Assembly (NCBI GenBank): GCA_009784025.1
Contig: WQVK01000005.1
Span: forward strand, 1 to 64,000
Origin: Defluviitaleaceae bacterium
GTDB taxonomy: Bacteria > Bacillota > Clostridia > Lachnospirales > WQUN01
Length of the DNA: 64,000 nt
Direction: 5' to 3'
A model generated the notes under the pieces. It was not told where the DNA came from and did no database searches. It saw only the letters and a program-made list of their open reading frames with translations. A program made the position numbers and the translations under genes. How positions within the stretch are numbered: the stretch's first letter is position 1; each line of letters begins with the position of its first letter. Below, piece by piece: positions 1 through 64,000 of the stretch.

Positions 1-271
1 GTGGGGGTGGGGTAGGGTTTTGGGTGTGATGAGGGGGGGGAGGAGGAGATATTTGTGGAAAAAAATTAAAGAATATAAATAAAATATTGTGGAGAAGGGG
101 GGGGGGGGGGGGGGGGGTAAGCTTGAAACACGTAGTCTTGATAAGTGGATACATGGGGTGAGGGGTGATGTTATGGCGTGGACTTAATGTTGAATAGCTG
201 TAAAATGAAGTAGTAACAGTAATGGTTGTAGGAAGTTAAACAATATGGGTATGATAGAGAGGGAGATAAGA
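1..271. other. G-rich low-complexity contig end
   Basis: No gene is seen here. The stretch is strongly G-biased and contains a run of about 21 consecutive G at roughly 97-117, unlike anything else in the window. This is most easily read as a low-quality contig end; the base calls of the adjacent gene should be treated with caution. Confidence 0.6.
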
Positions 272-1175
272 ATGAAATACACAAGAAAAATAATGGTTGC
301 AATGCTTTTGGCGGTTGTGTTATTGTTGTCGCATGGGGTAGCGTTTTACGCTATGGAAGAGAGCGTTGTAGACAAATGCTATAATTGTATTTGATGTAGC
401 AACTCGTGAGGTTTCTGCGTATAATACAGGCAGGCAACGCCGAGCAGTAGCAGTACCTGAAAGCAATTGGCCAGAAATCCCACAAATCCTTGACATTCCA
501 AGAGAGCCTTCTGCTCAATTTGAAGCTTTTAATGCACCTAGCATAAATATGGTTCAAAATACACTTATGCGCCCGTACAATGGAATTGTTCAAGTAAGAA
601 CAATTTGGCCATGGGGTCCTGCGACTTACGGAACTGGATTTCTTTACGGAAATAGGCACGTTGCCACAGTAGGGCATGCCCTGTTTGATCTAGATAGAGG
701 CGGCTGGGCAAGTTGGGTTCAAATTTTCCCAGCCAGAAATGGTTCCATATCTCCACTTGGAGGATTTTTCCCTCTTAATCTTTCTGTACATGGAAATTGG
801 TTTCAAAGTAGAACTCAAGGTTACGATATAGGATTTATTATCCTTAATGATAATGTGCCTTCGGCAAGTATATTTAGCATGATGGCTGCAAATGATGCCG
901 CATTGCAAGGAATGAGCGTAACGGCAACAGGGTATTACAATAACGCACACCCACAGCACACGATGTGGAGAAGGCACGGTAGCATACGAACTCCACTCCA
1001 GAATGTTTTCGTAAGTACGTACTCCAGGGCAGGATCGCTTAGCGGCGCACCAGTTTACGATCAATTTGGAAGGGTTGTCGGTATTCATACGGGGCATACT
1101 CCAAGCGGTGAATCTGTTGCAGTTAGATTAACTTGGAATAAGATAGAAATGTTTAGTTCTACGCTTTTTTGGTAA
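272..1175 (+). pseudogene. Secreted trypsin/V8-like serine protease, frameshifted
   Basis: A signal-peptide-bearing start (ATG 272, preceded by GGGAGATAAG) opens MKYTRKIM followed by a hydrophobic stretch, but this frame stops at 392-394. Skipping one A in the AAA at 374-376 restores a continuous frame that runs to 1175. The mature part has the chymotrypsin-fold catalytic residues: His in VGHAL, Asp in YDIGFI, and Ser in SLSGAPVYD (GxSGxP type), with RVVGIHTGH after it, as in glutamyl endopeptidase/V8-like secreted proteases. It is followed by a secreted Ig-like protein, and C-terminal fragments of further copies lie between the paralogues downstream. The frameshift may be real or a sequencing error, given the poor contig end. 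Confidence 0.75.
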
Positions 1176-1202
1176 CACGATCTTAAGAAAGGATGATACC
1201 TG

Positions 1203-1886
1203 ATGCTAATTTTTACTTTTCTGATTTTGCTAGTGCTTCCTGGCTTTACTGCAGATATGTATTGCTGCAGGGGCTTGGATAAGCATAATTGGGAAGTGTG
1301 GGTGCCATCTAGGGTTGTATGTGAAGTTGAGTCCAGTGTTTCGGTACAGCCCGAAGTTGATAAATATCCTGTTGGCGTAGTGGCAATGCAGTTTTCGCTA
1401 GAAAACGATAATACAGAATCTTTTTATCATGGCCAATCGTTTACTATCATCAAAAGAGTAGACGGAGTATGGCGCGTTGTTCCAATGAGAGGTTATGGGG
1501 CTTTTTGGCATGACTTAGCTATGGTGCTGGGCGAGGGCCAGAGCCGCAGGGTTTTTGTTGACGTAGAGCTTATGTATGGCAAGCTTTGCGTGGGCGAGTA
1601 CGCCATTGTGATAGACGGTTGGCTATACGATAGGGCATATCATGCCATAGGCAGGTTTGCAATAGTTGCCGAGGGTTATGATGTTTCTGCGGAAGAAACG
1701 GCCGCAGAAGTTTGCAGGCCAATGTTATACGAAATTGTGAGCGGTGAAGCTCTACAGTGGCTAATGATTTGGACACAGCATGGCACAATAATCTATAACC
1801 TAGCCCCATACGAAGAATTTGACACAACAGGAATGGTTAATGCTGAAACTCTACGAGAGGCCAACTATTGGGTTTTCGCACCTTAA
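1203..1886 (+). CDS. Secreted Ig-like domain protein, paralogue 1
   Basis: A 227-residue protein with an N-terminal hydrophobic segment (residues 1-18, with CC soon after) that should export or anchor it. The body resembles the bacterial Ig-like Big_14 type: PVGVVAMQFSLEN, then KRVDGVWRVVPM, then YGKLCVGEYAIVI and a GRFAIVAEGY strand. It has two close paralogues at 2181-2897 and 2968-3687, each starting MLIF and sharing KYDWEVWVP or KHDWEVWVP-like segments. SD GAAAGGATG lies before the ATG. It follows the protease by 27 bases, so the two are probably co-transcribed, ending at the hairpin at 1892-1928. The function is unknown; an inhibitor, partner or substrate of the protease is only a guess. 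Confidence 0.8.
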   Translation: MLIFTFLILLVLPGFTADMYCCRGLDKHNWEVWVPSRVVCEVESSVSVQPEVDKYPVGVVAMQFSLENDNTESFYHGQSFTIIKRVDGVWRVVPMRGYGAFWHDLAMVLGEGQSRRVFVDVELMYGKLCVGEYAIVIDGWLYDRAYHAIGRFAIVAEGYDVSAEETAAEVCRPMLYEIVSGEALQWLMIWTQHGTIIYNLAPYEEFDTTGMVNAETLREANYWVFAP

Positions 1887-1891
1887 ACATA

Positions 1892-1928
1892 AAAAATACG
1901 CCCGGGATTAAGTTCCCGGGCGTATTTT
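1892..1928 (+). terminator. Rho-independent terminator
   Basis: An A-rich side, the stem ACGCCCGGGA/TCCCGGGCGT and a T-rich side form a strong symmetric hairpin right after paralogue 1. A near-identical hairpin follows paralogue 3 at 3697-3736. Confidence 0.85.
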
Positions 1929-2044
1929 CTTGCTAAAGTTTTTGTCAAGCTTTTGTAATATATAGTATGCCACTTCAAAGTGACAAGGTGTAAGAAATAT
2001 GTACAAATTGTGAGTTGACAGCACAGGATAGTGGGGTACACTTA

Positions 2045-2152
2045 AAACACATTGGCATCCATTTGGGATATGATTCTGGGCGGCAATCCCTGGCAGTTAG
2101 GCTGACCTGGAATCTTATCGAAATGCTAAACCCTACAATGTGGCTATGGTGA
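2045..2152 (+). pseudogene. Protease C-terminal remnant 1
   Basis: This stretch translates in one frame to a tail matching the end of the 272-1175 protease: GIHLGYDSG, then SLAVRLTWN, then IEMLNPTMWLW and a stop at 2150-2152. The intact gene has GIHTGHTPSG, SVAVRLTWN and IEMFSSTLFW. Everything upstream of the tail is missing, so a second protease gene was lost while the Ig-like gene after it survived. Confidence 0.8.
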
Positions 2153-2180
2153 ATGCAAAGCCAAGAAAGGATAATGCCGC

Positions 2181-2897
2181 ATGTTAATTTTCGCCCTTCT
2201 CATTCTAATGATGTTGCCATCTTACTATGCTGGCACATACTGCCGTGAAGACTTAAATAAGTATGACTGGGAGGTCTGGGTGCCGCATAGGTTATTAATT
2301 GCACAGACGCAAGATATAACCCTGCAACCAGAGTTTGATGTCTACCCTGTTGGAACAGTTGCCGTGCGGTTCGCGTTAAAAAATTTTGCAAGTGATACAT
2401 TTTATTATGCAAAGCCCACCACCCTTGTAAAAAAAGTTGACGATGTTTGGCTGGTTGTTCCAATTCGAGGTGATAATGCCAGCTGGTGGGATATTGGCAT
2501 CGAGCTTCCCACTGGAAGTAGTACAGAAATTATCCTTGATATTGGATTGATTTATGGTCAACTTCGCGAGGGTGAGTACGCCATAATAAAGGATGGAAGT
2601 GTGGATGGCAAACGCATCCATGTCCTAGGCATGTTTAGCATAGTCGCCGAAGGTTATGAAATTTCTGTAGAAGATACCGCAATAGCCACAAGGCCGATAA
2701 TATACAGTGTTTCGGAATCTAGAGGCTGGAATGAAAACAGTGAAGTAGTAACCCAGCGATGGCTTAGTATTCGGACTATAGATAGCGCTGTTACCATTTA
2801 TATAAGAGACGATTACGAAAAATTTGACACAACGGGAATGATTCCCGCTGAAAGCAGGTGGAGTAACAGTGTGTATCCATTTTGGGTAAGCCCATAA
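2181..2897 (+). CDS. Secreted Ig-like domain protein, paralogue 2
   Basis: A 238-residue paralogue of 1203-1886 and 2968-3687, with a hydrophobic N-terminus (MLIFALLILMMLPSYYAG), DWEVWVPHRL, the YPVGTVAVRFALKN strand and IYGQLREGEYAII. Its first ~90 residues are nearly identical to paralogue 3 and the middle diverges, as expected of recent tandem duplication. SD AAGAAAGGATAATG. It sits directly after a protease-tail remnant, mirroring the intact protease/Ig-like pair upstream. The function is unknown. Confidence 0.8.
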   Translation: MLIFALLILMMLPSYYAGTYCREDLNKYDWEVWVPHRLLIAQTQDITLQPEFDVYPVGTVAVRFALKNFASDTFYYAKPTTLVKKVDDVWLVVPIRGDNASWWDIGIELPTGSSTEIILDIGLIYGQLREGEYAIIKDGSVDGKRIHVLGMFSIVAEGYEISVEDTAIATRPIIYSVSESRGWNENSEVVTQRWLSIRTIDSAVTIYIRDDYEKFDTTGMIPAESRWSNSVYPFWVSP

Positions 2898-2903
2898 ACA
2901 TAA

Positions 2904-2939
2904 ATTGAGATGTTAAACTCCGTAAGGTGGCTATGGTAA
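2904..2939 (+). pseudogene. Protease C-terminal remnant 2
   Basis: Twelve codons remain: IEMLNSVRWLW plus stop. This is the same tail as remnant 1 (IEMLNPTMWLW), and it is followed by the same GCAAAGCCAAGAAAGGATAATG leader context in front of paralogue 3. It marks a third, almost wholly deleted protease copy. Confidence 0.65.
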
Positions 2940-2967
2940 AAGCAAAGCCAAGAAAGGATAATGCCGT

Positions 2968-3687
2968 ATGTTAATTTTTGCCCTTTTCATGCTAATGATG
3001 ATGCCATCTTATTATACTGGCACATACTGTTGTGAAGAGTTAAATAAGCATGACTGGGAAGTCTGGGTGCCGCATAGGTTATCAATTGCACAGACGCAAG
3101 ATATAACCCTGCAACCAGAGTTTGATGTCTACCCCGTAGGAACAGTTGCTGTGCGGTTTGCGTTAAAGAATAATAGTGACCATGATATGTTGCGAGGCGA
3201 AGGGTTCAGGCTTGTAAAGAAAATTGACGACGTATGGCGTATTGTCCCCATGAGAGTTTACGACATCCTATGGTTTGACATAGCAATTTTGCATAGTGCC
3301 AGGAGTGTAAGAGAAATTGTTCTTGACATCGAGTTGATTTTTGGCCAGCTTTGCGAGGGCGAGTATGCTATGATTATAAATGACAGATGGATGAGCGCCC
3401 CTATTAAGGGCAGGTTTAGCATTGCTGCCACCGGCTACGAAATATCTGTAGAGGATACTTCCGCGGCGGTTGCCAGGCCTGTAGTTTACTCGCTTTCCGA
3501 TTCTACTGGCGCTGTAGATAGGGAGACGGTAACAAGAGAGACGGCAACAATGATACTAGTTCGTTCCAGGCATTCACCCGCTGTAATTTTCACTATAGAC
3601 ATGTACGAAGAAATCTACAAAATGGGAGCAGTAGATACCCGCACCCTGCCTAGAAATTGGTGGGAAGAACTTTGGATAGGTCATTGA
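2968..3687 (+). CDS. Secreted Ig-like domain protein, paralogue 3
   Basis: A 239-residue member of the same tandem family, with hydrophobic N-terminus, TYCCEELNKHDWEVWVP, YPVGTVAVRFALKNNS, KKIDDVWRIVPM and FGQLCEGEYAM. A Big_14-like Ig fold is inferred from the spacing of these strands. The C-terminal ~60 residues differ from both paralogues. The ATG is preceded by AAGAAAGGATAATG. The gene ends the cluster at the hairpin 3697-3736. The role is unknown; secretion is likely. Confidence 0.8.
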   Translation: MLIFALFMLMMMPSYYTGTYCCEELNKHDWEVWVPHRLSIAQTQDITLQPEFDVYPVGTVAVRFALKNNSDHDMLRGEGFRLVKKIDDVWRIVPMRVYDILWFDIAILHSARSVREIVLDIELIFGQLCEGEYAMIINDRWMSAPIKGRFSIAATGYEISVEDTSAAVARPVVYSLSDSTGAVDRETVTRETATMILVRSRHSPAVIFTIDMYEEIYKMGAVDTRTLPRNWWEELWIGH

Positions 3688-3696
3688 GCTGCCAAC

Positions 3697-3736
3697 AAAA
3701 ATACGCCTGGGATTAAATTCCCAGGCGTATTTTTTT
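3697..3736 (+). terminator. Rho-independent terminator
   Basis: The hairpin AATACGCCTGGGA/TCCCAGGCGTATT followed by T's closes the protease/Ig-like cluster. Its sequence is almost that of the terminator at 1892-1928, so the terminator was duplicated with the module. Confidence 0.85.
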
Positions 3737-3739
3737 GCT

Positions 3740-3811
3740 AAAGTTTTTTGTCAGGTTTTTTTCAAAAAGGCGGCGGAGGTGTGGTCGGCGGAGCCTCTGA
3801 CGGTTTTGCTC
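3740..3811 (+). repeat. Family F intergenic repeat
   Basis: Begins AAAGTTTTTTGTCA, continues with TTTTTCAAAAA and ends near GCCTCTGACGG. Related copies are at 6413, 10927, 13277, 15789, 57744 and 57853, usually close to a gene start or end. Confidence 0.6.
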
Positions 3812-3819
3812 TAAATCAT

Positions 3820-4983
3820 CTATCTGCCAAAGTTCAAATGGATGCTCCCAGTAGTTGTCCTGGCGGTAAGCGGGGTGCCGCCTGCATGTTGGTTTGTCTG
3901 GCTGCGGCGGTCGCCGTTTATTCTTATCGTTCCTGTGGATACAGATGTAGAGATATTAAATGCGCTTTCTGGTTGGCCTGTGGTGAAGCGGATTGTGCCG
4001 GTGTTGGCCTGTAGGTTAATTGGGGCAGCGGGGTGCTGGGCAGAGCCGGAGTCGTTAAGGTGTATGCTGCCAGTTGTTGTCGTCGCGTTAATGTCGCCCC
4101 CTGTAAGGGTTGTGTCTATGCGTATTGTGCCTGTGTTTGCGCGGAAGCGGCCTTCGTGTAGGGTTGTGCCGCTGTAGTGTATGCTGCCGGTGGTGGTGCT
4201 GGTGTATATGGTTTCGGCGGCGGTTGTGGTCACGCGGATTGTGCCTGTGGTGGCATGGAAGCCGCCTGTGGTGATGGCGTTACCGTTGTAATGGATGCTG
4301 CCTGTGGTGGTACGCATGTACATGCTGGCTACATAAGAGTTGGTTGGGTTTATACGCATTGTGCCTGTGGTTGCGCTTATGCGGCCTCTGTTTATGCTAC
4401 CGTTGTTAAAATGGATGCTGCCAGTGGTGGCGCGTAGGACGAGATCGTCTGCGTCTATGCCGTCCATGCGTATTGTGCCTGTAGAAGTTGTGATGTTAAA
4501 CACATCTACATGGCTGGGTACGTACAGGCGTATCGAGCCTGGGTGGTTAAAACCGAAGGAAATTCTTGCCCTGCGTGGGTCTCTGGCGGTGAATGTCATC
4601 ACGCCGTTTACATCTGTTAGGGTTACGTCTAGGTTGTTGGGGTAGGCGACTCTTGGCCTGGGTTCATCTGTTGGGAATATTGTTATGCTGCTTGCTGCTG
4701 CGTTTATATAAATAGTGTGGGTATCCCCTGCGCCGTACCTAATATTTGAAGGTGCTGCGCGGCCTATGCGCGGGCCGCCTTGGAAATAAATGAAGCCGCC
4801 GCGGCCGCCTAAGCCCCAGCCGCCGCCGTACATTAGTACGCCTACTATTATAAGAATCACTGCCAGCTTAACCGGCGAGAACCTGCGCCTTGGCGGTTCT
4901 GGCGGGGATGGGGTTGGTGTTTCTTCTGGCGCATTCCATTCTGTTGGTGTGCCGTCGTTGTTTACTGGTTTATTATCTTCCAT
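3820..4983 (-). CDS. Membrane-anchored DUF4097-type beta-solenoid protein
   Basis: A 387-residue protein. The start at 4983 is chosen because GGGAGGA lies at the right distance; the longer frame to 5007 has no SD. Order: acidic and proline-rich cytoplasmic tail, one membrane segment (about residues 40-62), a spacer, then a C-terminal beta region built from 11 short repeats that mostly alternate TGTIR-type and TGSIH-type, ending TTGSIHLNFGR. This repeat style is typical of DUF4097 putative adhesin/solenoid proteins, which usually pair with a small membrane protein, as here: the upstream 136-residue gene overlaps its start by 11 bases. The function is not established; a role in envelope stress sensing is only inferred. 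Confidence 0.75.
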   Translation of the reverse strand: MEDNKPVNNDGTPTEWNAPEETPTPSPPEPPRRRFSPVKLAVILIIVGVLMYGGGWGLGGRGGFIYFQGGPRIGRAAPSNIRYGAGDTHTIYINAAASSITIFPTDEPRPRVAYPNNLDVTLTDVNGVMTFTARDPRRARISFGFNHPGSIRLYVPSHVDVFNITTSTGTIRMDGIDADDLVLRATTGSIHFNNGSINRGRISATTGTMRINPTNSYVASMYMRTTTGSIHYNGNAITTGGFHATTGTIRVTTTAAETIYTSTTTGSIHYSGTTLHEGRFRANTGTIRIDTTLTGGDINATTTTGSIHLNDSGSAQHPAAPINLQANTGTIRFTTGQPESAFNISTSVSTGTIRINGDRRSQTNQHAGGTPLTARTTTGSIHLNFGR

Positions 4984-5383
4984 GGCTAATCCTCCCGAAA
5001 ATTCCATTATAAATAAATTTTATGGCTGCCACGCACCATTTGCACAGCAGCACAGTTAGTAGAAACAAAAGTATGCCAACGCCCAGCGCAGCAACTGCGC
5101 CGCCTCCCATTACTAGCCCCCCGACAAAATCCTGGAATAAGAAAAACGGCGTTCCAATTATAACACCAATGCCGGAAATCACAAGTGCCGCGGCCGAAAT
5201 TGCAAAGGCCAGCAATACGCTGCCAATGGCAACCACAACCGCAAAAATGGCAGAAATAAGCGCAATGGCTATAGGCAGTATTATTGGCGCAGCCAGCACC
5301 GCAAGCACTATTATAATAATACGGCTGCTGCTTTTGGCAGGCGCTGCTGCCACAGGTGTTGCTAAAGTTTGTTCATTCATCAT
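4973..5383 (-). CDS. Small multi-pass membrane protein, partner of DUF4097 protein
   Basis: A 136-residue protein with a short polar N-terminus, then three or four long hydrophobic segments rich in A, I, V and G, and a Cys-containing C-terminal part. It resembles the DUF1700-like membrane proteins that precede DUF4097 genes, although here the usual PadR-type regulator is absent. The start at 5383 follows AGGAAGAT; an ATG directly after it could also serve. Its last codons overlap the next gene by 11 bases, so translational coupling is likely. Confidence 0.65.
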   Translation of the reverse strand: MMNEQTLATPVAAAPAKSSSRIIIIVLAVLAAPIILPIAIALISAIFAVVVAIGSVLLAFAISAAALVISGIGVIIGTPFFLFQDFVGGLVMGGGAVAALGVGILLFLLTVLLCKWCVAAIKFIYNGIFGRISHGR

Positions 5384-5530
5384 ATCTTCCTCTCCTTTTC
5401 AAAAATATTTACGGCAGCCGCCAAAAAAAGTTTGTTTTGCCAAAAAATAATTTATTGAAATCAAATAGCCTCCCCGCCAAACCCCCAAAACACGTCATTC
5501 CTCGTCAAAATAAAAACACAGCACCAACAC

Positions 5531-5559
5531 TTGACATTTTCTAAGAACCAAGCTAAAAT
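5531..5559 (+). promoter_or_regulatory. Sigma-A promoter of tRNA-Leu
   Basis: TTGACA, a 17-base spacer and TAAAAT sit just upstream of the tRNA at 5576. Confidence 0.75.
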
Positions 5560-5575
5560 ATCTTTTGTTTGATTC

Positions 5576-5655
5576 ACCCCTGTGGCGGAATTGGCAGACG
5601 CGCCAGATTTAGGTTCTGGTGGGAGACCGTGCAGGTTCAAGTCCTGTCAGGGGTA
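5576..5655 (+). tRNA. tRNA-Leu (UAG anticodon)
   Basis: Acceptor arms ACCCCTG and CAGGGGT pair, followed by discriminator A. The D-arm is GCGGAATTGGCAGACGC, the anticodon stem CCAGA/TCTGG encloses TTTAGGT (anticodon TAG), a long class II variable arm follows, and the T-arm is GGTTCAAGTCC. The 3' CCA is not encoded. It is a single gene with its own promoter and a hairpin just downstream. Confidence 0.9.
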
Positions 5656-5661
5656 AAGCAA

Positions 5662-5699
5662 AAAACGGGCGTTCCGGTTTTCGGATGCTCGTTTTTTTT
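5662..5699 (+). terminator. Terminator of tRNA-Leu
   Basis: ACGGGCGTTCCG pairs, with two wobbles, with CGGATGCTCGT across a GTTTT loop and runs into eight T's. Confidence 0.75.
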
Positions 5700-5735
5700 A
5701 TTTAAGTTTGTGGGCTTTGCCCTGGCCAGCCAGCA

Positions 5736-5825
5736 CCAGCTTTTCATGAGACCTGCTTCGCCAACCCGGCGCGGCCTGCCGCCTGATTTCTTTTGGGTTA
5801 CATTTGAAAAAAGCGGGGCAAAATT
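5736..5825. repeat. Family G repeat
   Basis: Contains GCCTGCCGCCTGATTTCTT and GGGTTACATTTGAAAA, shared with 53307-53370, 43738-43822 and 23926-23990. Its position varies relative to genes. Confidence 0.45.
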
Positions 5826-5843
5826 TTGACAGGAGGGTTAACT

Positions 5844-6356
5844 ATGAAATTTTGCCCGGAATGTGGGATAGAGATTCGTGACGGTGCTACAGTATGCGGT
5901 AACTGCAGCGGTGAAGTGGGTTATGACGAAGCCCACAAAACCGTCAACACTCACGATTTCCAGTACGAGATAGATTATGAAAACGAAGATACCCCTGCGC
6001 TTTTGTGCGTGGCGAAGGACCATTTTGAGGCTACGCTGCTGGAGTCTATGTTAAAGCTAAACAAAATCCCTGTAATGAAAAAATGGAAAACCGGCGGCGA
6101 TGTGATTATGCTGTACACAGGCGGATCTACCGTAGGTATGGAGCTGTATGTGCCATCTAAGCTGCTGCCGGCCGCAAAAGAGCTGATAGATGCAAAACCA
6201 GCCCCTAGCGAAGAAATGGAAGCCCCAGTACCGTACGGCCACCCACAACAAGACGAAATGCACCGCCGGCAAAGGGCGCGCCTGGTAATCTTTCTGGTTT
6301 TCTTGCTGCCGTCGCTGGTAGCGCTAATAGCTGCGCTACGCAATATCATTTCTTAA
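5844..6356 (+). CDS. Zinc-ribbon DUF2007-like membrane protein
   Basis: 170 residues. The start at ATG 5844 follows AGGAGGG; the in-frame TTG at 5826 has no SD. Residues 1-30 hold a CPEC and CGNC zinc ribbon. Residues about 50-115 (ALLCVAKDHFEATLLESML...GMELYVPSKLLPAAKELI) match the DUF2007 putative signal-transducing domain. A C-terminal hydrophobic helix (RLVIFLVFLLPSLVALIAAL) probably anchors it in the membrane. No partner gene is adjacent. The function is unknown. Confidence 0.75.
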   Translation: MKFCPECGIEIRDGATVCGNCSGEVGYDEAHKTVNTHDFQYEIDYENEDTPALLCVAKDHFEATLLESMLKLNKIPVMKKWKTGGDVIMLYTGGSTVGMELYVPSKLLPAAKELIDAKPAPSEEMEAPVPYGHPQQDEMHRRQRARLVIFLVFLLPSLVALIAALRNIIS

Positions 6357-6412
6357 AACCCACAACCCTTGATAAAAGCACATTCATAGTGTAAAGTATT
6401 AATATTAGATTT

Positions 6413-6485
6413 TGTCAAAGTTTTTTGTTTGTCCTTATTAAAAACGAAGTGGAGATGCTAGAGGCGAAGCCTCTGACGGCCTTAT
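6413..6485 (+). repeat. Family F intergenic repeat
   Basis: CAAAGTTTTTTGT through GCCTCTGACGG, directly upstream of the MetRS-like gene. Same family as 3740-3811. Confidence 0.5.
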
Positions 6486-6507
6486 CACTATTGAAAGAGG
6501 ATTCCAA

Positions 6508-8499
6508 ATGATAGAAGTTAAATTTCCTAAGCGGGCGGTTATTACTGGTGGGATGCCGTATGGCGACAAGGCGCTGCATTTTGGGCATCTTGGCGGGCCG
6601 TTTATCCCGGCAGATATTTATGCGCGTTTTTTGCGGGACCGTATTGGCAAGGATAATGTGATATATGTAAGCGGCACAGATTGTTTTGGTGCTGGCATAG
6701 AGGTTAAGTTTCAGGCCGCCCAGGCAGATGGCTTTGCAGGCAGCATACAGGATTTTGTGGCGGGCAACCATAAGCTGCAAAAGGAAATGTTTGAGGCATA
6801 TGGCAGCAGCATGAATATGTATGCTGCGTCTTCGTTAGAACCAGCCGCCAGCCGCCATAAGGCTATGTCTGAAAATTTGTTTAATACATGGTACAAGCAG
6901 GGTTATTTGCGGATGGAAGAAGTTCAGCTTTTTTACGACGAAGAAAGTGAAACCTTCCTAAACGGCAGGCAAGTTGAAGGCAAATGCCCCATAAATGGCT
7001 GCCAATCTGAAAAAGGTTATGCAGATGAATGTGCCTTGGGGCATCAGTATGCGCCAAAGGAACTTATAGACCCGAAATCAGTAATAACTGGTAAAACCCC
7101 AACCCTGCGCCCCAACAAAAACTGGTATTTTGACCTGGAACGCTTTAGCGAAGATTTAAAAAAACGCCACAGCCAGCTAAAAGAACGCGGCATAAGCCGC
7201 CGCTTTTTGCTGTCTTATATTGAAGATTTTTTGAAAGACCCGGCGATTCTTATAAGCAAAGTAGAGCAGCTAGAAACGCTGTATGCCGCCTGCAAAAAAA
7301 TGCCATCACATGCGGCGGACATAAAGAAAGAAAAAAAATCCGCAGTGCTAACCTTCAAAGCATTAAAAGACCGGGAAACCGCTTGCGAAATATTACGTGA
7401 GCATGGTATCCGCTTCCGCACTGGCACTACGTTAACGCCGTTTCGCCTTACAGGCAATGTAAAATGGGGCATTAAAGTACCAGAAAAAGACGGCATAGAT
7501 GACCAAACTTTTTGGGTATGGCCGGAATCCCTTTGGGCGCCGTTGTCTTTTGTTCAAACTTATTTGGATTTGAACCGCCCTGGCGAAAGCTGGGATGATT
7601 GGTGGTTTGGGGATGATTCCCAGGTGTACCAATTTATTGGCGAGGATAATATTTATTTTTACGATATCGCGGGCATGGGGCTGTTTATGGCATTAAACGA
7701 AGCCGCCGGCCGCGACAGGCTGGCCAATTTGCCAGTGGTAATACCTAGCCGCCATCTGTTTTTTGGCAACAGCAAAGCCGCCAGCAGCGGCAAGCTGCGC
7801 GCCCCGGCCGCAGATGAACTGCTACAATATTACACCGCAGAGCAGCTGCGCATGCATTTTGGCCATATGGCCCTGCAAAATAACAGCGTTAAATTTTTAC
7901 CAAAGGCTGTATTTAAAGCCTGGCAAGCCCAAGGGGTAGACCTGCCGAAAGACCTTGGAGACATAGAGGGCTTCGATGCAACCCTAGCCGAAGGCAACCT
8001 GCTAACAAATGTGTTCAACCGCCTTGCCCGCTCTTGCTTCTACAGCTTGCAGCAATATTTTGAGGGCAAGCTGCCAAGCCTCGAAATTAGCGAAAAAACA
8101 AAACAAATGGCAGAAACCCTAATACAAGATTTCCAGCTGGCCATGTACCGCTTCGAATTCTCGCGGGCATACGATTTTATAGACAAATACCTGCGCGACA
8201 CCAACAAAATATTCGACGCAGGCATGAAAGAAGCAAAAGAAAACGAAAGCCTACGCCCAGCCACGCTAATAGACGGCTTTTACGCCATGCGTGTGGCCGC
8301 GGTGCTGCTGCACCCCTTTGCCCCAGAAGGCACAGAGGCAATAGCAGAATACCTCAACTTTGGCCCGGCAATGTGGGATTGGGCCAATATCCACAAACCC
8401 ATCAGTTTTTTTGCGCCAGAAGGGCATCAATTCAAATTTTTAGAGCCGCGAATAGATTTTTTCCTAAAACATCCATCACAGATTGTGCCAAGAGAATAA
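6508..8499 (+). CDS. Methionyl-tRNA synthetase-like class I ligase
   Basis: 663 residues. The N-terminal Rossmann part has the HIGH-type motif HFGHL (24-28), GTDCFG and, at about residues 154-175, a zinc-knuckle CPINGC...C.LGHQY as in MetRS. The expected KMSKS loop after the second Rossmann half is replaced by KAASSGK in FFGNSKAASSGK. An all-alpha anticodon-binding-like domain follows, and the C-terminal EMAP/tRNA-binding domain of bacterial MetRS is absent. It should charge tRNA-Met, but the altered loop and an atypical middle insertion make it either a divergent housekeeping enzyme or a specialised paralogue. SD AAAGAGGA precedes ATG 6508. A family A repeat follows 62 bases after the stop. 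Confidence 0.8.
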   Translation: MIEVKFPKRAVITGGMPYGDKALHFGHLGGPFIPADIYARFLRDRIGKDNVIYVSGTDCFGAGIEVKFQAAQADGFAGSIQDFVAGNHKLQKEMFEAYGSSMNMYAASSLEPAASRHKAMSENLFNTWYKQGYLRMEEVQLFYDEESETFLNGRQVEGKCPINGCQSEKGYADECALGHQYAPKELIDPKSVITGKTPTLRPNKNWYFDLERFSEDLKKRHSQLKERGISRRFLLSYIEDFLKDPAILISKVEQLETLYAACKKMPSHAADIKKEKKSAVLTFKALKDRETACEILREHGIRFRTGTTLTPFRLTGNVKWGIKVPEKDGIDDQTFWVWPESLWAPLSFVQTYLDLNRPGESWDDWWFGDDSQVYQFIGEDNIYFYDIAGMGLFMALNEAAGRDRLANLPVVIPSRHLFFGNSKAASSGKLRAPAADELLQYYTAEQLRMHFGHMALQNNSVKFLPKAVFKAWQAQGVDLPKDLGDIEGFDATLAEGNLLTNVFNRLARSCFYSLQQYFEGKLPSLEISEKTKQMAETLIQDFQLAMYRFEFSRAYDFIDKYLRDTNKIFDAGMKEAKENESLRPATLIDGFYAMRVAAVLLHPFAPEGTEAIAEYLNFGPAMWDWANIHKPISFFAPEGHQFKFLEPRIDFFLKHPSQIVPRE

Positions 8500-8560
8500 A
8501 AAGGGAAATTTTTTCCTGATGCGCTCAAAAAATCTTGGCAAAACTTTACAGCTTTATAAT

Positions 8561-8676
8561 TATAGTGAAATAATTCGAAATTGGTCTCGCCTGTCGCGGC
8601 AAAAACGCCTGAGACGCCTTATCTCGGCGTTTCAGGCGCCGCTTGGGCGAGACCGTTTCTCATTTATTTCACTATA
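8561..8676 (+). repeat. Family A inverted repeat, copy 1
   Basis: Ends TATAGTGAAAT and ATTTCACTATA. Arms GGTCTCGCCTGTCGCGGC and GGGCGAGACC flank a core hairpin CGCCTTATCTCGGCG. Orientation with the AATTCGAAA arm first. It lies after the MetRS-like gene. Confidence 0.9.
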
Positions 8677-8681
8677 GTTTA

Positions 8682-8712
8682 AAAAAAAAGCCCGATTTTT
8701 CGGGTTTTTTTG
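8682..8712 (+). terminator. Rho-independent terminator
   Basis: AAAAAAGCCCGA, TTTT loop, TCGGGTTTTTTT. It probably ends the transcript of the MetRS-like gene. Confidence 0.8.
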
Positions 8713-8819
8713 TTTTTATAATGGAAGAAAATAATCGTCGTAAGCTTCCCCTTCCACAACATTATTTCCTTTTTGATAAAAAAATAATAAAAAACTATAA
8801 TATTTTGATAATTGATTTT

Positions 8820-8847
8820 CAAAAAAGCCTGTAATACCGGGCTTTTG
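8820..8847 (-). terminator. Terminator hairpin of palindrome module 1
   Basis: Read on the minus strand it is AAAAGCC, loop, GGCTTTTTT. It sits between the GGTACC palindrome at 8901 and family A copy 1, the same order as in the other palindrome modules. Apart from this hairpin, the palindrome and the repeats, the 567-base gap 8500-9066 holds no gene I can support. Confidence 0.55.
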
Positions 8848-8900
8848 AATTTTTCGTAGCATAAAAATAGGTGCAAAAAGTGGGTTTTTCCACAAAAAAA

Positions 8901-8918
8901 TGGTACCGTACGGTACCA
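8901..8918. repeat. 18-bp GGTACC palindrome, site 1
   Basis: Perfect palindrome TGGTACCGTACGGTACCA. Variants at 24281, 39490, 45837, 45869, 54648 and 54680. Confidence 0.85.
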
Positions 8919-8931
8919 TTTTTCTTAAATC

Positions 8932-9046
8932 TATAGTGAAATAAATGAGAAACGGTCTCACCCGAGCAGCGCCTAAAACGCCGAGATAAGGCGTTTCAGG
9001 CGTTTTTGCCGCGACAGGCGAGACCGATTTCGAATTATTTCATTAT
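8932..9046 (-). repeat. Family A inverted repeat, copy 2
   Basis: Inverse orientation to copy 1: TATAGTGAAATAAATGAGAA first, AATTATTTCATTAT last. It lies 3' of the minus-strand XRE gene ending at 9067. Confidence 0.9.
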
Positions 9047-9066
9047 GATAAGAATCAAGTAAAGAT

Positions 9067-9444
9067 TTACTCTGCGTCTAAATTAGCCAAAGCCTTCATG
9101 GTTTGTATTGCTACCTTTAGTTCTTTCAGTTCCAGTTTAGACAACAGCACTGCCGCTTTGGCGCGGTAAACGTCTTCTTTAGTTTTTTCTTTCTTGGTTT
9201 CTAGATCTGGCTCTACAAAAAGCTTGTCTATGGTAATTTTTAACAATGTAGAGATTTGCTCTAGCACGTACATGTTTGCGCCGCGTTCGCCTCGCTCTAT
9301 TAGGCCCAGGTGCGGAGTAGTTAGCACAATAGATTTGGCTAATTCGTCTCTGGATAGGCCTCTTGCCATTCTTTCTCTTTTAATGTTTGCGCCTATTATT
9401 TGGTTTAGCCGCCGCACATCGTTTTTCATTCTGCTTCTCGCCAT
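9067..9444 (-). CDS. XRE-family regulator, short form
   Basis: 125 residues. A helix-turn-helix of the XRE/Cro type occupies about residues 14-70 (IKRERMARGLSRDELAKSI... then HLGLIERGERGA at 45-56, then LEQISTLLKITIDKLF). A charged helical tail follows, ending in a segment (LELKELKVAIQTMKALANL) that resembles the tail of the 360-residue regulator on the other strand. It is probably a DNA-binding repressor or activator. SD AAGGA lies 10 bases before the ATG. It is transcribed divergently from the small ORF 9649-9717; a promoter on this strand (9484-9512) abuts a dyad. It has no sensor domain of its own. Confidence 0.85.
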   Translation of the reverse strand: MARSRMKNDVRRLNQIIGANIKRERMARGLSRDELAKSIVLTTPHLGLIERGERGANMYVLEQISTLLKITIDKLFVEPDLETKKEKTKEDVYRAKAAVLLSKLELKELKVAIQTMKALANLDAE

Positions 9445-9483
9445 GTTTTTTCAATCCTTTCGCGTATTTATTTCTTATGTCTT

Positions 9484-9512
9484 AATGTACGCTTTTTCGC
9501 GATGCATTGCAA
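9484..9512 (-). promoter_or_regulatory. Promoter of the short XRE gene
   Basis: On the minus strand: TTGCAA (9512-9507), 17-base spacer, TACATT (9489-9484), start point about 9477, 33 bases before the ATG at 9444. The -35 touches the dyad 9512-9526. Confidence 0.55.
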
Positions 9513-9526
9513 ATACTCACAGTATT
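9512..9526. promoter_or_regulatory. Operator-like dyad 1
   Basis: Perfect inverted repeat AATACT-CAC-AGTATT adjoining the -35 of the minus-strand promoter. Similar half-sites recur at 9557-9574. Confidence 0.6.
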
Positions 9527-9556
9527 CGACAAATCGCCAAATTGCGCTATTGTGAA

Positions 9557-9574
9557 AATACTCTCAGAGTTATT
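9557..9574. promoter_or_regulatory. Operator-like dyad 2
   Basis: AATACTCT-C-AGAGTTATT, an inverted repeat with one extra base. It ends 3 bases before the -35 (9578) of the small-ORF promoter. It shares the AATACT half-site with dyad 1. Confidence 0.6.
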
Positions 9575-9577
9575 TTG

Positions 9578-9605
9578 TTGACATTGTCCAAAATTATGCT
9601 ATAAT
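9578..9605 (+). promoter_or_regulatory. Strong promoter of the 22-codon ORF
   Basis: TTGACA (9578-9583), 16-base spacer, TATAAT (9600-9605): consensus sigma-A hexamers. The start point would be about 9612, some 37 bases before ATG 9649. Confidence 0.75.
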
Positions 9606-9648
9606 TTATATGTAGTAAAAAATAAAATATGGAAAAGGGGGATTTGCC

Positions 9649-9717
9649 ATGTTATTTTATTGTCTATGTGAGTTGTGCGATCTAGTGATTGGGCCGCGTT
9701 GGCCAATATACTGCTAA
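9649..9717 (+). CDS. 22-residue Cys-rich peptide, candidate signal or leader peptide
   Basis: Too short for routine gene calling. ATG 9649 follows AGGGGGA at 6-7 bases and is driven by a consensus promoter. The product starts MLFYCLCELC and ends GPRWPIYC, with Cys at 5, 7, 10 and 22 and a hydrophobic middle (LVIG). A hairpin with a T-run (9741-9767) lies between it and the downstream TPR/XRE regulator. The arrangement (strong promoter, SD, tiny ORF, terminator, then a regulator with a helical repeat domain) recalls peptide-pheromone genes next to Rgg/RRNPP receptors. No peptide family is recognised; an attenuator leader is an alternative. Confidence 0.5.
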   Translation: MLFYCLCELCDLVIGPRWPIYC

Positions 9718-9740
9718 TTTAGCGGTTATTCACGGGATCA

Positions 9741-9767
9741 AAAAGTCCGCATTTTATGCGGACTTTT
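9741..9767 (+). terminator. Terminator between peptide ORF and regulator
   Basis: AAAAGTCCGCAT, TTT loop, ATGCGGACTTTT. It would limit transcription from the peptide promoter into the regulator gene, so the regulator may be expressed mainly by read-through. Confidence 0.75.
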
Positions 9768-9794
9768 GCAATTATAATAGGGAGCTTGTACAAT

Positions 9795-10877
9795 ATGTGC
9801 AGTAGATATGATGCAATAGATGCGTTTTTCGCACTAAGAAGCAATTTAGACAAAAGAGATTTTGGTAAAGTAAAAAGGAAGCTTTTAATTTTTTTAGAAT
9901 CCAATCCACAAAACCCTCACATTAAAGATATATTGACGTTGCTTGAATTGTTTGAAAATGAACATACTCATAAAGAATTTGAAAATTCGCTAAAAATGGC
10001 TGATTCTATAATAGATAGGCTAGTAGCATTGAAAGAATGGCAATTTTACGATATTCGGATTTTAGCTTCTTCAGTTGGATACGCGGCAGATTACAAAACC
10101 TCCAACGCCCTTGCAGAAAGAGCCATAGCCGCCATAGAGCATTTTAAAGATGATAAAGATTATCAATATATAAATTTCGCCATCCACTTTAACATAGCAA
10201 CCCGTATAGTGCGGGCGCGTTATTTCGATATAGAGTCAGACGCCAACAAGGAAGAAGAAATAAAAGAGCAAGAGCGACTTTTCACTAAGCATTTTAACGC
10301 AGCCTCGGCCATAAGCAAGGCGGGCGGAATGTGGGTTTCGGAAACTGTTTTGTTAATCATGAAAGGTCTATTCAAAAAAGATTATAGTCTAGTAGACGAA
10401 AACCTAAAGCTTTTGCAAACTAAGGGTGCAAGAGATGCATGGAAGATGATGCGCAATATAGTTAACGAATACAATGTCCTGGTGGGTAGCAGCATAAGCG
10501 CAATACAGCTTAACGTGCTAATAGGCAGCAATATAAGAAAAATCCGCGAACATAAAGGCCTAAGCATGGACGATATCGCAGATATGACAGGCATGACCTC
10601 ATCCCATATAGGCCTGCTAGAGCGCGGGGACCGCGGCGCATCTGTACTAAACCTATACAAACTAGCCGACGCCCTGGGCGTAAGCTGGGAAATGATATTA
10701 AAGGGCAGTGGCCTTTCCAGCAAAGAAGATTTAGAGCTAGAGGTGCAGCGCCAAAGGCTAATGGCCATGATACCCTCCATGCAAAAGGACGATTTAATAG
10801 CGCTAAACGAAGTCGCCGAACGGCTTTGCCGCTACAGCTCGCAATTCAACAGAAAACCCTTACAGCGTTTAAACTAA
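9795..10877 (+). CDS. TPR-like sensor with C-terminal XRE domain
   Basis: 360 residues. ATG 9795 is preferred (GGGAG about 10 bases upstream); the in-frame ATG 9756 lies inside the terminator hairpin. Residues about 1-235 are all-helical with TPR-like pairs (for example FGKVKRKLLIFLESNPQNPHI, SNALAERAIAAIEHFKDD, FTKHFNAASAISKAGG). Residues about 240-300 are an XRE HTH with HIGLLERGDRGA, very close to HLGLIERGERGA of the short regulator, followed by a similar helical tail (MQKDDLIALNEVAERL). RRNPP-type peptide receptors have HTH first and TPR last; here the order is reversed. It may sense the peptide at 9649, but this is inference. Confidence 0.75.
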   Translation: MCSRYDAIDAFFALRSNLDKRDFGKVKRKLLIFLESNPQNPHIKDILTLLELFENEHTHKEFENSLKMADSIIDRLVALKEWQFYDIRILASSVGYAADYKTSNALAERAIAAIEHFKDDKDYQYINFAIHFNIATRIVRARYFDIESDANKEEEIKEQERLFTKHFNAASAISKAGGMWVSETVLLIMKGLFKKDYSLVDENLKLLQTKGARDAWKMMRNIVNEYNVLVGSSISAIQLNVLIGSNIRKIREHKGLSMDDIADMTGMTSSHIGLLERGDRGASVLNLYKLADALGVSWEMILKGSGLSSKEDLELEVQRQRLMAMIPSMQKDDLIALNEVAERLCRYSSQFNRKPLQRLN

Positions 10878-10884
10878 CCAAAGA

Positions 10885-10931
10885 AGGCTGTGGGAAAGTG
10901 AAGGATATCACTTTGCCATAGCTATTTTTTT
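10885..10931 (+). terminator. Terminator after the TPR/XRE gene
   Basis: GGCTGTGG-GAAAGTGA pairs with TCACTTT-GCCATAGCT and is followed by ATTTTTTT. Confidence 0.75.
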
Positions 10932-10992
10932 GCCATAATTTTTTCTAAAAAGAAGTGGGGATATGGCCAGCAAAACCCCTGGCGGTTTTTAC
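10927..10992 (+). repeat. Family F-like intergenic repeat
   Basis: A diverged copy: TTTTTTCTAAAAAGAAGTGG through CCCTGGCGG. Compare 3740-3811. Confidence 0.35.
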
Positions 10993-11001
10993 AATCTTTA
11001 C

Positions 11002-11030
11002 TTGATTCTTGTCAGGATTACATATATACT
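11002..11030 (+). promoter_or_regulatory. Promoter of the LCP gene
   Basis: TTGATT, 17-base spacer, TATACT. The start point would be only about 6 bases before ATG 11043, which has no SD. Confidence 0.5.
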
Positions 11031-11042
11031 CAATCTTATGTT

Positions 11043-12257
11043 ATGACAATTTCTTGGATTGGAGTTGATTTTATTTTTTCTAGGTTAAGGGAAAGATTTT
11101 TCCCACCAAAGGGCGGCAATAATATTGATGATAAGGAAACAACGATAAGTAAGGGGCGGCGTGTTAAGCAGATTTTGTTTATTGGCGGGGCTATTGCCGG
11201 GGTTTATCTTTTAATTGCGGTTACGGTTGTTGTGGCGCAGCATCAAAGGGAGATGAATTACCATAGGCCGCCTTCGCTGGCAGATGACAGGCCGGTGGTG
11301 GTTGTGCCACCAATCGGTGAAAACGATAACGAGCAGCTTCCCACCCATTTAGAAGTTGACGAAAATGAAAATGATAATGATGGCAGCTGGCTACAGCCAC
11401 CAGCCAGAACCAATTTTTTGCTTATTGGCATAGACAATTTTGTGCTAGCAGATGCTATTATGGTAGGTACTTTTTATCGTGACTCTGGAGAGATTAGGCT
11501 TATGTCTATCCCTAGGGATACCAGGGCGCATATTTCCCAGTATAGGCTGGATCAGATGCGGGCAGACGGCCTGCGGCCGTTTTCGCCAATGCGCATAAAT
11601 GCCATCAGGTCTATTGGTGGCAGCGAGTTTGGCGTGTATTATTTAAGTAGAGTTATTGAAGATATGCTTGGCGTGCAATTTGATTTCTATGTGGAGGTAG
11701 AAATGCTTGCATTCCGCCGCATTGTGGATATTATTGGCGGGGTAGAGGTTTATGTGCCGCGCAGGTTCTTTTATGCAGACGCCGGGCAAAACCTGCGTAT
11801 AGACCTGCAACCGGGCTTGCAAGTGCTAGACGGCGGGCAGGCAGAAGGCTTCGTGCGCTTCCGCTCGTTCCCAATGGGCGACCTCACCAGAATCGAGATG
11901 CAGCACGAGTTTATGCAGCAGATAATCCGCCAAACCCTAACACGCGAAGCCATAATGAACAACCCCCTAGAGCTACTAACAGTGATTATAGACCATGTGC
12001 ATACAAATTTTAGCATTCTAACAGATGCGCCGGCATATGTACGCTATATTGGCAATGTTGATTTGAATGGGATTCAGTCGTTCGCTATACCTGGGTTCTT
12101 GCAGGGTAGTTATTTTGTAATAGATGCGCAAAACTTGCCAGGTGTAGTTAACCAGGTGTTTTTCCACACCCCAGGTGCGGGTGAAGATGCAACACCCACA
12201 GAAGAATCAGTAGCCTTAGACGATGAAACCGAAGAAATATCCACAGTTACTGACTAG
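11043..12257 (+). CDS. LytR-CpsA-Psr (LCP) family wall glycopolymer ligase
   Basis: 404 residues. Basic cytoplasmic N-terminus, one membrane helix (QILFIGGAIAGVYLLIAVTVVV, about residues 43-64), an acidic linker, then the extracellular LCP domain: NFLLIGIDN, ADAIMVGTF, LMSIPRDTRAHI with the conserved Arg, MRINAIRSIGG, and VRFRSFPMGDLTRIEMQHEFMQQII with the conserved RxxD...R pattern. LCP proteins transfer polymers from undecaprenyl carriers to peptidoglycan. The start is uncertain: no SD precedes 11043 and the nearest promoter would leave almost no leader. The stop lies 11 bases from the CheB-like gene. Confidence 0.88.
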   Translation: MTISWIGVDFIFSRLRERFFPPKGGNNIDDKETTISKGRRVKQILFIGGAIAGVYLLIAVTVVVAQHQREMNYHRPPSLADDRPVVVVPPIGENDNEQLPTHLEVDENENDNDGSWLQPPARTNFLLIGIDNFVLADAIMVGTFYRDSGEIRLMSIPRDTRAHISQYRLDQMRADGLRPFSPMRINAIRSIGGSEFGVYYLSRVIEDMLGVQFDFYVEVEMLAFRRIVDIIGGVEVYVPRRFFYADAGQNLRIDLQPGLQVLDGGQAEGFVRFRSFPMGDLTRIEMQHEFMQQIIRQTLTREAIMNNPLELLTVIIDHVHTNFSILTDAPAYVRYIGNVDLNGIQSFAIPGFLQGSYFVIDAQNLPGVVNQVFFHTPGAGEDATPTEESVALDDETEEISTVTD

Positions 12258-12268
12258 GAGCGTGGAGA

Positions 12269-13276
12269 ATGGGGAGAGGCATTAGGCTAATAATTGTTGC
12301 CAGGCGGCAAGATTTTATCGCCATAGTGAAAAAAACCTTGCAGCAAAAACAGTATATCGAGTCCATTATAACTGTAACCCATGCCCATGGCTGGGAAGAT
12401 AAACTTGACCGTAACAGCGTTAATTTATTGATTGTAGATGTGGACGATTGCCTGCCGGATATTGGCAATGTGCGCGCAATGCAGGCTAGGTTAACGCTGT
12501 TCACCCTGTACTCGTCTTGTAGCCTTAGCCAGGTGCGCAATATATTGCACAGCGCCAAAGACGAGTTTATTCAGAAGCCCCCTGTTTTTACAGAAATCAC
12601 CGCAAGTAAATTCTCTTCACGGCTAGACAACTACGCCAGCGGCCTGCTGCAAAGGCAGCGGCGGCCAGACGCCAGGGCAATGGTAAAAATGGTTGGGCGG
12701 CATAATAGGCAAAAAATAATCGCCATAGCATCCTCCACCGGCGGTACCAACGCACTAGAGCAAATAATCAAGCGGCTACCCGTAAACACGCCGCCCATTC
12801 TAATAGTACAGCATATGCCCAGCGGTTTTACACAGCTTTTTGCCGAAAGGCTAAACAGTAACTTTCCCCAGGAGATTAAGGAAGCGGAATCTGGGGATTT
12901 TCTTTTACAAGGGAGAATACTACTAGCCCCTGCAGACCGTCACATGAAACTAACCAGAACTCAAAGCGGTATAGCCGTAGAATGCTATGTGGGCACGCGC
13001 ATACACGGCGTCATGCCCGCTGCAGACATCCTATTTGAATCTATAGCAGATATAATAAAGCCCAATGCCGTAGGGGTAGTTCTTACCGGCATGGGTAGCG
13101 ACGGCGCAAGAGGCCTATTACGTATGAAAAACGCAGGCTGCAAAAACATATGTCAAAACGAAGCGACCAGCGTAGTATACGGCATGCCAAAAGCTGCCAA
13201 AGACCTAGGCGCAATAGACTATGAACTACCAATAGAAAAAATAGCAGAAATGATGCTGCATTTGGCTGGTAAATAA
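12269..13276 (+). CDS. CheB-like methylesterase with degenerate receiver domain
   Basis: 335 residues. The C-terminal CheB catalytic domain is complete: Ser in IAIASSTGGT, His in VQHMPSG, Asp in GMGSDGARG. The N-terminal ~120 residues have the length and strand pattern of a receiver (NLLIVDVDDCLPDIG) but lack the normal acidic pocket and phospho-acceptor context, so control by phosphorylation is doubtful. CheB removes methyl groups from chemoreceptors; no other chemotaxis gene is in the window. SD GGAG before ATG 12269; probably co-transcribed with the LCP gene. Confidence 0.85.
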   Translation: MGRGIRLIIVARRQDFIAIVKKTLQQKQYIESIITVTHAHGWEDKLDRNSVNLLIVDVDDCLPDIGNVRAMQARLTLFTLYSSCSLSQVRNILHSAKDEFIQKPPVFTEITASKFSSRLDNYASGLLQRQRRPDARAMVKMVGRHNRQKIIAIASSTGGTNALEQIIKRLPVNTPPILIVQHMPSGFTQLFAERLNSNFPQEIKEAESGDFLLQGRILLAPADRHMKLTRTQSGIAVECYVGTRIHGVMPAADILFESIADIIKPNAVGVVLTGMGSDGARGLLRMKNAGCKNICQNEATSVVYGMPKAAKDLGAIDYELPIEKIAEMMLHLAGK

Positions 13277-13322
13277 GACCATGGGGGCGTTGCCCCCACA
13301 CCCCCACAAACTTTAATATTCG
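13277..13322 (-). repeat. Family F repeat fragment
   Basis: Reverse-oriented GACCATGGGGGCGTTGCCCC and CACAAACTTT, matching 57744-57812. It lies between the CheB-like gene and proA. Confidence 0.55.
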
Positions 13323-13351
13323 GGGGATTGGGTTTACAGAGGAGGAATAGT

Positions 13352-14593
13352 ATGGCAGAGCTTGTTGCTAAGGGAAAGGTTGCTAAAGAGGCTGCGGCGC
13401 GGCTTATAGAGGTCATGCCTGTGATGGATGATGCGCTTGTTAAGATGGCGGCGGCATTGGAGGCTAATGCTGGTTTTATTTTGGCGGAGAATGCCCGAGA
13501 TATGGAGAATGCTAAGCGGGCTGGCATGGCCGCCCAGATGCAGGATAGGTTGCTGCTTACTGCCGATAGAATAGGGCAGGTGGCCGAGGGGATTAGGCAG
13601 GTAGCGGCTTTGGAAAGCCCGCTTGGGCGGGTTTTGCACAGGGCAGAGCGGCCTAATGGGCTTAAAATAGAGAAGATTTCTGTGCCGCTGGGTGTGATTG
13701 GGATTATTTATGAATCACGGCCAAATGTGACTGCCGATGCAGCTGCGCTTTGTTTAAAGGCTGGCAATGCTGTTATTCTGCGGGGTGGCAAAGAGGCGAT
13801 TTTGTCTAATATCGCCATCGTAAAGGTGCTGGCCGAGGCCGCCCAGGCTGCTGGCTTGCCCGCGGGCTGTATCCAGCTTATTGAGGATATTACCCGGGAA
13901 AGCGCCGTTGGGCTTATGAAATTGAACGAATACCTTGATGTGATTATCCCAAGGGGCGGAGCGGGGCTGATAAAATCCGTGATGGAGAACGCAACCGTTC
14001 CTGCAATAGAAACTGGCACTGGCAACTGCCACATTTATGTAGACGCCAGCGCAAACATTGAAATGGCGCAGGAAATAGCCATAAATGCCAAGACCAGCCG
14101 CCCCAGCGTTTGCAATGCTGCGGAAAAGCTGCTGGTGCATCAGGCTGTGGCCCGTGAGTTTTTGCCGGGGGCGCTGGCTGCTTTGGCGGAAAAAGGCGTG
14201 GAAATACGCGGCTGTGAGAAGGTTCGCGAGATTTACCCTGCCGCCCTGCCCATGGCCAGCGACGAATGGTACTTGGAATATCTGGATATGGTGATTGGCG
14301 TTAAGGTGGTTAACTGCCTAGCTTGTGCCATTGCCCATGTAAATAAATATTCCAGCAAGCATTCAGAGGCTATCATCACCAGCGATACGGCCGCTGCCGA
14401 GAAGTTTTTAGCGCATATAGATTCGTCTTCTGTGTATGTAAATGCTTCTACCAGGTTTACAGATGGCTTTGAGTTTGGTCTGGGGGCCGAGATTGGCATA
14501 AGCACACAAAAAGTACATGCCCGTGGCCCAATGGGGCTGATGGAGCTTACTAGCACAAAATATCAAATTCGCGGAGAGGGACAAATTCGATGA
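13352..14593 (+). CDS. proA: Glutamate-5-semialdehyde dehydrogenase
   Basis: 413 residues; ATG 13352 is chosen because GAGGAGG precedes it. It reduces gamma-glutamyl phosphate to glutamate-5-semialdehyde with NADPH in proline synthesis. Seen: the N-terminal helical part, GVIGIIYESRPNVTADAAALCLKAGNA in fragments typical of ProA, IIPRGGAGLI, ETGTGNCHIYVD, and the catalytic Cys in SRPSVCNAAEKLL, with the C-terminal GPMGLMELTS end. Its stop overlaps the start of proC (ATGA), so the two are co-translated. The glutamate kinase gene proB is not in the window. Confidence 0.96.
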   Translation: MAELVAKGKVAKEAAARLIEVMPVMDDALVKMAAALEANAGFILAENARDMENAKRAGMAAQMQDRLLLTADRIGQVAEGIRQVAALESPLGRVLHRAERPNGLKIEKISVPLGVIGIIYESRPNVTADAAALCLKAGNAVILRGGKEAILSNIAIVKVLAEAAQAAGLPAGCIQLIEDITRESAVGLMKLNEYLDVIIPRGGAGLIKSVMENATVPAIETGTGNCHIYVDASANIEMAQEIAINAKTSRPSVCNAAEKLLVHQAVAREFLPGALAALAEKGVEIRGCEKVREIYPAALPMASDEWYLEYLDMVIGVKVVNCLACAIAHVNKYSSKHSEAIITSDTAAAEKFLAHIDSSSVYVNASTRFTDGFEFGLGAEIGISTQKVHARGPMGLMELTSTKYQIRGEGQIR

Positions 14594-15372
14594 AAATTGG
14601 ATTCATAGGGGTAGGGAACATGGCATGTGCAATCCTGGAGGGCTTGCACCAAAAGGGCATGACCGGGCAGTATGAGTTTTTTTTGTACGATATTTTGCCA
14701 GAGAAGGCTATTCATGCGGCCAATAGGTATTCGCTAAAAGTTTGCGATGCTGTTGAACATGTTGTGGCTGCGGCGGATATCATTTTTCTTGCCATCAAGC
14801 CGCATCAGCTTTACCCGCTGCTGGACCAAATTAAGCCACTGTTGGGCAAAAAGGTGATTGTATCGCTGCCTGTGGGCATTAGCATAGCGGATATGGAAGC
14901 TCGGCTTGGCAACAATCCCGCGATAATACGAATAGTAGCCAATGTGAATACAGAAAAATTCTTAAGCATCACATCCATTTGCTGCAACAAGCCCGCCGTC
15001 GCTGCAAAACCCGCCGTGGTAAGCCTACTAGAGGCCATAGGCAGCGTGGTTGAAATTGAAGAGAAATTTTTTGATATTTTTACGGTGATAGCCTCATCTG
15101 CCCCGGCCTTTGTGGTAAAATTTGCTGAAAGCCTGGCAGATGCTGCCCTGCGAGAAGGCCTGCCAAAGGATACCGCCCGCAAAATAATCGCGGATATGTT
15201 GCATGGTACAGGCAAAATGCTGGCAACTACCTGCCCAAAGGAAATGACAGATAAAATCTGCTCCCCCGGCGGCACAACAATTGTAGGGCTGATGGCCCTT
15301 ACAGAAGGCGGCTTCGAGACATCAATCCACGCCGCCGCCCAAGCTTGCATGGACAAGCTTGGGGCTAATTAG
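14590..15372 (+). CDS. proC: Pyrroline-5-carboxylate reductase
   Basis: 260 residues, starting within the proA stop (4-base overlap). N-terminal NAD(P)-binding fold IGFIGVGNMACAIL; FLAIKPHQLYPLL; VSLPVGISI; the C-terminal dimerisation domain has SSAPAFVVKFAESLADAA and CSPGGTTIVGLMALTEGGF, the ProC signature. It reduces pyrroline-5-carboxylate to proline, the last step. A terminator follows at 15383-15420. Confidence 0.97.
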   Translation: MKIGFIGVGNMACAILEGLHQKGMTGQYEFFLYDILPEKAIHAANRYSLKVCDAVEHVVAAADIIFLAIKPHQLYPLLDQIKPLLGKKVIVSLPVGISIADMEARLGNNPAIIRIVANVNTEKFLSITSICCNKPAVAAKPAVVSLLEAIGSVVEIEEKFFDIFTVIASSAPAFVVKFAESLADAALREGLPKDTARKIIADMLHGTGKMLATTCPKEMTDKICSPGGTTIVGLMALTEGGFETSIHAAAQACMDKLGAN

Positions 15373-15382
15373 CATATTAGAG

Positions 15383-15420
15383 AAACCGCTGTAGCTGGGT
15401 TCAGCGGTTTTAATTTTTTT
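15383..15420 (+). terminator. Terminator of proA-proC
   Basis: AAACCGCTG, 10-base loop, CAGCGGTTTTAATTTTTTT. Confidence 0.85.
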
Positions 15421-15445
15421 TGCGCATAATTTATTTGTGGTACTG

Positions 15446-15559
15446 TAGTGAAATAAATGAGAAACGGCCTTGCCAGAGCGGCACCTGAAACGCCGAGATA
15501 AGGCGTTCCAGGCGCTTTTGCCGCGACAGGTGAGACCGATTTCGAATTGTTTCACTATA
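15446..15559 (-). repeat. Family A inverted repeat, copy 3
   Basis: TAGTGAAATAAATGAGAA ... AATTGTTTCACTATA, with core CGCCGAGATAAGGCG. It lies just after the proC terminator. The gap 15373-15870 holds only this copy, a family B copy, an isolated cassette-type palindrome and a family F copy. Confidence 0.88.
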
Positions 15560-15560
15560 A

Positions 15561-15663
15561 ACCTCAAATTGAAACAACGAATTGGTACGGTACCATAAAT
15601 CGCCGAGATAAGGCGTTTTATTGCGATATTGCGGCGAACAATGAGGCGATTTTAATTGAGGTT
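15561..15663 (-). repeat. Family B inverted repeat, copy 1
   Basis: Arms CTCAAATTGAAACAACGAATTGG and GCGAACAATGAGGCGATTTT (reverse matching) around the same CGCCGAGATAAGGCG core as family A. A partial GGTACC palindrome (15583-15595) lies in it. It abuts family A copy 3. Confidence 0.7.
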
Positions 15664-15679
15664 AGCATGAATGCGAAAC

Positions 15680-15706
15680 CAGTTGGTCGTAAATTACGAC
15701 CAACTG
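15680..15706. repeat. Cassette-type palindrome, isolated copy
   Basis: CAGTTGGTCGTAA, then the inverse ending CGACCAACTG, preceded by AATGCGAAAC. The same palindrome opens the units at 19831 and 30813, but no gene follows in the same way here. Confidence 0.75.
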
Positions 15707-15788
15707 AAATTTCTGCGAATGAAGGCTGACTATGGCTTATATCTTGATTGCGATAATAACCATCTTATATGGTATTCTTGGAAAAATT

Positions 15789-15858
15789 AAAGTTTTTTGT
15801 CAAACTCTTTTTCAAAAAAGTTTGTGGGGGTGTGGGGGCAAAGCCCACACGGTCTAAA
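15789..15858 (+). repeat. Family F intergenic repeat
   Basis: AAAGTTTTTTGTCAAACT through AAAGTTTGTGGGGGTGTGGG and GCCCACACGGTCT, upstream of radA. The clearest copy of this family. Confidence 0.65.
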
Positions 15859-15870
15859 CAAGGAGGCCAC

Positions 15871-17247
15871 ATGAAAACTAGATTTATATGCAACTCATGC
15901 GATTACGAGCAGGCTAAATGGCTGGGGCGATGCCCGTCTTGTGGGCAGTATAATACCTTCGAAGAAGTGGCGGTTAAGAAGCCGGATAACCGTGGTGTGA
16001 AGGGTAGCACCTTGATTGAAGCTGCCGCGAAGCCTGTTGGGGCGCAGCTTTTGCAGGATGTGTCTGTGTCTGGGGAGATTGGCGACAGGCTGGTTACGGG
16101 CATCAGCGAGCTTGACAGGGTGCTGGGCGGTGGTATTGTAGGTGGCAGCCTAATTTTGCTGGGTGGCGACCCTGGTATTGGTAAATCTACTTTGCTGCTG
16201 CAAATTTGCAAGAATGCTGCCATGGCTGGGGATTCTTCCATTCTATATATTTCTGGCGAAGAAGGCGCGGCACAGATAAAAATGCGGGCAGAACGGCTGG
16301 CCGTTAAGGCCAAAAACTGTTATCTGCTAGCAGAAACGGATCTGTATGCCATACGCGATGCGGCTAATTCTATTAAGCCAAGGTTGCTGCTTATAGATTC
16401 TATCCAAACCATGCGCCACACAGATTTAACATCCCTGCCGGGCAGCGTGTCGCAAGTGCGGGAATGTGCGGCGTTTTTCACCCATTTGGCAAAGCAGCAT
16501 AATATGGCGGTTATTTTGGTGGGGCATGTTACCAAAGAAGGCTCGCTGGCAGGCCCGCGCGTGCTAGAGCATATGGTGGACACTGTGCTGTATTTCGAGG
16601 GCGAATCCAGCGGCGCGTACAGGTTAATACGCGCGGCGAAAAACCGCTTTGGCTCCACCAACGAGGTTGGCGTGTTCGAAATGACAGAGCACGGCCTTTC
16701 CCCAATAGACGATCCATCGGCATATATGCTGGCTGGCCGCCCAGAAGGGGTTGCGGGTTCGGTTGTAACATGCAGCATGGAGGGCAGCCGCTCGTTGCTG
16801 GCAGAGGTGCAGGCACTGGTGTCTGCCACAAGTTTTGGCACTCCCCGGCGCACTGCTACGGGTGTGGATTACAACCGCATGGTGATGCTAATGGCAGTGC
16901 TAGAAAAACGCGCAGGATACAAACTGCAAAATTTTGACGCATATGTAAACATAGCCGGCGGCCTAAAAATAACCGAACCCGCCGCAGACGCAGGTATGAT
17001 AGCCGCCCTTGCCTCTTGCTACAAAGACAAGCCCCTAGCCCCCGGCGTGATGGTAATAGGCGAAGTAGGCCTAGCCGGCGAAATGCGCGCCGTAAACCAG
17101 CCAGAGCGCCGGGTGATAGAAGCCTCCAGGCATGGCTTCACCGCATGTGTGCTACCCCAGGCCAACAAGACGAAATTGCGCGTGCCGGAAGGGTTTAAGG
17201 TGTACGGTGCGGCGCATATTGGAGAGCTGCTTGGGGTGTTGTTGTGA
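15871..17247 (+). CDS. radA: DNA repair protein RadA (Sms)
   Basis: 458 residues. ATG 15871 follows AAGGAGG; the longer frame begins inside a repeat. N-terminal zinc finger CNSCDYEQAKWLGRCPSC, RecA-like core with Walker A GGDPGIGKST, Walker B LLLIDSIQT, the RadA signature KNRFGS in AKNRFGSTNEVGVF, and a C-terminal Lon-protease-like domain (GGLKITEPAADAGMIAAL, VMVIGEVGLAGEMRAV). RadA is a helicase in branch migration during recombination and repair. It appears to be monocistronic. Confidence 0.97.
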   Translation: MKTRFICNSCDYEQAKWLGRCPSCGQYNTFEEVAVKKPDNRGVKGSTLIEAAAKPVGAQLLQDVSVSGEIGDRLVTGISELDRVLGGGIVGGSLILLGGDPGIGKSTLLLQICKNAAMAGDSSILYISGEEGAAQIKMRAERLAVKAKNCYLLAETDLYAIRDAANSIKPRLLLIDSIQTMRHTDLTSLPGSVSQVRECAAFFTHLAKQHNMAVILVGHVTKEGSLAGPRVLEHMVDTVLYFEGESSGAYRLIRAAKNRFGSTNEVGVFEMTEHGLSPIDDPSAYMLAGRPEGVAGSVVTCSMEGSRSLLAEVQALVSATSFGTPRRTATGVDYNRMVMLMAVLEKRAGYKLQNFDAYVNIAGGLKITEPAADAGMIAALASCYKDKPLAPGVMVIGEVGLAGEMRAVNQPERRVIEASRHGFTACVLPQANKTKLRVPEGFKVYGAAHIGELLGVLL

Positions 17248-17298
17248 TGGCCAACGTAGAATTTTTATGAAGTCGCAAAAGCGTGATTCGATAAAAAG

Positions 17299-17328
17299 TT
17301 GACAAACGGGATATACGGGATTTACAAT
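17299..17328 (+). promoter_or_regulatory. Promoter upstream of 17360 gene
   Basis: TTGACA, 18-base spacer, TACAAT; the ATG follows about 25 bases after the predicted start point, with AAAAGGAGG as SD. Confidence 0.65.
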
Positions 17329-17359
17329 TAATTATTGCAATTATAAAAAGGAGGCGAAT

Positions 17360-17749
17360 ATGAAAAGTGTTGGAAGTATGGTAGTGGCCATTGTGGCGGC
17401 GTTTGTGATTATCGCGGCGCTAATTGGTGGGCTAATGTGGGCAATCCCTACATATAGGGTGTGGTCTATGGAAATGTCTGGCAGGGCGCAGCTAGCCGAG
17501 GCAGAGTTTAACCAACAGGTTATTACAGTAGAGGCCAGAGCGCGGCTGCAGGCAGAGATTTACAACGCCCAGGCAGAAGTAGAGCGGGCAAGGGGCGCGG
17601 CTCAGGCCATGTACGAGGTGCAAGATGCGCTTAGCGAGGAATATATCCTGTACCTTTGGGTGCGACTGATGGCCGGCAACCCTAATGTGATTTACATTCC
17701 CACAGAGGGCTCGCTGCCGATTTTGGAGGTAAATAGGAGGCTGCCTTGA
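17360..17749 (+). CDS. Small membrane-anchored coiled-coil protein
   Basis: 129 residues: an N-terminal hydrophobic helix (VVAIVAAFVIIAALIGGLMWA, about 8-28), then a charged Ala/Glu/Gln-rich helix with coiled-coil character (about 40-85), then YILYLWVRLMAGNPNVIYIPTEGSLPILEV. The last part resembles the end of SPFH/prohibitin-type membrane proteins, but the SPFH domain itself is absent. It has its own promoter and a family A repeat directly after its stop. The function is unknown. Confidence 0.7.
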   Translation: MKSVGSMVVAIVAAFVIIAALIGGLMWAIPTYRVWSMEMSGRAQLAEAEFNQQVITVEARARLQAEIYNAQAEVERARGAAQAMYEVQDALSEEYILYLWVRLMAGNPNVIYIPTEGSLPILEVNRRLP

Positions 17750-17759
17750 TGCTGATTCC

Positions 17760-17875
17760 TATAGTGAAATAAATGAGAAACGGTCTCGCCAAAGTGGCAC
17801 CTGAAACGCCGAGATAAGGCGTTTCAGGCGTTTTTGCCACGACAGGCGAGACAGATTTCGAATTATTTCACTATA
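17760..17875 (-). repeat. Family A inverted repeat, copy 4
   Basis: TATAGTGAAATAAATGAGAA ... GAATTATTTCACTATA. It fills the whole space between the stop of the 17360 gene and the first codon of the PhnB-like frame. Confidence 0.9.
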
Positions 17876-17877
17876 TC

Positions 17878-18237
17878 TTGCATTTTGACGGCGATTGCGC
17901 GGCGGCTATTACCTTGTACGAAAAGGCCTTTGGCACAAAGGCTGGCGGCTATGATTACAGCGGTGATGGCAAAATCCGCCATGCGGAAATGAATATTCAC
18001 GGGCAAAAGGTTTTCCTTAATGATGGGAAAGCTTTTTTGCTAGGTTCGTTTGGCGTGGGTTGCGTAGCACATTTGGCGGTGACTTTTGCCACGCCAGAGA
18101 GGCTGCTTGCTTGTTATGAGAAAATGAAGGCCGGTAGCATGCCGGACGCGCCGTTTGTAAAAACGGAGTATAGCGAGCTAGTGGGCAATTTTATGGATAA
18201 GTTTGGCGTGATTTGGGGGTTTATAGTGGGAGAGTAG
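17878..18237 (+). CDS. PhnB/VOC-like protein, 5' end cut by a repeat
   Basis: The frame from TTG 17878 encodes 119 residues opening LHFDGDCAAAITLYEKAFG, the usual beginning of the PhnB branch of the glyoxalase/VOC fold minus about the first six residues. Further features: GKIRHAEMNI, VFLNDG, HLAVTF and NFMDKFGVIWGF at the C-terminus. No SD or ATG precedes it because family A copy 4 ends two bases upstream; the frame is open back into the repeat but has no start there. The gene may be silent or use TTG. Substrate unknown. Confidence 0.6.
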   Translation: MHFDGDCAAAITLYEKAFGTKAGGYDYSGDGKIRHAEMNIHGQKVFLNDGKAFLLGSFGVGCVAHLAVTFATPERLLACYEKMKAGSMPDAPFVKTEYSELVGNFMDKFGVIWGFIVGE

Positions 18238-18263
18238 CATTATAGTCAGTTTATAAACCATCA

Positions 18264-18316
18264 GAGCCTTGCTTTGCCATCTGGAAAATTTTCAGGTGGC
18301 GGGGCGGGGCTTTTTT
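18264..18316 (+). terminator. Terminator after PhnB-like gene
   Basis: GCCTTGCTTTGCCATCTG pairs, with a few mismatches, with CAGGTGGCGGGGCGGGGC, then TTTTTT. Confidence 0.75.
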
Positions 18317-18320
18317 CGAT

Positions 18321-18349
18321 AACAAAATCGCCGTAAGTTGCATAGAATA
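18321..18349 (+). promoter_or_regulatory. Possible sigma-K-type promoter
   Basis: AAC then 17 bases then CATAGAATA, fitting the AC ... CATAnnnTA pattern of late mother-cell promoters. The leader would be only about 17 bases, beginning at the SD. Weak but consistent with a spore-surface role for the next gene. Confidence 0.3.
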
Positions 18350-18372
18350 CTTATGAAGAAAGGAGCATCAAC

Positions 18373-19686
18373 ATGCCATTACCATTCAGGCGGAGTACAT
18401 TTGCCAACCAGCAGGCGGCGCAGGCTGGCCAGCCGGATACGGTTGCTGAACATAAACCAGATGAGTTTAAATTTTTCCCCTTGAGAGGCGTTGCAGAAAA
18501 CCGCGGGGTACGACAGGTTGAGCCACTTACACCGCCGGGGGGACAGTTACCACAACAGGGAAACCCAATGCGCGGGCAGCAAGCGCACAATCCGTTGGCC
18601 AAGCATAACAGCCAAATAAATGCGCGGCTGGCGGGGCAGGCACAGCCGCCTAAGGCCAATGTGCAGCTTGCCGGGCTGCCACAGGTGCATCCCTTAACGC
18701 AAGCCCCGCAGCCTAAACAGCCCCAAAATATGCGGCAGTCGCCAATGCAGGCAGCTTCGCGCCAAACGGCGCAGTTGTTGCAAACGGCGGCTGGGCAGGG
18801 TGGAATAGGGAATGGACAGCCTCGCCCACAGAGCCAGCAGATGCAGGCTAGGCCGCCGCAGATGGCGCAGCCGCCAATGATACCTGGTGGCCATGTTCGG
18901 CCACAACAGGTTACACCACAGTTGCCCCAGCCTCAACCGCCGATGATGCCAGGCAGCCATGCTCAGCAACCACAGGCAACAAAGCCACCCAGCCGGCCGC
19001 CCCAAGCCCCAATCACACCAGAAAAAGCCGCCGATACTTTCCGCCGCTTCAATAAAACGTTGCCAGACGGCGTGCGGTACGAGCCCTTGGATGAGGAAAC
19101 AATGCGATTGTTAAAGGCCAATGGGCATTTGCCAGAGGCGGCCGCTGAAACTAAACAGCCCGCGACTCAGCAAGCATCGCCACCAGATACAAGCCAAACC
19201 CAGCCAGCGAAATCAACTTCCTTCAATTTGCCAGAAGTTGAAGCAGCGGAACCCCCAATCCTGGGCGGCATTCCACCTGAGGCAGCAAAAACCCTGCAAA
19301 ACCTAGCCCAGGATGAGTTTAACGCAAAAAAATTTTACAGCTGCTTGGCGGCTTCTATCCAGGCCGAAGGCGTAAAGCCTGGCATAGAAGCCATGGCAGC
19401 AGGTTCTGGCAACCGTTGGCAGCAGTATGTAGGGTTGCTTGAAGCCCATTGTGACAAGGCATTCACCCCGGCGCAGCAGGAAATAAAAACAGGGCTGGAT
19501 TTTGCAGATTCTCTAGATTTGGCCCTGCAGGAAGAAAATGCTGCCCTTAAAACGCTGTCTGAACTACTTGATAATGTGGCAGAGACCAAGCTGGCGGCCC
19601 CAGTGCAGCGGATAATCAATAATAAAATGGTGGGGTATAATCAGCTTTTTGCCGTGAAGGTGGCTATGGTTGGGGTAGGGAAGTGA
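18373..19686 (+). CDS. Pro/Gln-rich protein with C-terminal ferritin-like helical domain
   Basis: 437 residues. About the first 220 residues are low-complexity Pro/Gln/Ala (many QPP, PQ and QQ) with no cysteine. The C-terminal ~140 residues are helical: AQDEFNAKKFYSCLAAS, GIEAMAAGSGNRWQQYVGLLEAHCDKAF, FADSLDLALQEENAALKTLSELL, in the style of ferritin-like DUFs with E..H-type residues. SD AAAGGAG before ATG 18373. It stands alone. A structural or spore-coat role is possible given the composition and the sigma-K-like promoter, but nothing specific is recognised. Confidence 0.65.
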   Translation: MPLPFRRSTFANQQAAQAGQPDTVAEHKPDEFKFFPLRGVAENRGVRQVEPLTPPGGQLPQQGNPMRGQQAHNPLAKHNSQINARLAGQAQPPKANVQLAGLPQVHPLTQAPQPKQPQNMRQSPMQAASRQTAQLLQTAAGQGGIGNGQPRPQSQQMQARPPQMAQPPMIPGGHVRPQQVTPQLPQPQPPMMPGSHAQQPQATKPPSRPPQAPITPEKAADTFRRFNKTLPDGVRYEPLDEETMRLLKANGHLPEAAAETKQPATQQASPPDTSQTQPAKSTSFNLPEVEAAEPPILGGIPPEAAKTLQNLAQDEFNAKKFYSCLAASIQAEGVKPGIEAMAAGSGNRWQQYVGLLEAHCDKAFTPAQQEIKTGLDFADSLDLALQEENAALKTLSELLDNVAETKLAAPVQRIINNKMVGYNQLFAVKVAMVGVGK

Positions 19687-19695
19687 GCAGATATG

Positions 19696-19787
19696 TATAG
19701 CAACTCTACCTAAAAACACTCACTTATAACTTATAAATTTCTCGCAACTATGTGCTGTGTGGGTGCTTTTTAGGTGGAATTGCTATA
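19696..19787. repeat. Family H inverted repeat
   Basis: Ends TATAGCAACTCTACCTAAAA and TTTTTAGGTGGAATTGCTATA form a 26-base imperfect inverted repeat around a short spacer. A related smaller copy is at 45675-45716 (AATTCCACTTGAAAA). Confidence 0.6.
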
Positions 19788-19830
19788 AACGGAAAACTTT
19801 TGTGGTTGAAGTTTTATTTTGCGAAAAATT

Positions 19831-19857
19831 CAGTTGGTCGGAAAATCCGACCAACTG
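19831..19857. repeat. Cassette 1, 5' palindrome
   Basis: CAGTTGGTCGGAA ... CGACCAACTG, preceded by TTGCGAAAAATT. Matches the palindrome at 30813. Confidence 0.85.
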
Positions 19858-19872
19858 ATGCCACATTAATTA

Positions 19873-19881
19873 TGTTATACT
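19873..19881 (+). promoter_or_regulatory. Extended -10 promoter inside cassette 1
   Basis: TGTTATACT (TGnTATACT) lies 16 bases after the palindrome, with no clear -35. Cassette 2 has TGTTATATA at the same place. Confidence 0.5.
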
Positions 19882-19917
19882 CGGAGAGAATAACATCTAA
19901 CTCTCTGGAGGAACAAG

Positions 19918-21060
19918 ATGAGTCAACTCGGTTTAGCGGACATTTGTGGCCACTTAAAAGCAGCGGTTATATCGCATACACCAGGCGATTTTATTATTGC
20001 CGAGGCGTTTAGGTTAGGCTTGTCCGACGATGAATTGAGGGCAGGAATATCAGCTTTCCGCTCTTTTTTGTATGAACTTTATGATATGTTAGCCAATAAC
20101 AAGAATAGATTTGACGTAAAAACACGAGAAAAAAATGGAACACTTCCTGCTCGTTTCCCGATAATAGAGGAGATGGGTGCTATTTTATTTCAATTTGGTT
20201 ACCATGGTCGCCTTGAAACAGAGCCAAAAAACGAGCTGATTGTTTACGGCGAAGATATGCTTCATGTATCCAAAATGCAGAAATATAAGCATTTGAATAA
20301 AATGTCAAAGCAACGTAAATTAGAACTGTTCGATTTATTATCAGAGTTGGGATTTTATTTCGAGGATGCGGATTTTTCAGAAAATATTGATTTCTCAAAA
20401 ACCGGCACATTTTATGTTCAATATGAAAACGACGACTCATTGCTCACTGGCTTGAAATTGATGGCTTTAGCACAATCCAATGTAAAGGCTAAATATGACC
20501 GATATTCCACCATACTCATGCGTGGGGATTTTTACCTTCTTGCAAATGTAAAACCAAAGCCGCCGACTGTCAATATCGCTGAATATGCTACTACACAGCC
20601 GCCCGATATAAGAGAATGGGTTATTAGTTTAGATGAACTATTAACCCGAAGTTGCCAAGTTGTTGGCGAGGTCAGGTATTTTTTATGCGATGGCACTTTT
20701 TCTTACACATCACGGAAAACAAAAAATGTTGTATGCAAAATAGACCTGAAAGCAAAGAATAGCTCAGCAATCCCTAATGTAAACCATTTTGAAAAATCAA
20801 GCGACATATTAAATCAGCTTACTGAATTTATGCTTGATACCATGAGAAGCAAAAATCGAAATTGCAAGAATTGCTCAGAACTTAACAACCCTAATTTCGT
20901 AAAATGTCCATACGGAGGAGGCGAACCGCACAGGTTTTCGCATAAGGGTGAAGATTTTGAACTATGTCGGCACAATGGCTTTGAATTTTTGATAAATAAT
21001 GAAATGGAACGTGATGTGCTTATGAAATGGATTGAGTTAGAGCTTGAATGGGGTAGCTAA
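19918..21060 (+). CDS. Unrecognised cassette protein
   Basis: 380 residues; ATG 19918 follows GGAGGAAC. The N-terminal half is helical (DELRAGISAFRSFLYELYDMLANN); the middle has KQRKLELFDLLSELGFYFED and YRDSTILMRGDFYLLANVK-like strands; the C-terminus has clustered Cys and His (CKNCSELNNPNFVKCPYGGGEPHRF ... LCRHNGFEF), a possible metal site. No family is recognised. The codon use is more AT-rich than in the neighbouring leuS and radA. It is bounded by the palindrome at 19831 and a 3' segment (21108-21153) that is also found after 31425, suggesting transfer as a unit. Confidence 0.7.
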   Translation: MSQLGLADICGHLKAAVISHTPGDFIIAEAFRLGLSDDELRAGISAFRSFLYELYDMLANNKNRFDVKTREKNGTLPARFPIIEEMGAILFQFGYHGRLETEPKNELIVYGEDMLHVSKMQKYKHLNKMSKQRKLELFDLLSELGFYFEDADFSENIDFSKTGTFYVQYENDDSLLTGLKLMALAQSNVKAKYDRYSTILMRGDFYLLANVKPKPPTVNIAEYATTQPPDIREWVISLDELLTRSCQVVGEVRYFLCDGTFSYTSRKTKNVVCKIDLKAKNSSAIPNVNHFEKSSDILNQLTEFMLDTMRSKNRNCKNCSELNNPNFVKCPYGGGEPHRFSHKGEDFELCRHNGFEFLINNEMERDVLMKWIELELEWGS

Positions 21061-21107
21061 GACACAGATTGTATAGTTAAAAATAGTGGCAAGGTAAAAA
21101 TGTTTAG

Positions 21108-21153
21108 GTTGAAAAGCCCTTATTTCTGTAGTTTTTATTAGTTGTACAATGGA
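21108..21153 (+). repeat. Cassette 1, 3' end
   Basis: AAAAGCCCTTATTT-CTGTAGTTTTTATT-AGTTGTACAATGGAAA. About 80% identical by eye to 31435-31480. Confidence 0.7.
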
Positions 21154-21207
21154 AACCGTTGTCAGCCTCAAATTATATAACCGCTCCACCAAAAAGCACA
21201 TACAAAA

Positions 21208-21238
21208 AAACGGAGATGCACTGCAGCGCATCTCCGTT
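21208..21238 (-). terminator. Terminator of leuS
   Basis: On the minus strand: ACGGAGATGCGCTGCAGTGC hairpin continuing ATCTCCGTTTTTTT. It lies beyond family A copy 5, downstream of the leuS stop. Confidence 0.75.
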
Positions 21239-21241
21239 ACT

Positions 21242-21357
21242 TATAGTGAAATAATTCGAAATCGGTTTCGCCTGTCACGGCAAAAGCGCCTAAAACGCCT
21301 TGTCTCGGCGTTTTAGGTGCCGCTCTGGCGAGACCGTTTCTCATTTATTTCACTATA
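21242..21357 (+). repeat. Family A inverted repeat, copy 5
   Basis: TATAGTGAAATAATTCGAAA ... TCATTTATTTCACTATA, between the stop of leuS (21359) and its terminator hairpin. Confidence 0.9.
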
Positions 21358-21358
21358 T

Positions 21359-23761
21359 CTAACCCTTCACAACAAAATTAACAATCCTGCCTGGCACATA
21401 AATACTCTTTACAATCTCCATGCCGTCTAGCTTATCTGCAAGCTGTTCCCTGGCCGCGGCTATTATATCGTCTTTGCCCATATCTGCTGGCACTTCAATA
21501 TTCCCACGCAGTTTGCCGTTTATTTGCAGTGCTAGTTCTACGGTGTCGGATTTTAGCATGGCCGCATCATATTTTGGCCAGGTTTGCAGGAATACGGATT
21601 CCTTATGCCCTAGGCGTTCCCAGATTTCCTCGGCCATATGTGGCGCGAAGGGGGCCAGCAAGATGGCAAGCGCCTCTAGGTTGTCTGCTGGCAGGCCGCC
21701 ATGTGTTTTTGCTAGGTCTTGCATGGCGTTTACATGGGTCATGAAGCCGCTTACCACGGTGTTTAGGCTCATATTGTCTAGCCGCTGGCTTATATCGTGT
21801 ATCATTAGATGTTTCTGGCGGGTTAGCTCTGGGTTTGTGGCGATTATATGAGGGGCTTCCACCATGCGCCATAGCTTGTTTAGGAAGCGCGAAACTCCTT
21901 CAATACCGCTGTCATCCCATTCACAATCCATTTCTGGCGGGCTTATGAACATTTCGTACAGGCGCAGGGCGTCGCAGCCGTAGCGGGGCAATACATCATC
22001 TGGGGAGACACCATGGCCCTCGCCTTTAGACATTTTGCGGCCGTTGTAGTTTATCATCCCGATATTGAACAGGGTGCTAAATGGCTCTTCAAAGGTAACC
22101 ACGCCAATATCGTATAGGAATTTCGTGTAGAAGCGGGCGTATAGCAAATGCAGCACTGCATGCTCGATTCCGCCAACATAATAGTCTACTGGCAGCCAGT
22201 TTTTTAGCGCGTCGGGGCTGGCTAGGGCATTGTCGTTGTTTACATCTGGGTAGCGCAAAAAATACCAGGAACTACCAGCCCATTGGGGCATGGTGTTGGT
22301 TTCGCGCTGGGCGGCTTGGCCACATTTTGGGCATGGCACATTGACCCAATCTGCCATGGCTGCAAGTGGAGAATCCCCAGTGTCTGTTGGCATGTATGAT
22401 TCTACATCTGGCAGCATCACTGGCAAATCTTTATCTGGCACAACCACCGGGCCGCAGCTTTCGCAGTGGATTATGGGGATAGGCTCGCCCCAATAGCGCT
22501 GGCGCGAGAAAACCCAATCACGCAGCTTGTAATTGACAGTGGTTTTGCCAATGCCCTGGGCTTCCAAATGCGCGGCCACGGCCGCTTGCGCTTCTGCCAC
22601 GGCCATGCCGTTAAATTTGTCAGAATTTATAAGAACGCCATCGCCAATAAATGCCTCATCTAGTGGGGATTGCTTGCCGTCCGCAGATATAACTTGTACT
22701 ATTGGCAGGCCAAATTTTGTGGCAAATTCGAAGTCTCGCTCGTCGTGGGCAGGCACGCACATTATCGCGCCGGTGCCGTAATCTGCCAGCACGTAATCTG
22801 CCACCCAAATGGGCATATCCTGCCCGGTTAACGGGTTTGTGGCATTAGTCCCTATGAAAACGCCGGTTTTTTCTTTATCCTGCATCCTGTCCACATTGCT
22901 GCGGGTTGCAGAACGCTTCACATAGGCCTCAACCTGAGCCTGCTGGGGGGCTGCGGTAAGCTGCGCCACTAGCGGATGCTCAGGGGCAAGCACCATAAAA
23001 GTGGCGCCGCAAAGGGTGTCTGGCCTGGTGGTGAAGGCCTTTATTTTGGCATTACTGCCAGCCACGGCAAAATCAATTTCTGCACCATGGCTTTTGCCAA
23101 TCCAATCGGTTTGCATTTTTTTAACTTTTTCTGGCCAGTTAAGCTGGTTCAAATCTTGCAGAAGCCTTTCGGCGTATTTTGTAATGCGCAGCATCCATTG
23201 GCGTAGGTTTTTCTTGGTGGATGGTTGCTTGCAGCGCTCGCAAACGCCGCCAACGGCTTCTTCGTTGGCCAGCACCACTTTACAGTTTGGGCACCAGTTC
23301 AGCGGCATTTCTTGCTCGTAGGCCAGCCCATGCTCGAACATGCGGGCAAAAATCCACTGGGTCCATTTATAGTAGGCTGGGTCTGTGGTGTTTATCTCAA
23401 AATCCCAATCATAGATTGTGCTCATTTCGTTAAGTTGGCGCTTCATGCTGGCCACATTTTCCTCTGTGGAAATGGCCGGGTGAATCGCCTTTTTTATTGC
23501 ATTAGTTTCTGCCGCAAGGCCAAAGGCATCCCAGCCCATGGGGTGCAGCACATGATGACCCTGCAACACTTTGTGGCGGCTAAGCACGTCGCTAAGCACA
23601 TACCCGCGCCAATGCCCCACATGCAAGCTAGTGCCAGAGGGGTAGGGGAACATGTCTAAACAATAGTATTTTGGCTTGCTGCTGGTGTTTTGCTGGATGG
23701 GAGAATCCTTCCAGTTCTTACGCCATTTTTTTTCGATTGATTTAAAATCGTAACGCTGCAT
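21359..23761 (-). CDS. leuS: Leucyl-tRNA synthetase
   Basis: 800 residues, the normal bacterial LeuRS length. HIGH motif HVGH at 47-50 after FPYPSGTSL; CP1 editing domain with TRPDTLCGATF and ACVPAHDERDF-like segment (IMCVPAHDERDF); a zinc-type CPKCG insert (GQAAQRETNTMPQWAGSSW follows); KMSKG in NGRKMSKGEGHGV; C-terminal anticodon and LeuRS-specific domain (ELALQINGKLRG). It charges tRNA-Leu in the cytoplasm. No T-box-like leader is visible upstream, where repeats occupy most of 23762-24599. Confidence 0.98.
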   Translation of the reverse strand: MQRYDFKSIEKKWRKNWKDSPIQQNTSSKPKYYCLDMFPYPSGTSLHVGHWRGYVLSDVLSRHKVLQGHHVLHPMGWDAFGLAAETNAIKKAIHPAISTEENVASMKRQLNEMSTIYDWDFEINTTDPAYYKWTQWIFARMFEHGLAYEQEMPLNWCPNCKVVLANEEAVGGVCERCKQPSTKKNLRQWMLRITKYAERLLQDLNQLNWPEKVKKMQTDWIGKSHGAEIDFAVAGSNAKIKAFTTRPDTLCGATFMVLAPEHPLVAQLTAAPQQAQVEAYVKRSATRSNVDRMQDKEKTGVFIGTNATNPLTGQDMPIWVADYVLADYGTGAIMCVPAHDERDFEFATKFGLPIVQVISADGKQSPLDEAFIGDGVLINSDKFNGMAVAEAQAAVAAHLEAQGIGKTTVNYKLRDWVFSRQRYWGEPIPIIHCESCGPVVVPDKDLPVMLPDVESYMPTDTGDSPLAAMADWVNVPCPKCGQAAQRETNTMPQWAGSSWYFLRYPDVNNDNALASPDALKNWLPVDYYVGGIEHAVLHLLYARFYTKFLYDIGVVTFEEPFSTLFNIGMINYNGRKMSKGEGHGVSPDDVLPRYGCDALRLYEMFISPPEMDCEWDDSGIEGVSRFLNKLWRMVEAPHIIATNPELTRQKHLMIHDISQRLDNMSLNTVVSGFMTHVNAMQDLAKTHGGLPADNLEALAILLAPFAPHMAEEIWERLGHKESVFLQTWPKYDAAMLKSDTVELALQINGKLRGNIEVPADMGKDDIIAAAREQLADKLDGMEIVKSIYVPGRIVNFVVKG

Positions 23762-23893
23762 GTTTTAAACCTCCATTTAAATAAGGGCGCCGCCCTGCAC
23801 TCTGCCGTTCTGACGGGCAAAGCCAGGCCACTCTTCCTTGGCGGCTTGCCGCCTGCGGGTGCATGCTGTGCATGCAAATAGTCGTATTTTAGT

Positions 23894-24052
23894 AGAGTTC
23901 TTCTGAAATTGCAAAAAACGCAATTTCATAAGGTTCGCCTGGCGAACCCGGCACTCCGTGCCGCCCGGTTTCTTCCGGGTTACCTCAGAAGAAGCAAAAG
24001 ATTGAAAATGTAACTTTTCCGAAATTAAAAAGCATAATTTCGGAAGAAGTCT
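23894..24052 (-). repeat. Family C repeat, copy 1 (interrupted)
   Basis: TAGAGTTCTTCTGAAATTGC ... at one end and ATTTCGGAAGAAGTCTA at the other, with a family G-type segment (AAGGTTCGCC ... GGTTACC, 23926-23990) inside the first hairpin. Its last bases coincide with the first bases of family A copy 6. Confidence 0.75.
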
Positions 24053-24165
24053 AGTGAAATAATTCGAAATCGGTCTCGCCTGTCGCGGCAAAAGCGCCTG
24101 GAACGCCTTATCTCGGCATTCCAGGTGCCGCTCGGGCAAGACCGTTTCTCATTTATTTCACTATA
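24052..24165 (+). repeat. Family A inverted repeat, copy 6
   Basis: TAGTGAAATAATTCGAAA ... TTTATTTCACTATA, joined to family C copy 1 at a shared CTAG. The 838-base gap 23762-24599 otherwise holds copy 7 and a GGTACC palindrome, with no gene seen. Confidence 0.88.
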
Positions 24166-24280
24166 GGCTATTTTATTCTGCTTTGGCTGGGTTGTCAATT
24201 TTATAGGGAAAAGTCTTGGATGGTATGGGATGAAGATGTGTTGTGATATATTTTCCGAAAAATGACATCTTTTCCGAAAA

Positions 24281-24298
24281 TGGTACCGTATGGTACCA
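24281..24298. repeat. 18-bp GGTACC palindrome, site 2
   Basis: TGGTACCGTATGGTACCA, followed by a weak hairpin (AAATCCCC ... CGGGTTTTT) and then family A copy 7. Confidence 0.85.
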
Positions 24299-24396
24299 TG
24301 TTTTGGGCAAAATGATGCCTTTTTCGAACCTTAGCGCAAAAGAAATCCCCAAAATTCGGGTTTTTAATCATACTAACACCAAAAAACTTAACGGTT

Positions 24397-24512
24397 TATA
24401 ATGAAATGAATGAGAAACGGTCTCGCCCGAGTGACATCTGAAACGCCGAAATAAGGCGTTTCAGGCGTTTTTGCCGCGACAGGCGAGACCGATTTCGAAT
24501 TATTTCACTATA
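24397..24512 (-). repeat. Family A inverted repeat, copy 7
   Basis: TATAATGAAATGAATGAGAA ... GAATTATTTCACTATA, 3' of the zinc-ribbon gene ending at 24600. Confidence 0.88.
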
Positions 24513-24599
24513 CCAAATCTTCTAAAAAACTTACCCAGCTTTCATCTTGACCCAACAAAATAAACATCCACAATAAAGCCATCATGCCAAACCTAATAC

Positions 24600-25454
24600 C
24601 TAAAACAGCGCAGAAATAAGCGCAACTTCAAGCAAGGTTAAATTATCTAATATGCGCCAGTTTCTGCCTACTCTTAGCATTTCAAAGCGTTGTATGTCAG
24701 ACATTTCGCCGCTGCTGCCAGATGCAGTTACGGCCACGCGCACTTCAACCCATTCGTTGATTCTATCTGTGCGGATTACATTACCAGAATCCACATCAAT
24801 CCCCATAAGCGATAGCTGCCATTCTAGTGCTTCTACTCGCTCTCGCATTTCGCGGCCGCGTATGGTGCTTGAGCCTACAACTTCAACGTAAAAGCTAAGG
24901 TTGCCATCAAGTCCTAACATGTCGCGCATGTCTTGGGCGCGGATTTCAAAATATTCAGCTATGCCGCGCACGCCAAATTCATCATCCATGATATTTCGTA
25001 TTTCCCTGCGGGAAGTATTATCGGTAAAATCACTGAACATTCTATCGTAATCTATTGCAGAGTAGCGGTTTATCCTTCTGAAATTACCTTCATATGTGGC
25101 TACAAGGTATCTTTCCATCACCCGCTCCATATTCCTGCCGCCGCCAGAGAAAACCAGCACCAAGATAAGGATAAGCGCTGCCACCGCAACCCCAACAGCC
25201 CCCAGCACCTTGATGCTTGGCAGCTTAAATGCTGCCGCTGTGGCCCTTGCAGGTTTTTCCACAATTGCGTTGTTGTGGGTGGTTGCGCCGCATTGGGCGC
25301 AGAATCTTTCTGTTTCCTCCATTTGGCTGCCGCAATTGCCGCAGAAAACTGTCGCGCCACTGCTTTCGATTTTGGGGAATTCTTCCCCGCAATGTACGCA
25401 AACATTGGCGTTGTGCGGTGCGTCCATGCCGCAATGTTCACATTTTTTGTTCAT
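24600..25454 (-). CDS. Double zinc-ribbon membrane protein
   Basis: 284 residues. Two zinc ribbons at the N-terminus (CEHCG...CVHCGEEF at 4-25 and CGNCG...CAQCG at 38-57), then one membrane helix (VLGAVGVAVAALILILVLVF, about 83-103), then an extracellular alpha/beta domain (MERYLVATYEGNFRRINRYS ... VRVAVTASG ... RNWRILDNLTLLEVALI) resembling lumazine-binding/DUF4878-like folds. SD GAAAGGAAGGGG-type before ATG 25454. It lies 29 bases downstream of proS. The function is unknown. Confidence 0.75.
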   Translation of the reverse strand: MNKKCEHCGMDAPHNANVCVHCGEEFPKIESSGATVFCGNCGSQMEETERFCAQCGATTHNNAIVEKPARATAAAFKLPSIKVLGAVGVAVAALILILVLVFSGGGRNMERVMERYLVATYEGNFRRINRYSAIDYDRMFSDFTDNTSRREIRNIMDDEFGVRGIAEYFEIRAQDMRDMLGLDGNLSFYVEVVGSSTIRGREMRERVEALEWQLSLMGIDVDSGNVIRTDRINEWVEVRVAVTASGSSGEMSDIQRFEMLRVGRNWRILDNLTLLEVALISALF

Positions 25455-25483
25455 TTGATAAACCCCTTCCTTTAGAAATAAAT

Positions 25484-27190
25484 TTATTTAAGCTTTGCCA
25501 CCAGCTGTTTTACATGGGCTTCAACATCCCCAAGCTGGATTTTTTCGTTTATAGATTTGTTTCTGGTAGCAACTTCGCAGCAGTTTTCCTTCATATTGCG
25601 CGGGCTAACCACTACGCGAACAGGCACCCCTAGTAAATCTGCATCGGAGAACATCACCCCGGCGCTTACAAGCCTGTCGTCGTAAATCACTTCCAGCCCA
25701 GCGGCGCGAAGCTGGCTGTACAAGCCATCTGCAAAGGCCTTTGCTTCTGTGTCATCTGCCCTCACGCAGCAGATATGCACCTGCCATGGGGCTATGGCAA
25801 TTGGCCAAATAGGGCCGTAATCGTCGTGGAGTTCTTCGCAAACAGAGGCCGCCAGCCTGCCCACGCCAATGCCGTAACATCCCATGATAGGATTATGCAG
25901 TGCGCCGGCCTCGTCGGCAAATTTCATGCCCATGGCGGCGGTGTATTTTGTGCCAAGCTGGAAGATATTGCCCACTTCTATGCCGCGGGCGATAGTAAGC
26001 GTGGGCTTCTTGCAGCTTGGGCATATGCCGCCGTCCATAGCTTTGGCGAAATCATGATATTCTGCCGCGCCAAAATCCCGGGCAATATCCATGCCTGTGT
26101 AGTGATAATCCTCTTCGTTTGCGCCACAGCATAGGTTGTTGATGCCCTGCAAAGATGCGTCAAACAAAATGGTGGCATTCTTTAGCCCAACCGGCCCAAG
26201 GAAACCCACCACAAGGCCACAGCCCGCTGTAATTTCTGCGGTGATAAGCTCTTCGCCCATGAAATTGTTTAGCTTTGTTTCGTTTATATCCAAATCACCG
26301 CGGATGAAAACCACTACATATTCGCCAGTTTGTTCCTTTTGGTAAACCACGGCCTTGCAGGATTTATCTGTGGGTAACTTGAGGAAATTACATACATCTT
26401 CAATTGTTTTTGTGCCTGGGGTGTGGACTTTTGTAAGGGCTACTGGCTCTGGGGCTACGCCGTTGTCCACTATGCATTCTGCCGCTTCAAGGTTGGCTCG
26501 GAAATCGCAGCTTTTGCACACCACGATAGAATCCTCACCGGCTGGTGTAAGCAGCATAAACTCATGGGAAATCTTGCCACCCATCATGCCAGAATCCGAC
26601 GCTACGGAAATCACCCCTGGCAGCCCAACCCTGGCGAAAATCCGCTCGTAGGCCTGGAAGGCTTGTTCGTAGTAGGTTTCCAAATCTTCCTGGCTGGTGT
26701 GGAACGAGTAGGCATCCTTCATAGTAAATTCCCTGGTGCGGATTAGCCCGGCGCGCGGCCTGGCCTCATCCCGGAACTTTGTTTGAATCTGGTAAATCAT
26801 AAAAGGGTATTTTGCGTAGGTTTGGCCGTACTCGCGCACCAGTTGCACGGCGGCTTCTTCGTGAGTCATACCCAGAAGGTGGGGTGCATCGTTGCGGTCG
26901 TTAAAGCGTAGCAGCTCTTTGCCCACGCCTTCGTAGCGGCCAGATTCCTGCCATAGGCTGGCTGGCATGGCCACCGGGAAGAGGACTTCCTGGCCATCTA
27001 TCGCGTCCATTTCTTCGCGGATTATTTCTTCAATCTTACGGGTGATGCGCTTTAAAACCGTATAGGAAGAATATATGCCGTTGCCAACTTGTTTAATGTA
27101 CCCGCCTCGCACCATAAGTGCGTGGCTGTCTATGCTGCAATCTGCGGGGCGTTCTTTAAAGCGGTCACCCGTTAGTTTTTCTAGTTTCAT
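25484..27190 (-). CDS. proS: Prolyl-tRNA synthetase, bacterial type
   Basis: 568 residues, class II. Motif 2 region is KFRDEARPRAGLIRTREFTMKDAYSFH (seen in part); an INS editing insertion lies between motifs 2 and 3 (about 220-400, with CKSCDFRANLEAAEC at its start); motif 3 is GCYGIGVGRLAAS; then a C-terminal anticodon-binding domain (PWQVHICCVRADD). It charges tRNA-Pro and clears mischarged Ala. SD AAAAGGAGC before ATG. A TATAAT-like -10 lies at 27229-27234 on this strand with a poor -35. No T-box motif is seen. Confidence 0.97.
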   Translation of the reverse strand: MKLEKLTGDRFKERPADCSIDSHALMVRGGYIKQVGNGIYSSYTVLKRITRKIEEIIREEMDAIDGQEVLFPVAMPASLWQESGRYEGVGKELLRFNDRNDAPHLLGMTHEEAAVQLVREYGQTYAKYPFMIYQIQTKFRDEARPRAGLIRTREFTMKDAYSFHTSQEDLETYYEQAFQAYERIFARVGLPGVISVASDSGMMGGKISHEFMLLTPAGEDSIVVCKSCDFRANLEAAECIVDNGVAPEPVALTKVHTPGTKTIEDVCNFLKLPTDKSCKAVVYQKEQTGEYVVVFIRGDLDINETKLNNFMGEELITAEITAGCGLVVGFLGPVGLKNATILFDASLQGINNLCCGANEEDYHYTGMDIARDFGAAEYHDFAKAMDGGICPSCKKPTLTIARGIEVGNIFQLGTKYTAAMGMKFADEAGALHNPIMGCYGIGVGRLAASVCEELHDDYGPIWPIAIAPWQVHICCVRADDTEAKAFADGLYSQLRAAGLEVIYDDRLVSAGVMFSDADLLGVPVRVVVSPRNMKENCCEVATRNKSINEKIQLGDVEAHVKQLVAKLK

Positions 27191-27317
27191 TTGATATGCT
27201 CCTTTTGGAATTTCGTTTTGTCGCTGACATTATACACTATAGATGAAAATTTTGTTAGACATAATCTTCATAACTTGACTAAGCCCAAAAATTGTTGCAC
27301 AATTTGAAGGAAAATAA

Positions 27318-27419
27318 TAGAGTTCTTCTGAAATTGCAAAAAACGCAATTTCAGAAGAAGCAAAAGATTGAAAATGTAACTCTTCCGAAATTAAAAAACG
27401 TAATTTCGGAAGAAGTCTA
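27318..27419 (-). repeat. Family C repeat, copy 2
   Basis: TAGAGTTCTTCTGAAATTGC, hairpin, GAAGCAAAAGATTGAAAATG, second hairpin, GAAGAAGTCTA. It lies between divergent proS and thiC. Confidence 0.9.
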
Positions 27420-27470
27420 ATGATGGAAACCACTAATTAATTAGCGTTTCTAACCAATGGAGGCACAGAA

Positions 27471-28778
27471 ATGACATACAAAACTCAAATGGAAGCGGCG
27501 CGCAAGGGCATTATCACCCCAGAAATGAAAATAGCCGCCGCAGACGAGCATATCACCCCAGAAGCGCTTATGGCGCAGGTAGCCGCAGGGTTGGCCGCTA
27601 TCCCCAAAAATAAAAACCACCAGGCCGGCCACCCAAAGGCTATTGGCCGCTACCTTAGCACAAAAATTAACGTAAACCTAGGGGCCAGCAAAGACTGCCA
27701 TAACATGGATGCAGAGGTGGCGAAGGTGCAAGAATCTGAGAAGATGGGCGCAGATGCCATCATGGATTTAAGTACTTTTGGCGACACCCGCGCCTTTAGG
27801 CAGAAGTTATCACGGGAATGCAAGGCCGCCCTTGGCAGTGTGCCAATTTACGATGCTTTGGTGTATTACGATAAGGATTTGGCAAAAATTACTTCCGACG
27901 AATGGATGGCCATTGCCCGTATACATGCAGAGGATGGCATGGATTTTATGACAATCCACTGCGGCATGAACCGCGCCACGGCAGAGCGGTTTAAGCGCAA
28001 CCGCAACCGAATTACCAATATTGTTTCCCGTGGCGGGTCGCTTATGTTTGCCTGGATGGAAATGACCGGGCAAGAAAACCCATTCTACGAACGTTACGAC
28101 GAACTGCTGGAAATTTGCCGTGAATACGATGTAACCCTTAGCCTTGGAGATGCATGCCGCCCAGGCTGCACCCACGACGCCTCTGACGTTGCGCAAGTTG
28201 AAGAGATGATAACCCTAGGCGAGCTTACAAAGCGCGCCTGGGCCAAAGATGTACAGGTTATAATCGAAGGCCCAGGCCATATGCCAATAGACCAAATTGC
28301 CGCAAATATGAAGCTGCAAGAGACCCTATGCCATGGCGCGCCGTACTATGTACTTGGGCCAATAGTAACAGATATCGCGCCGGGGTACGACCATATAACA
28401 TCGGCCATAGGCGGTGCAATTGCCGCCGCAAATGGCGCGGCCTTCCTATGCTACGTGACTCCTGCAGAGCATTTGCGCCTGCCAAACCAGCAAGATGTGC
28501 ATGATGGCATAATAGCTGCAAAAATAGCCGCACATTCTGGCGACCTTGCCAAAAAAATCCCTAAAGCCGCAGATTGGGACAACGAAATGAGCCGCGCCCG
28601 CCAAGAAGTAGATTGGGAAAAAATGTTCAGCCTGGCCATAGACCCAGAAAAAGCCCGTAAAATCCACAACGAAGCTCCATCCACAATAAAAAACACCTGC
28701 ACAATGTGCGGCAACATGTGCGCCATGAACACCATGAATAAAATCCTAAAAGGCGAAGAAGTAACCGCCCGCGCTTAG
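27471..28778 (+). CDS. thiC: Phosphomethylpyrimidine synthase ThiC
   Basis: 435 residues. Radical-SAM enzyme that converts aminoimidazole ribotide to HMP phosphate for thiamine. Seen: [19 protein letters not shown]-type start, [64 protein letters not shown], and the C-terminal cluster motif C-TM-C-GNM-C. The last has CX2CX3C spacing rather than the CX2CX4C of the E. coli enzyme, and the protein is shorter, as in many anaerobes. SD TGGAGG before ATG 27471. thiD follows. No TPP riboswitch is seen in the short leader. Confidence 0.97.
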
Positions 28779-28833
28779 CGGCGGCATCCCTGTGGTTTTG
28801 TGGTGGATATGCCCCAAACGAAATGGAGAAAAT

Positions 28834-29619
28834 ATGAAAAAAGTTGTGCTAACCATAGCCGGTTCAGATTCCAGCGGCGGTGCTGGTATCCAGGCTGATA
28901 CCAAGGCCATAGCCGCCCATAGACAATACGCCATGAGCGTGATTACAGCCCTTACAGCCCAAAATACCATGGGCGTTACTGGCATTTTTGAAGTCACGCC
29001 TGATTTTGTTACCGCGCAAATGGACGCGGTGTTTACAGATATCCCGCCCCATGCAGTGAAGGTTGGCATGGTGTCCAATGCAGAAATAATCAAGGCCATT
29101 GCTGCCGGGTTGCGCAAATATGCCGCCAAAAACATAGTGGTAGACCCTGTAATGGTGGCCACCAGCGGCAGCCGCCTTATGGATGACGCCGCCAAAGAAA
29201 CCCTAGTGGGCGAGCTTTTTCCGCTGGCGGCGCTGGTTACGCCAAATATCCCAGAGGCGGAGGTTTTGTGCGGGTTTGAAATACACAGCAGAGACGACAT
29301 GTTTAAGGCTGCTGAAGCTATTTGCCAGCAATATTCCTGCAATGTGCTGGTAAAAGGCGGGCATTTAGAAGGGGATGCTGCGGATATTCTGCTGGCTGGC
29401 GGGGAGGCAAGCTGGTTCACTGGCCTGCGGGTGGATAACCACAATACCCACGGCACGGGCTGCACTTTGTCTTCTGCCATTGCCTGCGGGCTGGCTGCGG
29501 GCAAACCATTGCAAGATAGTGTGGCTGCAGCCAAGGAGTATATCTCTGGCGCGCTGGCCGCTGGGTTGGACCTGGGGCAGGGCGCAGGGCCGGTAGAGCA
29601 TATGTGGCGGGATATTTAG
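28834..29619 (+). CDS. thiD: HMP/HMP-P kinase ThiD
   Basis: 261 residues; ATG 28834 after ATGGAGAAA. Ribokinase-fold enzyme that phosphorylates HMP and HMP phosphate. Seen: TIAGSDSSGGAGIQADTKA, ALTAQNTMGV, VKVGMVSN, VVDPVMVATSGS, TPNIPEAEVL, VLVKGGH, and the anion hole/catalytic NTHGTGCTLSSAIA with its Asp/Gly context. It is 55 bases after thiC and shares its operon with the GNAT gene 11 bases downstream. thiE and thiM are not in the window. Confidence 0.95.
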   Translation: MKKVVLTIAGSDSSGGAGIQADTKAIAAHRQYAMSVITALTAQNTMGVTGIFEVTPDFVTAQMDAVFTDIPPHAVKVGMVSNAEIIKAIAAGLRKYAAKNIVVDPVMVATSGSRLMDDAAKETLVGELFPLAALVTPNIPEAEVLCGFEIHSRDDMFKAAEAICQQYSCNVLVKGGHLEGDAADILLAGGEASWFTGLRVDNHNTHGTGCTLSSAIACGLAAGKPLQDSVAAAKEYISGALAAGLDLGQGAGPVEHMWRDI

Positions 29620-29629
29620 GAGGGGTAGC

Positions 29630-30067
29630 ATGGAGTTTATAAGGGCAACAGCTAGGCATCTGGAGGAGGTTTACTCCCTCCTTTGCGAGCTTGAAGGCGA
29701 AATTTTAAGCAAAAGCGATTTCACAAAAATATACAATGCCAATATGGCCAATGAAAACATCCATTATGTCCTGCCCGTGGACGGCGGCCAAGTGATTGGC
29801 TTTGGCAGCATACATATACAGGGGCTGCTGCACCATTGCGCAAATATTGGCGAAATCCAAGAGCTGGTAATCGCCAGCGGCCGGCAATCTGATGGCATTG
29901 GGGCGCGGCTTTTTGCGCGGCTTAAAGAAATCGCCATAGAAAACGATTGCCTGCTGCTAGAAGTCTGTTGCAACCGCGTGCGAGAGCGTAGCCATGGGTT
30001 TTATTTGAAGCAGGGTATGGCAAAAAGCCATTTTAAGTTTACTTGCGGGCTGGAGGCTAAGAAATGA
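29630..30067 (+). CDS. GNAT acetyltransferase
   Basis: 145 residues with a GNAT fold: FIRATARHLEEVYSLL at the start, IGFGSIHIQG, the acetyl-CoA loop ASGRQSDGIGARLFARLKEIA (Q/RxxGxG/A type) and YLKQGMAKSHF at the end. SD AGGAGGGG. It overlaps the following phzF-like start by 4 bases, extending the thiC operon. Substrate unknown. Confidence 0.85.
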   Translation: MEFIRATARHLEEVYSLLCELEGEILSKSDFTKIYNANMANENIHYVLPVDGGQVIGFGSIHIQGLLHHCANIGEIQELVIASGRQSDGIGARLFARLKEIAIENDCLLLEVCCNRVRERSHGFYLKQGMAKSHFKFTCGLEAKK

Positions 30068-30798
30068 AATATTTTGTGGTAGACGCATTCGTAGATGGAC
30101 CATTTTCTGGCAACCCGGCCGGGGTATGTCTGCTGGACGGCTGGCTAAGCGACGAAACCATGCAAAACATAGCCGCAGAAAATAATCTTGCAGAAACCGC
30201 CTTTGTGGTAAAGTAGGATAACCACTACGGTTTGCGCTGGCTTACCCCAGCGGTAGAGGTGGATTTATGCGGCCATGCCACCCTGGCCAGTATGGATTTC
30301 CACACCAAAAGCGGCGTTCTGTCTGTGGTAAAACAGGACGATTTATTCGAGATGGATTTCCCCGCAAGGAAGCCCGAAAAAATCCAGCCAGCAGCGCTAA
30401 TGGCGCAGGCTGTAGGGCAACCCGTGCAAGAGGCGCATCTGTCGCGGGATATGCTACTTCTGCTTGGCAGCCAAGAAGAAGTAGAAAACATTCAGCCAGA
30501 TTTAAACCTGGTGGCAAAACTGCCAAACTGCCTTGCCTTAATCGTAACCGCCAAGGGGCGTGATGTAGATTTTGTCTCGCGATTTTTCGCCCCTGCCGTC
30601 GGCCTGCCAGAAGACCATGTTACAGGTTCGGCCCATTCTACGCTTATCCCTTTTTGGGCAGAAAAACTAGGCAAGGATAAACTCACCGCCCGGCAGCTTT
30701 CTAAGCGGGGCGGCATGTTGTTTTGCCAAAGCTGTGGCGATAGGGTTAAAATCGCAGGCAAAGCCAGGCTATATTTGCAGGGCGAAATTTATTTGTAA
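30064..30798 (+). pseudogene. PhzF-family epimerase/isomerase, broken
   Basis: Starts at ATG 30064 inside the GNAT stop: KYFVVDAFVDGPFSGNPAGVCLL and AAENNLAETAFVV are the normal PhzF opening with the catalytic Glu context (NLAETAF). An in-frame TAG at 30214-30216 follows. The same frame continues with LRWLTPAVEVDLCGHATLAS, then jumps to FHTKSG, lacking about 15 residues normally found there, then DFPARKP, GRDVDFVSRFFAP, EDHVTGSAH and RGG. A nonsense codon plus an internal deletion makes this a decaying gene. Confidence 0.88.
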
Positions 30799-30812
30799 TG
30801 CGCAAAAAAACT

Positions 30813-30839
30813 CAGTTGGTCGCAATTTGCAGCCGACTG
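30813..30839. repeat. Cassette 2, 5' palindrome
   Basis: CAGTTGGTCGCAA ... GCAGCCGACTG, preceded by ATGCGCAAAAAAACT. It corresponds to 19831-19857. Confidence 0.8.
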
Positions 30840-30852
30840 ATATCATATCTTG

Positions 30853-30876
30853 TGTTATATAATAATGTGTTATAAT
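30853..30876 (+). promoter_or_regulatory. Extended -10 promoters inside cassette 2
   Basis: TGTTATATA 14 bases after the palindrome and TGTTATAAT (30868-30876) slightly further on. Both are TGn extended -10 forms. Confidence 0.5.
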
Positions 30877-30924
30877 TTTTGCGTTGGCAACATTTATGAA
30901 CATACAGGATACTGGGAGGATACT

Positions 30925-31425
30925 ATGTTTTTCACAGACCTTGAAACTAATCGCTTGCACTTGCAATGCATTTCCCAGGCACACCGATATTTTTTTTATG
31001 TCCTCTACACAAACGACGAGGTGTTACGCTTTCATTCTGAGGAGGATCGTTACGCCGACATATACGGCGCAGACACGGAGATTGCAGAATGGAACCAACC
31101 TGAACCGCGCAACCAGCACGGTTGGGTTTTCGTCTGCAAAACCGACGGCGTCGCAATGGGTACGTGCGTTTTTGATAATTGGGATAAAAATACCGCATTC
31201 TGCGAAGTCCACTACGATATGCATCCAGATTTTTGGGGTAAAGGGTATATGACCGAAGCGGTACGGGCAATCATTGAATTTGCACGGGACGAGATGAAGG
31301 TACGCTGCATAGAAACAGGTATGGATGAAGAAAACGTAAGTTCTATAAAGTTAGCCGAAAGGCTTGGGTTTGAGTACATCGGGCAGACAGTTGAAGCCGA
31401 AAGAATTTACCGCCTTTGTTTTTAG
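30925..31425 (+). CDS. GNAT acetyltransferase, RimJ/RimL type (cassette 2)
   Basis: 166 residues; ATG 30925 follows TGGGAGGA, and the longer frame is not led by an SD. LETNRLHLQCISQAH opening, HGWVFVCKTDGVAMGTCVF, HYDMHPDFWGKGYMTEAVRAIIEFA (acetyl-CoA loop), and AERLGFEYIGQ at the end, typical of ribosomal-protein-style N-acetyltransferases. It is flanked by the same 5' palindrome and 3' sequence as the unrelated gene at 19918, so it is probably mobile cargo. Substrate unknown. Confidence 0.85.
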   Translation: MFFTDLETNRLHLQCISQAHRYFFYVLYTNDEVLRFHSEEDRYADIYGADTEIAEWNQPEPRNQHGWVFVCKTDGVAMGTCVFDNWDKNTAFCEVHYDMHPDFWGKGYMTEAVRAIIEFARDEMKVRCIETGMDEENVSSIKLAERLGFEYIGQTVEAERIYRLCF

Positions 31426-31434
31426 TGCGTAAGA

Positions 31435-31480
31435 TAAAGCCCGTATTTTCGTAGTTTTACGGCAGTTGTACAATGGAAAT
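31435..31480 (+). repeat. Cassette 2, 3' end
   Basis: ATAAAGCCCGTATTTT-CGTAGTTTTACGGC-AGTTGTACAATGGAAA. CCGTA/TACGG can form a small stem. Matches 21108-21153. Confidence 0.7.
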
Positions 31481-31619
31481 AAAAAGCAGCAAAACAAGCC
31501 GGTTTCCCTTCAGTTTTTCAAATCAAACTAGCCCGCAAGCTGTACGAAAAATACGGCTTTAACATATACAACAAAACCCATTCCCATCACTAAATGGAGC
31601 ACAACCCCAGGAGGCCACT

Positions 31620-32717
31620 ATGCCAGAACCTTTAAAAAACGTATACAACCGCGAAACTCTACAAAATCTAGCCCAGGATATCCAAGCCGTATACAGCCCG
31701 TTTCCAATCGAACCATTTCTGGATGCCATACTAGACGAAACCTGGCCAACCCTAGAATTAAAAGCCCGTGGCCGCAAAATCACCCTGGCCTTGGGTAAAT
31801 TTTTGCCCCAAAGCTACCCCCAGGCCATAGCCATAATAGACAAAATAGTGGCCAATTACGGCGGCTGGTTAGACGGCGGTTTTAGCATGTTCTTCCCAGA
31901 TTTTGTAGAAGTCTATGGCCAGGCCGAGGCAGATTGGGATACGTCCATGGCCGCCATGGCGCTGTACACCCACTATGCCAGTGCAGAATTCGCCGTGCGG
32001 CCGTTCATAATCAACCACGAGGCGCGCATGATGGCGCAAATGCTGGCCTGGTCAAAAAGCGACGATGAGGACCTCCGCCGCCTGGCCAGCGAAGGCTGTC
32101 GCCCGGCGCTACCGTGGACCCAGGCGCTACCACGCTTTAAGGCAGACCCATCCCCAGTGCTGCTCATATTAGAAGGCCTAAAGGCCGACCCCTCCCTATA
32201 CGTGCGCCGCAGCGTAGCCAACAACCTAAACGACATATCCAAAACCCACCCAGCCTTAGTGGTAGAAATAGCCCAAAAATGGTACGGCCAAAACGACCTT
32301 ACAAACTTGGTAGTAAAACACGCCTGCCGCAGCTTATTAAAAAAAGGCAACCGCGAAGCCTTAAGCCTATTTGGCTTTGGCGGCGGCAACCACATAGAAA
32401 CCAGTGGCTTTGCCGTAACCCCAACTAAAATATCCATAGGCCAGCCCATAGAATTTTCCTTCACAATAACAACAAAAAAAGCCACAAAAGCGCGGCTAGA
32501 ATACGGCATAGACTATGTGAAATCTAACGGCAAGCGCAACCGTAAAATCTTCCAAATCTCTGAAATCGCGCTAGAAGCCAACCAAACAAAACCCTACACC
32601 AAAAAGCATTCCCTGGCAGATGTAAGCGTAAGAAAACATTACCCTGGTGTCCATTCCATCACGCTTATAGTAAACGGCACAGAGCATGGCACGCTGGATT
32701 TCGAGCTGAGTATATAG
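31620..32717 (+). CDS. AlkC-like DNA alkylation repair protein
   Basis: 365 residues. HEAT-like helical repeats over about 1-255 with the family segment LRRLASEGCRPALPW and DPSLYVRRSVANNLNDI, then a beta-rich C-terminal ~100 residues (ISIGQPIEFSFTITTKK ... HSITLIVNGTEHGTLDFEL) corresponding to the Ig-like domain of AlkC. AlkC glycosylases remove 3-methyl purines. SD CAGGAGG before ATG 31620. The TAG stop at 32715-32717 is supplied by the end of family A copy 8. Confidence 0.85.
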   Translation: MPEPLKNVYNRETLQNLAQDIQAVYSPFPIEPFLDAILDETWPTLELKARGRKITLALGKFLPQSYPQAIAIIDKIVANYGGWLDGGFSMFFPDFVEVYGQAEADWDTSMAAMALYTHYASAEFAVRPFIINHEARMMAQMLAWSKSDDEDLRRLASEGCRPALPWTQALPRFKADPSPVLLILEGLKADPSLYVRRSVANNLNDISKTHPALVVEIAQKWYGQNDLTNLVVKHACRSLLKKGNREALSLFGFGGGNHIETSGFAVTPTKISIGQPIEFSFTITTKKATKARLEYGIDYVKSNGKRNRKIFQISEIALEANQTKPYTKKHSLADVSVRKHYPGVHSITLIVNGTEHGTLDFELSI

Positions 32718-32784
32718 CGAAATAAATAAAGAACGGTCTTGCCTGTCGCGACAGGCGAGACCGTTTTCGAATCATTTCATTATA
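32713..32784 (-). repeat. Family A repeat, copy 8 (core deleted)
   Basis: TATAGCGAAATAAATAAAGAA ... TTTCGAATCATTTCATTATA. Only the outer arms remain (GGTCTTGCCTGTCGCGACAGG...); the central CGCCTTATCTCGGCG hairpin is missing. It lies between convergent genes. Confidence 0.8.
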
Positions 32785-32816
32785 TCCGGTAGGGCTTCTT
32801 CACTTCAGCATCCATG

Positions 32817-34118
32817 TTATTCCGCAACCTTCTCACCAGCATATCGCAACCGTAGCATCCAAAACCCAGCAGCCACAAGCCGCGTTGCAATAAGTAGTGC
32901 AAAAGTAATGCGCAGCGCATTAACATCCCCGCCAAAACCACGGTACACTGCAACCCCAGCCAGCGGCATCACCGCGTTGGATAGAGTAATCAGGCAAGTG
33001 TACACAGATATAGAAAAGCTGCGGTTTTCGTTATCTACTACCTTCAGCAAGCATTGGAAGAGATTTAGCGTGATATTGGCAAAGGCCAGATGCCCCACCC
33101 CATGTATGGCCAAAAACGCCCATGGGCCAATATTTGCGGGCAGCGAGACCCCCACTATTATGGCAATGGGGCTGGCTATAAGCCCAAGCATACCGTATGT
33201 TAGGGGTTTCTCCACGCCTTGCTTGGCGTTGTTCCTGCTCCAAAATTTTAACGTTACCAGCTGCGCCAACATACCCACCACAGGGGTTAGGCTTAGCATA
33301 AACTCGTTCATTTCCATGTAATTGCGCTGGCCTATAAAAAACAGCGTCCAATCCATATGCCACATCATATGAAAGAACAAAATAGTGGCGCAGAATATGA
33401 TAAATTGCTTATTGCCAGCCAGCCGCTTGGCAGCTGTTTTCATTTCTGCCCAGGAAATATGCTTAGGCTTGGCCGGGTTTATAGCTTTTATTTTGCGAAT
33501 ATGAAATGCATTGGATATAGTTAGCGCCACGGCTAGAATGTAAAAAAGCTGATGCGCCGCAATCTTACCCTGGTCACTGGCGATAGATGTAAGGATTGTA
33601 CCCACCACAAGCGGCACCACAAGCTGTACCAGCATAGTCATGCGGGCGCGGAATGTAAGCACCGTGTTGCGCGCCTCTTCGCTTACAGCTTCCGGGAAAT
33701 ACGCCTGCCAGGCCAAGTTGTAAAACCCCATGTTAGACAAATTAGCCAGCGCCAAAAAGCCCAAGAAAAAATAAACCGCAAAGGCCGGCAAAAATGCAGA
33801 GAACCCAGCCAGAGAAAAGAAAACCCCCGCGGCAAAAAGAGCCACAGTCATCATGCGGCGTTTATTTTTTAAGCTGTCGGCAAAAAGCCCTGCCGGGATA
33901 AGTATCAATAGTATGGCCATCTGCGGGATAAATTGCAACATGGCCAGGTGGAAATCCCCGGCGCCCAGCCGCTGGGCAAAAAGGTTGTTGTTGTTTCCGG
34001 CTATGCCCATCGCGCCCATTATCAGCAGGCCATCTATGCCGTAGTTCACCGAAAGAGGCTGTGTTTTTGCAAAATGCCGCCCATCGTTTATCAGCCGCCT
34101 AAGCTGGATTTTTCGCAA
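32817..34118 (-). CDS. MFS-type transporter
   Basis: 433 residues with about 12 hydrophobic segments (for example MLQFIPQMAILLILIPAGLFAD, FAVYFFLGFLALANLSNMGFY, IIFCATILFFHMMWHMDW, ALLIATRLVAAGFWML). The organisation and the ADSLKNKRRMM loop fit the major facilitator superfamily. Substrate unknown. It starts 1 base before the ABC permease gene ends at 34120 and probably follows it in one operon. Confidence 0.8.
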   Translation of the reverse strand: MRKIQLRRLINDGRHFAKTQPLSVNYGIDGLLIMGAMGIAGNNNNLFAQRLGAGDFHLAMLQFIPQMAILLILIPAGLFADSLKNKRRMMTVALFAAGVFFSLAGFSAFLPAFAVYFFLGFLALANLSNMGFYNLAWQAYFPEAVSEEARNTVLTFRARMTMLVQLVVPLVVGTILTSIASDQGKIAAHQLFYILAVALTISNAFHIRKIKAINPAKPKHISWAEMKTAAKRLAGNKQFIIFCATILFFHMMWHMDWTLFFIGQRNYMEMNEFMLSLTPVVGMLAQLVTLKFWSRNNAKQGVEKPLTYGMLGLIASPIAIIVGVSLPANIGPWAFLAIHGVGHLAFANITLNLFQCLLKVVDNENRSFSISVYTCLITLSNAVMPLAGVAVYRGFGGDVNALRITFALLIATRLVAAGFWMLRLRYAGEKVAE

Positions 34119-34119
34119 T

Positions 34120-34878
34120 TTAATATTCCTTCCTGTCGAAAATCAAACTGCCAGCAATATAAAACACCGCGCCATAACTTAGCAAAATCACAACCATATG
34201 CGCCAGCCGCGACGCACCCGGCAAAATCCCAACCCAAAGCCTATGCCAGCCTAAATAAGATGTAAAGATCAGCTCTGAAAATATCGGCGAAAACAGCGGC
34301 AGTACATTAAGCAGCAAGTAACTGCCAATAAGAAGCAGCATAACTAAAGTGCTGCTGCGTACCAGCAGCGCCACAAATGCCGCAAAAGTAGCCAGCACCA
34401 GCAAAGGCGGTAGCGCCAGCAAATAAGACATAAATGCATTAAAAAGCTGCCCGGCATCCAGGGCATTGCCCATGGTTTGGTTCAAAATTGTGCTGATGGC
34501 GTAAATACATGTCAAATAAATAATCACATACACCATAATTGCCGCTATTTTGGCGGTGTATAGCTTCCATTTTTCCACCGGGCAAAAGATGCTGCCTTTC
34601 ATAGTCCCGTCAGAACCTTCTGATGTAATCAAATCCGTGGCGCCCATAAAAATAAGTAGCGGCAAAATAAATTGCAAGAAAATAGGCAGCGCGCCCATTG
34701 GGGTAGGGGTTAGGTTAAAAAACATCCCTGCGCTGCGGTTCATAAGCCCAGCCGCTACAAATGCCAGCGCAGCCCAGCCGATACAAATAATCAGCCCAAT
34801 CACAAGAAACACGATATACTTCTTGCGCAAGAAAAGCTTAGTAAGTTCGTTGCGGTAAGCCGAATGGAATGATTTCAT
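34120..34878 (-). CDS. ABC-2 type transporter permease
   Basis: 252 residues with six hydrophobic segments: KYIVFLVIGLIICIGWAALAF, LPIFLQFILPLLIFMGATDLI, IAAIMVYVIIYLTCIYAI, LLALPPLLVLATFAAFVALL, MLLLIGSYLLLNVLPL and MVVILLSYGAVFYIAGSLIF. The ITSEGSDGTMKGSIFCPVEKWK loop is typical of ABC-2 permeases of the YhcG/bacitracin-like or antibiotic-export class. It overlaps the ATPase stop by 4 bases. Substrate unknown. Confidence 0.85.
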   Translation of the reverse strand: MKSFHSAYRNELTKLFLRKKYIVFLVIGLIICIGWAALAFVAAGLMNRSAGMFFNLTPTPMGALPIFLQFILPLLIFMGATDLITSEGSDGTMKGSIFCPVEKWKLYTAKIAAIMVYVIIYLTCIYAISTILNQTMGNALDAGQLFNAFMSYLLALPPLLVLATFAAFVALLVRSSTLVMLLLIGSYLLLNVLPLFSPIFSELIFTSYLGWHRLWVGILPGASRLAHMVVILLSYGAVFYIAGSLIFDRKEY

Positions 34879-35639
34879 TGTTGTCTCCCTATAATATTAT
34901 CCAAATTCTTAAAATCCTGTGGCGTTTGAGAGGGTAGTACCCCCACGGTTTTTAGAAAATAATCCTCTAGGTTGTCGTGTTTTTGTAGGATTGTATCCAT
35001 AGTATCTACGGCCAGCAGCTTGCCACTGTGCATTATGGCGGCTTTGGTGGCGCATTGCTGTACCTCGCTGGCTAAATGTGAAGAGATTAGCACCGCAGAG
35101 CCATTTTGGGCGGCTAGGTTTATTACCGTGCGTACATAATGCATCCCTTCAATGTCTAGGCCGTTAAATGGCTCGTCCAGTATCAGCAGCTTTGGGGCGG
35201 CCAATAAGGTGATGGCCAGGCCAGTGCGCTGGCGCATACCAAGGCTAAAGCTGCGTACTTTATCGCGCTTGTAGCCATCCATGCCCACCATGCGTAATAC
35301 TTCTTCTATACGGCGGGAGTCTATGCCTTTGCGGTAGCGGGCTACCTGGCGCAGGTTTTGTACCGCGGTCATGTAATCGTACAGGGCGGGGGCTTCTATT
35401 AAGCAGCCTACATGGTGCATGGCGGCTTCGTGGCAGTCTATGGCGTCTATGCCGCAGATGTTTATGTCGCCTTTTTTTGGGTGTACAAGCCCTGTTATGG
35501 CCTTCATGGTGGTGGTTTTGCCGCTACCATTTGGGCCCAGCAGCCCCAAAACATCGCCTGGCGAAAGGGTGAAGGAAATATCCTCCACCCCTCGGCCGTT
35601 GCGGTATAATTTTGTTAGGTTTTTTACTTCTAGTATCAT
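34875..35639 (-). CDS. ABC transporter ATP-binding protein
   Basis: 254 residues; ATG 35639 lies within the TGA of the gene before it, so the longer frame is not used. Walker A GPNGSGKTTT, Q-loop GCLIEAPALYDYMT, signature SLGMRQRTGLAI, Walker B LLILDEPFNGLD and the H-loop ISSHLASEVQ. It is the DrrA/NatA-like exporter class, energising the adjacent permease. Confidence 0.93.
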   Translation of the reverse strand: MILEVKNLTKLYRNGRGVEDISFTLSPGDVLGLLGPNGSGKTTTMKAITGLVHPKKGDINICGIDAIDCHEAAMHHVGCLIEAPALYDYMTAVQNLRQVARYRKGIDSRRIEEVLRMVGMDGYKRDKVRSFSLGMRQRTGLAITLLAAPKLLILDEPFNGLDIEGMHYVRTVINLAAQNGSAVLISSHLASEVQQCATKAAIMHSGKLLAVDTMDTILQKHDNLEDYFLKTVGVLPSQTPQDFKNLDNIIGRQQ

Positions 35640-36685
35640 TCGGTATCTACCTCGTAAATTTCTAGCGGGGCTTGGGTGAATAGCGTACGGCCCCTGGCGG
35701 CGTCGTTTGGCCAAGAGGCTGTGAGGCTGTCTTGGTTTACTGTGCCGTCTGGGTTTAGGGTGAAGAACACTTGGCCAAAGAGATCAGATTGAATGGTTTG
35801 GCGTAAAAATTCTTGGGTGAAAAGTTCTTCTGCGCCGGGGATTGGACTTTGTGGGAAGGTTGTGCCGATATCTGTGATGTCAACTTCCATTTTCGCTTCT
35901 ACTAGGGTGGTTTCATTAAAGATATTTGTCACGGTTATTGCTGCGTAGCCGTATAGCCTTGTTAGATTGCCATTTGGGTCTATATCAGCCTCGCCGCGAA
36001 TTGTGTTAATGTAGATGCTTTGTGGGGGTGCGTCTATGGGGCGCTGGAAATTATGCCTTTGGGGCGGGGCAGAGCGTGCAAATTGTGAATCTAGCTCGAT
36101 GAGCGCTTCTATGCCAACCCGTACTATTTCTGGCAGCTGGCTATGGGTGATTGCACCGCTTATACGGCGGTTGCCGTCTACGGTGGACATGGTTAGGTTA
36201 TGGCGTAGGTCGCCAATGATTAGGTCTGCCAAAAGTATGGGCAAGCGCACCTGGGCAGAGTTTAGCTCTTCCCGGGTGCGGCCTGTTAATGTGGCATCGC
36301 GCCAGCGCCTGTTATGCTGGTTAAATACATTTACGCTGTACCAGTGAATGGTATCGTCTGGATGCCTGTGTACGGCGCTTATCCTAAGCTGGTCTGTTTC
36401 GAAGGTGAACATGCCATTTGGTTCGCCTTGGCTGTTGAAGCTTTTGTCAAAACTTCTGCCATGGCCTATGGACATGAAGCCAGGCTCGATGGATTCTTGC
36501 ACGCCATTAAAGTATAGAGATATTCTTGCGTTTATGGTGGCATTGTCAAGCACTAGCATTTCTAGCGCGGCTTGCTTTAAGGTTTCGTATGGCGAGCCGT
36601 TTATGGCTGCAAAGGTTAGCGAGCCTGTTAGCAGGATTAGGGCTAGTGCTAGGCATATCGCGCGGGTTTTGAAGCTTTTTTTCAT
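35636..36685 (-). CDS. Secreted protein of unknown function
   Basis: 349 residues with a clear signal peptide (KKSFKTRAICLALALILLTG, cleavage probably after SLTFA). The remainder is beta-rich with repeated short strands, such as INARISLYFNGVQESI, MFTFETDQLRISAV and GEADIDPNGNLTRLYGYAAITVTN. SD GGAGGCC before ATG 36685. It overlaps the ABC ATPase start and so probably works with this exporter, perhaps as a sensor or cargo. No family is recognised. Confidence 0.75.
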   Translation of the reverse strand: MKKSFKTRAICLALALILLTGSLTFAAINGSPYETLKQAALEMLVLDNATINARISLYFNGVQESIEPGFMSIGHGRSFDKSFNSQGEPNGMFTFETDQLRISAVHRHPDDTIHWYSVNVFNQHNRRWRDATLTGRTREELNSAQVRLPILLADLIIGDLRHNLTMSTVDGNRRISGAITHSQLPEIVRVGIEALIELDSQFARSAPPQRHNFQRPIDAPPQSIYINTIRGEADIDPNGNLTRLYGYAAITVTNIFNETTLVEAKMEVDITDIGTTFPQSPIPGAEELFTQEFLRQTIQSDLFGQVFFTLNPDGTVNQDSLTASWPNDAARGRTLFTQAPLEIYEVDTE

Positions 36686-36856
36686 TTTGGGGCCTCCTCT
36701 ATCCAGTTTTGCAACTGGAGATGGTTGAAATGTTTAAAATTTTTAATGTTTGGTTATGAGTTTGTGGCCTTTACGCAGCCACGCTCTTTCCGCTAGATTG
36801 TTTCCCATGAAGTATACTGTATAATCATACCCAGTTCAATCTTTTTATGACATTTC
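36686..36856. other. Intergenic region without a clear gene
   Basis: AT-rich spacer between divergent genes. ATACTGTATAAT near 36812-36823 is -10-like, but I find no convincing full promoter. Confidence 0.4.
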
Positions 36857-36970
36857 ATACCAATCTCAATTAAAATCGCCTCATTGTTCGCGGCAAAACC
36901 GCCCTAAAACGCCTTATCTCGGCGTTTAAGGGTGCCGCTCCAATTCGTTGTTTTAATTTGAGATTAGTAT
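36857..36970 (+). repeat. Family B inverted repeat, copy 2
   Basis: Ends ATACCAATCTCAATTAAAAT and ATTTTAATTTGAGATTAGTAT; the centre GCGGCAAAAC...CGCCTTATCTCGGCG...GGTGCCGC is that of family A. Confidence 0.85.
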
Positions 36971-37092
36971 TGATAGGAGTCTTTCAAAAAAAATGAACCG
37001 TTTTAAAACGGGAGACAATATATATTGAAAATGTCATACCTGGAAACACTGAAGTGGTTAATAAATTTTTTCGCCTGCGGAAGGAGGTGCCT

Positions 37093-37626
37093 GTGCTTGT
37101 TAAAGATTTTGAAAGGCTTATAAGCGAATATGAAAAGGATTTGTACTCGTTTTGCTGCTATCTGGCGGCGGGGGCGGCCTCTGATATGGCAGGTGATTTG
37201 TACCAGGACACGGTGCTTGCGGCCTTCGAGATGCGGGGGCGCATTAACCCGGACGGCAACCCAAAATCGCTGCTGTTTAGCATAGCGGTTGGTAAATGGA
37301 AAAACGCCAGGCGCAAGGCGGTGCGCAGGCAGGCCATAGCTCCCCAGCAGCCATTGGAAGAATTTGATTATGCCGCGGCCGGCCGGGAAAATGTAGAGGC
37401 CGATGTGCAGGCCCGCGCCACGCAAGAAGCGGTGCAAGCCGCCGTAAATAGCCTGGAAGATAAATTTCGCATACCATTGATTTTGCATTATTTTGATGAT
37501 ATGGGGCTTGAGGCGATTGGCGGGGTGATGGGCCTGCCAAAAGGCACGGTAAAAAGCCGCCTGCACAAGGCCCGTGCATTAATGAAAGTATTACTTGCAA
37601 AAGAAACGGAGGGTTTGTATGGATGA
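37093..37626 (+). CDS. ECF-type RNA polymerase sigma factor
   Basis: 177 residues from GTG 37093, set by the strong SD AAGGAGG five bases earlier (an upstream in-frame GTG at 37054 has none). Region 2: YSFCCYLAAGAASDMAGDLYQDTVLAAFEM, then SLLFSIAVGKWKNARRKAVRR; region 4: FRIPLILHYFDDMGLEAIGGVMGLPKGTVKSRLHKARALMK with the HTH. It overlaps the following membrane gene by 8 bases, the usual sigma/anti-sigma layout. Confidence 0.9.
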   Translation: MLVKDFERLISEYEKDLYSFCCYLAAGAASDMAGDLYQDTVLAAFEMRGRINPDGNPKSLLFSIAVGKWKNARRKAVRRQAIAPQQPLEEFDYAAAGRENVEADVQARATQEAVQAAVNSLEDKFRIPLILHYFDDMGLEAIGGVMGLPKGTVKSRLHKARALMKVLLAKETEGLYG

Positions 37627-37942
37627 TTTAGACAGAGCCTTAAAAGGGCATTTTGCCGGGCGAATGCCGCCGCCCGCCGAGCTAAAGCTTGCATTGCGGG
37701 CAAAGCTTAATGCAGCCGCTGCCGCAAAAACACCTTCTGCGCCCCGGTGGATGTGGATGGTTGTGGCATTTGAATTTGCGCTGTCTGTGGCTATTCTGTT
37801 TGCTTTATGGATGCTGTTTGGGCAGTCGTTGATTGTGTACGTGGCGGTTTCGTTCGCTGGCATGTCGCTCTTTTCTGCGGTGGTGTTGGTTGGGGTTACG
37901 CAGTTTATGCAGGGCAAAGTGCAGTTGGGGCGGGTTAATTAA
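37619..37942 (+). CDS. Probable membrane anti-sigma factor
   Basis: 107 residues; ATG 37619 lies inside the sigma-factor end. The N-terminal ~40 residues are a soluble helical part (DDLDRALKGHFAGRMPPPAELKLALRAKL) of the kind that binds sigma; two hydrophobic helices follow (MVVAFEFALSVAILFALWMLFG and LIVYVAVSFAGMSLFSAVVLVGV). No zinc-binding ZAS motif. The role is inferred from position and topology. Confidence 0.65.
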   Translation: MDDLDRALKGHFAGRMPPPAELKLALRAKLNAAAAAKTPSAPRWMWMVVAFEFALSVAILFALWMLFGQSLIVYVAVSFAGMSLFSAVVLVGVTQFMQGKVQLGRVN

Positions 37943-37962
37943 ATTAGAGAAAGGAGATTCAT

Positions 37963-38598
37963 ATGGCGACCTTTGTAGTAAGTATTATTGTTTTTGCAGC
38001 TTCAATTTTGGCTTTCTATGCTTTTATGGGGCTTTGGGTGTATCATGATGCCAAAGAAAAAAGTGACCATCCGGCCTGGCTTTGGATTATTGTTGTGCTT
38101 TTTATTAACAATTTTGTTGGCCTTATCCTATATTTGATTATAGGGCGCAACAAGAAGGATGTGGTGGCTTCTGGCCGGTTTAAAAAACTTGCCATAGCCA
38201 GTGCAATTGGGCTGGCCTTGGGTACCGCGTTCTTTACTGTTGAAACTGTGCGGTTTTCTACAAGTGCAAACGCACAACACAGGCAAATAGGCAGCTTTGC
38301 CGCAGTGGAAGATACTCTGCGCAACGGCGTGTGGCAAGTTTCTGCACAGCGGGCAAGCGGCAGCATAAGCCTTTCGCCACAGCTAACTTATGAAGAATTG
38401 CAACAGTTTTATGTACGCGGAAGTATTGGCAGCGGCAGGGTTACGCTGCAAGTAGGGCAGGGGAACAATTATTTTATAGTGGATATCACAAACACCGCCC
38501 AGCGCGTTGACCTAAGCGGCCTACAGCCCGGCCGGGTTTCACTAGAATTATTGTTTGAAAATGCAGAGAATGTAAGCGTCAACACAAGCTGGCGCTAG
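37963..38598 (+). CDS. Membrane protein with PLDc_N-like N-terminus, paralogue 1
   Basis: 211 residues. Two N-terminal helices and the motif WVYHDAKEKSDHPAWLWIIVVLF...LIIGRNKK resemble the N-terminal PLDc_N region of cardiolipin-synthase-type proteins, but no phosphodiesterase domain follows. A third helix (AIASAIGLALGTAFF) leads to an exported beta domain (AEDTLRNGVWQVSAQRASGS-type). SD AAAGGAG. It lies in the sigma/anti-sigma operon together with a paralogue. Confidence 0.7.
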   Translation: MATFVVSIIVFAASILAFYAFMGLWVYHDAKEKSDHPAWLWIIVVLFINNFVGLILYLIIGRNKKDVVASGRFKKLAIASAIGLALGTAFFTVETVRFSTSANAQHRQIGSFAAVEDTLRNGVWQVSAQRASGSISLSPQLTYEELQQFYVRGSIGSGRVTLQVGQGNNYFIVDITNTAQRVDLSGLQPGRVSLELLFENAENVSVNTSWR

Positions 38599-38613
38599 AA
38601 AAGGAGAATAACT

Positions 38614-39243
38614 ATGACAATATTTATAATCAGTACGATTTTGTTTTCAATCCTGGCCTTGGCCTTCACCCTAACCGTGACCGTATGGACCTACGAAGAT
38701 GCAAAGCTAAAAAGCAACCACACCCCTATGATTTGGGTGGTAATTGTACTGTTTACAAGCCCCATTGGCATTATCTTGTACCTGATTATTGGCCGGCATA
38801 AAAAAGACGTGCCAGGGCCCACCGGCTTTAGGCTGCCTATTATCATCTTCACCTTACTATTCTTAGCATCGGCAGCGTTTTTCACTTACGGGACAGTACG
38901 TTTTGTACAAGAAGTTGGCGGCGCAAGCGTGCGTATGGGTTCTTTCTCTGGCAGCCGCAGCCACCTGCGTAACGAAACATGGACATTCACCGCCAACCGT
39001 GCCAACGGCCACGAGCGCCGTAACATAAACTTTACCGCAGCCCAGCTTAACGATTTCCACGTATTTAGCGACAGCGGCGGCGGCACAACCCTGCGCCTAG
39101 AACAAAACAACAATGTAAAAACAGTAGATATCTCCGGCTTTGTAGACCGCAATGTGGATCTATCAGCCTTTGAACCAGGGCGGGTAAGAGTACGCCTAGA
39201 CTTTGACAGGGCGGATGATGTTTATGTGAGGCTAAGCTGGTAA
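38614..39243 (+). CDS. Membrane protein with PLDc_N-like N-terminus, paralogue 2
   Basis: 209 residues, same plan as the previous gene: VTVWTYEDAKLKSNHTPMIWVVIVLFTSPIGIILYLIIGRHKK, a third helix, then an exported domain (RSHLRNETWTFTANRANGHERRNINF ... VDLSAFEPGRVRVRLDF). SD AAAGGAG. The paralogous exported domains align through ETWTF/GVWQVSA and PGRV; they may be envelope sensors or targets of the sigma factor. The function is unknown. A family A copy follows. Confidence 0.7.
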   Translation: MTIFIISTILFSILALAFTLTVTVWTYEDAKLKSNHTPMIWVVIVLFTSPIGIILYLIIGRHKKDVPGPTGFRLPIIIFTLLFLASAAFFTYGTVRFVQEVGGASVRMGSFSGSRSHLRNETWTFTANRANGHERRNINFTAAQLNDFHVFSDSGGGTTLRLEQNNNVKTVDISGFVDRNVDLSAFEPGRVRVRLDFDRADDVYVRLSW

Positions 39244-39267
39244 ACGATTAGTTTCGGTTTGACTGAT

Positions 39268-39383
39268 TATAGTGAAATGAATGAGAAACGGTCTCGCCCG
39301 AGCGGCACCTGAAACGCCGAGATAAGGGGTTTCAGGCGTTTTCGCCGCGACAGGCGATGCCGATTTCGAATTATTTCACTATA
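39268..39383 (-). repeat. Family A inverted repeat, copy 9
   Basis: TATAGTGAAATGAATGAGAA ... GAATTATTTCACTATA, 24 bases after the stop of the 38614 gene. Confidence 0.9.
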
Positions 39384-39420
39384 TATCAAAAAACTTTAAT
39401 TTTTGAATTTATATTTTTGA

Positions 39421-39449
39421 AAAAAAGCCCATGTTTGCGGGCTTTTTTT
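39421..39449. terminator. Terminator hairpin of palindrome module 3
   Basis: AAAAAAGCCC, loop ATGTTTGC, GGGCTTTTTTT; T-runs on both strands allow either direction. Confidence 0.75.
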
Positions 39450-39489
39450 GTTTTGTAGTTGTGAAAACAGGGTCTTTTTTGCGGAAAAG

Positions 39490-39507
39490 TGGTACCGTAT
39501 GGTACCA
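39490..39507. repeat. 18-bp GGTACC palindrome, site 3
   Basis: TGGTACCGTATGGTACCA. Confidence 0.85.
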
Positions 39508-39574
39508 TTTTTTTAGCAAACCAGAAGAAATTGAACTTATTTGATGCGACAATATGAGTTATTGTATATATCTT

Positions 39575-39600
39575 ATCGTCAATACCCCCGTATTGACGAT
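39575..39600. repeat. Hairpin flanking the lipoprotein gene, left
   Basis: ATCGTCAATAC, CCCC loop, GTATTGACGAT, followed by AGCTTTGACACAATTTCC. A matching arrangement occurs at 41520-41575. The rest of 39601-39883 shows no gene. Confidence 0.6.
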
Positions 39601-39883
39601 AGCTTTGACACAATTTCCAAAAGCCTCTGAAGGCTTGATTTCGGGGTTTTTATTGACCTGCAATGCATTTATATTGATTAAATAATATTCCCGAATGGCA
39701 ACATTTATATAAAAAACCTTTTTCGAATGCACCTCTTGTTTTATGGATACACGATATTCCTAACGTAAACACATTTCTTGGTTTCGTGGTAAGGTCCTGG
39801 TCTGGCTTCAAAAAAAGTACTTGTTAAGGGTATTTATCTATCGCCTCATCGCTTTTTGTCCTCTTGCGTTGTAAAGGAAATTA

Positions 39884-41188
39884 TTAATTTGAACCAAACA
39901 GAGCCGGAAACCCAGAGTCATATATCCTGCGCAATGACAATAACGTAAATGAATCGTCATCGTGGATATTGTAAATAAATTCATCTGTAAAAGCAGGTAC
40001 CCAACTGGCTGTATCTGCATAAAAACTGATAACAATGCGATGCGTATTGTCTTCTTCGTTAAATTCGGAAGAGAGAAGGCTGGCATACTCCCAAACTACA
40101 AAGGTTTGGCCAAAACTTATTACAACTGTGCTAATTTCTTCATCATAACTGTCATCCCATTCCTGCCTGTTATAAAGAAAATCAAAATCCTTGATGCCTA
40201 AATAACGCTCTACAACGCGCATAAATTCAGCAGCACAAGCTTTATAAGTCCACCTCCACCCATCGCCAACAATTTCCCAGGGAATTGGTAAGCTCGAATG
40301 TGAAAAACGATAAACACTGTCAACAGTTAGCAGTCGGCCATCTTCGTCTGTTAACCCATGTAGCCCAATCAAGCTTATTGAAAGAGCTACCATACAGGCC
40401 CTTTCTGAAGTCCGAACACCTGCACCTCTAGTAGTCCTAAGGTTAAACTCATATCTTGTTGGCGCGAATAGTAGTTCAAAGCGCAATATGGTTTCAAAAC
40501 CAGTATCACCAATTACAAGCTCCCATATATTTTCTCCTGTGGGGAAAAGAGGGCTTTCGCTTTCTTTTACACTCAGTAAAATTTGATATGTTTTGCCATG
40601 ATACTCATATCCGTCAAAAGAAAACATGGCTTCGTATATAATCTCACCTGAGGTAAATACAACATCTTCTATAAACGCAAACGGACCGGCGTTACCATAC
40701 CACAAATCAGACATAGTCATTATCCATGCTATGGCTCTATATTCATTTCTTATTAGCATATCTAAAAATGTTTGGGCTATATGATCCCATCTATCATATC
40801 TGCTTGGTGACTCATCGCCTCTTTCAACTCTTGGGAAAAATGAGTTTTTATAAAACTCCTCTTCATCTCGTAACGAATAAAAATGCAGAGAGGTAGTATT
40901 TTCACCAATGAAATAATCCGGCTCATTTTCTACGTCAACATCGGGTTCGGGCTCAATCCAGACACTCTCGTTTTCTCCAATTGTATTTTCATAGACGTCA
41001 GTATCTTTTGACCTATCAACTATAACATCTTGCTTTATTTGTATGGCCTCATACGGTTCTGACACAACCGCATCCTGCTCGTTTGCGCAGTACGGCTCAG
41101 GGGAATCATCTGTTTGTTCTTTCATTGTGTTGTTGCAAGCTACCAAAAATAAACCTGCTACAAGTAAACCCCAGATCATGTGTTTCAT
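39884..41188 (-). CDS. Lipoprotein of unknown function
   Basis: 434 residues. Signal peptide with lipobox LFLVAC (Cys at about 18), then an acidic, Glu/Asp-rich linker of ~70 residues (ENESVWIEPEPDVDVENEP), then a globular part with SPSRYDRWDHIAQTFLDMLI, GNAGPFAFIEDVVF and a C-terminal FTDEFIYNIHDDDSFTLLSLRRIYDS. SD AGGAGAAT before ATG. AT-richer than the neighbours. Flanked on both sides by hairpins that share CTTTrACACAATTkCC, a possible mobile unit. Confidence 0.7.
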   Translation of the reverse strand: MKHMIWGLLVAGLFLVACNNTMKEQTDDSPEPYCANEQDAVVSEPYEAIQIKQDVIVDRSKDTDVYENTIGENESVWIEPEPDVDVENEPDYFIGENTTSLHFYSLRDEEEFYKNSFFPRVERGDESPSRYDRWDHIAQTFLDMLIRNEYRAIAWIMTMSDLWYGNAGPFAFIEDVVFTSGEIIYEAMFSFDGYEYHGKTYQILLSVKESESPLFPTGENIWELVIGDTGFETILRFELLFAPTRYEFNLRTTRGAGVRTSERACMVALSISLIGLHGLTDEDGRLLTVDSVYRFSHSSLPIPWEIVGDGWRWTYKACAAEFMRVVERYLGIKDFDFLYNRQEWDDSYDEEISTVVISFGQTFVVWEYASLLSSEFNEEDNTHRIVISFYADTASWVPAFTDEFIYNIHDDDSFTLLSLRRIYDSGFPALFGSN

Positions 41189-41519
41189 GGCAAGATTCTC
41201 CTTTCATACTTTCAAGACAAGTTGTTTCCCATATTTTCGGCAAATGCGATATGCTTTTCATGCAGCGGGAAACCAAAGGAAAGCGCGAGGATGGTTCTAT
41301 CTCTTTACTTTTTATATATATAATCGTCAAGAAAGAAGATGAACCATTCCTGTGCTTCTTGTGCTTACTAAGTCTTCTCTAGTCTTCGTGCATGGGAAAC
41401 ATCATCATATGGTTATTTCCATATATATCACAATGCCATTGACGATACGCTCTAGTAAAAGGGGCAAAGGGTGTATTCCATACCATTAAACCGCACTGTT
41501 TTAACTAACGTGCTATTGT
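41189..41519. other. Non-coding stretch with short repeats
   Basis: No gene seen. ATCGTCAA (about 41323) and TTGACGAT (about 41452) are inverse copies of the arm of the hairpin at 39575. Confidence 0.35.
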
Positions 41520-41575
41520 ATCGTCGTTGTAGCGAATACCACGGGCTTCGCTACAACTTTAACACAATTGCCGAA
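41520..41575. repeat. Hairpin flanking the lipoprotein gene, right
   Basis: TATCGTC, then GTTGTAGCGAA with inverse TTCGCTACAAC, then CTTTAACACAATTGCC. It shares the outer bases but not the stem sequence with the left site. Confidence 0.55.
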
Positions 41576-41646
41576 CGACAATAGAAAAAAACAAGCGAAA
41601 AAATATCCGCGCCAGGAATATAACATTTACACAGCGAAGTGCATAA

Positions 41647-42135
41647 TCATATTTTTTTCCTATATCTTGCCTCTGTTGTACCAAGCCCCCCGGTAGAGCA
41701 TTTACCATCTGGCGCATATCCGTTTTTCTTGTAAAAATCAATAGCCGCTTGATTCTTCTCTAGCACCCATACGATAACTTCTGTATAATCCCGTTCCCTC
41801 GCAATTTCTTCAACATGGCCAAGTAGCTGCGCCCCAATCCCTTGCCGCAAGAAGCATGGGTCAACATAAATACTTGACAACTGTAATGATGCAAGCGCAC
41901 CTTCACATGAGCAAGGAGATATTGTAATAAATGCTTTTAATATTCCATCATCAAAAACATAGTTTTCATCGGAATCATTTTGCAGCATGTTGTTAAAATA
42001 CTCCATGCGTTTGCTTACTGTCATTTGCTTAAATAAATATTCGTCAGAAAGGATATCTCTTTCACATATCCTCCACGCAAACACCTGAATTTCTGCCACT
42101 CGCGGGATATCGTCAAGCTTCATTTGCCTTATCAT
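41647..42135 (-). CDS. GNAT acetyltransferase
   Basis: 162 residues. MIRQMKLDDIPRVAEIQVFAW opening, IYVDPCFLRQGIGAQLLGHVEEIARERD (QGIGAQL acetyl-CoA loop) and AIDFYKKNGYAPDG at the end give a complete GNAT fold. It ends before a repeat-rich gap; obgE starts 21 bases away on the same strand. Substrate unknown. Confidence 0.88.
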   Translation of the reverse strand: MIRQMKLDDIPRVAEIQVFAWRICERDILSDEYLFKQMTVSKRMEYFNNMLQNDSDENYVFDDGILKAFITISPCSCEGALASLQLSSIYVDPCFLRQGIGAQLLGHVEEIARERDYTEVIVWVLEKNQAAIDFYKKNGYAPDGKCSTGGLGTTEARYRKKI

Positions 42136-42156
42136 TGATTATCATCCCCTCGAACT

Positions 42157-43479
<1,323 letters not shown>

Positions 43480-43483
43480 TCAA

Positions 43484-43644
43484 TAGACTTCTTTCGCAAC
43501 CGCGTATTTCGGTTCCGAAAAAGTTATATTTTGCTATAGGAAACTGGTTTCCGATTGGCCAGTGCAAAAGCGGCAAAGCCGCCTTTGTTCTTGATCCTTT
43601 GCTTCTTGTGAAATCACGGTTTTGATGGTTTCAAAAGAACTCTA
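43484..43644 (+). repeat. Family C repeat, copy 3 (diverged, with insertion)
   Basis: TAGACTTCTTTCG ... AAGAACTCTA ends and an inner CTTTGCTTCTTGTGAAAT; about 60 extra bases sit in the middle. It lies just upstream of obgE. Confidence 0.65.
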
Positions 43645-43737
43645 CTAGGAATATGTCCATTTTAACAAAAACTGTGGTAAAATGATAGGGAAGATTAAAA
43701 CCGCCCGAGGTTTCGCCGGCCAAACCTCCACCGCTTT

Positions 43738-43822
43738 TCATAAGATTCGCATCGCAGGCATGGCTTGCCGCGCAAATTCTTTCTAGTTATATTTGAAAAC
43801 AGTTGGCAAAAACTTTAAAGTT
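43738..43822. repeat. Family G/F repeat mosaic
   Basis: TAAGATTCGCATCGCAGGC, then TTTGAAAACAGTTGGCAAAA and AAAGTTTTAAT, related to 53262-53370 and 5736-5825. No gene between obgE and rplI. Confidence 0.4.
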
Positions 43823-43872
43823 TTAATGGGGGAAGCTGAACCACGGTGGTTTGAACATTAAGGAGTGATAAT

Positions 43873-44313
43873 ATGAAGGTAATTCTACTTGAAGATGTTA
43901 AGGGCACGGGCAAGAAGGGGCAGGTAATTGAGGCCAGCGACGGCCATGCCAGGAATTTTCTTATACCGCGTAAGTTGGCCATGGAGGCTACTAAGGGGAA
44001 TCTTTCTGCGCTGGAAGCGCGGCAGAAAAAGGCCGACACTCAGCTACAGCACGATATCGAGGCGGCTCAGGAAATTGGCGCTAAGCTTAGGGAAGGTAAT
44101 GTTAAGATTGCAGTTAAGGTTGGCGATGGTAAAATTTATGGCTCTGTTTCCAACAAGGAGCTGGCCGAAGCCATAAAGTCGCAGCTTGGCCTGGCTATTG
44201 ATAAGAAGAAAATTGTGATGGATTCTGTAAAAACTCTTGGCGAGCATAAGGCTACAATTAAGCTGCACCCCAAGGTGCATGTGCCAATAACTTTCCAGCT
44301 AGTGGCGGCATAA
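43873..44313 (+). CDS. rplI: 50S ribosomal protein L9
   Basis: 146 residues. N-terminal rRNA-binding domain [34 protein letters not shown], a long connecting helix and the C-terminal domain ([20 protein letters not shown]...[14 protein letters not shown]). SD AAGGAG before ATG. Its stop is 1 base from dnaB, the usual operon. Confidence 0.98.
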
Positions 44314-44314
44314 T

Positions 44315-45670
44315 ATGGACGAGCAAAACACCCCCATAGTCCGTATATGGCCCAATGATTCTGAGGCAGAGCTGCAGGTGCTGGCCAGCATGTTGTATGA
44401 CCGCGAGGCCATTGCAGCAGCCCAGGAAACCATCCGCGGCGAGGATTTTTACAACCATTCTAACCAAATAATATTTGAAACAATGCAAGAGCTTTTTTCC
44501 CGCAGCGTGCCTGTAGACGCGGTTACGCTGGGGGATAAACTTACGGAAAAAGGCATGTTAGACCAAGTAGGCGGGCGCGAACGTATTGCACAGTTGGCGG
44601 CTGCCTATTACACTGCTGCAAATATCCGCTACCATGCGGAAATCGTGGCAGAAAAGGCGCTAATGCGGCAGCTTATTAAGGCTGGCAACCAAATTTCTAC
44701 CGCAGGGTTTGAGGCCAACGACGAGCCTGCTGTAATATTAGAAGCCGCCGAAAAAAGCATCTTCGATATCTCTCAACGCCGTAGTACCCGGGAGTTTGCC
44801 CCCATGAACGAGGTGATAGTTGGCACGTTAGACCGTCTTACCCAGCTTTCCCAAAACCCAGGCGCAATCACCGGCGTGCGCACAGGCTTTAAAGAATTTG
44901 ACAAAATGACAGCAGGCCTGCAACCTGCAGAAATGATATTAATAGGCGCGCGGCCGTCTATGGGCAAAACCGCGCTGTTGCTAAACATAGCCCAAAGTGC
45001 TGCAATAAAAAACAAAGTACCCACAGCCATCTTTAGCTTAGAAATGGCAAAAGAACAGCTGGGCAACCGCCTACTTAGTGCAGAAGCTCGCGTAGACGCA
45101 ACCCGCATGCGTACCGGCGAACTAACCGACCAAGATTGGGAAAAAATCTCTGCCAGTATAGCAGATATATCCAACGCCCCAATTTATATCGACGACACCC
45201 CGGGCATCTCCATAACAGACCTGCGGGCAAAATGCCGTCGCCTAAAAATTGAAAAAAACCTGGGCCTAATCGTTATCGACTACCTGCAGCTAATGACCAT
45301 CGCGGGCAGCCGCCCAGAATCACGCCAGCTAGAAATCTCCGAAATTTCACGCTCGTTAAAAGGCATAGCCAAAGAGCTGCACATACCTGTTCTGGTGGCC
45401 GCCCAGCTTTCCCGCGCAGTAGAAGCCCGTAAAGACCATCGCCCAATGTTAAGTGACCTTCGGGAATCTGGCGCAATAGAACAAGACGCAGACGTAGTAG
45501 CCTTTCTATACCGCGACGAATACTATAACCCCGAAACCCTGAAGAAAAACCACGCCGAAGTAATAGTGGCCAAACAAAGAAACGGCCCAACCGGCACGGT
45601 AGAACTAACCTTCCGCGGCGCGCTAACTCGGTTTGAGGATATGTACAGGGGCGATACGCCACAGTATTAG
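44315..45670 (+). CDS. dnaB: Replicative DNA helicase DnaB
   Basis: 451 residues. N-terminal DnaB domain (SEAELQVLASMLYDREAIA, VDAVTLGDKL), linker, and a C-terminal RecA-like ATPase with Walker A GARPSMGKTALLLN, Walker B IVIDYLQLM, AQLSRAVEARKDHRPMLSDLRESGAIEQDADVV and KQRNGPTGTVEL. It unwinds DNA at the fork as a hexamer. Follows rplI as in many Firmicutes; no purA is seen next to it. Confidence 0.98.
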   Translation: MDEQNTPIVRIWPNDSEAELQVLASMLYDREAIAAAQETIRGEDFYNHSNQIIFETMQELFSRSVPVDAVTLGDKLTEKGMLDQVGGRERIAQLAAAYYTAANIRYHAEIVAEKALMRQLIKAGNQISTAGFEANDEPAVILEAAEKSIFDISQRRSTREFAPMNEVIVGTLDRLTQLSQNPGAITGVRTGFKEFDKMTAGLQPAEMILIGARPSMGKTALLLNIAQSAAIKNKVPTAIFSLEMAKEQLGNRLLSAEARVDATRMRTGELTDQDWEKISASIADISNAPIYIDDTPGISITDLRAKCRRLKIEKNLGLIVIDYLQLMTIAGSRPESRQLEISEISRSLKGIAKELHIPVLVAAQLSRAVEARKDHRPMLSDLRESGAIEQDADVVAFLYRDEYYNPETLKKNHAEVIVAKQRNGPTGTVELTFRGALTRFEDMYRGDTPQY

Positions 45671-45674
45671 AGAT

Positions 45675-45716
45675 ATGGTAATTCCACTTGAAAACACTCT
45701 TTAAGTTGGAATTTCC
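45675..45716. repeat. Family H inverted repeat, short copy
   Basis: GGTAATTCCACTTGAAAACA ... TTTAAGTTGGAATTTCC, right after dnaB. Related to 19696-19787. Confidence 0.5.
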
Positions 45717-45737
45717 ACAACATTATAATAGGGGTAA

Positions 45738-45778
45738 AAAGAGGCCATGCGCCATAATGCGCGTGGCCTTTGTGTTTT
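45738..45778 (+). terminator. Terminator of rplI-dnaB
   Basis: AAGAGGCCATGCGC, CATAAT loop, GCGCGTGGCCTTT then GTGTTTTT. Confidence 0.75.
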
Positions 45779-45836
45779 TCGCCTTGGTAAAAACAATGCA
45801 GCCGCAAGAGCTTTATAAATGCGACAGGCCAAGCCG

Positions 45837-45886
45837 TGGTACCATATGGTACCATTTTCAGGCGATTATGGTACCATACGGTACCA
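45837..45886. repeat. Pair of GGTACC palindromes, sites 4a and 4b
   Basis: TGGTACCATATGGTACCA (45837-45854) and TGGTACCATACGGTACCA (45869-45886), 14 bases apart (TTTTCAGGCGATTA). The same spacing and a similar spacer occur at 54648-54697. Confidence 0.85.
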
Positions 45887-45925
45887 CTTTTCCGCAAAAA
45901 AACCATAAAAACAATACCCCATAAA

Positions 45926-45956
45926 CAAAAAAAGCCCCAAAACAAGGGCTTTTTTA
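45926..45956. terminator. Terminator hairpin of palindrome module 4
   Basis: AAAAAAAGCCC, loop, GGGCTTTTTT. Confidence 0.75.
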
Positions 45957-46006
45957 ATAATCAAAAATAAAATTTTCTGCTTATTTTCTCAAAAAAGGAG
46001 TAGAAT

Positions 46007-46122
46007 TATAGTGAAATAATTCGAAAACGGTCTCGCCTGTCGCGGCAAAAATGCCTGAAACGCCTTATCTTGGCGTTTCAGGTGCCGCTCGGGCGATACC
46101 GTTTCTCATTTATTTCACTATA
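46007..46122 (+). repeat. Family A inverted repeat, copy 10
   Basis: TATAGTGAAATAATTCGAAA ... TCATTTATTTCACTATA, 12 bases beyond the stop of the HD-GYP gene. Confidence 0.9.
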
Positions 46123-46133
46123 CCATACATTTC

Positions 46134-47222
46134 CTATTCCTCACTATCAGCAGCACGGTTATAAGCCTCATTCAGCATAGGGTGTATTTTGCGGAAGGCT
46201 TCTAGCACTACAGGGTCAAAATGTTCCGGCATTGTACGCCCGTCGCCCTTTAGCATAATGTCCACGGCTTCATCATGCGAGAAGGAAGGCTTGTAGGGCC
46301 TTGGGCTGCGCAAGGCATCGTAAACGTCCACTACGGAAACGATTCTTGCTGCCAGCGGTATGTTATCACCTTTTTTGCCATGCGGGTAGCCAGAGCCATC
46401 AAAGCGTTCGTGATGGTTTTCTGCAATATCTATAGCAATGTCAAGGTGGCTGCTACCGGATGGCAAGAAGCTTTCAACCTGGCGCAACAAATCCCCGCCG
46501 CCAGATGTATGAGCCTTCATTTTTTGGAATTCTTCAGCTGTAAGGCTGCCCGTTTTCCTCAAGATAGCATCCGTTACAGAAACCTTACCAACGTCATGCA
46601 GCGGCGAGTAAGTTGATATAATTTCAATCATTTCTTCATTTAGCATGTCCGGGTTGTCTTTTGCCACTTTATTAGCCAAAAGCTGTGTAAGTACTTTTAT
46701 GCGCGCCAAATGCGAACCAGTAACCTCGTCGCGGCTTTCAGACAGCAACGACATACCCATGATGATAGCATCGTGGGTTGCGCTAAGTTCATTGGTTTTT
46801 TCTTCAAGCAGGCGTGTGCGCTCTTTAACAGCGTCAGAGAGGCTGTCTCGGTATGTTTTTAGTTCAATATGGTTCTTAATTTTTATACGAATAACGCCAG
46901 GTACATATGGCTTCTTAATATAATCCACCGCACCCAAGGCAAGGCCTTTTTCTTCAGAATAAGCATCCCTTTCACCGGTAACAAAAATTACAGGTATGGA
47001 GCGCAGACCCTCGTCTTTATTCATGTTTTCGATGAGTTCAAAGCCGTCCATGCCGGGCATATAAAGGTCTAGCAGGATTAAATCCGGCTTGTCTTCCTTC
47101 ATTTGTTCCAAGGCTTCTTCCGCGCTCGTTATAGAGATAAAATTGTAATCTTCTTCCAATATGGATTCCAAAACCATTAGGTTAATCAAAACATCGTCTA
47201 CAGCCATAATGGTATGCTTCAT
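46134..47222 (-). CDS. Response regulator with HD-GYP phosphodiesterase domain
   Basis: 362 residues. Receiver domain (MAVDDVLINLMVL; phospho-Asp in LILLDLYMPGMDG; Lys in IKKPY), coiled linker (ERTRLLEEKTNEL), then HD-GYP: HDVGK, AENHHERFDGSGYP and DVYDALRS. HD-GYP enzymes hydrolyse cyclic-di-GMP or related dinucleotides. It starts 31 bases after yycI, so it may belong to the walRKHI operon. The cognate kinase is unknown. Confidence 0.93.
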   Translation of the reverse strand: MKHTIMAVDDVLINLMVLESILEEDYNFISITSAEEALEQMKEDKPDLILLDLYMPGMDGFELIENMNKDEGLRSIPVIFVTGERDAYSEEKGLALGAVDYIKKPYVPGVIRIKIKNHIELKTYRDSLSDAVKERTRLLEEKTNELSATHDAIIMGMSLLSESRDEVTGSHLARIKVLTQLLANKVAKDNPDMLNEEMIEIISTYSPLHDVGKVSVTDAILRKTGSLTAEEFQKMKAHTSGGGDLLRQVESFLPSGSSHLDIAIDIAENHHERFDGSGYPHGKKGDNIPLAARIVSVVDVYDALRSPRPYKPSFSHDEAVDIMLKGDGRTMPEHFDPVVLEAFRKIHPMLNEAYNRAADSEE

Positions 47223-47252
47223 GAACTCACCTCCATACTAGAATATCGTAAC

Positions 47253-48119
47253 TTAAAATAAAATATCGTTTGTGCGGGCATTTATCAAAAATGGCCGTTC
47301 GAAACCTATAACAAAAATCCGATAAAAAGGTACCGCTGGGTAAATGGTGCCGTATTGGTCGCTAATCATATATTCTGGCAAATAGGCTAAATCCATATGG
47401 ATTATAACTTGTGGTTCCCCATGGAAAAAAACATCTGCGCGCTGGGCAAATGTGAGAAGCACCTCATCTGGCGAAAAAATCATAAACGAAGTGCCGCCAT
47501 GCCCTAATATTGTACCAAATTGCATCTCAACTTGTCTAATACCATATTCTGTGACAAAAAACTCCACAAAATTTGAATGAACAACCTGCCCACGATACAT
47601 CTGGCGGAAAACAACCCGCACTTCTCCCTCTTCTTGGAAGACACTGTCAAGAATAAAATCATCCAGTTTATCGTTTACAAACTGCCTTGTAATATCCTGA
47701 GCAATTTGAACAGAAATGCTTGAAATATTACGCCCCGAGTCATTTAACCCATATTGTCGATGGGTGTCAAAAAAAATAAAGCCATTGGATATTATAAGCC
47801 GACTATCCTCTCCTGTAAAGTGGTAACGATGATAATCTTCAACTTTTATTACACTTGCTGGGTCTGCAAAGAAGATTTCCTTGATTTGGTCAATATCATA
47901 ATAAAAGCCGGAAACATTCAACGGGCGCATTGGCGGGAAGCGGCGCACAGGGCTTGTGTACATGCTAATGTTGTTCTGCCCAAGCACAGCTCGGATGATT
48001 CTCTCCTGTTCACCACCTATGGTATACCTATTATGCTCGAAAAATAGCAGCACCCCAAGGCCGATGTTCAGCAGTATGAAAAAAATTAAAACAATATTTT
48101 TCGCTTTATCCCATTCCAT
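47253..48119 (-). CDS. yycI: YycI-type regulator of WalK
   Basis: 288 residues. Short cytoplasmic end, one membrane helix (NIVLIFFILLNIGLGVLLFF, 7-26), then an extracytoplasmic beta-rich domain (YRYHFTGEDSRLIISNGFIFF, VRVVFRQMYRGQVVHSNFVEFFV). Position directly after the yycH gene and topology identify it as YycI, which with YycH controls WalK at the membrane. Sequence identity to named YycI proteins is probably low; the call leans on synteny. Confidence 0.8.
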   Translation of the reverse strand: MEWDKAKNIVLIFFILLNIGLGVLLFFEHNRYTIGGEQERIIRAVLGQNNISMYTSPVRRFPPMRPLNVSGFYYDIDQIKEIFFADPASVIKVEDYHRYHFTGEDSRLIISNGFIFFDTHRQYGLNDSGRNISSISVQIAQDITRQFVNDKLDDFILDSVFQEEGEVRVVFRQMYRGQVVHSNFVEFFVTEYGIRQVEMQFGTILGHGGTSFMIFSPDEVLLTFAQRADVFFHGEPQVIIHMDLAYLPEYMISDQYGTIYPAVPFYRIFVIGFERPFLINARTNDILF

Positions 48120-48122
48120 AAT

Positions 48123-49400
48123 TTACTCTCCAGATGCTTCAAGTTGTGAGGCTTGTTGGCCTATTATTATCGGGAAACCTACCATGAATGGGTCTTCCCG
48201 GTAGGTTGGTATTACACCAGGCAGAAGCACAACATACTGGTTTGATTCTATTTCAAAATTATGAGCCAGCCTGCGATACCTTACTACGCGACCCTGCTCT
48301 ACAAAAATTTCTATAGGGGAAAGAAGTGGGTCTGTGCATGATGGGCTTGTTGGCCAAGGCTCTGGGAAAAATATTTGATAATTATTTATTGCATAGTTAA
48401 AACGGAAAAGATACCCCCTGCCATGGGCCTCGTAGCCTGCAAGATAGAATTCGTTTGTTATAAATGAGTCACTTGCCATGAAGGCGATGGCTGCAGAAAA
48501 ATCCCCCGCAAAACCTAGGGCCGTTGGTACGCCAATGGGGCGGAAGCTGGTGTATTCTATCACATTATTTATATGATAGCGTACCATTGTGTTTTGGTTA
48601 CTGAAGGTGAAAATGCCCTCGCCGCTTACACTCTGGTTTATTGTTGCAGGGTTGCTAAAGAATGGGTGTATCATCGCGCCTATATGCCTTATATCATGGG
48701 CGCCCAGTATGGTTAGGTATGGATTTATTATCAGTAGTGGGTTGAAGGCGAAATCATGAGGCGCTGCGGGTTGGAAGTATATGTTATCCCCTTGGTGGAT
48801 GGTGAAATAAATCCTGTCTTGGGTGGCTGGTGGGATGTGAAAATTGCCAGGATTGCGTAAAGCAAATTCCCATGCGTAATCTTCGCAGAAGAAAATGATG
48901 GCGAATTGACCCGTATTATCCTCTGGCGGTAGCAATGCAATTTGCCTAAAGTTGATCATCCCCGCGGTTTCAAGAACAGTATCGCCTCGTATGCCAAGGG
49001 CTAATGCGAAAATATCTATGGACATTGGGAAAGCGTATTCGTAGACTGCTACTGGGCGGCCCTCTAGGATGCTGCTGTCGATGGGGTTTTGACCCACAAA
49101 GTTAGCGTTTGAAATGGCAGATTCTATAATGGGGTTGCCATTTGCCCAGGCTTCGTGCAGGTCTATTTGGTTAAGATATTGGTTAAAGTAGCCGTTGCCA
49201 TTGCCGGTTACAATGCGGAAAGGCCTGGCGAATAAATAGATGTCGTCGGGAGTGCTTGGTGCGAACCTTGCTTCTATATATAGAAGTAGGTTGCGGTCTG
49301 TAATGTTGACGAACCAAAGCTGACTTAGCTGATAAACGGCTAGGCCTGTTAACGCCAGTATTAGAATTGACTTTCCTATTGCTGTAATTTTAGATGTCAT
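48123..49400 (-). CDS. yycH: YycH-type regulator of WalK
   Basis: 425 residues. N-terminal membrane helix (IGKSILILALTGLAVYQLSQLWF), then an extracytoplasmic part with three mixed domains (MSIDIFALALGIRGD; HFRIPPATQ-like; GEGIFTFSNQN; SFITNEFYLAGYEAHGRGYLFRFNYAINNYQIFFPEPWP). It begins 11 bases inside the end of walK and ends 3 bases from yycI, as in the wal operon of Bacilli. Confidence 0.8.
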   Translation of the reverse strand: MTSKITAIGKSILILALTGLAVYQLSQLWFVNITDRNLLLYIEARFAPSTPDDIYLFARPFRIVTGNGNGYFNQYLNQIDLHEAWANGNPIIESAISNANFVGQNPIDSSILEGRPVAVYEYAFPMSIDIFALALGIRGDTVLETAGMINFRQIALLPPEDNTGQFAIIFFCEDYAWEFALRNPGNFHIPPATQDRIYFTIHQGDNIYFQPAAPHDFAFNPLLIINPYLTILGAHDIRHIGAMIHPFFSNPATINQSVSGEGIFTFSNQNTMVRYHINNVIEYTSFRPIGVPTALGFAGDFSAAIAFMASDSFITNEFYLAGYEAHGRGYLFRFNYAINNYQIFFPEPWPTSPSCTDPLLSPIEIFVEQGRVVRYRRLAHNFEIESNQYVVLLPGVIPTYREDPFMVGFPIIIGQQASQLEASGE

Positions 49401-51168
49401 CTTCGTACCTATTAAACCTTAGCACCATTGTTGTACCCTCACCAAATTGGCTGGAGGCGTACACGCGGCCGCCATGTTCTTCCATTATCTCTTTTACTAT
49501 GGCAAGGCCAAGACCTGTGCCGCCCATTGCACGGGCGCGTGCCTTGTCTACTCTGTAAAAACGCTCGAATATCCTGGCTAGGCTTTCTTGTGGGATGCCC
49601 ATTCCTTGGTCCTGGATGAATATCCGGTAGAATTTTTCTGTAATTTCCATTGATACGTGGATTTTGGTGTTCTCCGGGCTGTATTTGATGGAATTAGATA
49701 GGATATTCGACACCACTTGAGTGATTCTGGCTGCGTTGGCTTCTATGAAGCAGGATTCGTCTAGGCTGTCTGTAGTGATTTTTTGGTTTTTTTGGTCTGC
49801 AAGGAATTGGCTTTGGTGGATGGTGCGGCGCAGCAAGGCGGTGAGGTCTATTACATCCATTTCTAGGGCTAGGTTCTTAGAGTCTATGCGGGAGAGTTCT
49901 AGCAAGTCTGTAATTAACAGGGTCATGCGTTGGGTTTCGTCGTTTATTACTTTTAGGAATTTTGTGGCGGTTTCTGGGTCGTCCATTGCGCCTTCCATTA
50001 GGGTTTCTGTGTAGGCTTGGATGGATGTTAATGGGGTTTTTAGCTCGTGGGAAACATTAGCCACAAATTCTTTTCGCATATTTTCTAGCTTTGCCTGGCG
50101 GGTTATATCTTGTAGCACTAGGATAAAACCTTCTAGCTTGTTGGCTTCGCTGGTGTAGGTGGTGGCGCAGGCAAGTAGGATATAGTTTTCGCCGTCGTAG
50201 ATGGCTTCCCTTATTTCGCCTGGGGGGAGTTCGTATATTTCTTCTGGGTCGAAACCTAGGGTTTCTAGTAGTTCCCGCAGGTTGGTGTCGTCTTGGATAT
50301 CTGTACCGCTCATTAGCTCTACGCTGGCGTTGTTGGCATGTATCAGGTTGCCATTTGTATCATATGCTAGTACTCCATGTGATGTGTTTTGTAGGATTGC
50401 TTCTTGCTTGTTCTTTTCGCTGGCCATGCTTATTAGGTTGGCTTGCAGCTCACGGGCCATGTGGTTGAAGTTGTAGGCTAGCTGGCCTAATTCGTCTTTG
50501 CTTTTTATTACAATCTCGCGGCTGAAATCGCCTTCTGCTATGGCCTTGGTGTGGTGGGTTAGGGTCACTATCGGGTTGATATGGGTGTTGGCTAGGAAAA
50601 ACCAGAAAACAAGGGTTAGCACCAAGGCTATCATTATCATGATGATAAGCGCGAGGGCTAGCATGGATAGGTTTTCGTACATAAACTGGGCATTGACCCT
50701 GGCGTAGAGTATAAAATGTTCTGTGTTATTGCCGAAGGTGCGTGTTACCGGGGTGGCAACGGCTATCCAGCGGCGTTCTATGCCTTGTAGGTCTGTGCCT
50801 ATGCGGCCTACAGATGTGCCTTCTTCGCCGTAGATTGCGGATATTAAGGCTTGGCAATTAAACCTTTGCGTGCCCACCACAAATACAGATGGCGCGATTG
50901 GTATGCCCATCTCGTTCATTATCATGGCTTGGATATCGTATTCTGTATCTCCGTGGCCGGCCCAGCTTGGTGCGTCTATAAGTTCGTTAAGCTCGTAGCT
51001 TTGTAGGATTTGCTGGTTGATGCGGTCTATATGGGCCCGTAGCTGATGCTGTGTGCGTTGGATTTCCATGTTGCGCATATCCCAAAGCATGAAGGTGCCG
51101 CTTGCGGCCATTACAACAAAAACTACCGCAGCGTATAGTATCATTAGTTTGAGTTTTATGCTTTTCAT
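49390..51168 (-). CDS. walK: Sensor histidine kinase WalK
   Basis: 592 residues. Two membrane helices (about 8-27 and 175-200) enclose an extracellular sensor; HAMP (LAYNFNHMARELQ region), PAS (AILQNTSHGVLAYDTNGNLIHAN), HisKA with the phospho-His in FVANVSHELKTPLTS, N box NILSNSIKYSP, G1 DQGMGIP, G2 GTGLGLAIVKEI. Controls cell-wall turnover with WalR. Overlaps walR by 4 bases and yycH by 11. Confidence 0.95.
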   Translation of the reverse strand: MKSIKLKLMILYAAVVFVVMAASGTFMLWDMRNMEIQRTQHQLRAHIDRINQQILQSYELNELIDAPSWAGHGDTEYDIQAMIMNEMGIPIAPSVFVVGTQRFNCQALISAIYGEEGTSVGRIGTDLQGIERRWIAVATPVTRTFGNNTEHFILYARVNAQFMYENLSMLALALIIMIMIALVLTLVFWFFLANTHINPIVTLTHHTKAIAEGDFSREIVIKSKDELGQLAYNFNHMARELQANLISMASEKNKQEAILQNTSHGVLAYDTNGNLIHANNASVELMSGTDIQDDTNLRELLETLGFDPEEIYELPPGEIREAIYDGENYILLACATTYTSEANKLEGFILVLQDITRQAKLENMRKEFVANVSHELKTPLTSIQAYTETLMEGAMDDPETATKFLKVINDETQRMTLLITDLLELSRIDSKNLALEMDVIDLTALLRRTIHQSQFLADQKNQKITTDSLDESCFIEANAARITQVVSNILSNSIKYSPENTKIHVSMEITEKFYRIFIQDQGMGIPQESLARIFERFYRVDKARARAMGGTGLGLAIVKEIMEEHGGRVYASSQFGEGTTMVLRFNRYEDDI

Positions 51169-51878
51169 GTGGGTAGACCGTCACCGAATTCCTGTGTGAA
51201 ATGATAACCCACGCCGCGTTTCGTAAGGATGTAGGTTGGGTTGTCTGATGTGACTTCTAGCTTGGTGCGTAGGCGGCGGATAGTCACGTCTACCGTGCGT
51301 ACATCACCAAAGTATTCGTAGCCCCATACTTTTTCTAGCAGGGCTTCGCGGGAGAAAACATGGTTGTTTTGGGTGGATAAAAATTTCACCAGCTCGAATT
51401 CCCGGCGAGTGAGGTCTATTACATCGCTGCCGCGCTTGATTTCGTAAAGGTCTAGGTCTATTGATAGCTCGCCAAATACTAATTTGTTTACACCCTGTGC
51501 CTGTGCCTTTGGCATATTGCCGCGGCGCAGGTTGGCCATTACCCTTGCCAGCAGTTCTTTTACGCTGAAGGGTTTTGTAATGTAATCGTCTGCCCCTAGC
51601 TCGAAACTTAGTACTTTGTCTGTTTCTTCGGCCTTGGCGGTTAGCATCATGATGGGCACTTGGCTTACTTTACGGATGCGCTTGCAAACTTCGTAGCCGT
51701 CTAGCTTTGGCATCATTATGTCTAGCAGGATAAGGTCTGGGTTTTCGGACAGGGCCAGAGCCAGGCCTTTTTCGCCATCATAGGCTTCAATTGTCTCATA
51801 ACCTTCTTTTTTTAGGCTGTATGTTAGGATATCTACGATTCTGGATTCATCGTCTACTACTAGAATTTTCGCTGGCAT
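51165..51878 (-). CDS. walR: Response regulator WalR
   Basis: 237 residues, OmpR/PhoB class. Receiver with KILVVDDESRIVDIL, phospho-Asp in LILLDIMMPKLDGYE, Lys in YITKPF; winged-helix DNA-binding part with DLTRREFELVKFLSTQ, SREALLEKVWGYEYFGDVRTVDVTIRRLR. First gene of the walR-walK-yycH-yycI operon. SD AGGAGG; a TATAAT -10 (51906-51911, this strand) has a poor -35 partly built from a family A remnant. Confidence 0.96.
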   Translation of the reverse strand: MPAKILVVDDESRIVDILTYSLKKEGYETIEAYDGEKGLALALSENPDLILLDIMMPKLDGYEVCKRIRKVSQVPIMMLTAKAEETDKVLSFELGADDYITKPFSVKELLARVMANLRRGNMPKAQAQGVNKLVFGELSIDLDLYEIKRGSDVIDLTRREFELVKFLSTQNNHVFSREALLEKVWGYEYFGDVRTVDVTIRRLRTKLEVTSDNPTYILTKRGVGYHFTQEFGDGLPT

Positions 51879-51928
51879 TGTTGCCTCCTTTTGAACTTTT
51901 TCTGAATTATAACATAAAATTGGCCTTG

Positions 51929-51944
51929 TAGTGAAATAATTCGA
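51929..51944 (+). repeat. Family A end remnant, copy 11
   Basis: TAGTGAAATAATTCGA only; the rest is absent. It lies just before family C copy 4, another A/C contact. Confidence 0.6.
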
Positions 51945-51955
51945 TTTTACTGTAG

Positions 51956-52058
51956 TAGACTTCTTCCGAAATTCCTGTAGGGGGTTTCGGAAGAAGTTAC
52001 ATTTTCAATCTTTTGCTTCTTCTGAAATTGCGCTTTTTGCAATTTCAGAAGAACTCTA
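51956..52058 (+). repeat. Family C repeat, copy 4
   Basis: TAGACTTCTTCCGAAATTCC hairpin, ACATTTTCAATCTTTTGC spacer, second hairpin, AAGAACTCTA. Confidence 0.9.
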
Positions 52059-52060
52059 GT

Positions 52061-52090
52061 GTAATATTTTGGCCATCCTGTCCATATAAT
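52061..52090 (+). promoter_or_regulatory. Sigma-E-type sporulation promoter of yabP
   Basis: GTAATATT (52061-52068), 14-base spacer, CATATAAT (52083-52090). Both hexamer regions and spacing fit the mother-cell sigma-E pattern; yabP is under this factor in Bacillus subtilis. Confidence 0.6.
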
Positions 52091-52118
52091 GAAATAAAAA
52101 TATTTGAGGAGATGCAAA

Positions 52119-52424
52119 ATGACAGCAGTTAATCATATGGGTGAAGAAAAACGCCGCTCTGTTTCACGGCATAGCTTGCAGGTGGACAGGCGCGAAAATG
52201 TGACTGTAACTGGCATGATAGATGTGATTTCCTTCGATGAGGAAAGCATAATTGGCGAGACGGAAATGGGCATAATTATAATACGTGGCGCTAACCTGCA
52301 TGTGAAACGGGTTAACCTAGAAAACGGCGAACTGATTGTATCTGGCGAAATAGATGGCATTACATACGAAAACCCTAGCGGCGGCGTGCGGGCGAAATCC
52401 TTGCTGGGGCGGTTGTTTAAATGA
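52119..52424 (+). CDS. yabP: Sporulation protein YabP
   Basis: 101 residues; ATG 52119 after GAGGAG. The YabP fold is evident: RHSLQVDRRENVTVTGMIDVISFDEESI, then ETEMGIIIIRGANLHVKRVNLENGELIVSGEIDGI, then LLGRLFK. Needed for spore morphogenesis; expressed in the mother cell. It overlaps yabQ by 4 bases. Confidence 0.93.
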   Translation: MTAVNHMGEEKRRSVSRHSLQVDRRENVTVTGMIDVISFDEESIIGETEMGIIIIRGANLHVKRVNLENGELIVSGEIDGITYENPSGGVRAKSLLGRLFK

Positions 52425-52921
52425 TAATGTCTATGTCTGGCCAGGCTTGGCTGTTTTTTTATACTGTGCTGTTTGGGGTAGGGGTTGGCATATTTTACGA
52501 TTTGTTCCGGGTGCTGCGGAAAACAATGCCTCATGCTTCTTTTGCGGTGCAGCTTGAAGATGTTTTCTTTTGGGTGGCTGTTACTGGTTGTATGTTTTAT
52601 TTTATGCTAAGCCAAAATTACGGCGAAATCCGCCCGTTTACACTTATTGGCGCGGCATGTGGCTTGGCCATTTATTTTGCCACGGTTAGCCAATACGTGG
52701 TAAAAACTTTAGCGGCTGTTGTGGCATTTATTTGCAAGGTAGTGGCCGGCGCTGTTAGAATTATCCTGCTGCCAATCCGCTTTATACTTGGCTTTATAAC
52801 ACCGCCCATAAAAAAATTTGCAGCCAACCGGCGGCGGAACTTGCGCACGGGGGCAAAATATGGCAGAATACATATGAAAAAACTTTCCCGCAGCTGGTTT
52901 ATACTGCGTAAAAAGGTGTGA
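52421..52921 (+). CDS. yabQ: Spore cortex protein YabQ
   Basis: 166 residues with N-terminal and central membrane helices (AWLFFYTVLFGVGVGIFYDLFR, LEDVFFWVAVTGCMFYFM, FTLIGAACGLAIYFATVSQYVV), then a basic tail (KKFAANRRRNL). YabQ is required for cortex formation. Overlaps yabP and divIC by 4 bases each. Confidence 0.9.
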   Translation: MIMSMSGQAWLFFYTVLFGVGVGIFYDLFRVLRKTMPHASFAVQLEDVFFWVAVTGCMFYFMLSQNYGEIRPFTLIGAACGLAIYFATVSQYVVKTLAAVVAFICKVVAGAVRIILLPIRFILGFITPPIKKFAANRRRNLRTGAKYGRIHMKKLSRSWFILRKKV

Positions 52922-53253
52922 AAAAATTGGCCACAGCCGAAACTAACCAAAGAAAGCCCATGAAAACCCCTATAATACGAAGAAAATTTGCCCTGTTCAT
53001 GTACATTATGGTATGGGTGTTAACCCTGGCCACGTTTTCTGGCCTGGTGATAATACGCGCATCACAGTACAACGAACTGCGCGCAAGCCTGGACGTTATA
53101 AACACAGACATAGCCCGCGAACAATCAATATATTACGACCTAAACCGGCAAATGTTCTTCTTCGATAGCGACGCCTACATCGAGCAACTTGCCCGCGAAA
53201 GGCTGGGAATGATATTGCCGAACGAGATATTGTTTAGGAATATTGCCGAGTAG
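52918..53253 (+). CDS. divIC: Septum formation initiator (DivIC/FtsB family)
   Basis: 111 residues from GTG 52918 in the yabQ stop. Cytoplasmic basic part, one membrane helix (FALFMYIMVWVLTLATFSGLVII), a coiled coil (YNELRASLDVINTDIAREQSIYYDL), and YIEQLARERLGMILPNEI at the end. Cell-division membrane protein; the yabP-yabQ-divIC order is that of Bacillus. Confidence 0.88.
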   Translation: MKKLATAETNQRKPMKTPIIRRKFALFMYIMVWVLTLATFSGLVIIRASQYNELRASLDVINTDIAREQSIYYDLNRQMFFFDSDAYIEQLARERLGMILPNEILFRNIAE

Positions 53254-53261
53254 GATAGACT

Positions 53262-53370
53262 GCCAGAGGCTTCGCCACTTCTTTTCATAATGTTCGCTTC
53301 GCTAACCTGGCATTTCATGCTGCCAGATTTCTTTCGGGTTACATTTGAAAAGAAGAAGCGAAAATTTTAA
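53262..53370. repeat. Family G repeat
   Basis: GCCAGAGGCTTCGCC, CGCTTCGCTAACCTGGCA, TTCTTTCGGGTTACATTTGA and AAAGCGAAAA-like end. Compare 5736-5825. Confidence 0.45.
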
Positions 53371-53436
53371 TTTTAGGTTTTTTATTGCCCTTGTAAAATG
53401 CTAATAGCCATGCAGTGTTGTAATTTGCCAAAAATA

Positions 53437-53477
53437 AACCCCCGCTAGAACTGTTTAGGTTCTGGCGGGGGTTTTTG
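53437..53477 (+). terminator. Terminator of yabP-yabQ-divIC
   Basis: AACCCCCGCTAGAAC, loop, GTTCTGGCGGGGGTTTTTG. Confidence 0.85.
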
Positions 53478-53482
53478 TGTGA

Positions 53483-53562
53483 TATAGTGAAATAAATGAG
53501 GAACGGTCTCGCCCAGGCGTTTTTGACGCGACAGGCGAGACCGATTTCGAATTGTTTCACTA
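53483..53562 (-). repeat. Family A repeat, copy 12 (shortened core)
   Basis: TATAGTGAAATAAATGAGGAA ... GAATTGTTTCACTA. The core is collapsed to CAGGCGTTTTTGACGCG; the last bases TA start family C copy 5. Confidence 0.82.
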
Positions 53563-53661
53563 GACTTCTTACGAAATTCCCGTAGTGGGTTTCGGAAAAG
53601 TTACATTTTCAATCTTTTGCTTCTTCTGAAATTGCGTTTGTTGCAATTTCAGAAGAACTCT
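53561..53661 (+). repeat. Family C repeat, copy 5
   Basis: TAGACTTCTTACGAAATTCC ... AATTTCAGAAGAACTCT. It is joined directly to family A copy 12 at a shared CTAG. Confidence 0.88.
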
Positions 53662-53721
53662 GATATGGGAAAACAAAGGCGGCAAGGCCGCGTTGTTCTG
53701 CGCTAATAGATTACCTAGGCC

Positions 53722-54543
53722 TTATCTTTCTAGCAAAACATGCGGGTTAACTGGCTGGTCGTTGTGGGTCACTTGCAAATGCAGATGCGAGCCGTCTAGG
53801 CTTGTGAACATTGTTTGGCGGCCTATGCCGCCTATCACTTGGCCGCTGCGTACTATTTCGCCTTTGGCCACAAGGGGGTTGGCCATTAGCTGGCCGTAGG
53901 TGGTTAACCAGCCGTTGCCGTGGTCTATTGTAATGTAATGCCCACGGCGGGACTCCCGGCCTATTGCTACTACTTTGCCATCTGCGGCGGCGCGTACCGG
54001 GTCGCCTTCTTCTGCCGATATGCGCAGATGGTCGTTTGTGCGAAATTGGTCTAGGGTTTGGTCGTAAATTAGGCTGGTCATGCTAAATTCCATCACGATA
54101 TCCCCGTCAACCGGCCACAACATGCTGTCGCCTTCTTCAAAGGCGGTGAATGTCTCCGGCTGCACAACTGCCTCTGGAGTAGGCTCTGGCGGCGGTTCTG
54201 GCGGCTCTGGTGGTGGCGGAACTTCCCGCGGCGGCGTATGCTCCCTTGGTGGTGGCGGTGGTTCTGCCGGCGGCAATGGCTGGGTTGGCGTTGGCTGCTG
54301 CCGCGGCCTAAACCAGGCCTCGTCATCTACCTGCGCCCTATAGGTTTCCACCTGGTCTGCCCCGGCGGCAACCGCATTTTCCTCATACAAATGTGCCAAA
54401 TCTTGCTCGCTACTGCCCTGCCCACTTCTGGCAGCAAAAGAAACTACAAATGCCAAGACGGCCACAGCCCCAAGGCATGAATACAGTGCAATGAAAAAAC
54501 CTCTTTTGCGGAACACGCTCTCTCCCTGCGAAGTATTTTTCAT
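53722..54543 (-). CDS. SpoIIQ-like LytM/M23 protein
   Basis: 273 residues. One N-terminal membrane helix (GFFIALYSCLGAVAVLAFVVSF), a long Pro/Glu linker, then an M23/LytM domain (WPVDGDIVMEF ... GSHLHLQVTHND). The first His (NDHL) and the HLH ligands are present, but the Asp of HxGxD is Ser (HLRIS) and the catalytic His of YxHL is Gln (TYGQL), so it should not cut peptidoglycan. Together with a sigma-F-type promoter this fits forespore SpoIIQ, which works as a channel and zipper partner of SpoIIIAH. Confidence 0.8.
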   Translation of the reverse strand: MKNTSQGESVFRKRGFFIALYSCLGAVAVLAFVVSFAARSGQGSSEQDLAHLYEENAVAAGADQVETYRAQVDDEAWFRPRQQPTPTQPLPPAEPPPPPREHTPPREVPPPPEPPEPPPEPTPEAVVQPETFTAFEEGDSMLWPVDGDIVMEFSMTSLIYDQTLDQFRTNDHLRISAEEGDPVRAAADGKVVAIGRESRRGHYITIDHGNGWLTTYGQLMANPLVAKGEIVRSGQVIGGIGRQTMFTSLDGSHLHLQVTHNDQPVNPHVLLER

Positions 54544-54576
54544 ACACTCACCTCCTATTAAATTTTTTCATACTCG

Positions 54577-54606
54577 GATTATTGCCTGGAAAAATTGGGG
54601 CTATAC
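54577..54606 (-). promoter_or_regulatory. Sigma-F-type promoter of the spoIIQ-like gene
   Basis: On the minus strand: GTATA (54606-54602), 15-base spacer, GGCAATAATC (54586-54577), matching GYATA-N15-GGnnAnAnTR in all but one base. The start codon is 34 bases below. Confidence 0.55.
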
Positions 54607-54647
54607 ATTTTCTTTGTAAAAGCTTTAAAATTTTGAAGGGGAAGATG

Positions 54648-54697
54648 TGGTACCATACGGTACCATTTTTACGTGATTATGGTACCGTATGGTACCG
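54648..54697. repeat. Pair of GGTACC palindromes, sites 5a and 5b
   Basis: TGGTACCATACGGTACCA and TGGTACCGTATGGTACCG, 14 bases apart (TTTTTACGTGATTA). Confidence 0.85.
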
Positions 54698-54748
54698 TTT
54701 TTTTGGTTTTTTTCGCCCAAAAGCATTGTTTTTGCTCTTGGCAAAATC

Positions 54749-54776
54749 AAAAAAGCCCTAAAATTAGGGCTTTTTT
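54749..54776. terminator. Terminator hairpin of palindrome module 5
   Basis: AAAAAAGCCCTAA, loop, TTAGGGCTTTTTT. Confidence 0.75.
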
Positions 54777-54918
54777 CATGCGTCGTAAATTTCATATTAA
54801 ATTTGTTTTTTTCCGTATCGTCTGTTTTCCACATGAAACCCTTGAAAATACTGGGTTACACCCATGCCTGGCCAAAAAATAGACCTCACAAGGCAACCCG
54901 AAAAAATTTAACTTTTAA

Positions 54919-55028
54919 CGTGAAACAATTCAAAAACGGTCTCGCCTGTCGCGGTAAAAACGCCTGAAACGCCTTGTTTTGGCGTTTCAGGTGCCGCTCT
55001 AGCGAGACCACTTCTCATTTATTTCACT
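54919..55028 (+). repeat. Family A inverted repeat, copy 13
   Basis: GTGAAACAATTCAAAA ... TCATTTATTTCAC. It contains the murA stop codon and its last two sense codons. Confidence 0.85.
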
Positions 55029-56296
55029 TCAACCTCCACCCTTTTTATTTTTGCACCCAAATTATTCAACCTTGTATCCAAATTAAAATACCCCCGGTCT
55101 ATGTGATGTATGCCGTTTATCTCGGTTACATCGTCGGCATTTAGCGCCGCCAGCACCAGCGATGCCCCTGCACGTAAATCGCTGGCGGTTACTTGTGCCC
55201 CTGCCAAGCGTGGTATGCCCTCTATCACAGCGCTGCGGCTGTCTATTTTTATATCTGCGCCCATGCGTTTTAGTTCGCCCACTTGCATAAATCGGTTTTC
55301 AAATACGGTTTCGGTTATTATGCTTGTGCCTTGGGCGGTGGCCATTAGGCTCATAAACTGGGCTTGCATATCTGTAGGGAAGCCAGGGTAGGGTAGGGTT
55401 TTAATATCTGCAGATATTAGCCCTTGGGAAGGGTCATGCCGCACGCGTATGCCGCCTTCTAGTTCTTCTATTAAAATATTCACTTCTTTTAACTTGGCCG
55501 TTACGGGTTTTACATGGTCTGCCATTACATTACACAGCAGAATATCGCCCCTGGTTATTGCCGCCGCCACCATAAAAGTACCGGCTTCTATCCTGTCTGG
55601 GATTATGCTGTGGGTGGTGGGGTGCAAATCGTTTACGCCCACTATTTTTATGGTATCTGTGCCTGCGCCGCGGATATTTGCGCCTGCGGCGTTAAGGAAA
55701 TTGGCTAAGTCTACTATTTCTGGCTCTACGGCGCAGTTTTCTAGTATCGTTTTACCTTTGGCAAAAACAGCTGCCATCATGATATTCTCCGTAGCGCCCA
55801 CGCTGGGGAAATCCAAGTAAATTTTAGCGCCAGTAAGTTTTGGCGCGGTCACAGTTACATAACCATGGGAATGGTCAACCTCTGCCCCCAGCGCCGCAAA
55901 GCCCTTCAAATGTAAGTCTACAGGCCTGCTGCCAATTGCACAGCCCCCCGGCAGCGGAATCTTAGCCCTGCCAACCCGTGCCAGCAATGGCCCCATCACC
56001 AAAAAAGAAGCTCGCAGCCTGCCCACAAGCTCGTAAGTGGCCTCGTAAGTTGTGATATTATCTGTGTCGATAATAAGTTCCCCGCCGCTTTTGTTAAAGC
56101 TGCTTTTTGCGCCCAAAAACTCCAGTAGGCAGCACATAGATTCCACGTCACTTAAATCTGGCACATTCTGAATAACAGACCTTGCACCAGTAAGCAAAGT
56201 AGCCGCCAACACAGGCAGCACCGCATTCTTAGCCCCGGCAATCTCTACACGCCCCATAAGCCGCCCTGTAGGCTCGATAATAAATTTTTCTGCCAT
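55019..56296 (-). CDS. murA: UDP-N-acetylglucosamine 1-carboxyvinyltransferase
   Basis: 425 residues. First committed step of peptidoglycan synthesis. Lys23-Asn24 in IAGAKNAVLPVLAA, the active-site Cys119 in PLPGGCAIGSRPVDLHL (the fosfomycin target), the Arg in GRLRASFLVMGP, and LRAGASLVLAAL near the C-terminus. The 3' end lies within family A copy 13, so the C-terminal Val-Lys and TAA come from the repeat. The next gene downstream on this strand is the spoIIQ-like gene; the spoIID gene often found between them is absent. Confidence 0.96.
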   Translation of the reverse strand: MAEKFIIEPTGRLMGRVEIAGAKNAVLPVLAATLLTGARSVIQNVPDLSDVESMCCLLEFLGAKSSFNKSGGELIIDTDNITTYEATYELVGRLRASFLVMGPLLARVGRAKIPLPGGCAIGSRPVDLHLKGFAALGAEVDHSHGYVTVTAPKLTGAKIYLDFPSVGATENIMMAAVFAKGKTILENCAVEPEIVDLANFLNAAGANIRGAGTDTIKIVGVNDLHPTTHSIIPDRIEAGTFMVAAAITRGDILLCNVMADHVKPVTAKLKEVNILIEELEGGIRVRHDPSQGLISADIKTLPYPGFPTDMQAQFMSLMATAQGTSIITETVFENRFMQVGELKRMGADIKIDSRSAVIEGIPRLAGAQVTASDLRAGASLVLAALNADDVTEINGIHHIDRGYFNLDTRLNNLGAKIKRVEVEVK

Positions 56297-56316
56297 AGAT
56301 TTCCCACTTTCAACAA

Positions 56317-56355
56317 TAGACTTCTTCCGAAATCACGCTTTTCAGAAGAACTTTA
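56317..56355 (+). repeat. Family C repeat, copy 6 (truncated)
   Basis: TAGACTTCTTCCGAAATCACG then TTCAGAAGAACTTTA: two ends without the inner half. Confidence 0.7.
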
Positions 56356-56451
56356 ATATCCAAATCATTAACATAAACCACAAAAATAATTCCAACTTCA
56401 AAGTTTTTTTGGATGAGAGGTTTTTTCAAAAGTCACCCTCCATAAGTATTG

Positions 56452-56564
56452 TAGCGAAATAATTCAAAATCGGTCTCGCCTGTCGCGGCAAAACGCCTAA
56501 AACGCCTTATCTCGGCGTTTTAGGTGCCGCTTGGGCGAGACCGTTTCTCATTTATTTCACTATA
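56452..56564 (+). repeat. Family A inverted repeat, copy 14
   Basis: TAGCGAAATAATTCAAAA ... TTTATTTCACTATA, in the murA-aroF divergent gap, ending two bases before the aroF -35. Confidence 0.88.
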
Positions 56565-56565
56565 T

Positions 56566-56594
56566 TTGTCACAACAAGCCGACTGTGATAAAAT
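56566..56594 (+). promoter_or_regulatory. Promoter of the aro operon
   Basis: TTGTCA (56566-56571), 17-base spacer, TAAAAT (56589-56594); 32 bases later comes ATG 56626 with AAAGGGG as SD. Confidence 0.7.
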
Positions 56595-56625
56595 GTAGGG
56601 AACTGTATGAAAGGGGTAGTTAAAA

Positions 56626-57636
56626 ATGGTAGTAGTTGTTAAGCCGGACGTCCCTCAAGATAAAATCGAGCATCTTGTAAAATGGCTGGAAGAGAAGCAG
56701 ATTATAGTGCGCACCTTCCAAGGCCAGCAGCAATGCGTGCTTGGGCTTATTGGGGACACCAACAATATAGACAGCGGCATGTTACGTAGCCTGGATATTG
56801 TGGAATCTGTAGGTAAGCTTACAGAGCCTTTTAAGGCGGTTAACCGTAAAATCCATCCAGATGATACGGTAATACCAGCGCCAGATGGCAAGCCCCTTAT
56901 TGGCGGCGGGCATTTTGCCATGATAGCCGGGCCATGCTCTGTAGAAAGCCGCGAACAGATAACCCTAGTAGCCAAAAAGGTAAAAGAAGCCGGGGCAACC
57001 ATGCTGCGGGGCGGGGCGTTTAAGCCGCGTACTTCGCCGTACGATTTCCAGGGCCTTGGCCAAGAAGGCCTAGACCTGCTGCTAGAGGCCAAAAAAGCCA
57101 CAGGCCTGCCCATAGTCACAGAGCTAATGGACCTGCGCGATATAGACCGCTTCGAGCAAGTAGATGTAATCCAAATAGGCGCAAGAAACACCCAAAACTA
57201 CGACCTTCTAAAAGAAATAGGCAAACTTCCCAACACAATCTTGTTAAAACGCGGCCTAGCAGGCACAATCAACGAGCTGCTAATGAGCGCCGAATACATT
57301 ATGGCCAGCGGCAACGAAAACGTAATCCTATGTGAGCGTGGCATCCGTACCTACGAATTTGCTCACACCCGCAACACCCTAGACCTATCTGCAGTGCCAA
57401 TCCTAAAAAAACTAACCCACCTGCCCGTAGTAGTGGATCCAAGCCACGGCACAGGCCGCGTAGACCTGGTACCATCCATGTCTTACGCAGCCGCAGCCGC
57501 AGGGGCAGACGGCATAATGGTAGAAGTACACAACGACCCAGCCTGCGCCCTATGCGATGGCCCCCAATCCCTAACCCCGGAACAATTCACAGAAATGGCC
57601 GCTAAGGTATTTAAAATACGCGAGGCTATACAGTAG
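56626..57636 (+). CDS. aroF: DAHP synthase, type I-beta with N-terminal regulatory domain
   Basis: 336 residues. N-terminal ferredoxin-like domain ([22 protein letters not shown], 1-75), then the barrel: [71 protein letters not shown]. Condenses PEP and erythrose-4-phosphate at the head of the shikimate pathway. The stop TAG is the first codon of family C copy 7. Confidence 0.95.
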
Positions 57637-57735
57637 ACTTCTTTCGAAATTGTGCTTTTCAATTTCGAAAAAGTTTCATTTTCAATCTTTTGCTTCTTCT
57701 GAGAGCACGTTTCTTGTGATTTCAGAAGAACTCTA
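57634..57735 (+). repeat. Family C repeat, copy 7
   Basis: TAGACTTCTTTCGAAATTGT ... TTTCAGAAGAACTCTA. Its TAG doubles as the aroF stop. The remaining gap to 57942 holds two family F copies. Confidence 0.88.
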
Positions 57736-57743
57736 GTGAGATA

Positions 57744-57812
57744 AGACCATGGGGGCTTTGCCCTCATACCCCCACAAGCTTTTTGAAAAAAGTTTGACAA
57801 AAATTTTAACAT
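57744..57812 (-). repeat. Family F intergenic repeat
   Basis: GACCATGGGGGCTTTGCCC ... CCACAAGCTTTTTGAAAAAA, the inverse orientation of 15789-15858. Confidence 0.65.
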
Positions 57813-57852
57813 GGGAATAGGATTTCGTGGCAGCTGTCATTCAAAATCCAAA

Positions 57853-57921
57853 GTTAAGGTTTTGCCGCGCTTTTTTCAAAAAAAGCTGGAGGATGTGTGG
57901 TTTGTGAAGCATCTGACGGTT
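57853..57921 (+). repeat. Family F intergenic repeat
   Basis: AAAGTTAAGGTTTTGCC ... TTTTTTCAAAAAAAGCTGGA ... CATCTGACGG, 30 bases before the tyrA start. Confidence 0.55.
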
Positions 57922-57942
57922 CTAAATATAGGAGGTAACGCG

Positions 57943-58779
57943 ATGCAAGTTGGTATTGTCGGCCTTGGCCTTATTGGCGGTAGCTTGGCCAAAGCGTATA
58001 AGCGAAGCCCTGGCATTAAGGTGTTGGGCGTGGATATAGACCATTCTATTGTGGAGTTTGCAAAGATCGCAGAGGCAATAGATGGCGAGCTTACAGATGC
58101 AGATTTAGGCAATTGCGATTGCATTATTTTGGCAGCCTATCCACAGGGGGTTATCGACTGGGTTAGGGCTAATGCGCCGCTTTTTTCTGCCAAAACGACT
58201 GTGATAGATTGCTCTGGTACTAAGAAGCGCATCTGCGATGTGCTGTTCCCTGTGGCTAAGGAGTATGGCTTCACTTTTATTGGCGGCCACCCCATGGCGG
58301 GTACGCATCAGTCTGGGTTTAAGTACAGCCGCGAAGATTTGTTTGACGGTGCGCCTATGGTAATTGTGCCGCCATCTTTCGAGGATATCAGGTTGCTAGA
58401 CCATGTTAAGACCCTGCTTGCGCCACTTGGCTTTGGGCATATTTCCGCCACCACCGCAGATGACCACGACGAGGTTATTGCATTTACCTCCCAAATGACA
58501 CATATCATTTCCAACGCATTTATAAAAAGCCCCACGGCCTCGCGGCATAAGGGTTATTCTGCAGGCAGTTATAGGGATTTAACCCGGGTTGCCTGGCTCA
58601 TGCCAGATATGTGGACAGAGCTTTTCCTGGAAAATAAAGAATTTTTGTTAGAAGAAATTGATGTTTTCCTAGCCGCCATGCAGCAATATAAAACCGCAAT
58701 CCAAACCGAAGACAGCGTAAAACTACGTGCCCTGCTAGACGAAGGCCGCCTAAGAAAACGCGAGGTGGATGGCCCGTGA
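57943..58779 (+). CDS. tyrA: Prephenate dehydrogenase
   Basis: 278 residues; ATG 57943 after AGGAGGT, while the longer frame starts within repeats. NAD-binding GIVGLGLIGGSLAKAYK, VDCSGTK-type segment (VIDCSGTKKRI), GGHPMAGTHQSGF with the catalytic His, and ITSQMTHIISNAF-like helices. Oxidatively decarboxylates prephenate to hydroxyphenylpyruvate for tyrosine. No ACT domain. Its stop overlaps aroB. Confidence 0.93.
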   Translation: MQVGIVGLGLIGGSLAKAYKRSPGIKVLGVDIDHSIVEFAKIAEAIDGELTDADLGNCDCIILAAYPQGVIDWVRANAPLFSAKTTVIDCSGTKKRICDVLFPVAKEYGFTFIGGHPMAGTHQSGFKYSREDLFDGAPMVIVPPSFEDIRLLDHVKTLLAPLGFGHISATTADDHDEVIAFTSQMTHIISNAFIKSPTASRHKGYSAGSYRDLTRVAWLMPDMWTELFLENKEFLLEEIDVFLAAMQQYKTAIQTEDSVKLRALLDEGRLRKREVDGP

Positions 58780-59846
58780 CAATAATCCCAGTAAAGGTTA
58801 GCCGCCATTATGAAATCCTGCTGGCCAACGGGATACTAAGCCAGCTAGGTCAACGGCTAGAATCCCTGCTGCCAGCCGCGAAGAAAATCGCCATAATCAC
58901 AGACAGCAATGTCTGGCAGCTATATCAGCATCAAGCTGAGGCCGCGCTGGCGGGTTATGATGTAATCAGCTATAGCTTCCCAGCCGGGGAGGCCTCTAAA
59001 AGTGCGGCCCAGTACGTGAAGATTCTTTCATGGTTGGCTGCCAACGAAGTCACCCGCACAGATGCAATCGTGGCGCTGGGCGGCGGCGTAGTTGGGGATA
59101 TGGCTGGGTTTGCGGCGGCTACCTATTTGCGAGGCATACCGTTTGTGCAAGTGCCAACTACTTTGCTGGCTATGGTAGATTCCTCTGTAGGCGGCAAAAC
59201 CGGTATAGACCTGCCAGAGGGCAAAAACCTGGCAGGGGCGTTTTACCAACCTTGGCTGGTACTGGTAGACCCAGATGTGCTAAACACTCTGCCCGCCCAT
59301 ATTTTCAGCGACGGCATGGCAGAAGTTATCAAATACGGTATGCTTGGCAACGAGTACCTGCTAGAAATGCTAAAAGACCCCAAGCAACTTAACGCCATCA
59401 TCACCATTTGTATAGAAATGAAACGCGACATAGTAGAAAACGACGAATTCGACAACGGCGAGCGAATGTTACTTAATTTTGGCCACACAATAGGCCATGC
59501 AATTGAAAGGCTAAGTGACTTTCAAGTATCTCATGGCCAAGGGGTTGCGGTTGGTATGGCCATCATCACCAGGGCGGCGGCAGCATATGGGCTATGCCCG
59601 GCGGCCTGTGCGGCCAAGTTAGATGAAGCCTTAGCCATATGCAAGTTACCCGTCCCAGCAGCGGGGCAGCTGCCGTTTTTCCAGCAATACAGCGTGAGCG
59701 AAATATACAACGCCACCCTGCAAGATAAAAAACGGAGCGGCGGTAGCATCACAGAAGTTGTGCCAACCAAGTTAGGCCTTTGCCAGCTAAAGAAAATGCC
59801 AATGACAGAGCTGGAAAACTGGATAGAAATGGGGCTTAAAGCATGA
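58776..59846 (+). CDS. aroB: 3-dehydroquinate synthase
   Basis: 356 residues from GTG 58776 (4-base overlap with tyrA). SFPAGEASKSA, VALGGGVVGDMAGFAAATYLRG, VDSSVGGKTGIDLPEGKNLAGAF, metal ligands in GMAEVIKYG and NFGHTIGHAIE, and LQDKKRSGGS. Second shikimate step, NAD- and metal-dependent. Overlaps aroA by 4 bases. Confidence 0.97.
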   Translation: MTIIPVKVSRHYEILLANGILSQLGQRLESLLPAAKKIAIITDSNVWQLYQHQAEAALAGYDVISYSFPAGEASKSAAQYVKILSWLAANEVTRTDAIVALGGGVVGDMAGFAAATYLRGIPFVQVPTTLLAMVDSSVGGKTGIDLPEGKNLAGAFYQPWLVLVDPDVLNTLPAHIFSDGMAEVIKYGMLGNEYLLEMLKDPKQLNAIITICIEMKRDIVENDEFDNGERMLLNFGHTIGHAIERLSDFQVSHGQGVAVGMAIITRAAAAYGLCPAACAAKLDEALAICKLPVPAAGQLPFFQQYSVSEIYNATLQDKKRSGGSITEVVPTKLGLCQLKKMPMTELENWIEMGLKA

Positions 59847-61099
59847 CAAAAACAGTGACACCAGGCAATGCAAAAGGGCAGATAGACGCAATCCCATCTA
59901 AATCCCATTTGCATAGGTTACTTATTTGCGCCGCCTTGGCTAACGCGCCAACAGTGATAGAGCGGGCAAAAACAGAGGCAGAGGATATCCATGCTACAGT
60001 CAACTGCCTAAATGCCCTAGGGGCAAAAATTGAACATACAGCCACGGGCTTTCATGTGACGCCAATAGCCACACCGCCACAAAGCTGCGTACTACCCTGC
60101 CATGAAAGCGGGTCAACCTTGCGGTTTATGTTGCCTGTTGTATGCGCCCTTGGGGTGGAAGGCACATTCAGAATGGCAGGGCGGCTACCAAAGCGGCCCA
60201 TGCACCCGTTAGATCGCGAGCTCGAAAAGTTTGGCATAACATTCTCCCGGCCAGAGGCAGATTTACTTTGTTGCAAAGGCAAGTTAGCCGCCGGGGATTA
60301 CAGTCTGCCAGGTGATATTTCATCCCAATATATTTCCGGGCTTTTAATGGCCTTGCCTTTGGTGGAGGGCGTAAGCCGCCTTACCGTGGCCGCCCCAATA
60401 GAATCTGAAGATTACATCACGCTAACTCGGCAAGTACTTGCAGAATTTGGCTGCCAGCATAAACCAGGGCATGATTATGTTTTCAGCGGCCAGCAATTTA
60501 AAACCCCCAGCAAGGTTGAAACTGAGGGAGATTGGTCCAATGCGGCGTTCTGGCTATGTGCCGGGGCTATGCCGGGCGGCGATATCCTGCTGCGTGGTAC
60601 AAAACCAGACAGCACCCAGGGAGACAAGGAAATCTGCGATATTTTGGCAAAAATGGGCGCAAATATTTCTTGGCGGGGCGGCGATATTTCTGTAAAAGAA
60701 AGCAAGCGAAACGCTGTAGAAATTGACGCGCGGGCAATCCCAGACCTGGTGCCGGTGCTGGCTGCGGTGGCATCTGTAAGCCGCGGCATGACCACAATAA
60801 AAAACGCCGGACGCCTTAGAATAAAAGAATCTGACCGGCTAATGGCCACCGCCAAAACCCTAAATGCCCTAGGCGCAAAGGTGCATGAGGAAGGCGAAGG
60901 GTTACGCATAGAAGGCGTGCCACATCTTACAGGCGGCATAGTGGACGCCCATGGCGACCACCGCATTGCCATGATGGCGGCAGTAGCAGCCATGGCCGCC
61001 ACCGGCGAAGTGACTATAACCGGCGCAGAGGCCGTAAACAAATCCTACCCAATGTTCTGGGATGATTTAAAGATGCTGGGGCTAGAAGTTAGGGGTTAG
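59843..61099 (+). CDS. aroA: EPSP synthase (3-phosphoshikimate 1-carboxyvinyltransferase)
   Basis: 418 residues. IPSKSHLHRLLICAALA with the conserved Lys, ESGSTLRFMLPV, GRLPKRPMHPL, SSQYISGLLMALPL, AIPDLVPVLAAVAS, RIKESDR and DAHGDHRIAMMAAVAAM. The first segment has KSH rather than the more common KSxS(N)R order of letters; the glyphosate-binding class is not judged here. Penultimate step to chorismate. Confidence 0.97.
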   Translation: MTKTVTPGNAKGQIDAIPSKSHLHRLLICAALANAPTVIERAKTEAEDIHATVNCLNALGAKIEHTATGFHVTPIATPPQSCVLPCHESGSTLRFMLPVVCALGVEGTFRMAGRLPKRPMHPLDRELEKFGITFSRPEADLLCCKGKLAAGDYSLPGDISSQYISGLLMALPLVEGVSRLTVAAPIESEDYITLTRQVLAEFGCQHKPGHDYVFSGQQFKTPSKVETEGDWSNAAFWLCAGAMPGGDILLRGTKPDSTQGDKEICDILAKMGANISWRGGDISVKESKRNAVEIDARAIPDLVPVLAAVASVSRGMTTIKNAGRLRIKESDRLMATAKTLNALGAKVHEEGEGLRIEGVPHLTGGIVDAHGDHRIAMMAAVAAMAATGEVTITGAEAVNKSYPMFWDDLKMLGLEVRG

Positions 61100-61179
61100 A
61101 AATCCCAAGGGGTTTCGGTCTGTTGCATGTAGGAAGGCATTAATGCTTAATTTGAGGTGACTGGCTTCAGGAGGCTCTT

Positions 61180-61644
61180 ATGGAAAACAGGCTGGAAGTA
61201 TTGCGCCTTGAAGTTGACAGGCTGATTTTCGAAAATCAGCAGGAAAAGGTACGGTTTTATATAGAGCATTTGTACAGCGTGTCGCGGTATTGCGCGCTGT
61301 TGGCGAAAAAGCGAGGCTTAAACATAGAAATTGCCATGGCTGCCGGTATGTTGCACGACATTGCCAACGTAAATGGCTGCAGCGGTGACCATGCGCTGGA
61401 AGGTGCAGGGCAGGCCGAAGCTCTGCTGGCAGCAACCGGCCTGTACAGCCGTGACGAAATTAAATTAATCACCACAGCAATATCGCGCCATAGCGATAAA
61501 AATGAAACACATGAGCCTTACGACGAATTGCTGAAAGATGCAGATGTAATGTCTCATTGTTTTTACAACCCCGAGTTCCCTATAAGTAAATGGGAGCTTG
61601 GCCGCTACATAAGCCTGCTGGAAGAATTGGGCCTGCAGGAATAA
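61180..61644 (+). CDS. HD-domain protein inside the aro operon
   Basis: 154 residues. HD hydrolase fold: YIEHLYSVSRYCALLAKKRG (first His), LHDIAN (HD), ISRHSDKNETHEPYDELLKDADVMSHC (H and D ligands). It resembles small YqeK/uncharacterised HD phosphohydrolases. SD CAGGAGG before ATG 61180, 14 bases before aroC. The role within the aromatic operon is not known. Confidence 0.8.
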   Translation: MENRLEVLRLEVDRLIFENQQEKVRFYIEHLYSVSRYCALLAKKRGLNIEIAMAAGMLHDIANVNGCSGDHALEGAGQAEALLAATGLYSRDEIKLITTAISRHSDKNETHEPYDELLKDADVMSHCFYNPEFPISKWELGRYISLLEELGLQE

Positions 61645-61658
61645 AGGAGGCCGCCTAT

Positions 61659-62726
61659 ATGGGCAGCGTTTGGAAGAATAAGCTGAGTTTATCAATTTTT
61701 GGGCAATCCCATGGGGAAGCCATTGGCATGATGCTGGATGGGTTGCCTGCCGGGGAAGCCATAGATATGGCCGAGTTGCAGCAGTATTTGAGCAGGCGAG
61801 CACCGGGGAAATTCCCATGGGCGACGCCGCGTAAGGAAGACGATGTACCCGAGTTTTTGTCAGGTGTTGTGGACGGTATGACCTGCGGCGCGCCCATTAC
61901 GGCGGTGATTCGCAATACTAACACGATTTCTAAAGATTATAGCGGGCTAAAGGATGTGCCGCGTCCCGGCCATGCAGATTACACGGCTCAAGTAAAATAC
62001 GGCGGCTTTCAAGATGTGGCTGGAGGCGGGCATTTTTCTGGGCGGCTTACGGCGGCTTTTTGTATTGCCGGGGGGATTTGCTTGCAGATATTGCAGCGGC
62101 GCGGGGTGCGCGTTGGCGGGCATGTGGCGGCTGTTGGGGGCGAGGCGGATACGCTGTTTGACCCGGTGAATGTACAGGATTTTGCTAAACTGGACAGGAT
62201 GGACTTTCCCGTGTTGGACGAAAGCGCTGGCGCGAGGATGGTTGAACTGATAGACCTGGTGAGGGGCGAGGGGGATTCTGTGGGCGGTATGGTGGAAGTG
62301 GCTGTAACGGGCCTGCCATCGGGGCTTGGCGAGCCGATGTTCGATGGCATGGAAAACCAAATTGCAAAGCTGGCCTTTGCAATACCTGGGGTGAAAGGCG
62401 TAGAATTTGGCGCAGGATTTGAGGCCGCCAAGAAGCGTGGCAGCGAGAATAACGACCCTTTTTATTATAAAAACGGCCAGGTGCTGACTAAAACTAACCA
62501 CCATGGCGGCATCTTGGGCGGGATTACATCGGGTATGCCGCTGGTTTTCCGCACGGCTATTAAACCTACGCCATCCATTTCAGTGGAGCAGGATAGTGTA
62601 AGCCTAAGCAGGGGAGAGGCAGCAAAACTGGCGATTAAAGGCCGCCACGACCCTTGTATAGTGCCACGGGCAGTGCCTTGCATGGTGGCTGTGGCGGCTG
62701 TGGCTGTGCTGGATGCGATGTTGTAG
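61659..62726 (+). CDS. aroC: Chorismate synthase
   Basis: 355 residues; ATG 61659 after AAAGGAGG. FGQSHGEAIGMMLDGLPAG, RKEDDVPEFLSGV, RPGHADYT, GGGHFSGRLTA, GVEFGAGF, NHHGGILGGITSGMPLVFR, and the C-terminal RHDPCIVPRAVPCMVAV. Uses reduced FMN to make chorismate from EPSP. Last gene of the operon. Confidence 0.97.
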   Translation: MGSVWKNKLSLSIFGQSHGEAIGMMLDGLPAGEAIDMAELQQYLSRRAPGKFPWATPRKEDDVPEFLSGVVDGMTCGAPITAVIRNTNTISKDYSGLKDVPRPGHADYTAQVKYGGFQDVAGGGHFSGRLTAAFCIAGGICLQILQRRGVRVGGHVAAVGGEADTLFDPVNVQDFAKLDRMDFPVLDESAGARMVELIDLVRGEGDSVGGMVEVAVTGLPSGLGEPMFDGMENQIAKLAFAIPGVKGVEFGAGFEAAKKRGSENNDPFYYKNGQVLTKTNHHGGILGGITSGMPLVFRTAIKPTPSISVEQDSVSLSRGEAAKLAIKGRHDPCIVPRAVPCMVAVAAVAVLDAML

Positions 62727-62782
62727 AAGATTTTGTTTGATAATGATTTATACGATGTGAATCACTTTAGGAGTGGTATGAA

Positions 62783-63637
62783 ATGAAGGCTACACAGCTA
62801 TACAATCAATTGGAAAAAGATTTTGTAAAATTGGATTTTACAGAGGACTGGTACGAGGATAATTGGAAAACCAAAGACTATATCTGTGATAATTTTAAAC
62901 AGCGCAGCATGGGTTTGTTATGCGATTTTGCAGAGGAAGTAAATAAGGTTTACACCGCTGTGTTCCCATCAAATGCAGTTTTGACAAATATATTAGACGA
63001 TGGGATAACAGATGCAATGCTATTTTTGCATCACCCGCTGGATTGGGATTTGAGCAAAAACCCAAGTATAGCATTTTACGAAATGGATATTGAATTGCTT
63101 GATAAGCTGAAGGCGAACCGCATTTCATTATTCAATTTCCACTTGCCCCTTGATAATTTTAGTGAATATTCAACAAGCAAGACATTGGCAGAGGCTTTGG
63201 GTATAAAAATAGAGGCATCTTTTGGTGATTATAATGGTGCGGCATGCGGCATAATTGGAACAACCGAATGCAAAACTGTGCATGAATTAAACGAAAAATA
63301 TTCACGGATTGTTGGGCATAAAACAAAGCTGTATAAATACGGTGACGATATAATTAAAGATGGAAAAGTAGGCGTGTGCGCTGGCGGCGGCAATGATATG
63401 GAAATCGTGAGCAAGCTGATAGCGAACAACATAAACGTGCATGTTGTTGGACTTTCGGTAAACAACAACTATTCAGCAGAAGTACATTCTTTAGAAAAGA
63501 AAAACAATGTTAACCTTTTGGGTGGCACGCATTACTCGTCTGAAAAATATGCATGTATTGCCATGTGTAGATATTTTGAGAAGCTAGGGCTTAAATCTGA
63601 ATTTATCCACGGCAGCCCATGCCTGGAAGATTTATAG
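62783..63637 (+). CDS. Nif3-like dinuclear metal-centre protein
   Basis: 284 residues. Two His clusters characteristic of the NIF3 family: FLHHPLDWD and NFHLPLDN in the N-terminal half, GGTHYSSEKYA in the C-terminal half, with GVCAGGGNDM between them. The family binds two metals and the substrate is unresolved. SD TAGGAG before ATG. AT-richer than the aro genes. Confidence 0.85.
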   Translation: MKATQLYNQLEKDFVKLDFTEDWYEDNWKTKDYICDNFKQRSMGLLCDFAEEVNKVYTAVFPSNAVLTNILDDGITDAMLFLHHPLDWDLSKNPSIAFYEMDIELLDKLKANRISLFNFHLPLDNFSEYSTSKTLAEALGIKIEASFGDYNGAACGIIGTTECKTVHELNEKYSRIVGHKTKLYKYGDDIIKDGKVGVCAGGGNDMEIVSKLIANNINVHVVGLSVNNNYSAEVHSLEKKNNVNLLGGTHYSSEKYACIAMCRYFEKLGLKSEFIHGSPCLEDL

Positions 63638-63666
63638 GCGTAGTAGGTTTTTTAAAATCACGGCAT

Positions 63667-63713
63667 TAGAGTTCTTCTGAAATTACAAAAAGCGTGACTT
63701 CGAAAGAAGTCTA
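63667..63713 (-). repeat. Family C repeat, copy 8 (half)
   Basis: TAGAGTTCTTCTGAAATTAC ... CGAAAGAAGTCTA, one hairpin only. Confidence 0.75.
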
Positions 63714-63756
63714 TTGAATGGACTTAAAGTTAAGGTCTTAAACCTAAGGAGGCAAT

Positions 63757-64000
63757 ATGAGAACAGACATTGAAATCGCGCAGAGCGCAAAAATTAAGCC
63801 AATTATGGAGATTGCGGCTAAGTTTGATATCCCGGCAAGTGAGATGTCGCCATATGGGCATTATAAGGCGAAGGTACGCAACCAGTACAAAAGCGCTAAG
63901 GGTAAGGCTGGGGCAAAGGTGATTTTGGTTACGGCTATCAACCCGACACCGGCTGGCGAAGGTAAGACCACTACTTCTGTGGGGCTGGGGGATGCCCTTA
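63757..64000 (+). CDS. fhs: Formate-tetrahydrofolate ligase, 5' part
   Basis: Begins at ATG 63757 after AAGGAGG and runs off the window. The 81 visible residues match the start of formate-THF ligase: [20 protein letters not shown] and the ATP-binding [20 protein letters not shown]. It feeds one-carbon units into folate. Confidence 0.95.

Follow-up and report, generated by a model that had tools for sequence, protein, structure and literature searches.

A tiny open reading frame (ORF) and the regulator gene that follows it, located in a window of 64,000 nucleotides (the whole stretch of DNA that was analyzed) from a Defluviitaleaceae bacterium, very likely form a pair of peptide signal and receptor that functions in the manner of Rgg/SHP, best read as an Rgg/SHP-like peptide-receptor system with a novel architecture. 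The regulator is built like the bacterial "quorum" peptide receptors with its two halves swapped, and its counterparts in related gut bacteria each adjoin a different tiny gene, which makes it probable that this is a peptide signaling system passed over by earlier searches. In these relatives the two genes are again found together, and the peptides are strongly diversified.

The sequence-only reading of this locus had described a promoter, a Shine-Dalgarno (SD) sequence, a 22-codon ORF, a terminator, a regulator gene, and a divergent XRE gene, and all six are confirmed in the sequence, the terminator as a hairpin. The sigma-70-type promoter (9578-9605, plus strand) has the form TTGACA-16-TATAAT, with TG before the -10 hexamer (an extended -10) and 12 of 12 matches. 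The SD sequence GGGGG (9637-9641, plus strand) lies 7 nt before the ATG at 9649 of the tiny ORF (9649-9717, plus strand), whose 22 codons, including four for Cys, specify the candidate peptide signal precursor MLFYCLCELCDLVIGPRWPIYC and which occupies the same position as the tiny ORFs of 49 other loci. The ORF is present as a single copy in the window, which represents one strain, and adjoins the receptor gene on the same strand. A hairpin at about 9740-9767 (plus strand) lies between the two genes and could serve as a leaky terminator: its stretch has a folding energy of -19 kcal/mol (z -2.66), and read-through is likely because the T-run is short. This hairpin was not picked up by the terminator scan of the window, and Rfam returned no match above the gathering score for the tiny ORF or its hairpin. 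Two candidate operator copies form a direct repeat upstream, TGCAAATACTCACAG at 9508-9522, which runs into AATACTCACAGTATT (9512-9526), and TGAAAATACTCTCAG at 9553-9567, just upstream of or touching the -35 region; chance is a possible source of this repeat, and neither copy stood out in a palindrome scan.

The receptor-regulator (9795-10877, plus strand) is 360 amino acids in length, its start being placed at 9795 instead of the mechanical ORF start at 9756 on account of the SD sequence GGGAG. Pfam found nothing in this protein besides an HTH_3 domain at residues 247-299 (10533-10691, plus strand), near the C-terminus, and the TPR-like part therefore precedes the HTH. This N-terminal part is an Rgg/Rap-like sensor domain (residues 1 to ~236; 9795-10502, plus strand) with five predicted TPR-like helix pairs, followed by the C-terminal XRE HTH. 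The HTH is C-terminal in aligned family members as well; in canonical Rgg_C-type proteins of the same order (L112, L117, L116) it comes first by sequence. Stand-alone small XRE regulators, such as the one encoded at 9067-9444, are homologous to the receptor from about residue 238 onward over ~100 residues, but they have no sensor domain and no attached peptide gene. Because of this alignment, a sensor-XRE fusion would be a simple origin, and judging from sequence the receptor probably arose when an Rgg-like sensor was fused ahead of a small XRE regulator that was itself complete. In the receptors of L033 and L034 (both in genome G028), the HTH is followed by a domain resembling the RNA-polymerase alpha-CTD (Pfam PF03118), possibly one that touches promoter DNA.

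The structure of the sensor was approached with two AlphaFold models, the first made from 60 family sequences (pLDDT 90.1) and the second of the sensor only from the distant member L042 (pLDDT 93.3). In a second-look structural aligner, Rgg144 ranked first for both the first model (Z 14.4, rmsd 3.8, 204 residues aligned) and the L042 model (Z 16.7, rmsd 4.0, 207 aligned). It was followed by other Rgg (Rgg3, Rgg2), Rap, NprR, and PlcR chains, with PrgX also among the leading entries, and families missing from these lists may match as well. The first clearly unrelated TPR protein appeared at rank 12 (Z 12.2) for the first model and at rank 16 (Z 13.9) for the L042 model. Helical repeat folds easily reach high Z, and unrelated TPR proteins score Z 12-14 against the sensor models. 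Plain Foldseek produced no match at E <= 0.001 for either model, and for the full protein it matched HTH domains, both of PDB entries and of viral models. The sensor assignment consequently rests on the second-look aligner and the sensor-only model, and the fold assignment on the ranking, the coverage, and independent Pfam matches to Rgg_C (PF21259). These matches were found in 11 of 60 members at E <= 0.01 (best E 9.9e-6), their best score being 25.6 bits against a curated cut-off of 27 and the window and family matches shown all lying below that cut-off; they map N-terminally in each of the four members for which positions were given. NCBIfam RGG_Cterm (TIGR01716) matched 3 of 60 members at E <= 0.01. 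Membership in Rgg by sequence at the curated cut-offs of PF21259 and TIGR01716 was not reached, hhalign found no significant similarity between the sensor and individual canonical Rgg-like proteins, and the sensor profile retrieved nothing meaningful from the PDB sequences. On the strength of the models, the sensor is predicted to have the TPR-like, right-handed superhelical peptide-binding fold of RRNPPA-type receptors. The earlier suggestion of an Rgg-, PlcR-, or NprR-type receptor stands for the sensor, which matches structures of Rgg, Rap, and PlcR best, but not for the whole protein: with its C-terminal HTH, it is not a standard member of any of the three.

Searches for relatives indicated a narrow distribution. 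The genome of origin, a 2.14-Mb assembly in 67 contigs that is 82% complete, contains the receptor once, and the 38 genomes of the same family that were searched yielded full-length relatives in G028 and G029 besides this genome. A profile of the N-terminal part (A2) matched 15 of 392 genomes of the order, spread over three families. With the sensor profile, the genome of origin was the only match in a class sample (1 of 391) and in a phylum sample (1 of 398), and single-protein scans of genome contigs and viral contigs with the window receptor found no relative. Over all loci, 67 distinct family members were collected, 19 of them in G029, which is the Defluviitaleaceae MAG Lab288P1bin22 from termite gut; a passage of one report gives Lab288 as the soil-feeding termite Labiotermes labralis (PMC7024585). 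The window receptor has its nearest counterparts, at up to 33% identity, in family f19 of this order. Seven of the 67 members were dropped, five as partial or broken (L051 twice, L070, L071, and L092) and two for want of a start (L036 and L090), leaving 60 usable.

Conservation of a tiny peptide gene next to the TPR-like regulator is borne out by this family. A tiny ORF was accepted directly upstream, on the same strand, in 50 of the 60 usable members, which places a small propeptide gene next to the receptor as in RRNPPA systems; the ten others are L035, L037, L048, L052 (which has a minus-strand copy), L056, L085, L087, L088, L091, and L103. The 50 peptides were chosen by hand from listings, usually as the copy nearest the receptor (for L080, a farther one), and some of their SD sequences are weak. 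Under strict rules (ATG start, SD of at least 5, 15-40 amino acids, and an end no more than 200 nt ahead of the receptor start and no more than 25 nt past it), a tiny ORF preceded 30 of 57 family loci versus 2 of 79 control ORFs in the same DNA (Fisher P = 3e-12, a nominal value, since the family genes are related to each other). A loose test detected one before 42 of 57 family genes versus 15 of 79 control ORFs; L077, L099, and L103, which have short upstream DNA, were left out of both tests. Tandem homologous copies, two to four in number, occur at 15 of the 50 loci, and the gap between tiny ORF and receptor is 0-119 nt, so that the two genes look like one operon. Examples include MLYYYISFAMSLVITVINPLQNWLA (L033), MYYILISACCLISPFMNWLA (L034), and, at multicopy loci, MFLLNLFYFLGFIPIMPFADETDPEDW (L043, four variant copies), MRIEIKIRPLDANISEGWD (L093, three copies), and MKKTKPIITIPLPIMPFSDGGDPGGSTPPDNGG (L081, three copies).

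Sequence change in these tiny ORFs follows the pattern of coding DNA. Across ten groups of mutually related copies, pS was 0.44 versus a pN of 0.16, and differences at codon positions 1, 2, and 3 numbered 128, 114, and 227, the third position accounting for 227 of 469. The comparison comprised eight tandem and two cross-locus groups, within which pairs are not independent, and it was made without the L081 group (GTG start) and without L039, L041, L054, L080, L097, and L098. Constraint was weak in the L101 group (pN/pS 1.10) and the L095 group (0.75). The sequence-only reading had asked that the ORF be conserved in frame in relatives, and at the level of the family it is. At L048 and L056 (G029), remnants of peptide genes broken by stops lie upstream of intact receptors, as if the receptor had outlived its own signal. 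A receptor subgroup in G028 (L035, L036, L037, and L051, the last split into two frames) has no obvious tiny ORF; the upstream regions of the first three have a repeat-like stretch in common, and these could be orphan or eavesdropping receptors.

The sequence-only reading had also tied the peptide to the TPR-like part of the regulator, and sequence comparison agrees, in that peptide similarity tracks the TPR-like domain more than the HTH. Across the 50 loci, the partial correlation of peptide with sensor given HTH was 0.40, and that of peptide with HTH given sensor was 0.12; the corresponding values were 0.55 versus 0.02 for 16 G029 paralogues and 0.72 versus -0.11 for 15 f19 loci. With equal numbers of sensor and HTH columns the gap became smaller (0.36 versus 0.20 for the 50 loci, 0.46 versus 0.23 for G029, and 0.59 versus 0.10 for f19), with the sign kept in 97, 93, and 100% of 200 subsamples, respectively. 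After removal of pairs with at least 50% identity, the values were 0.27 versus 0.06, 0.27 versus 0.17, and 0.50 versus 0.03 for the same three sets. Such tracking would be expected if the sensor recognizes the peptide, although shared ancestry contributes to it.

In the proposed mechanism, the strong promoter, separate SD sequence, and leaky hairpin before the receptor gene would provide peptide in excess over receptor. The peptide would exit the cell or be cleaved, and its C-terminal part would re-enter via an oligopeptide permease. The returned peptide would then bind the concave face of the sensor and alter DNA binding by the C-terminal HTH, a domain that may act at least on the peptide's own promoter. 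One joint reading of the whole family is somewhat favored: a separate clade restricted to the order, in which an Rgg-type sensor stands before a complete XRE regulator, would have multiplied within individual gut bacteria into many private peptide channels, as in the termite-gut genome with 19 receptors, its peptides differing in chemistry and as many as four peptide genes standing in tandem beside one receptor. The peptide chemistries observed are Cys/Trp-rich, Pro-Phe-rich, basic, and polar. Some peptides may act without secretion, or may carry a Cys modification.

Extension of that thought to the system as a whole, with a peptide that is never secreted and serves as a cell-internal co-regulator reporting promoter activity or translation and not the presence of neighbors, is unlikely. 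Many of the companions are very short and not hydrophobic (e.g., MRIEIKIRPLDANISEGWD), the peptide of L094, MKGKKRGIIAVLLALVMVATLATPLVADEATPPVRARSLDPGDEPE, is the sole companion with a Sec-like signal, and the genes are arranged in the operon-like manner described above. On the other hand, by a simple window measure an SHP-like hydrophobic stretch is present in 31 of the 50 peptides; the remaining 19 have no strongly hydrophobic stretch, which makes a single common export route doubtful, and several of the peptides are polar. RRNPPA propeptides are characterized by a basic start and a hydrophobic export region. The genome of origin also encodes two SBP_bac_5 (OppA-type) proteins and M50 proteases, which would suit a secreted and re-imported signal, though such genes are widespread in controls.

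The peptide of the window itself calls for separate consideration, given that its tiny ORF passes the loose test only and fails the strict one. By itself it could be a product of chance; it is lifted by the family and by similarity to the L079 peptide. The alignment score of the window and L079 peptides is 47 (mean of shuffles 20.0, sd 4.7; 0 of 2000 shuffles reached 47), and the two have in common an ML start, LC..D, IGP, W, and a final Cys. When 14 peptides were compared with that of the window, the sum over all 14 gave P = 0.002, and the likeness is limited to a subset, since five of the 14 had P > 0.3. Several f19 peptides are likewise rich in Cys and aromatic residues. It is quite improbable that the window ORF is accidental or decayed and its receptor an orphan in an otherwise genuine family: loose tiny ORFs do precede 15 of 79 control genes and companions have decayed or are missing elsewhere (L048, L056), but the 12/12 promoter lies directly upstream of this one, and its peptide also resembles those of L086 and L084.

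Two further explanations retain little. The tiny ORFs might encode antimicrobial or membrane-active peptides that the regulator controls without sensing them, and they are indeed small, partly hydrophobic, tandem, and diversified; this is very unlikely, as the peptides follow the sensor domain, some are polar, and no recurrent immunity or transporter gene was found next to the peptide genes. An attenuator, in which the Cys codons of a leader ORF would sense cysteinyl-tRNA and the hairpin would control the regulator, scarcely merits belief: the window ORF has four Cys codons, and a hairpin separates it from the regulator, but a hairpin with a T run occupies the gap at just 7 of the 50 loci, Cys is absent from 20 of the 50 peptides, the family lacks the arrangement of amino-acid attenuators, whose leader ORF is rich in a single residue and precedes a conserved terminator, and tandem copies and sensor tracking are unexpected for a leader.

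The signal-receptor pair shares several features with Rgg/SHP systems (Rgg2, Rgg3, and Rgg144 of streptococci), which include the best structural match to the modeled sensor, an XRE-type HTH, and a short upstream peptide gene without a classical signal peptide. It differs in that the HTH is C-terminal here and N-terminal there, in its tandem peptide genes, in the polar, Cys-rich, or Sec-type nature of some peptides, and in the restriction of the present family to one Clostridia-type order among the genomes searched. With the wider RRNPPA group (Rap, NprR, PlcR, PrgX, AimR, ComR, AloR) it has in common adjoining receptor and propeptide genes, a TPR-like receptor, and paralogous expansion; the 19 receptors of G029 may be set beside the more than 25 receptor-peptide pairs mentioned for some Paenibacillus in the abstract of PMC7425212. 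According to passages of two reports, the HTH of RRNPPA receptors is optional and, when present, N-terminal (PMC12700828, PMC9765709), and a passage of the latter confines several propeptide genes beside one receptor to Rap, calling their absence elsewhere unexplained (PMC9765709). In both respects the present systems depart from that description. An HTH N-terminal to the TPR region is not what the window receptor has, and the pair is for that reason not filed as an RRNPPA member. The published RRNPP_Detector census threw out clusters with an N-terminal TPR region, a step by which systems with the reversed order would have been filtered out. No description of C-terminal-HTH RRNPP-like receptors was found in the open-access papers searched. 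If the present reading is correct, RRNPPA-type peptide sensors can be moved as modules and work with a DNA-binding domain at either end, the published census removed such systems by design, and uncultured gut Clostridia use dense peptide signaling. The 50 candidate peptide-receptor pairs offer natural variants of both peptide and sensor for the study of how peptide specificity is encoded.

The neighbors of the pair are less constant. The divergent short XRE regulator (9067-9444, minus strand; 125 amino acids; HTH_3 E 1.6e-8) had been proposed to compete with the receptor for the same sites, a proposal that finds no support, and as a conserved partner of the receptor it was rejected. It is a common small regulator, with homologues in 21 of the 41 genomes searched (own included), many of which have no receptor; no homologue was found among the genes adjoining other family members; and a second XRE protein, encoded elsewhere in this genome, shares its helix signature, TTSHMGLIERGERGAT. 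Downstream of the receptor in the window is a LytR_cpsA_psr-like gene, and downstream genes vary between loci. A divergent, double SpoVT/AbrB- or MazE/MraZ-like protein of ~100 amino acids, with MraZ/MazE-like Pfam matches, recurs upstream of the peptide genes as nine proteins at eight loci in G029 and G088 (L043, L044, L048, L049, L053, L054, L095, and L097); it may stand in there for the XRE protein of the window. At L039, L044, L053, and L054 (G029), homologous TPR-type regulators with a canonical N-terminal HTH are found near the reversed receptors, and one of them has a sub-threshold RNPP_C match.

The region beyond the divergent gene contains a hairpin-forming, MITE/REP-like element of ~111-123 bp with ends TATAGTGAAATAA, present as inverted copies at 8566-8688 (plus strand) and 8919-9042 (minus strand). 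It has 49 matches in the genome of origin, ~40 of them at 88-96% identity, and further copies in the window are located at 17759-17870, 24055-24166, 39268-39378, 46012-46122, and 56456-56567.
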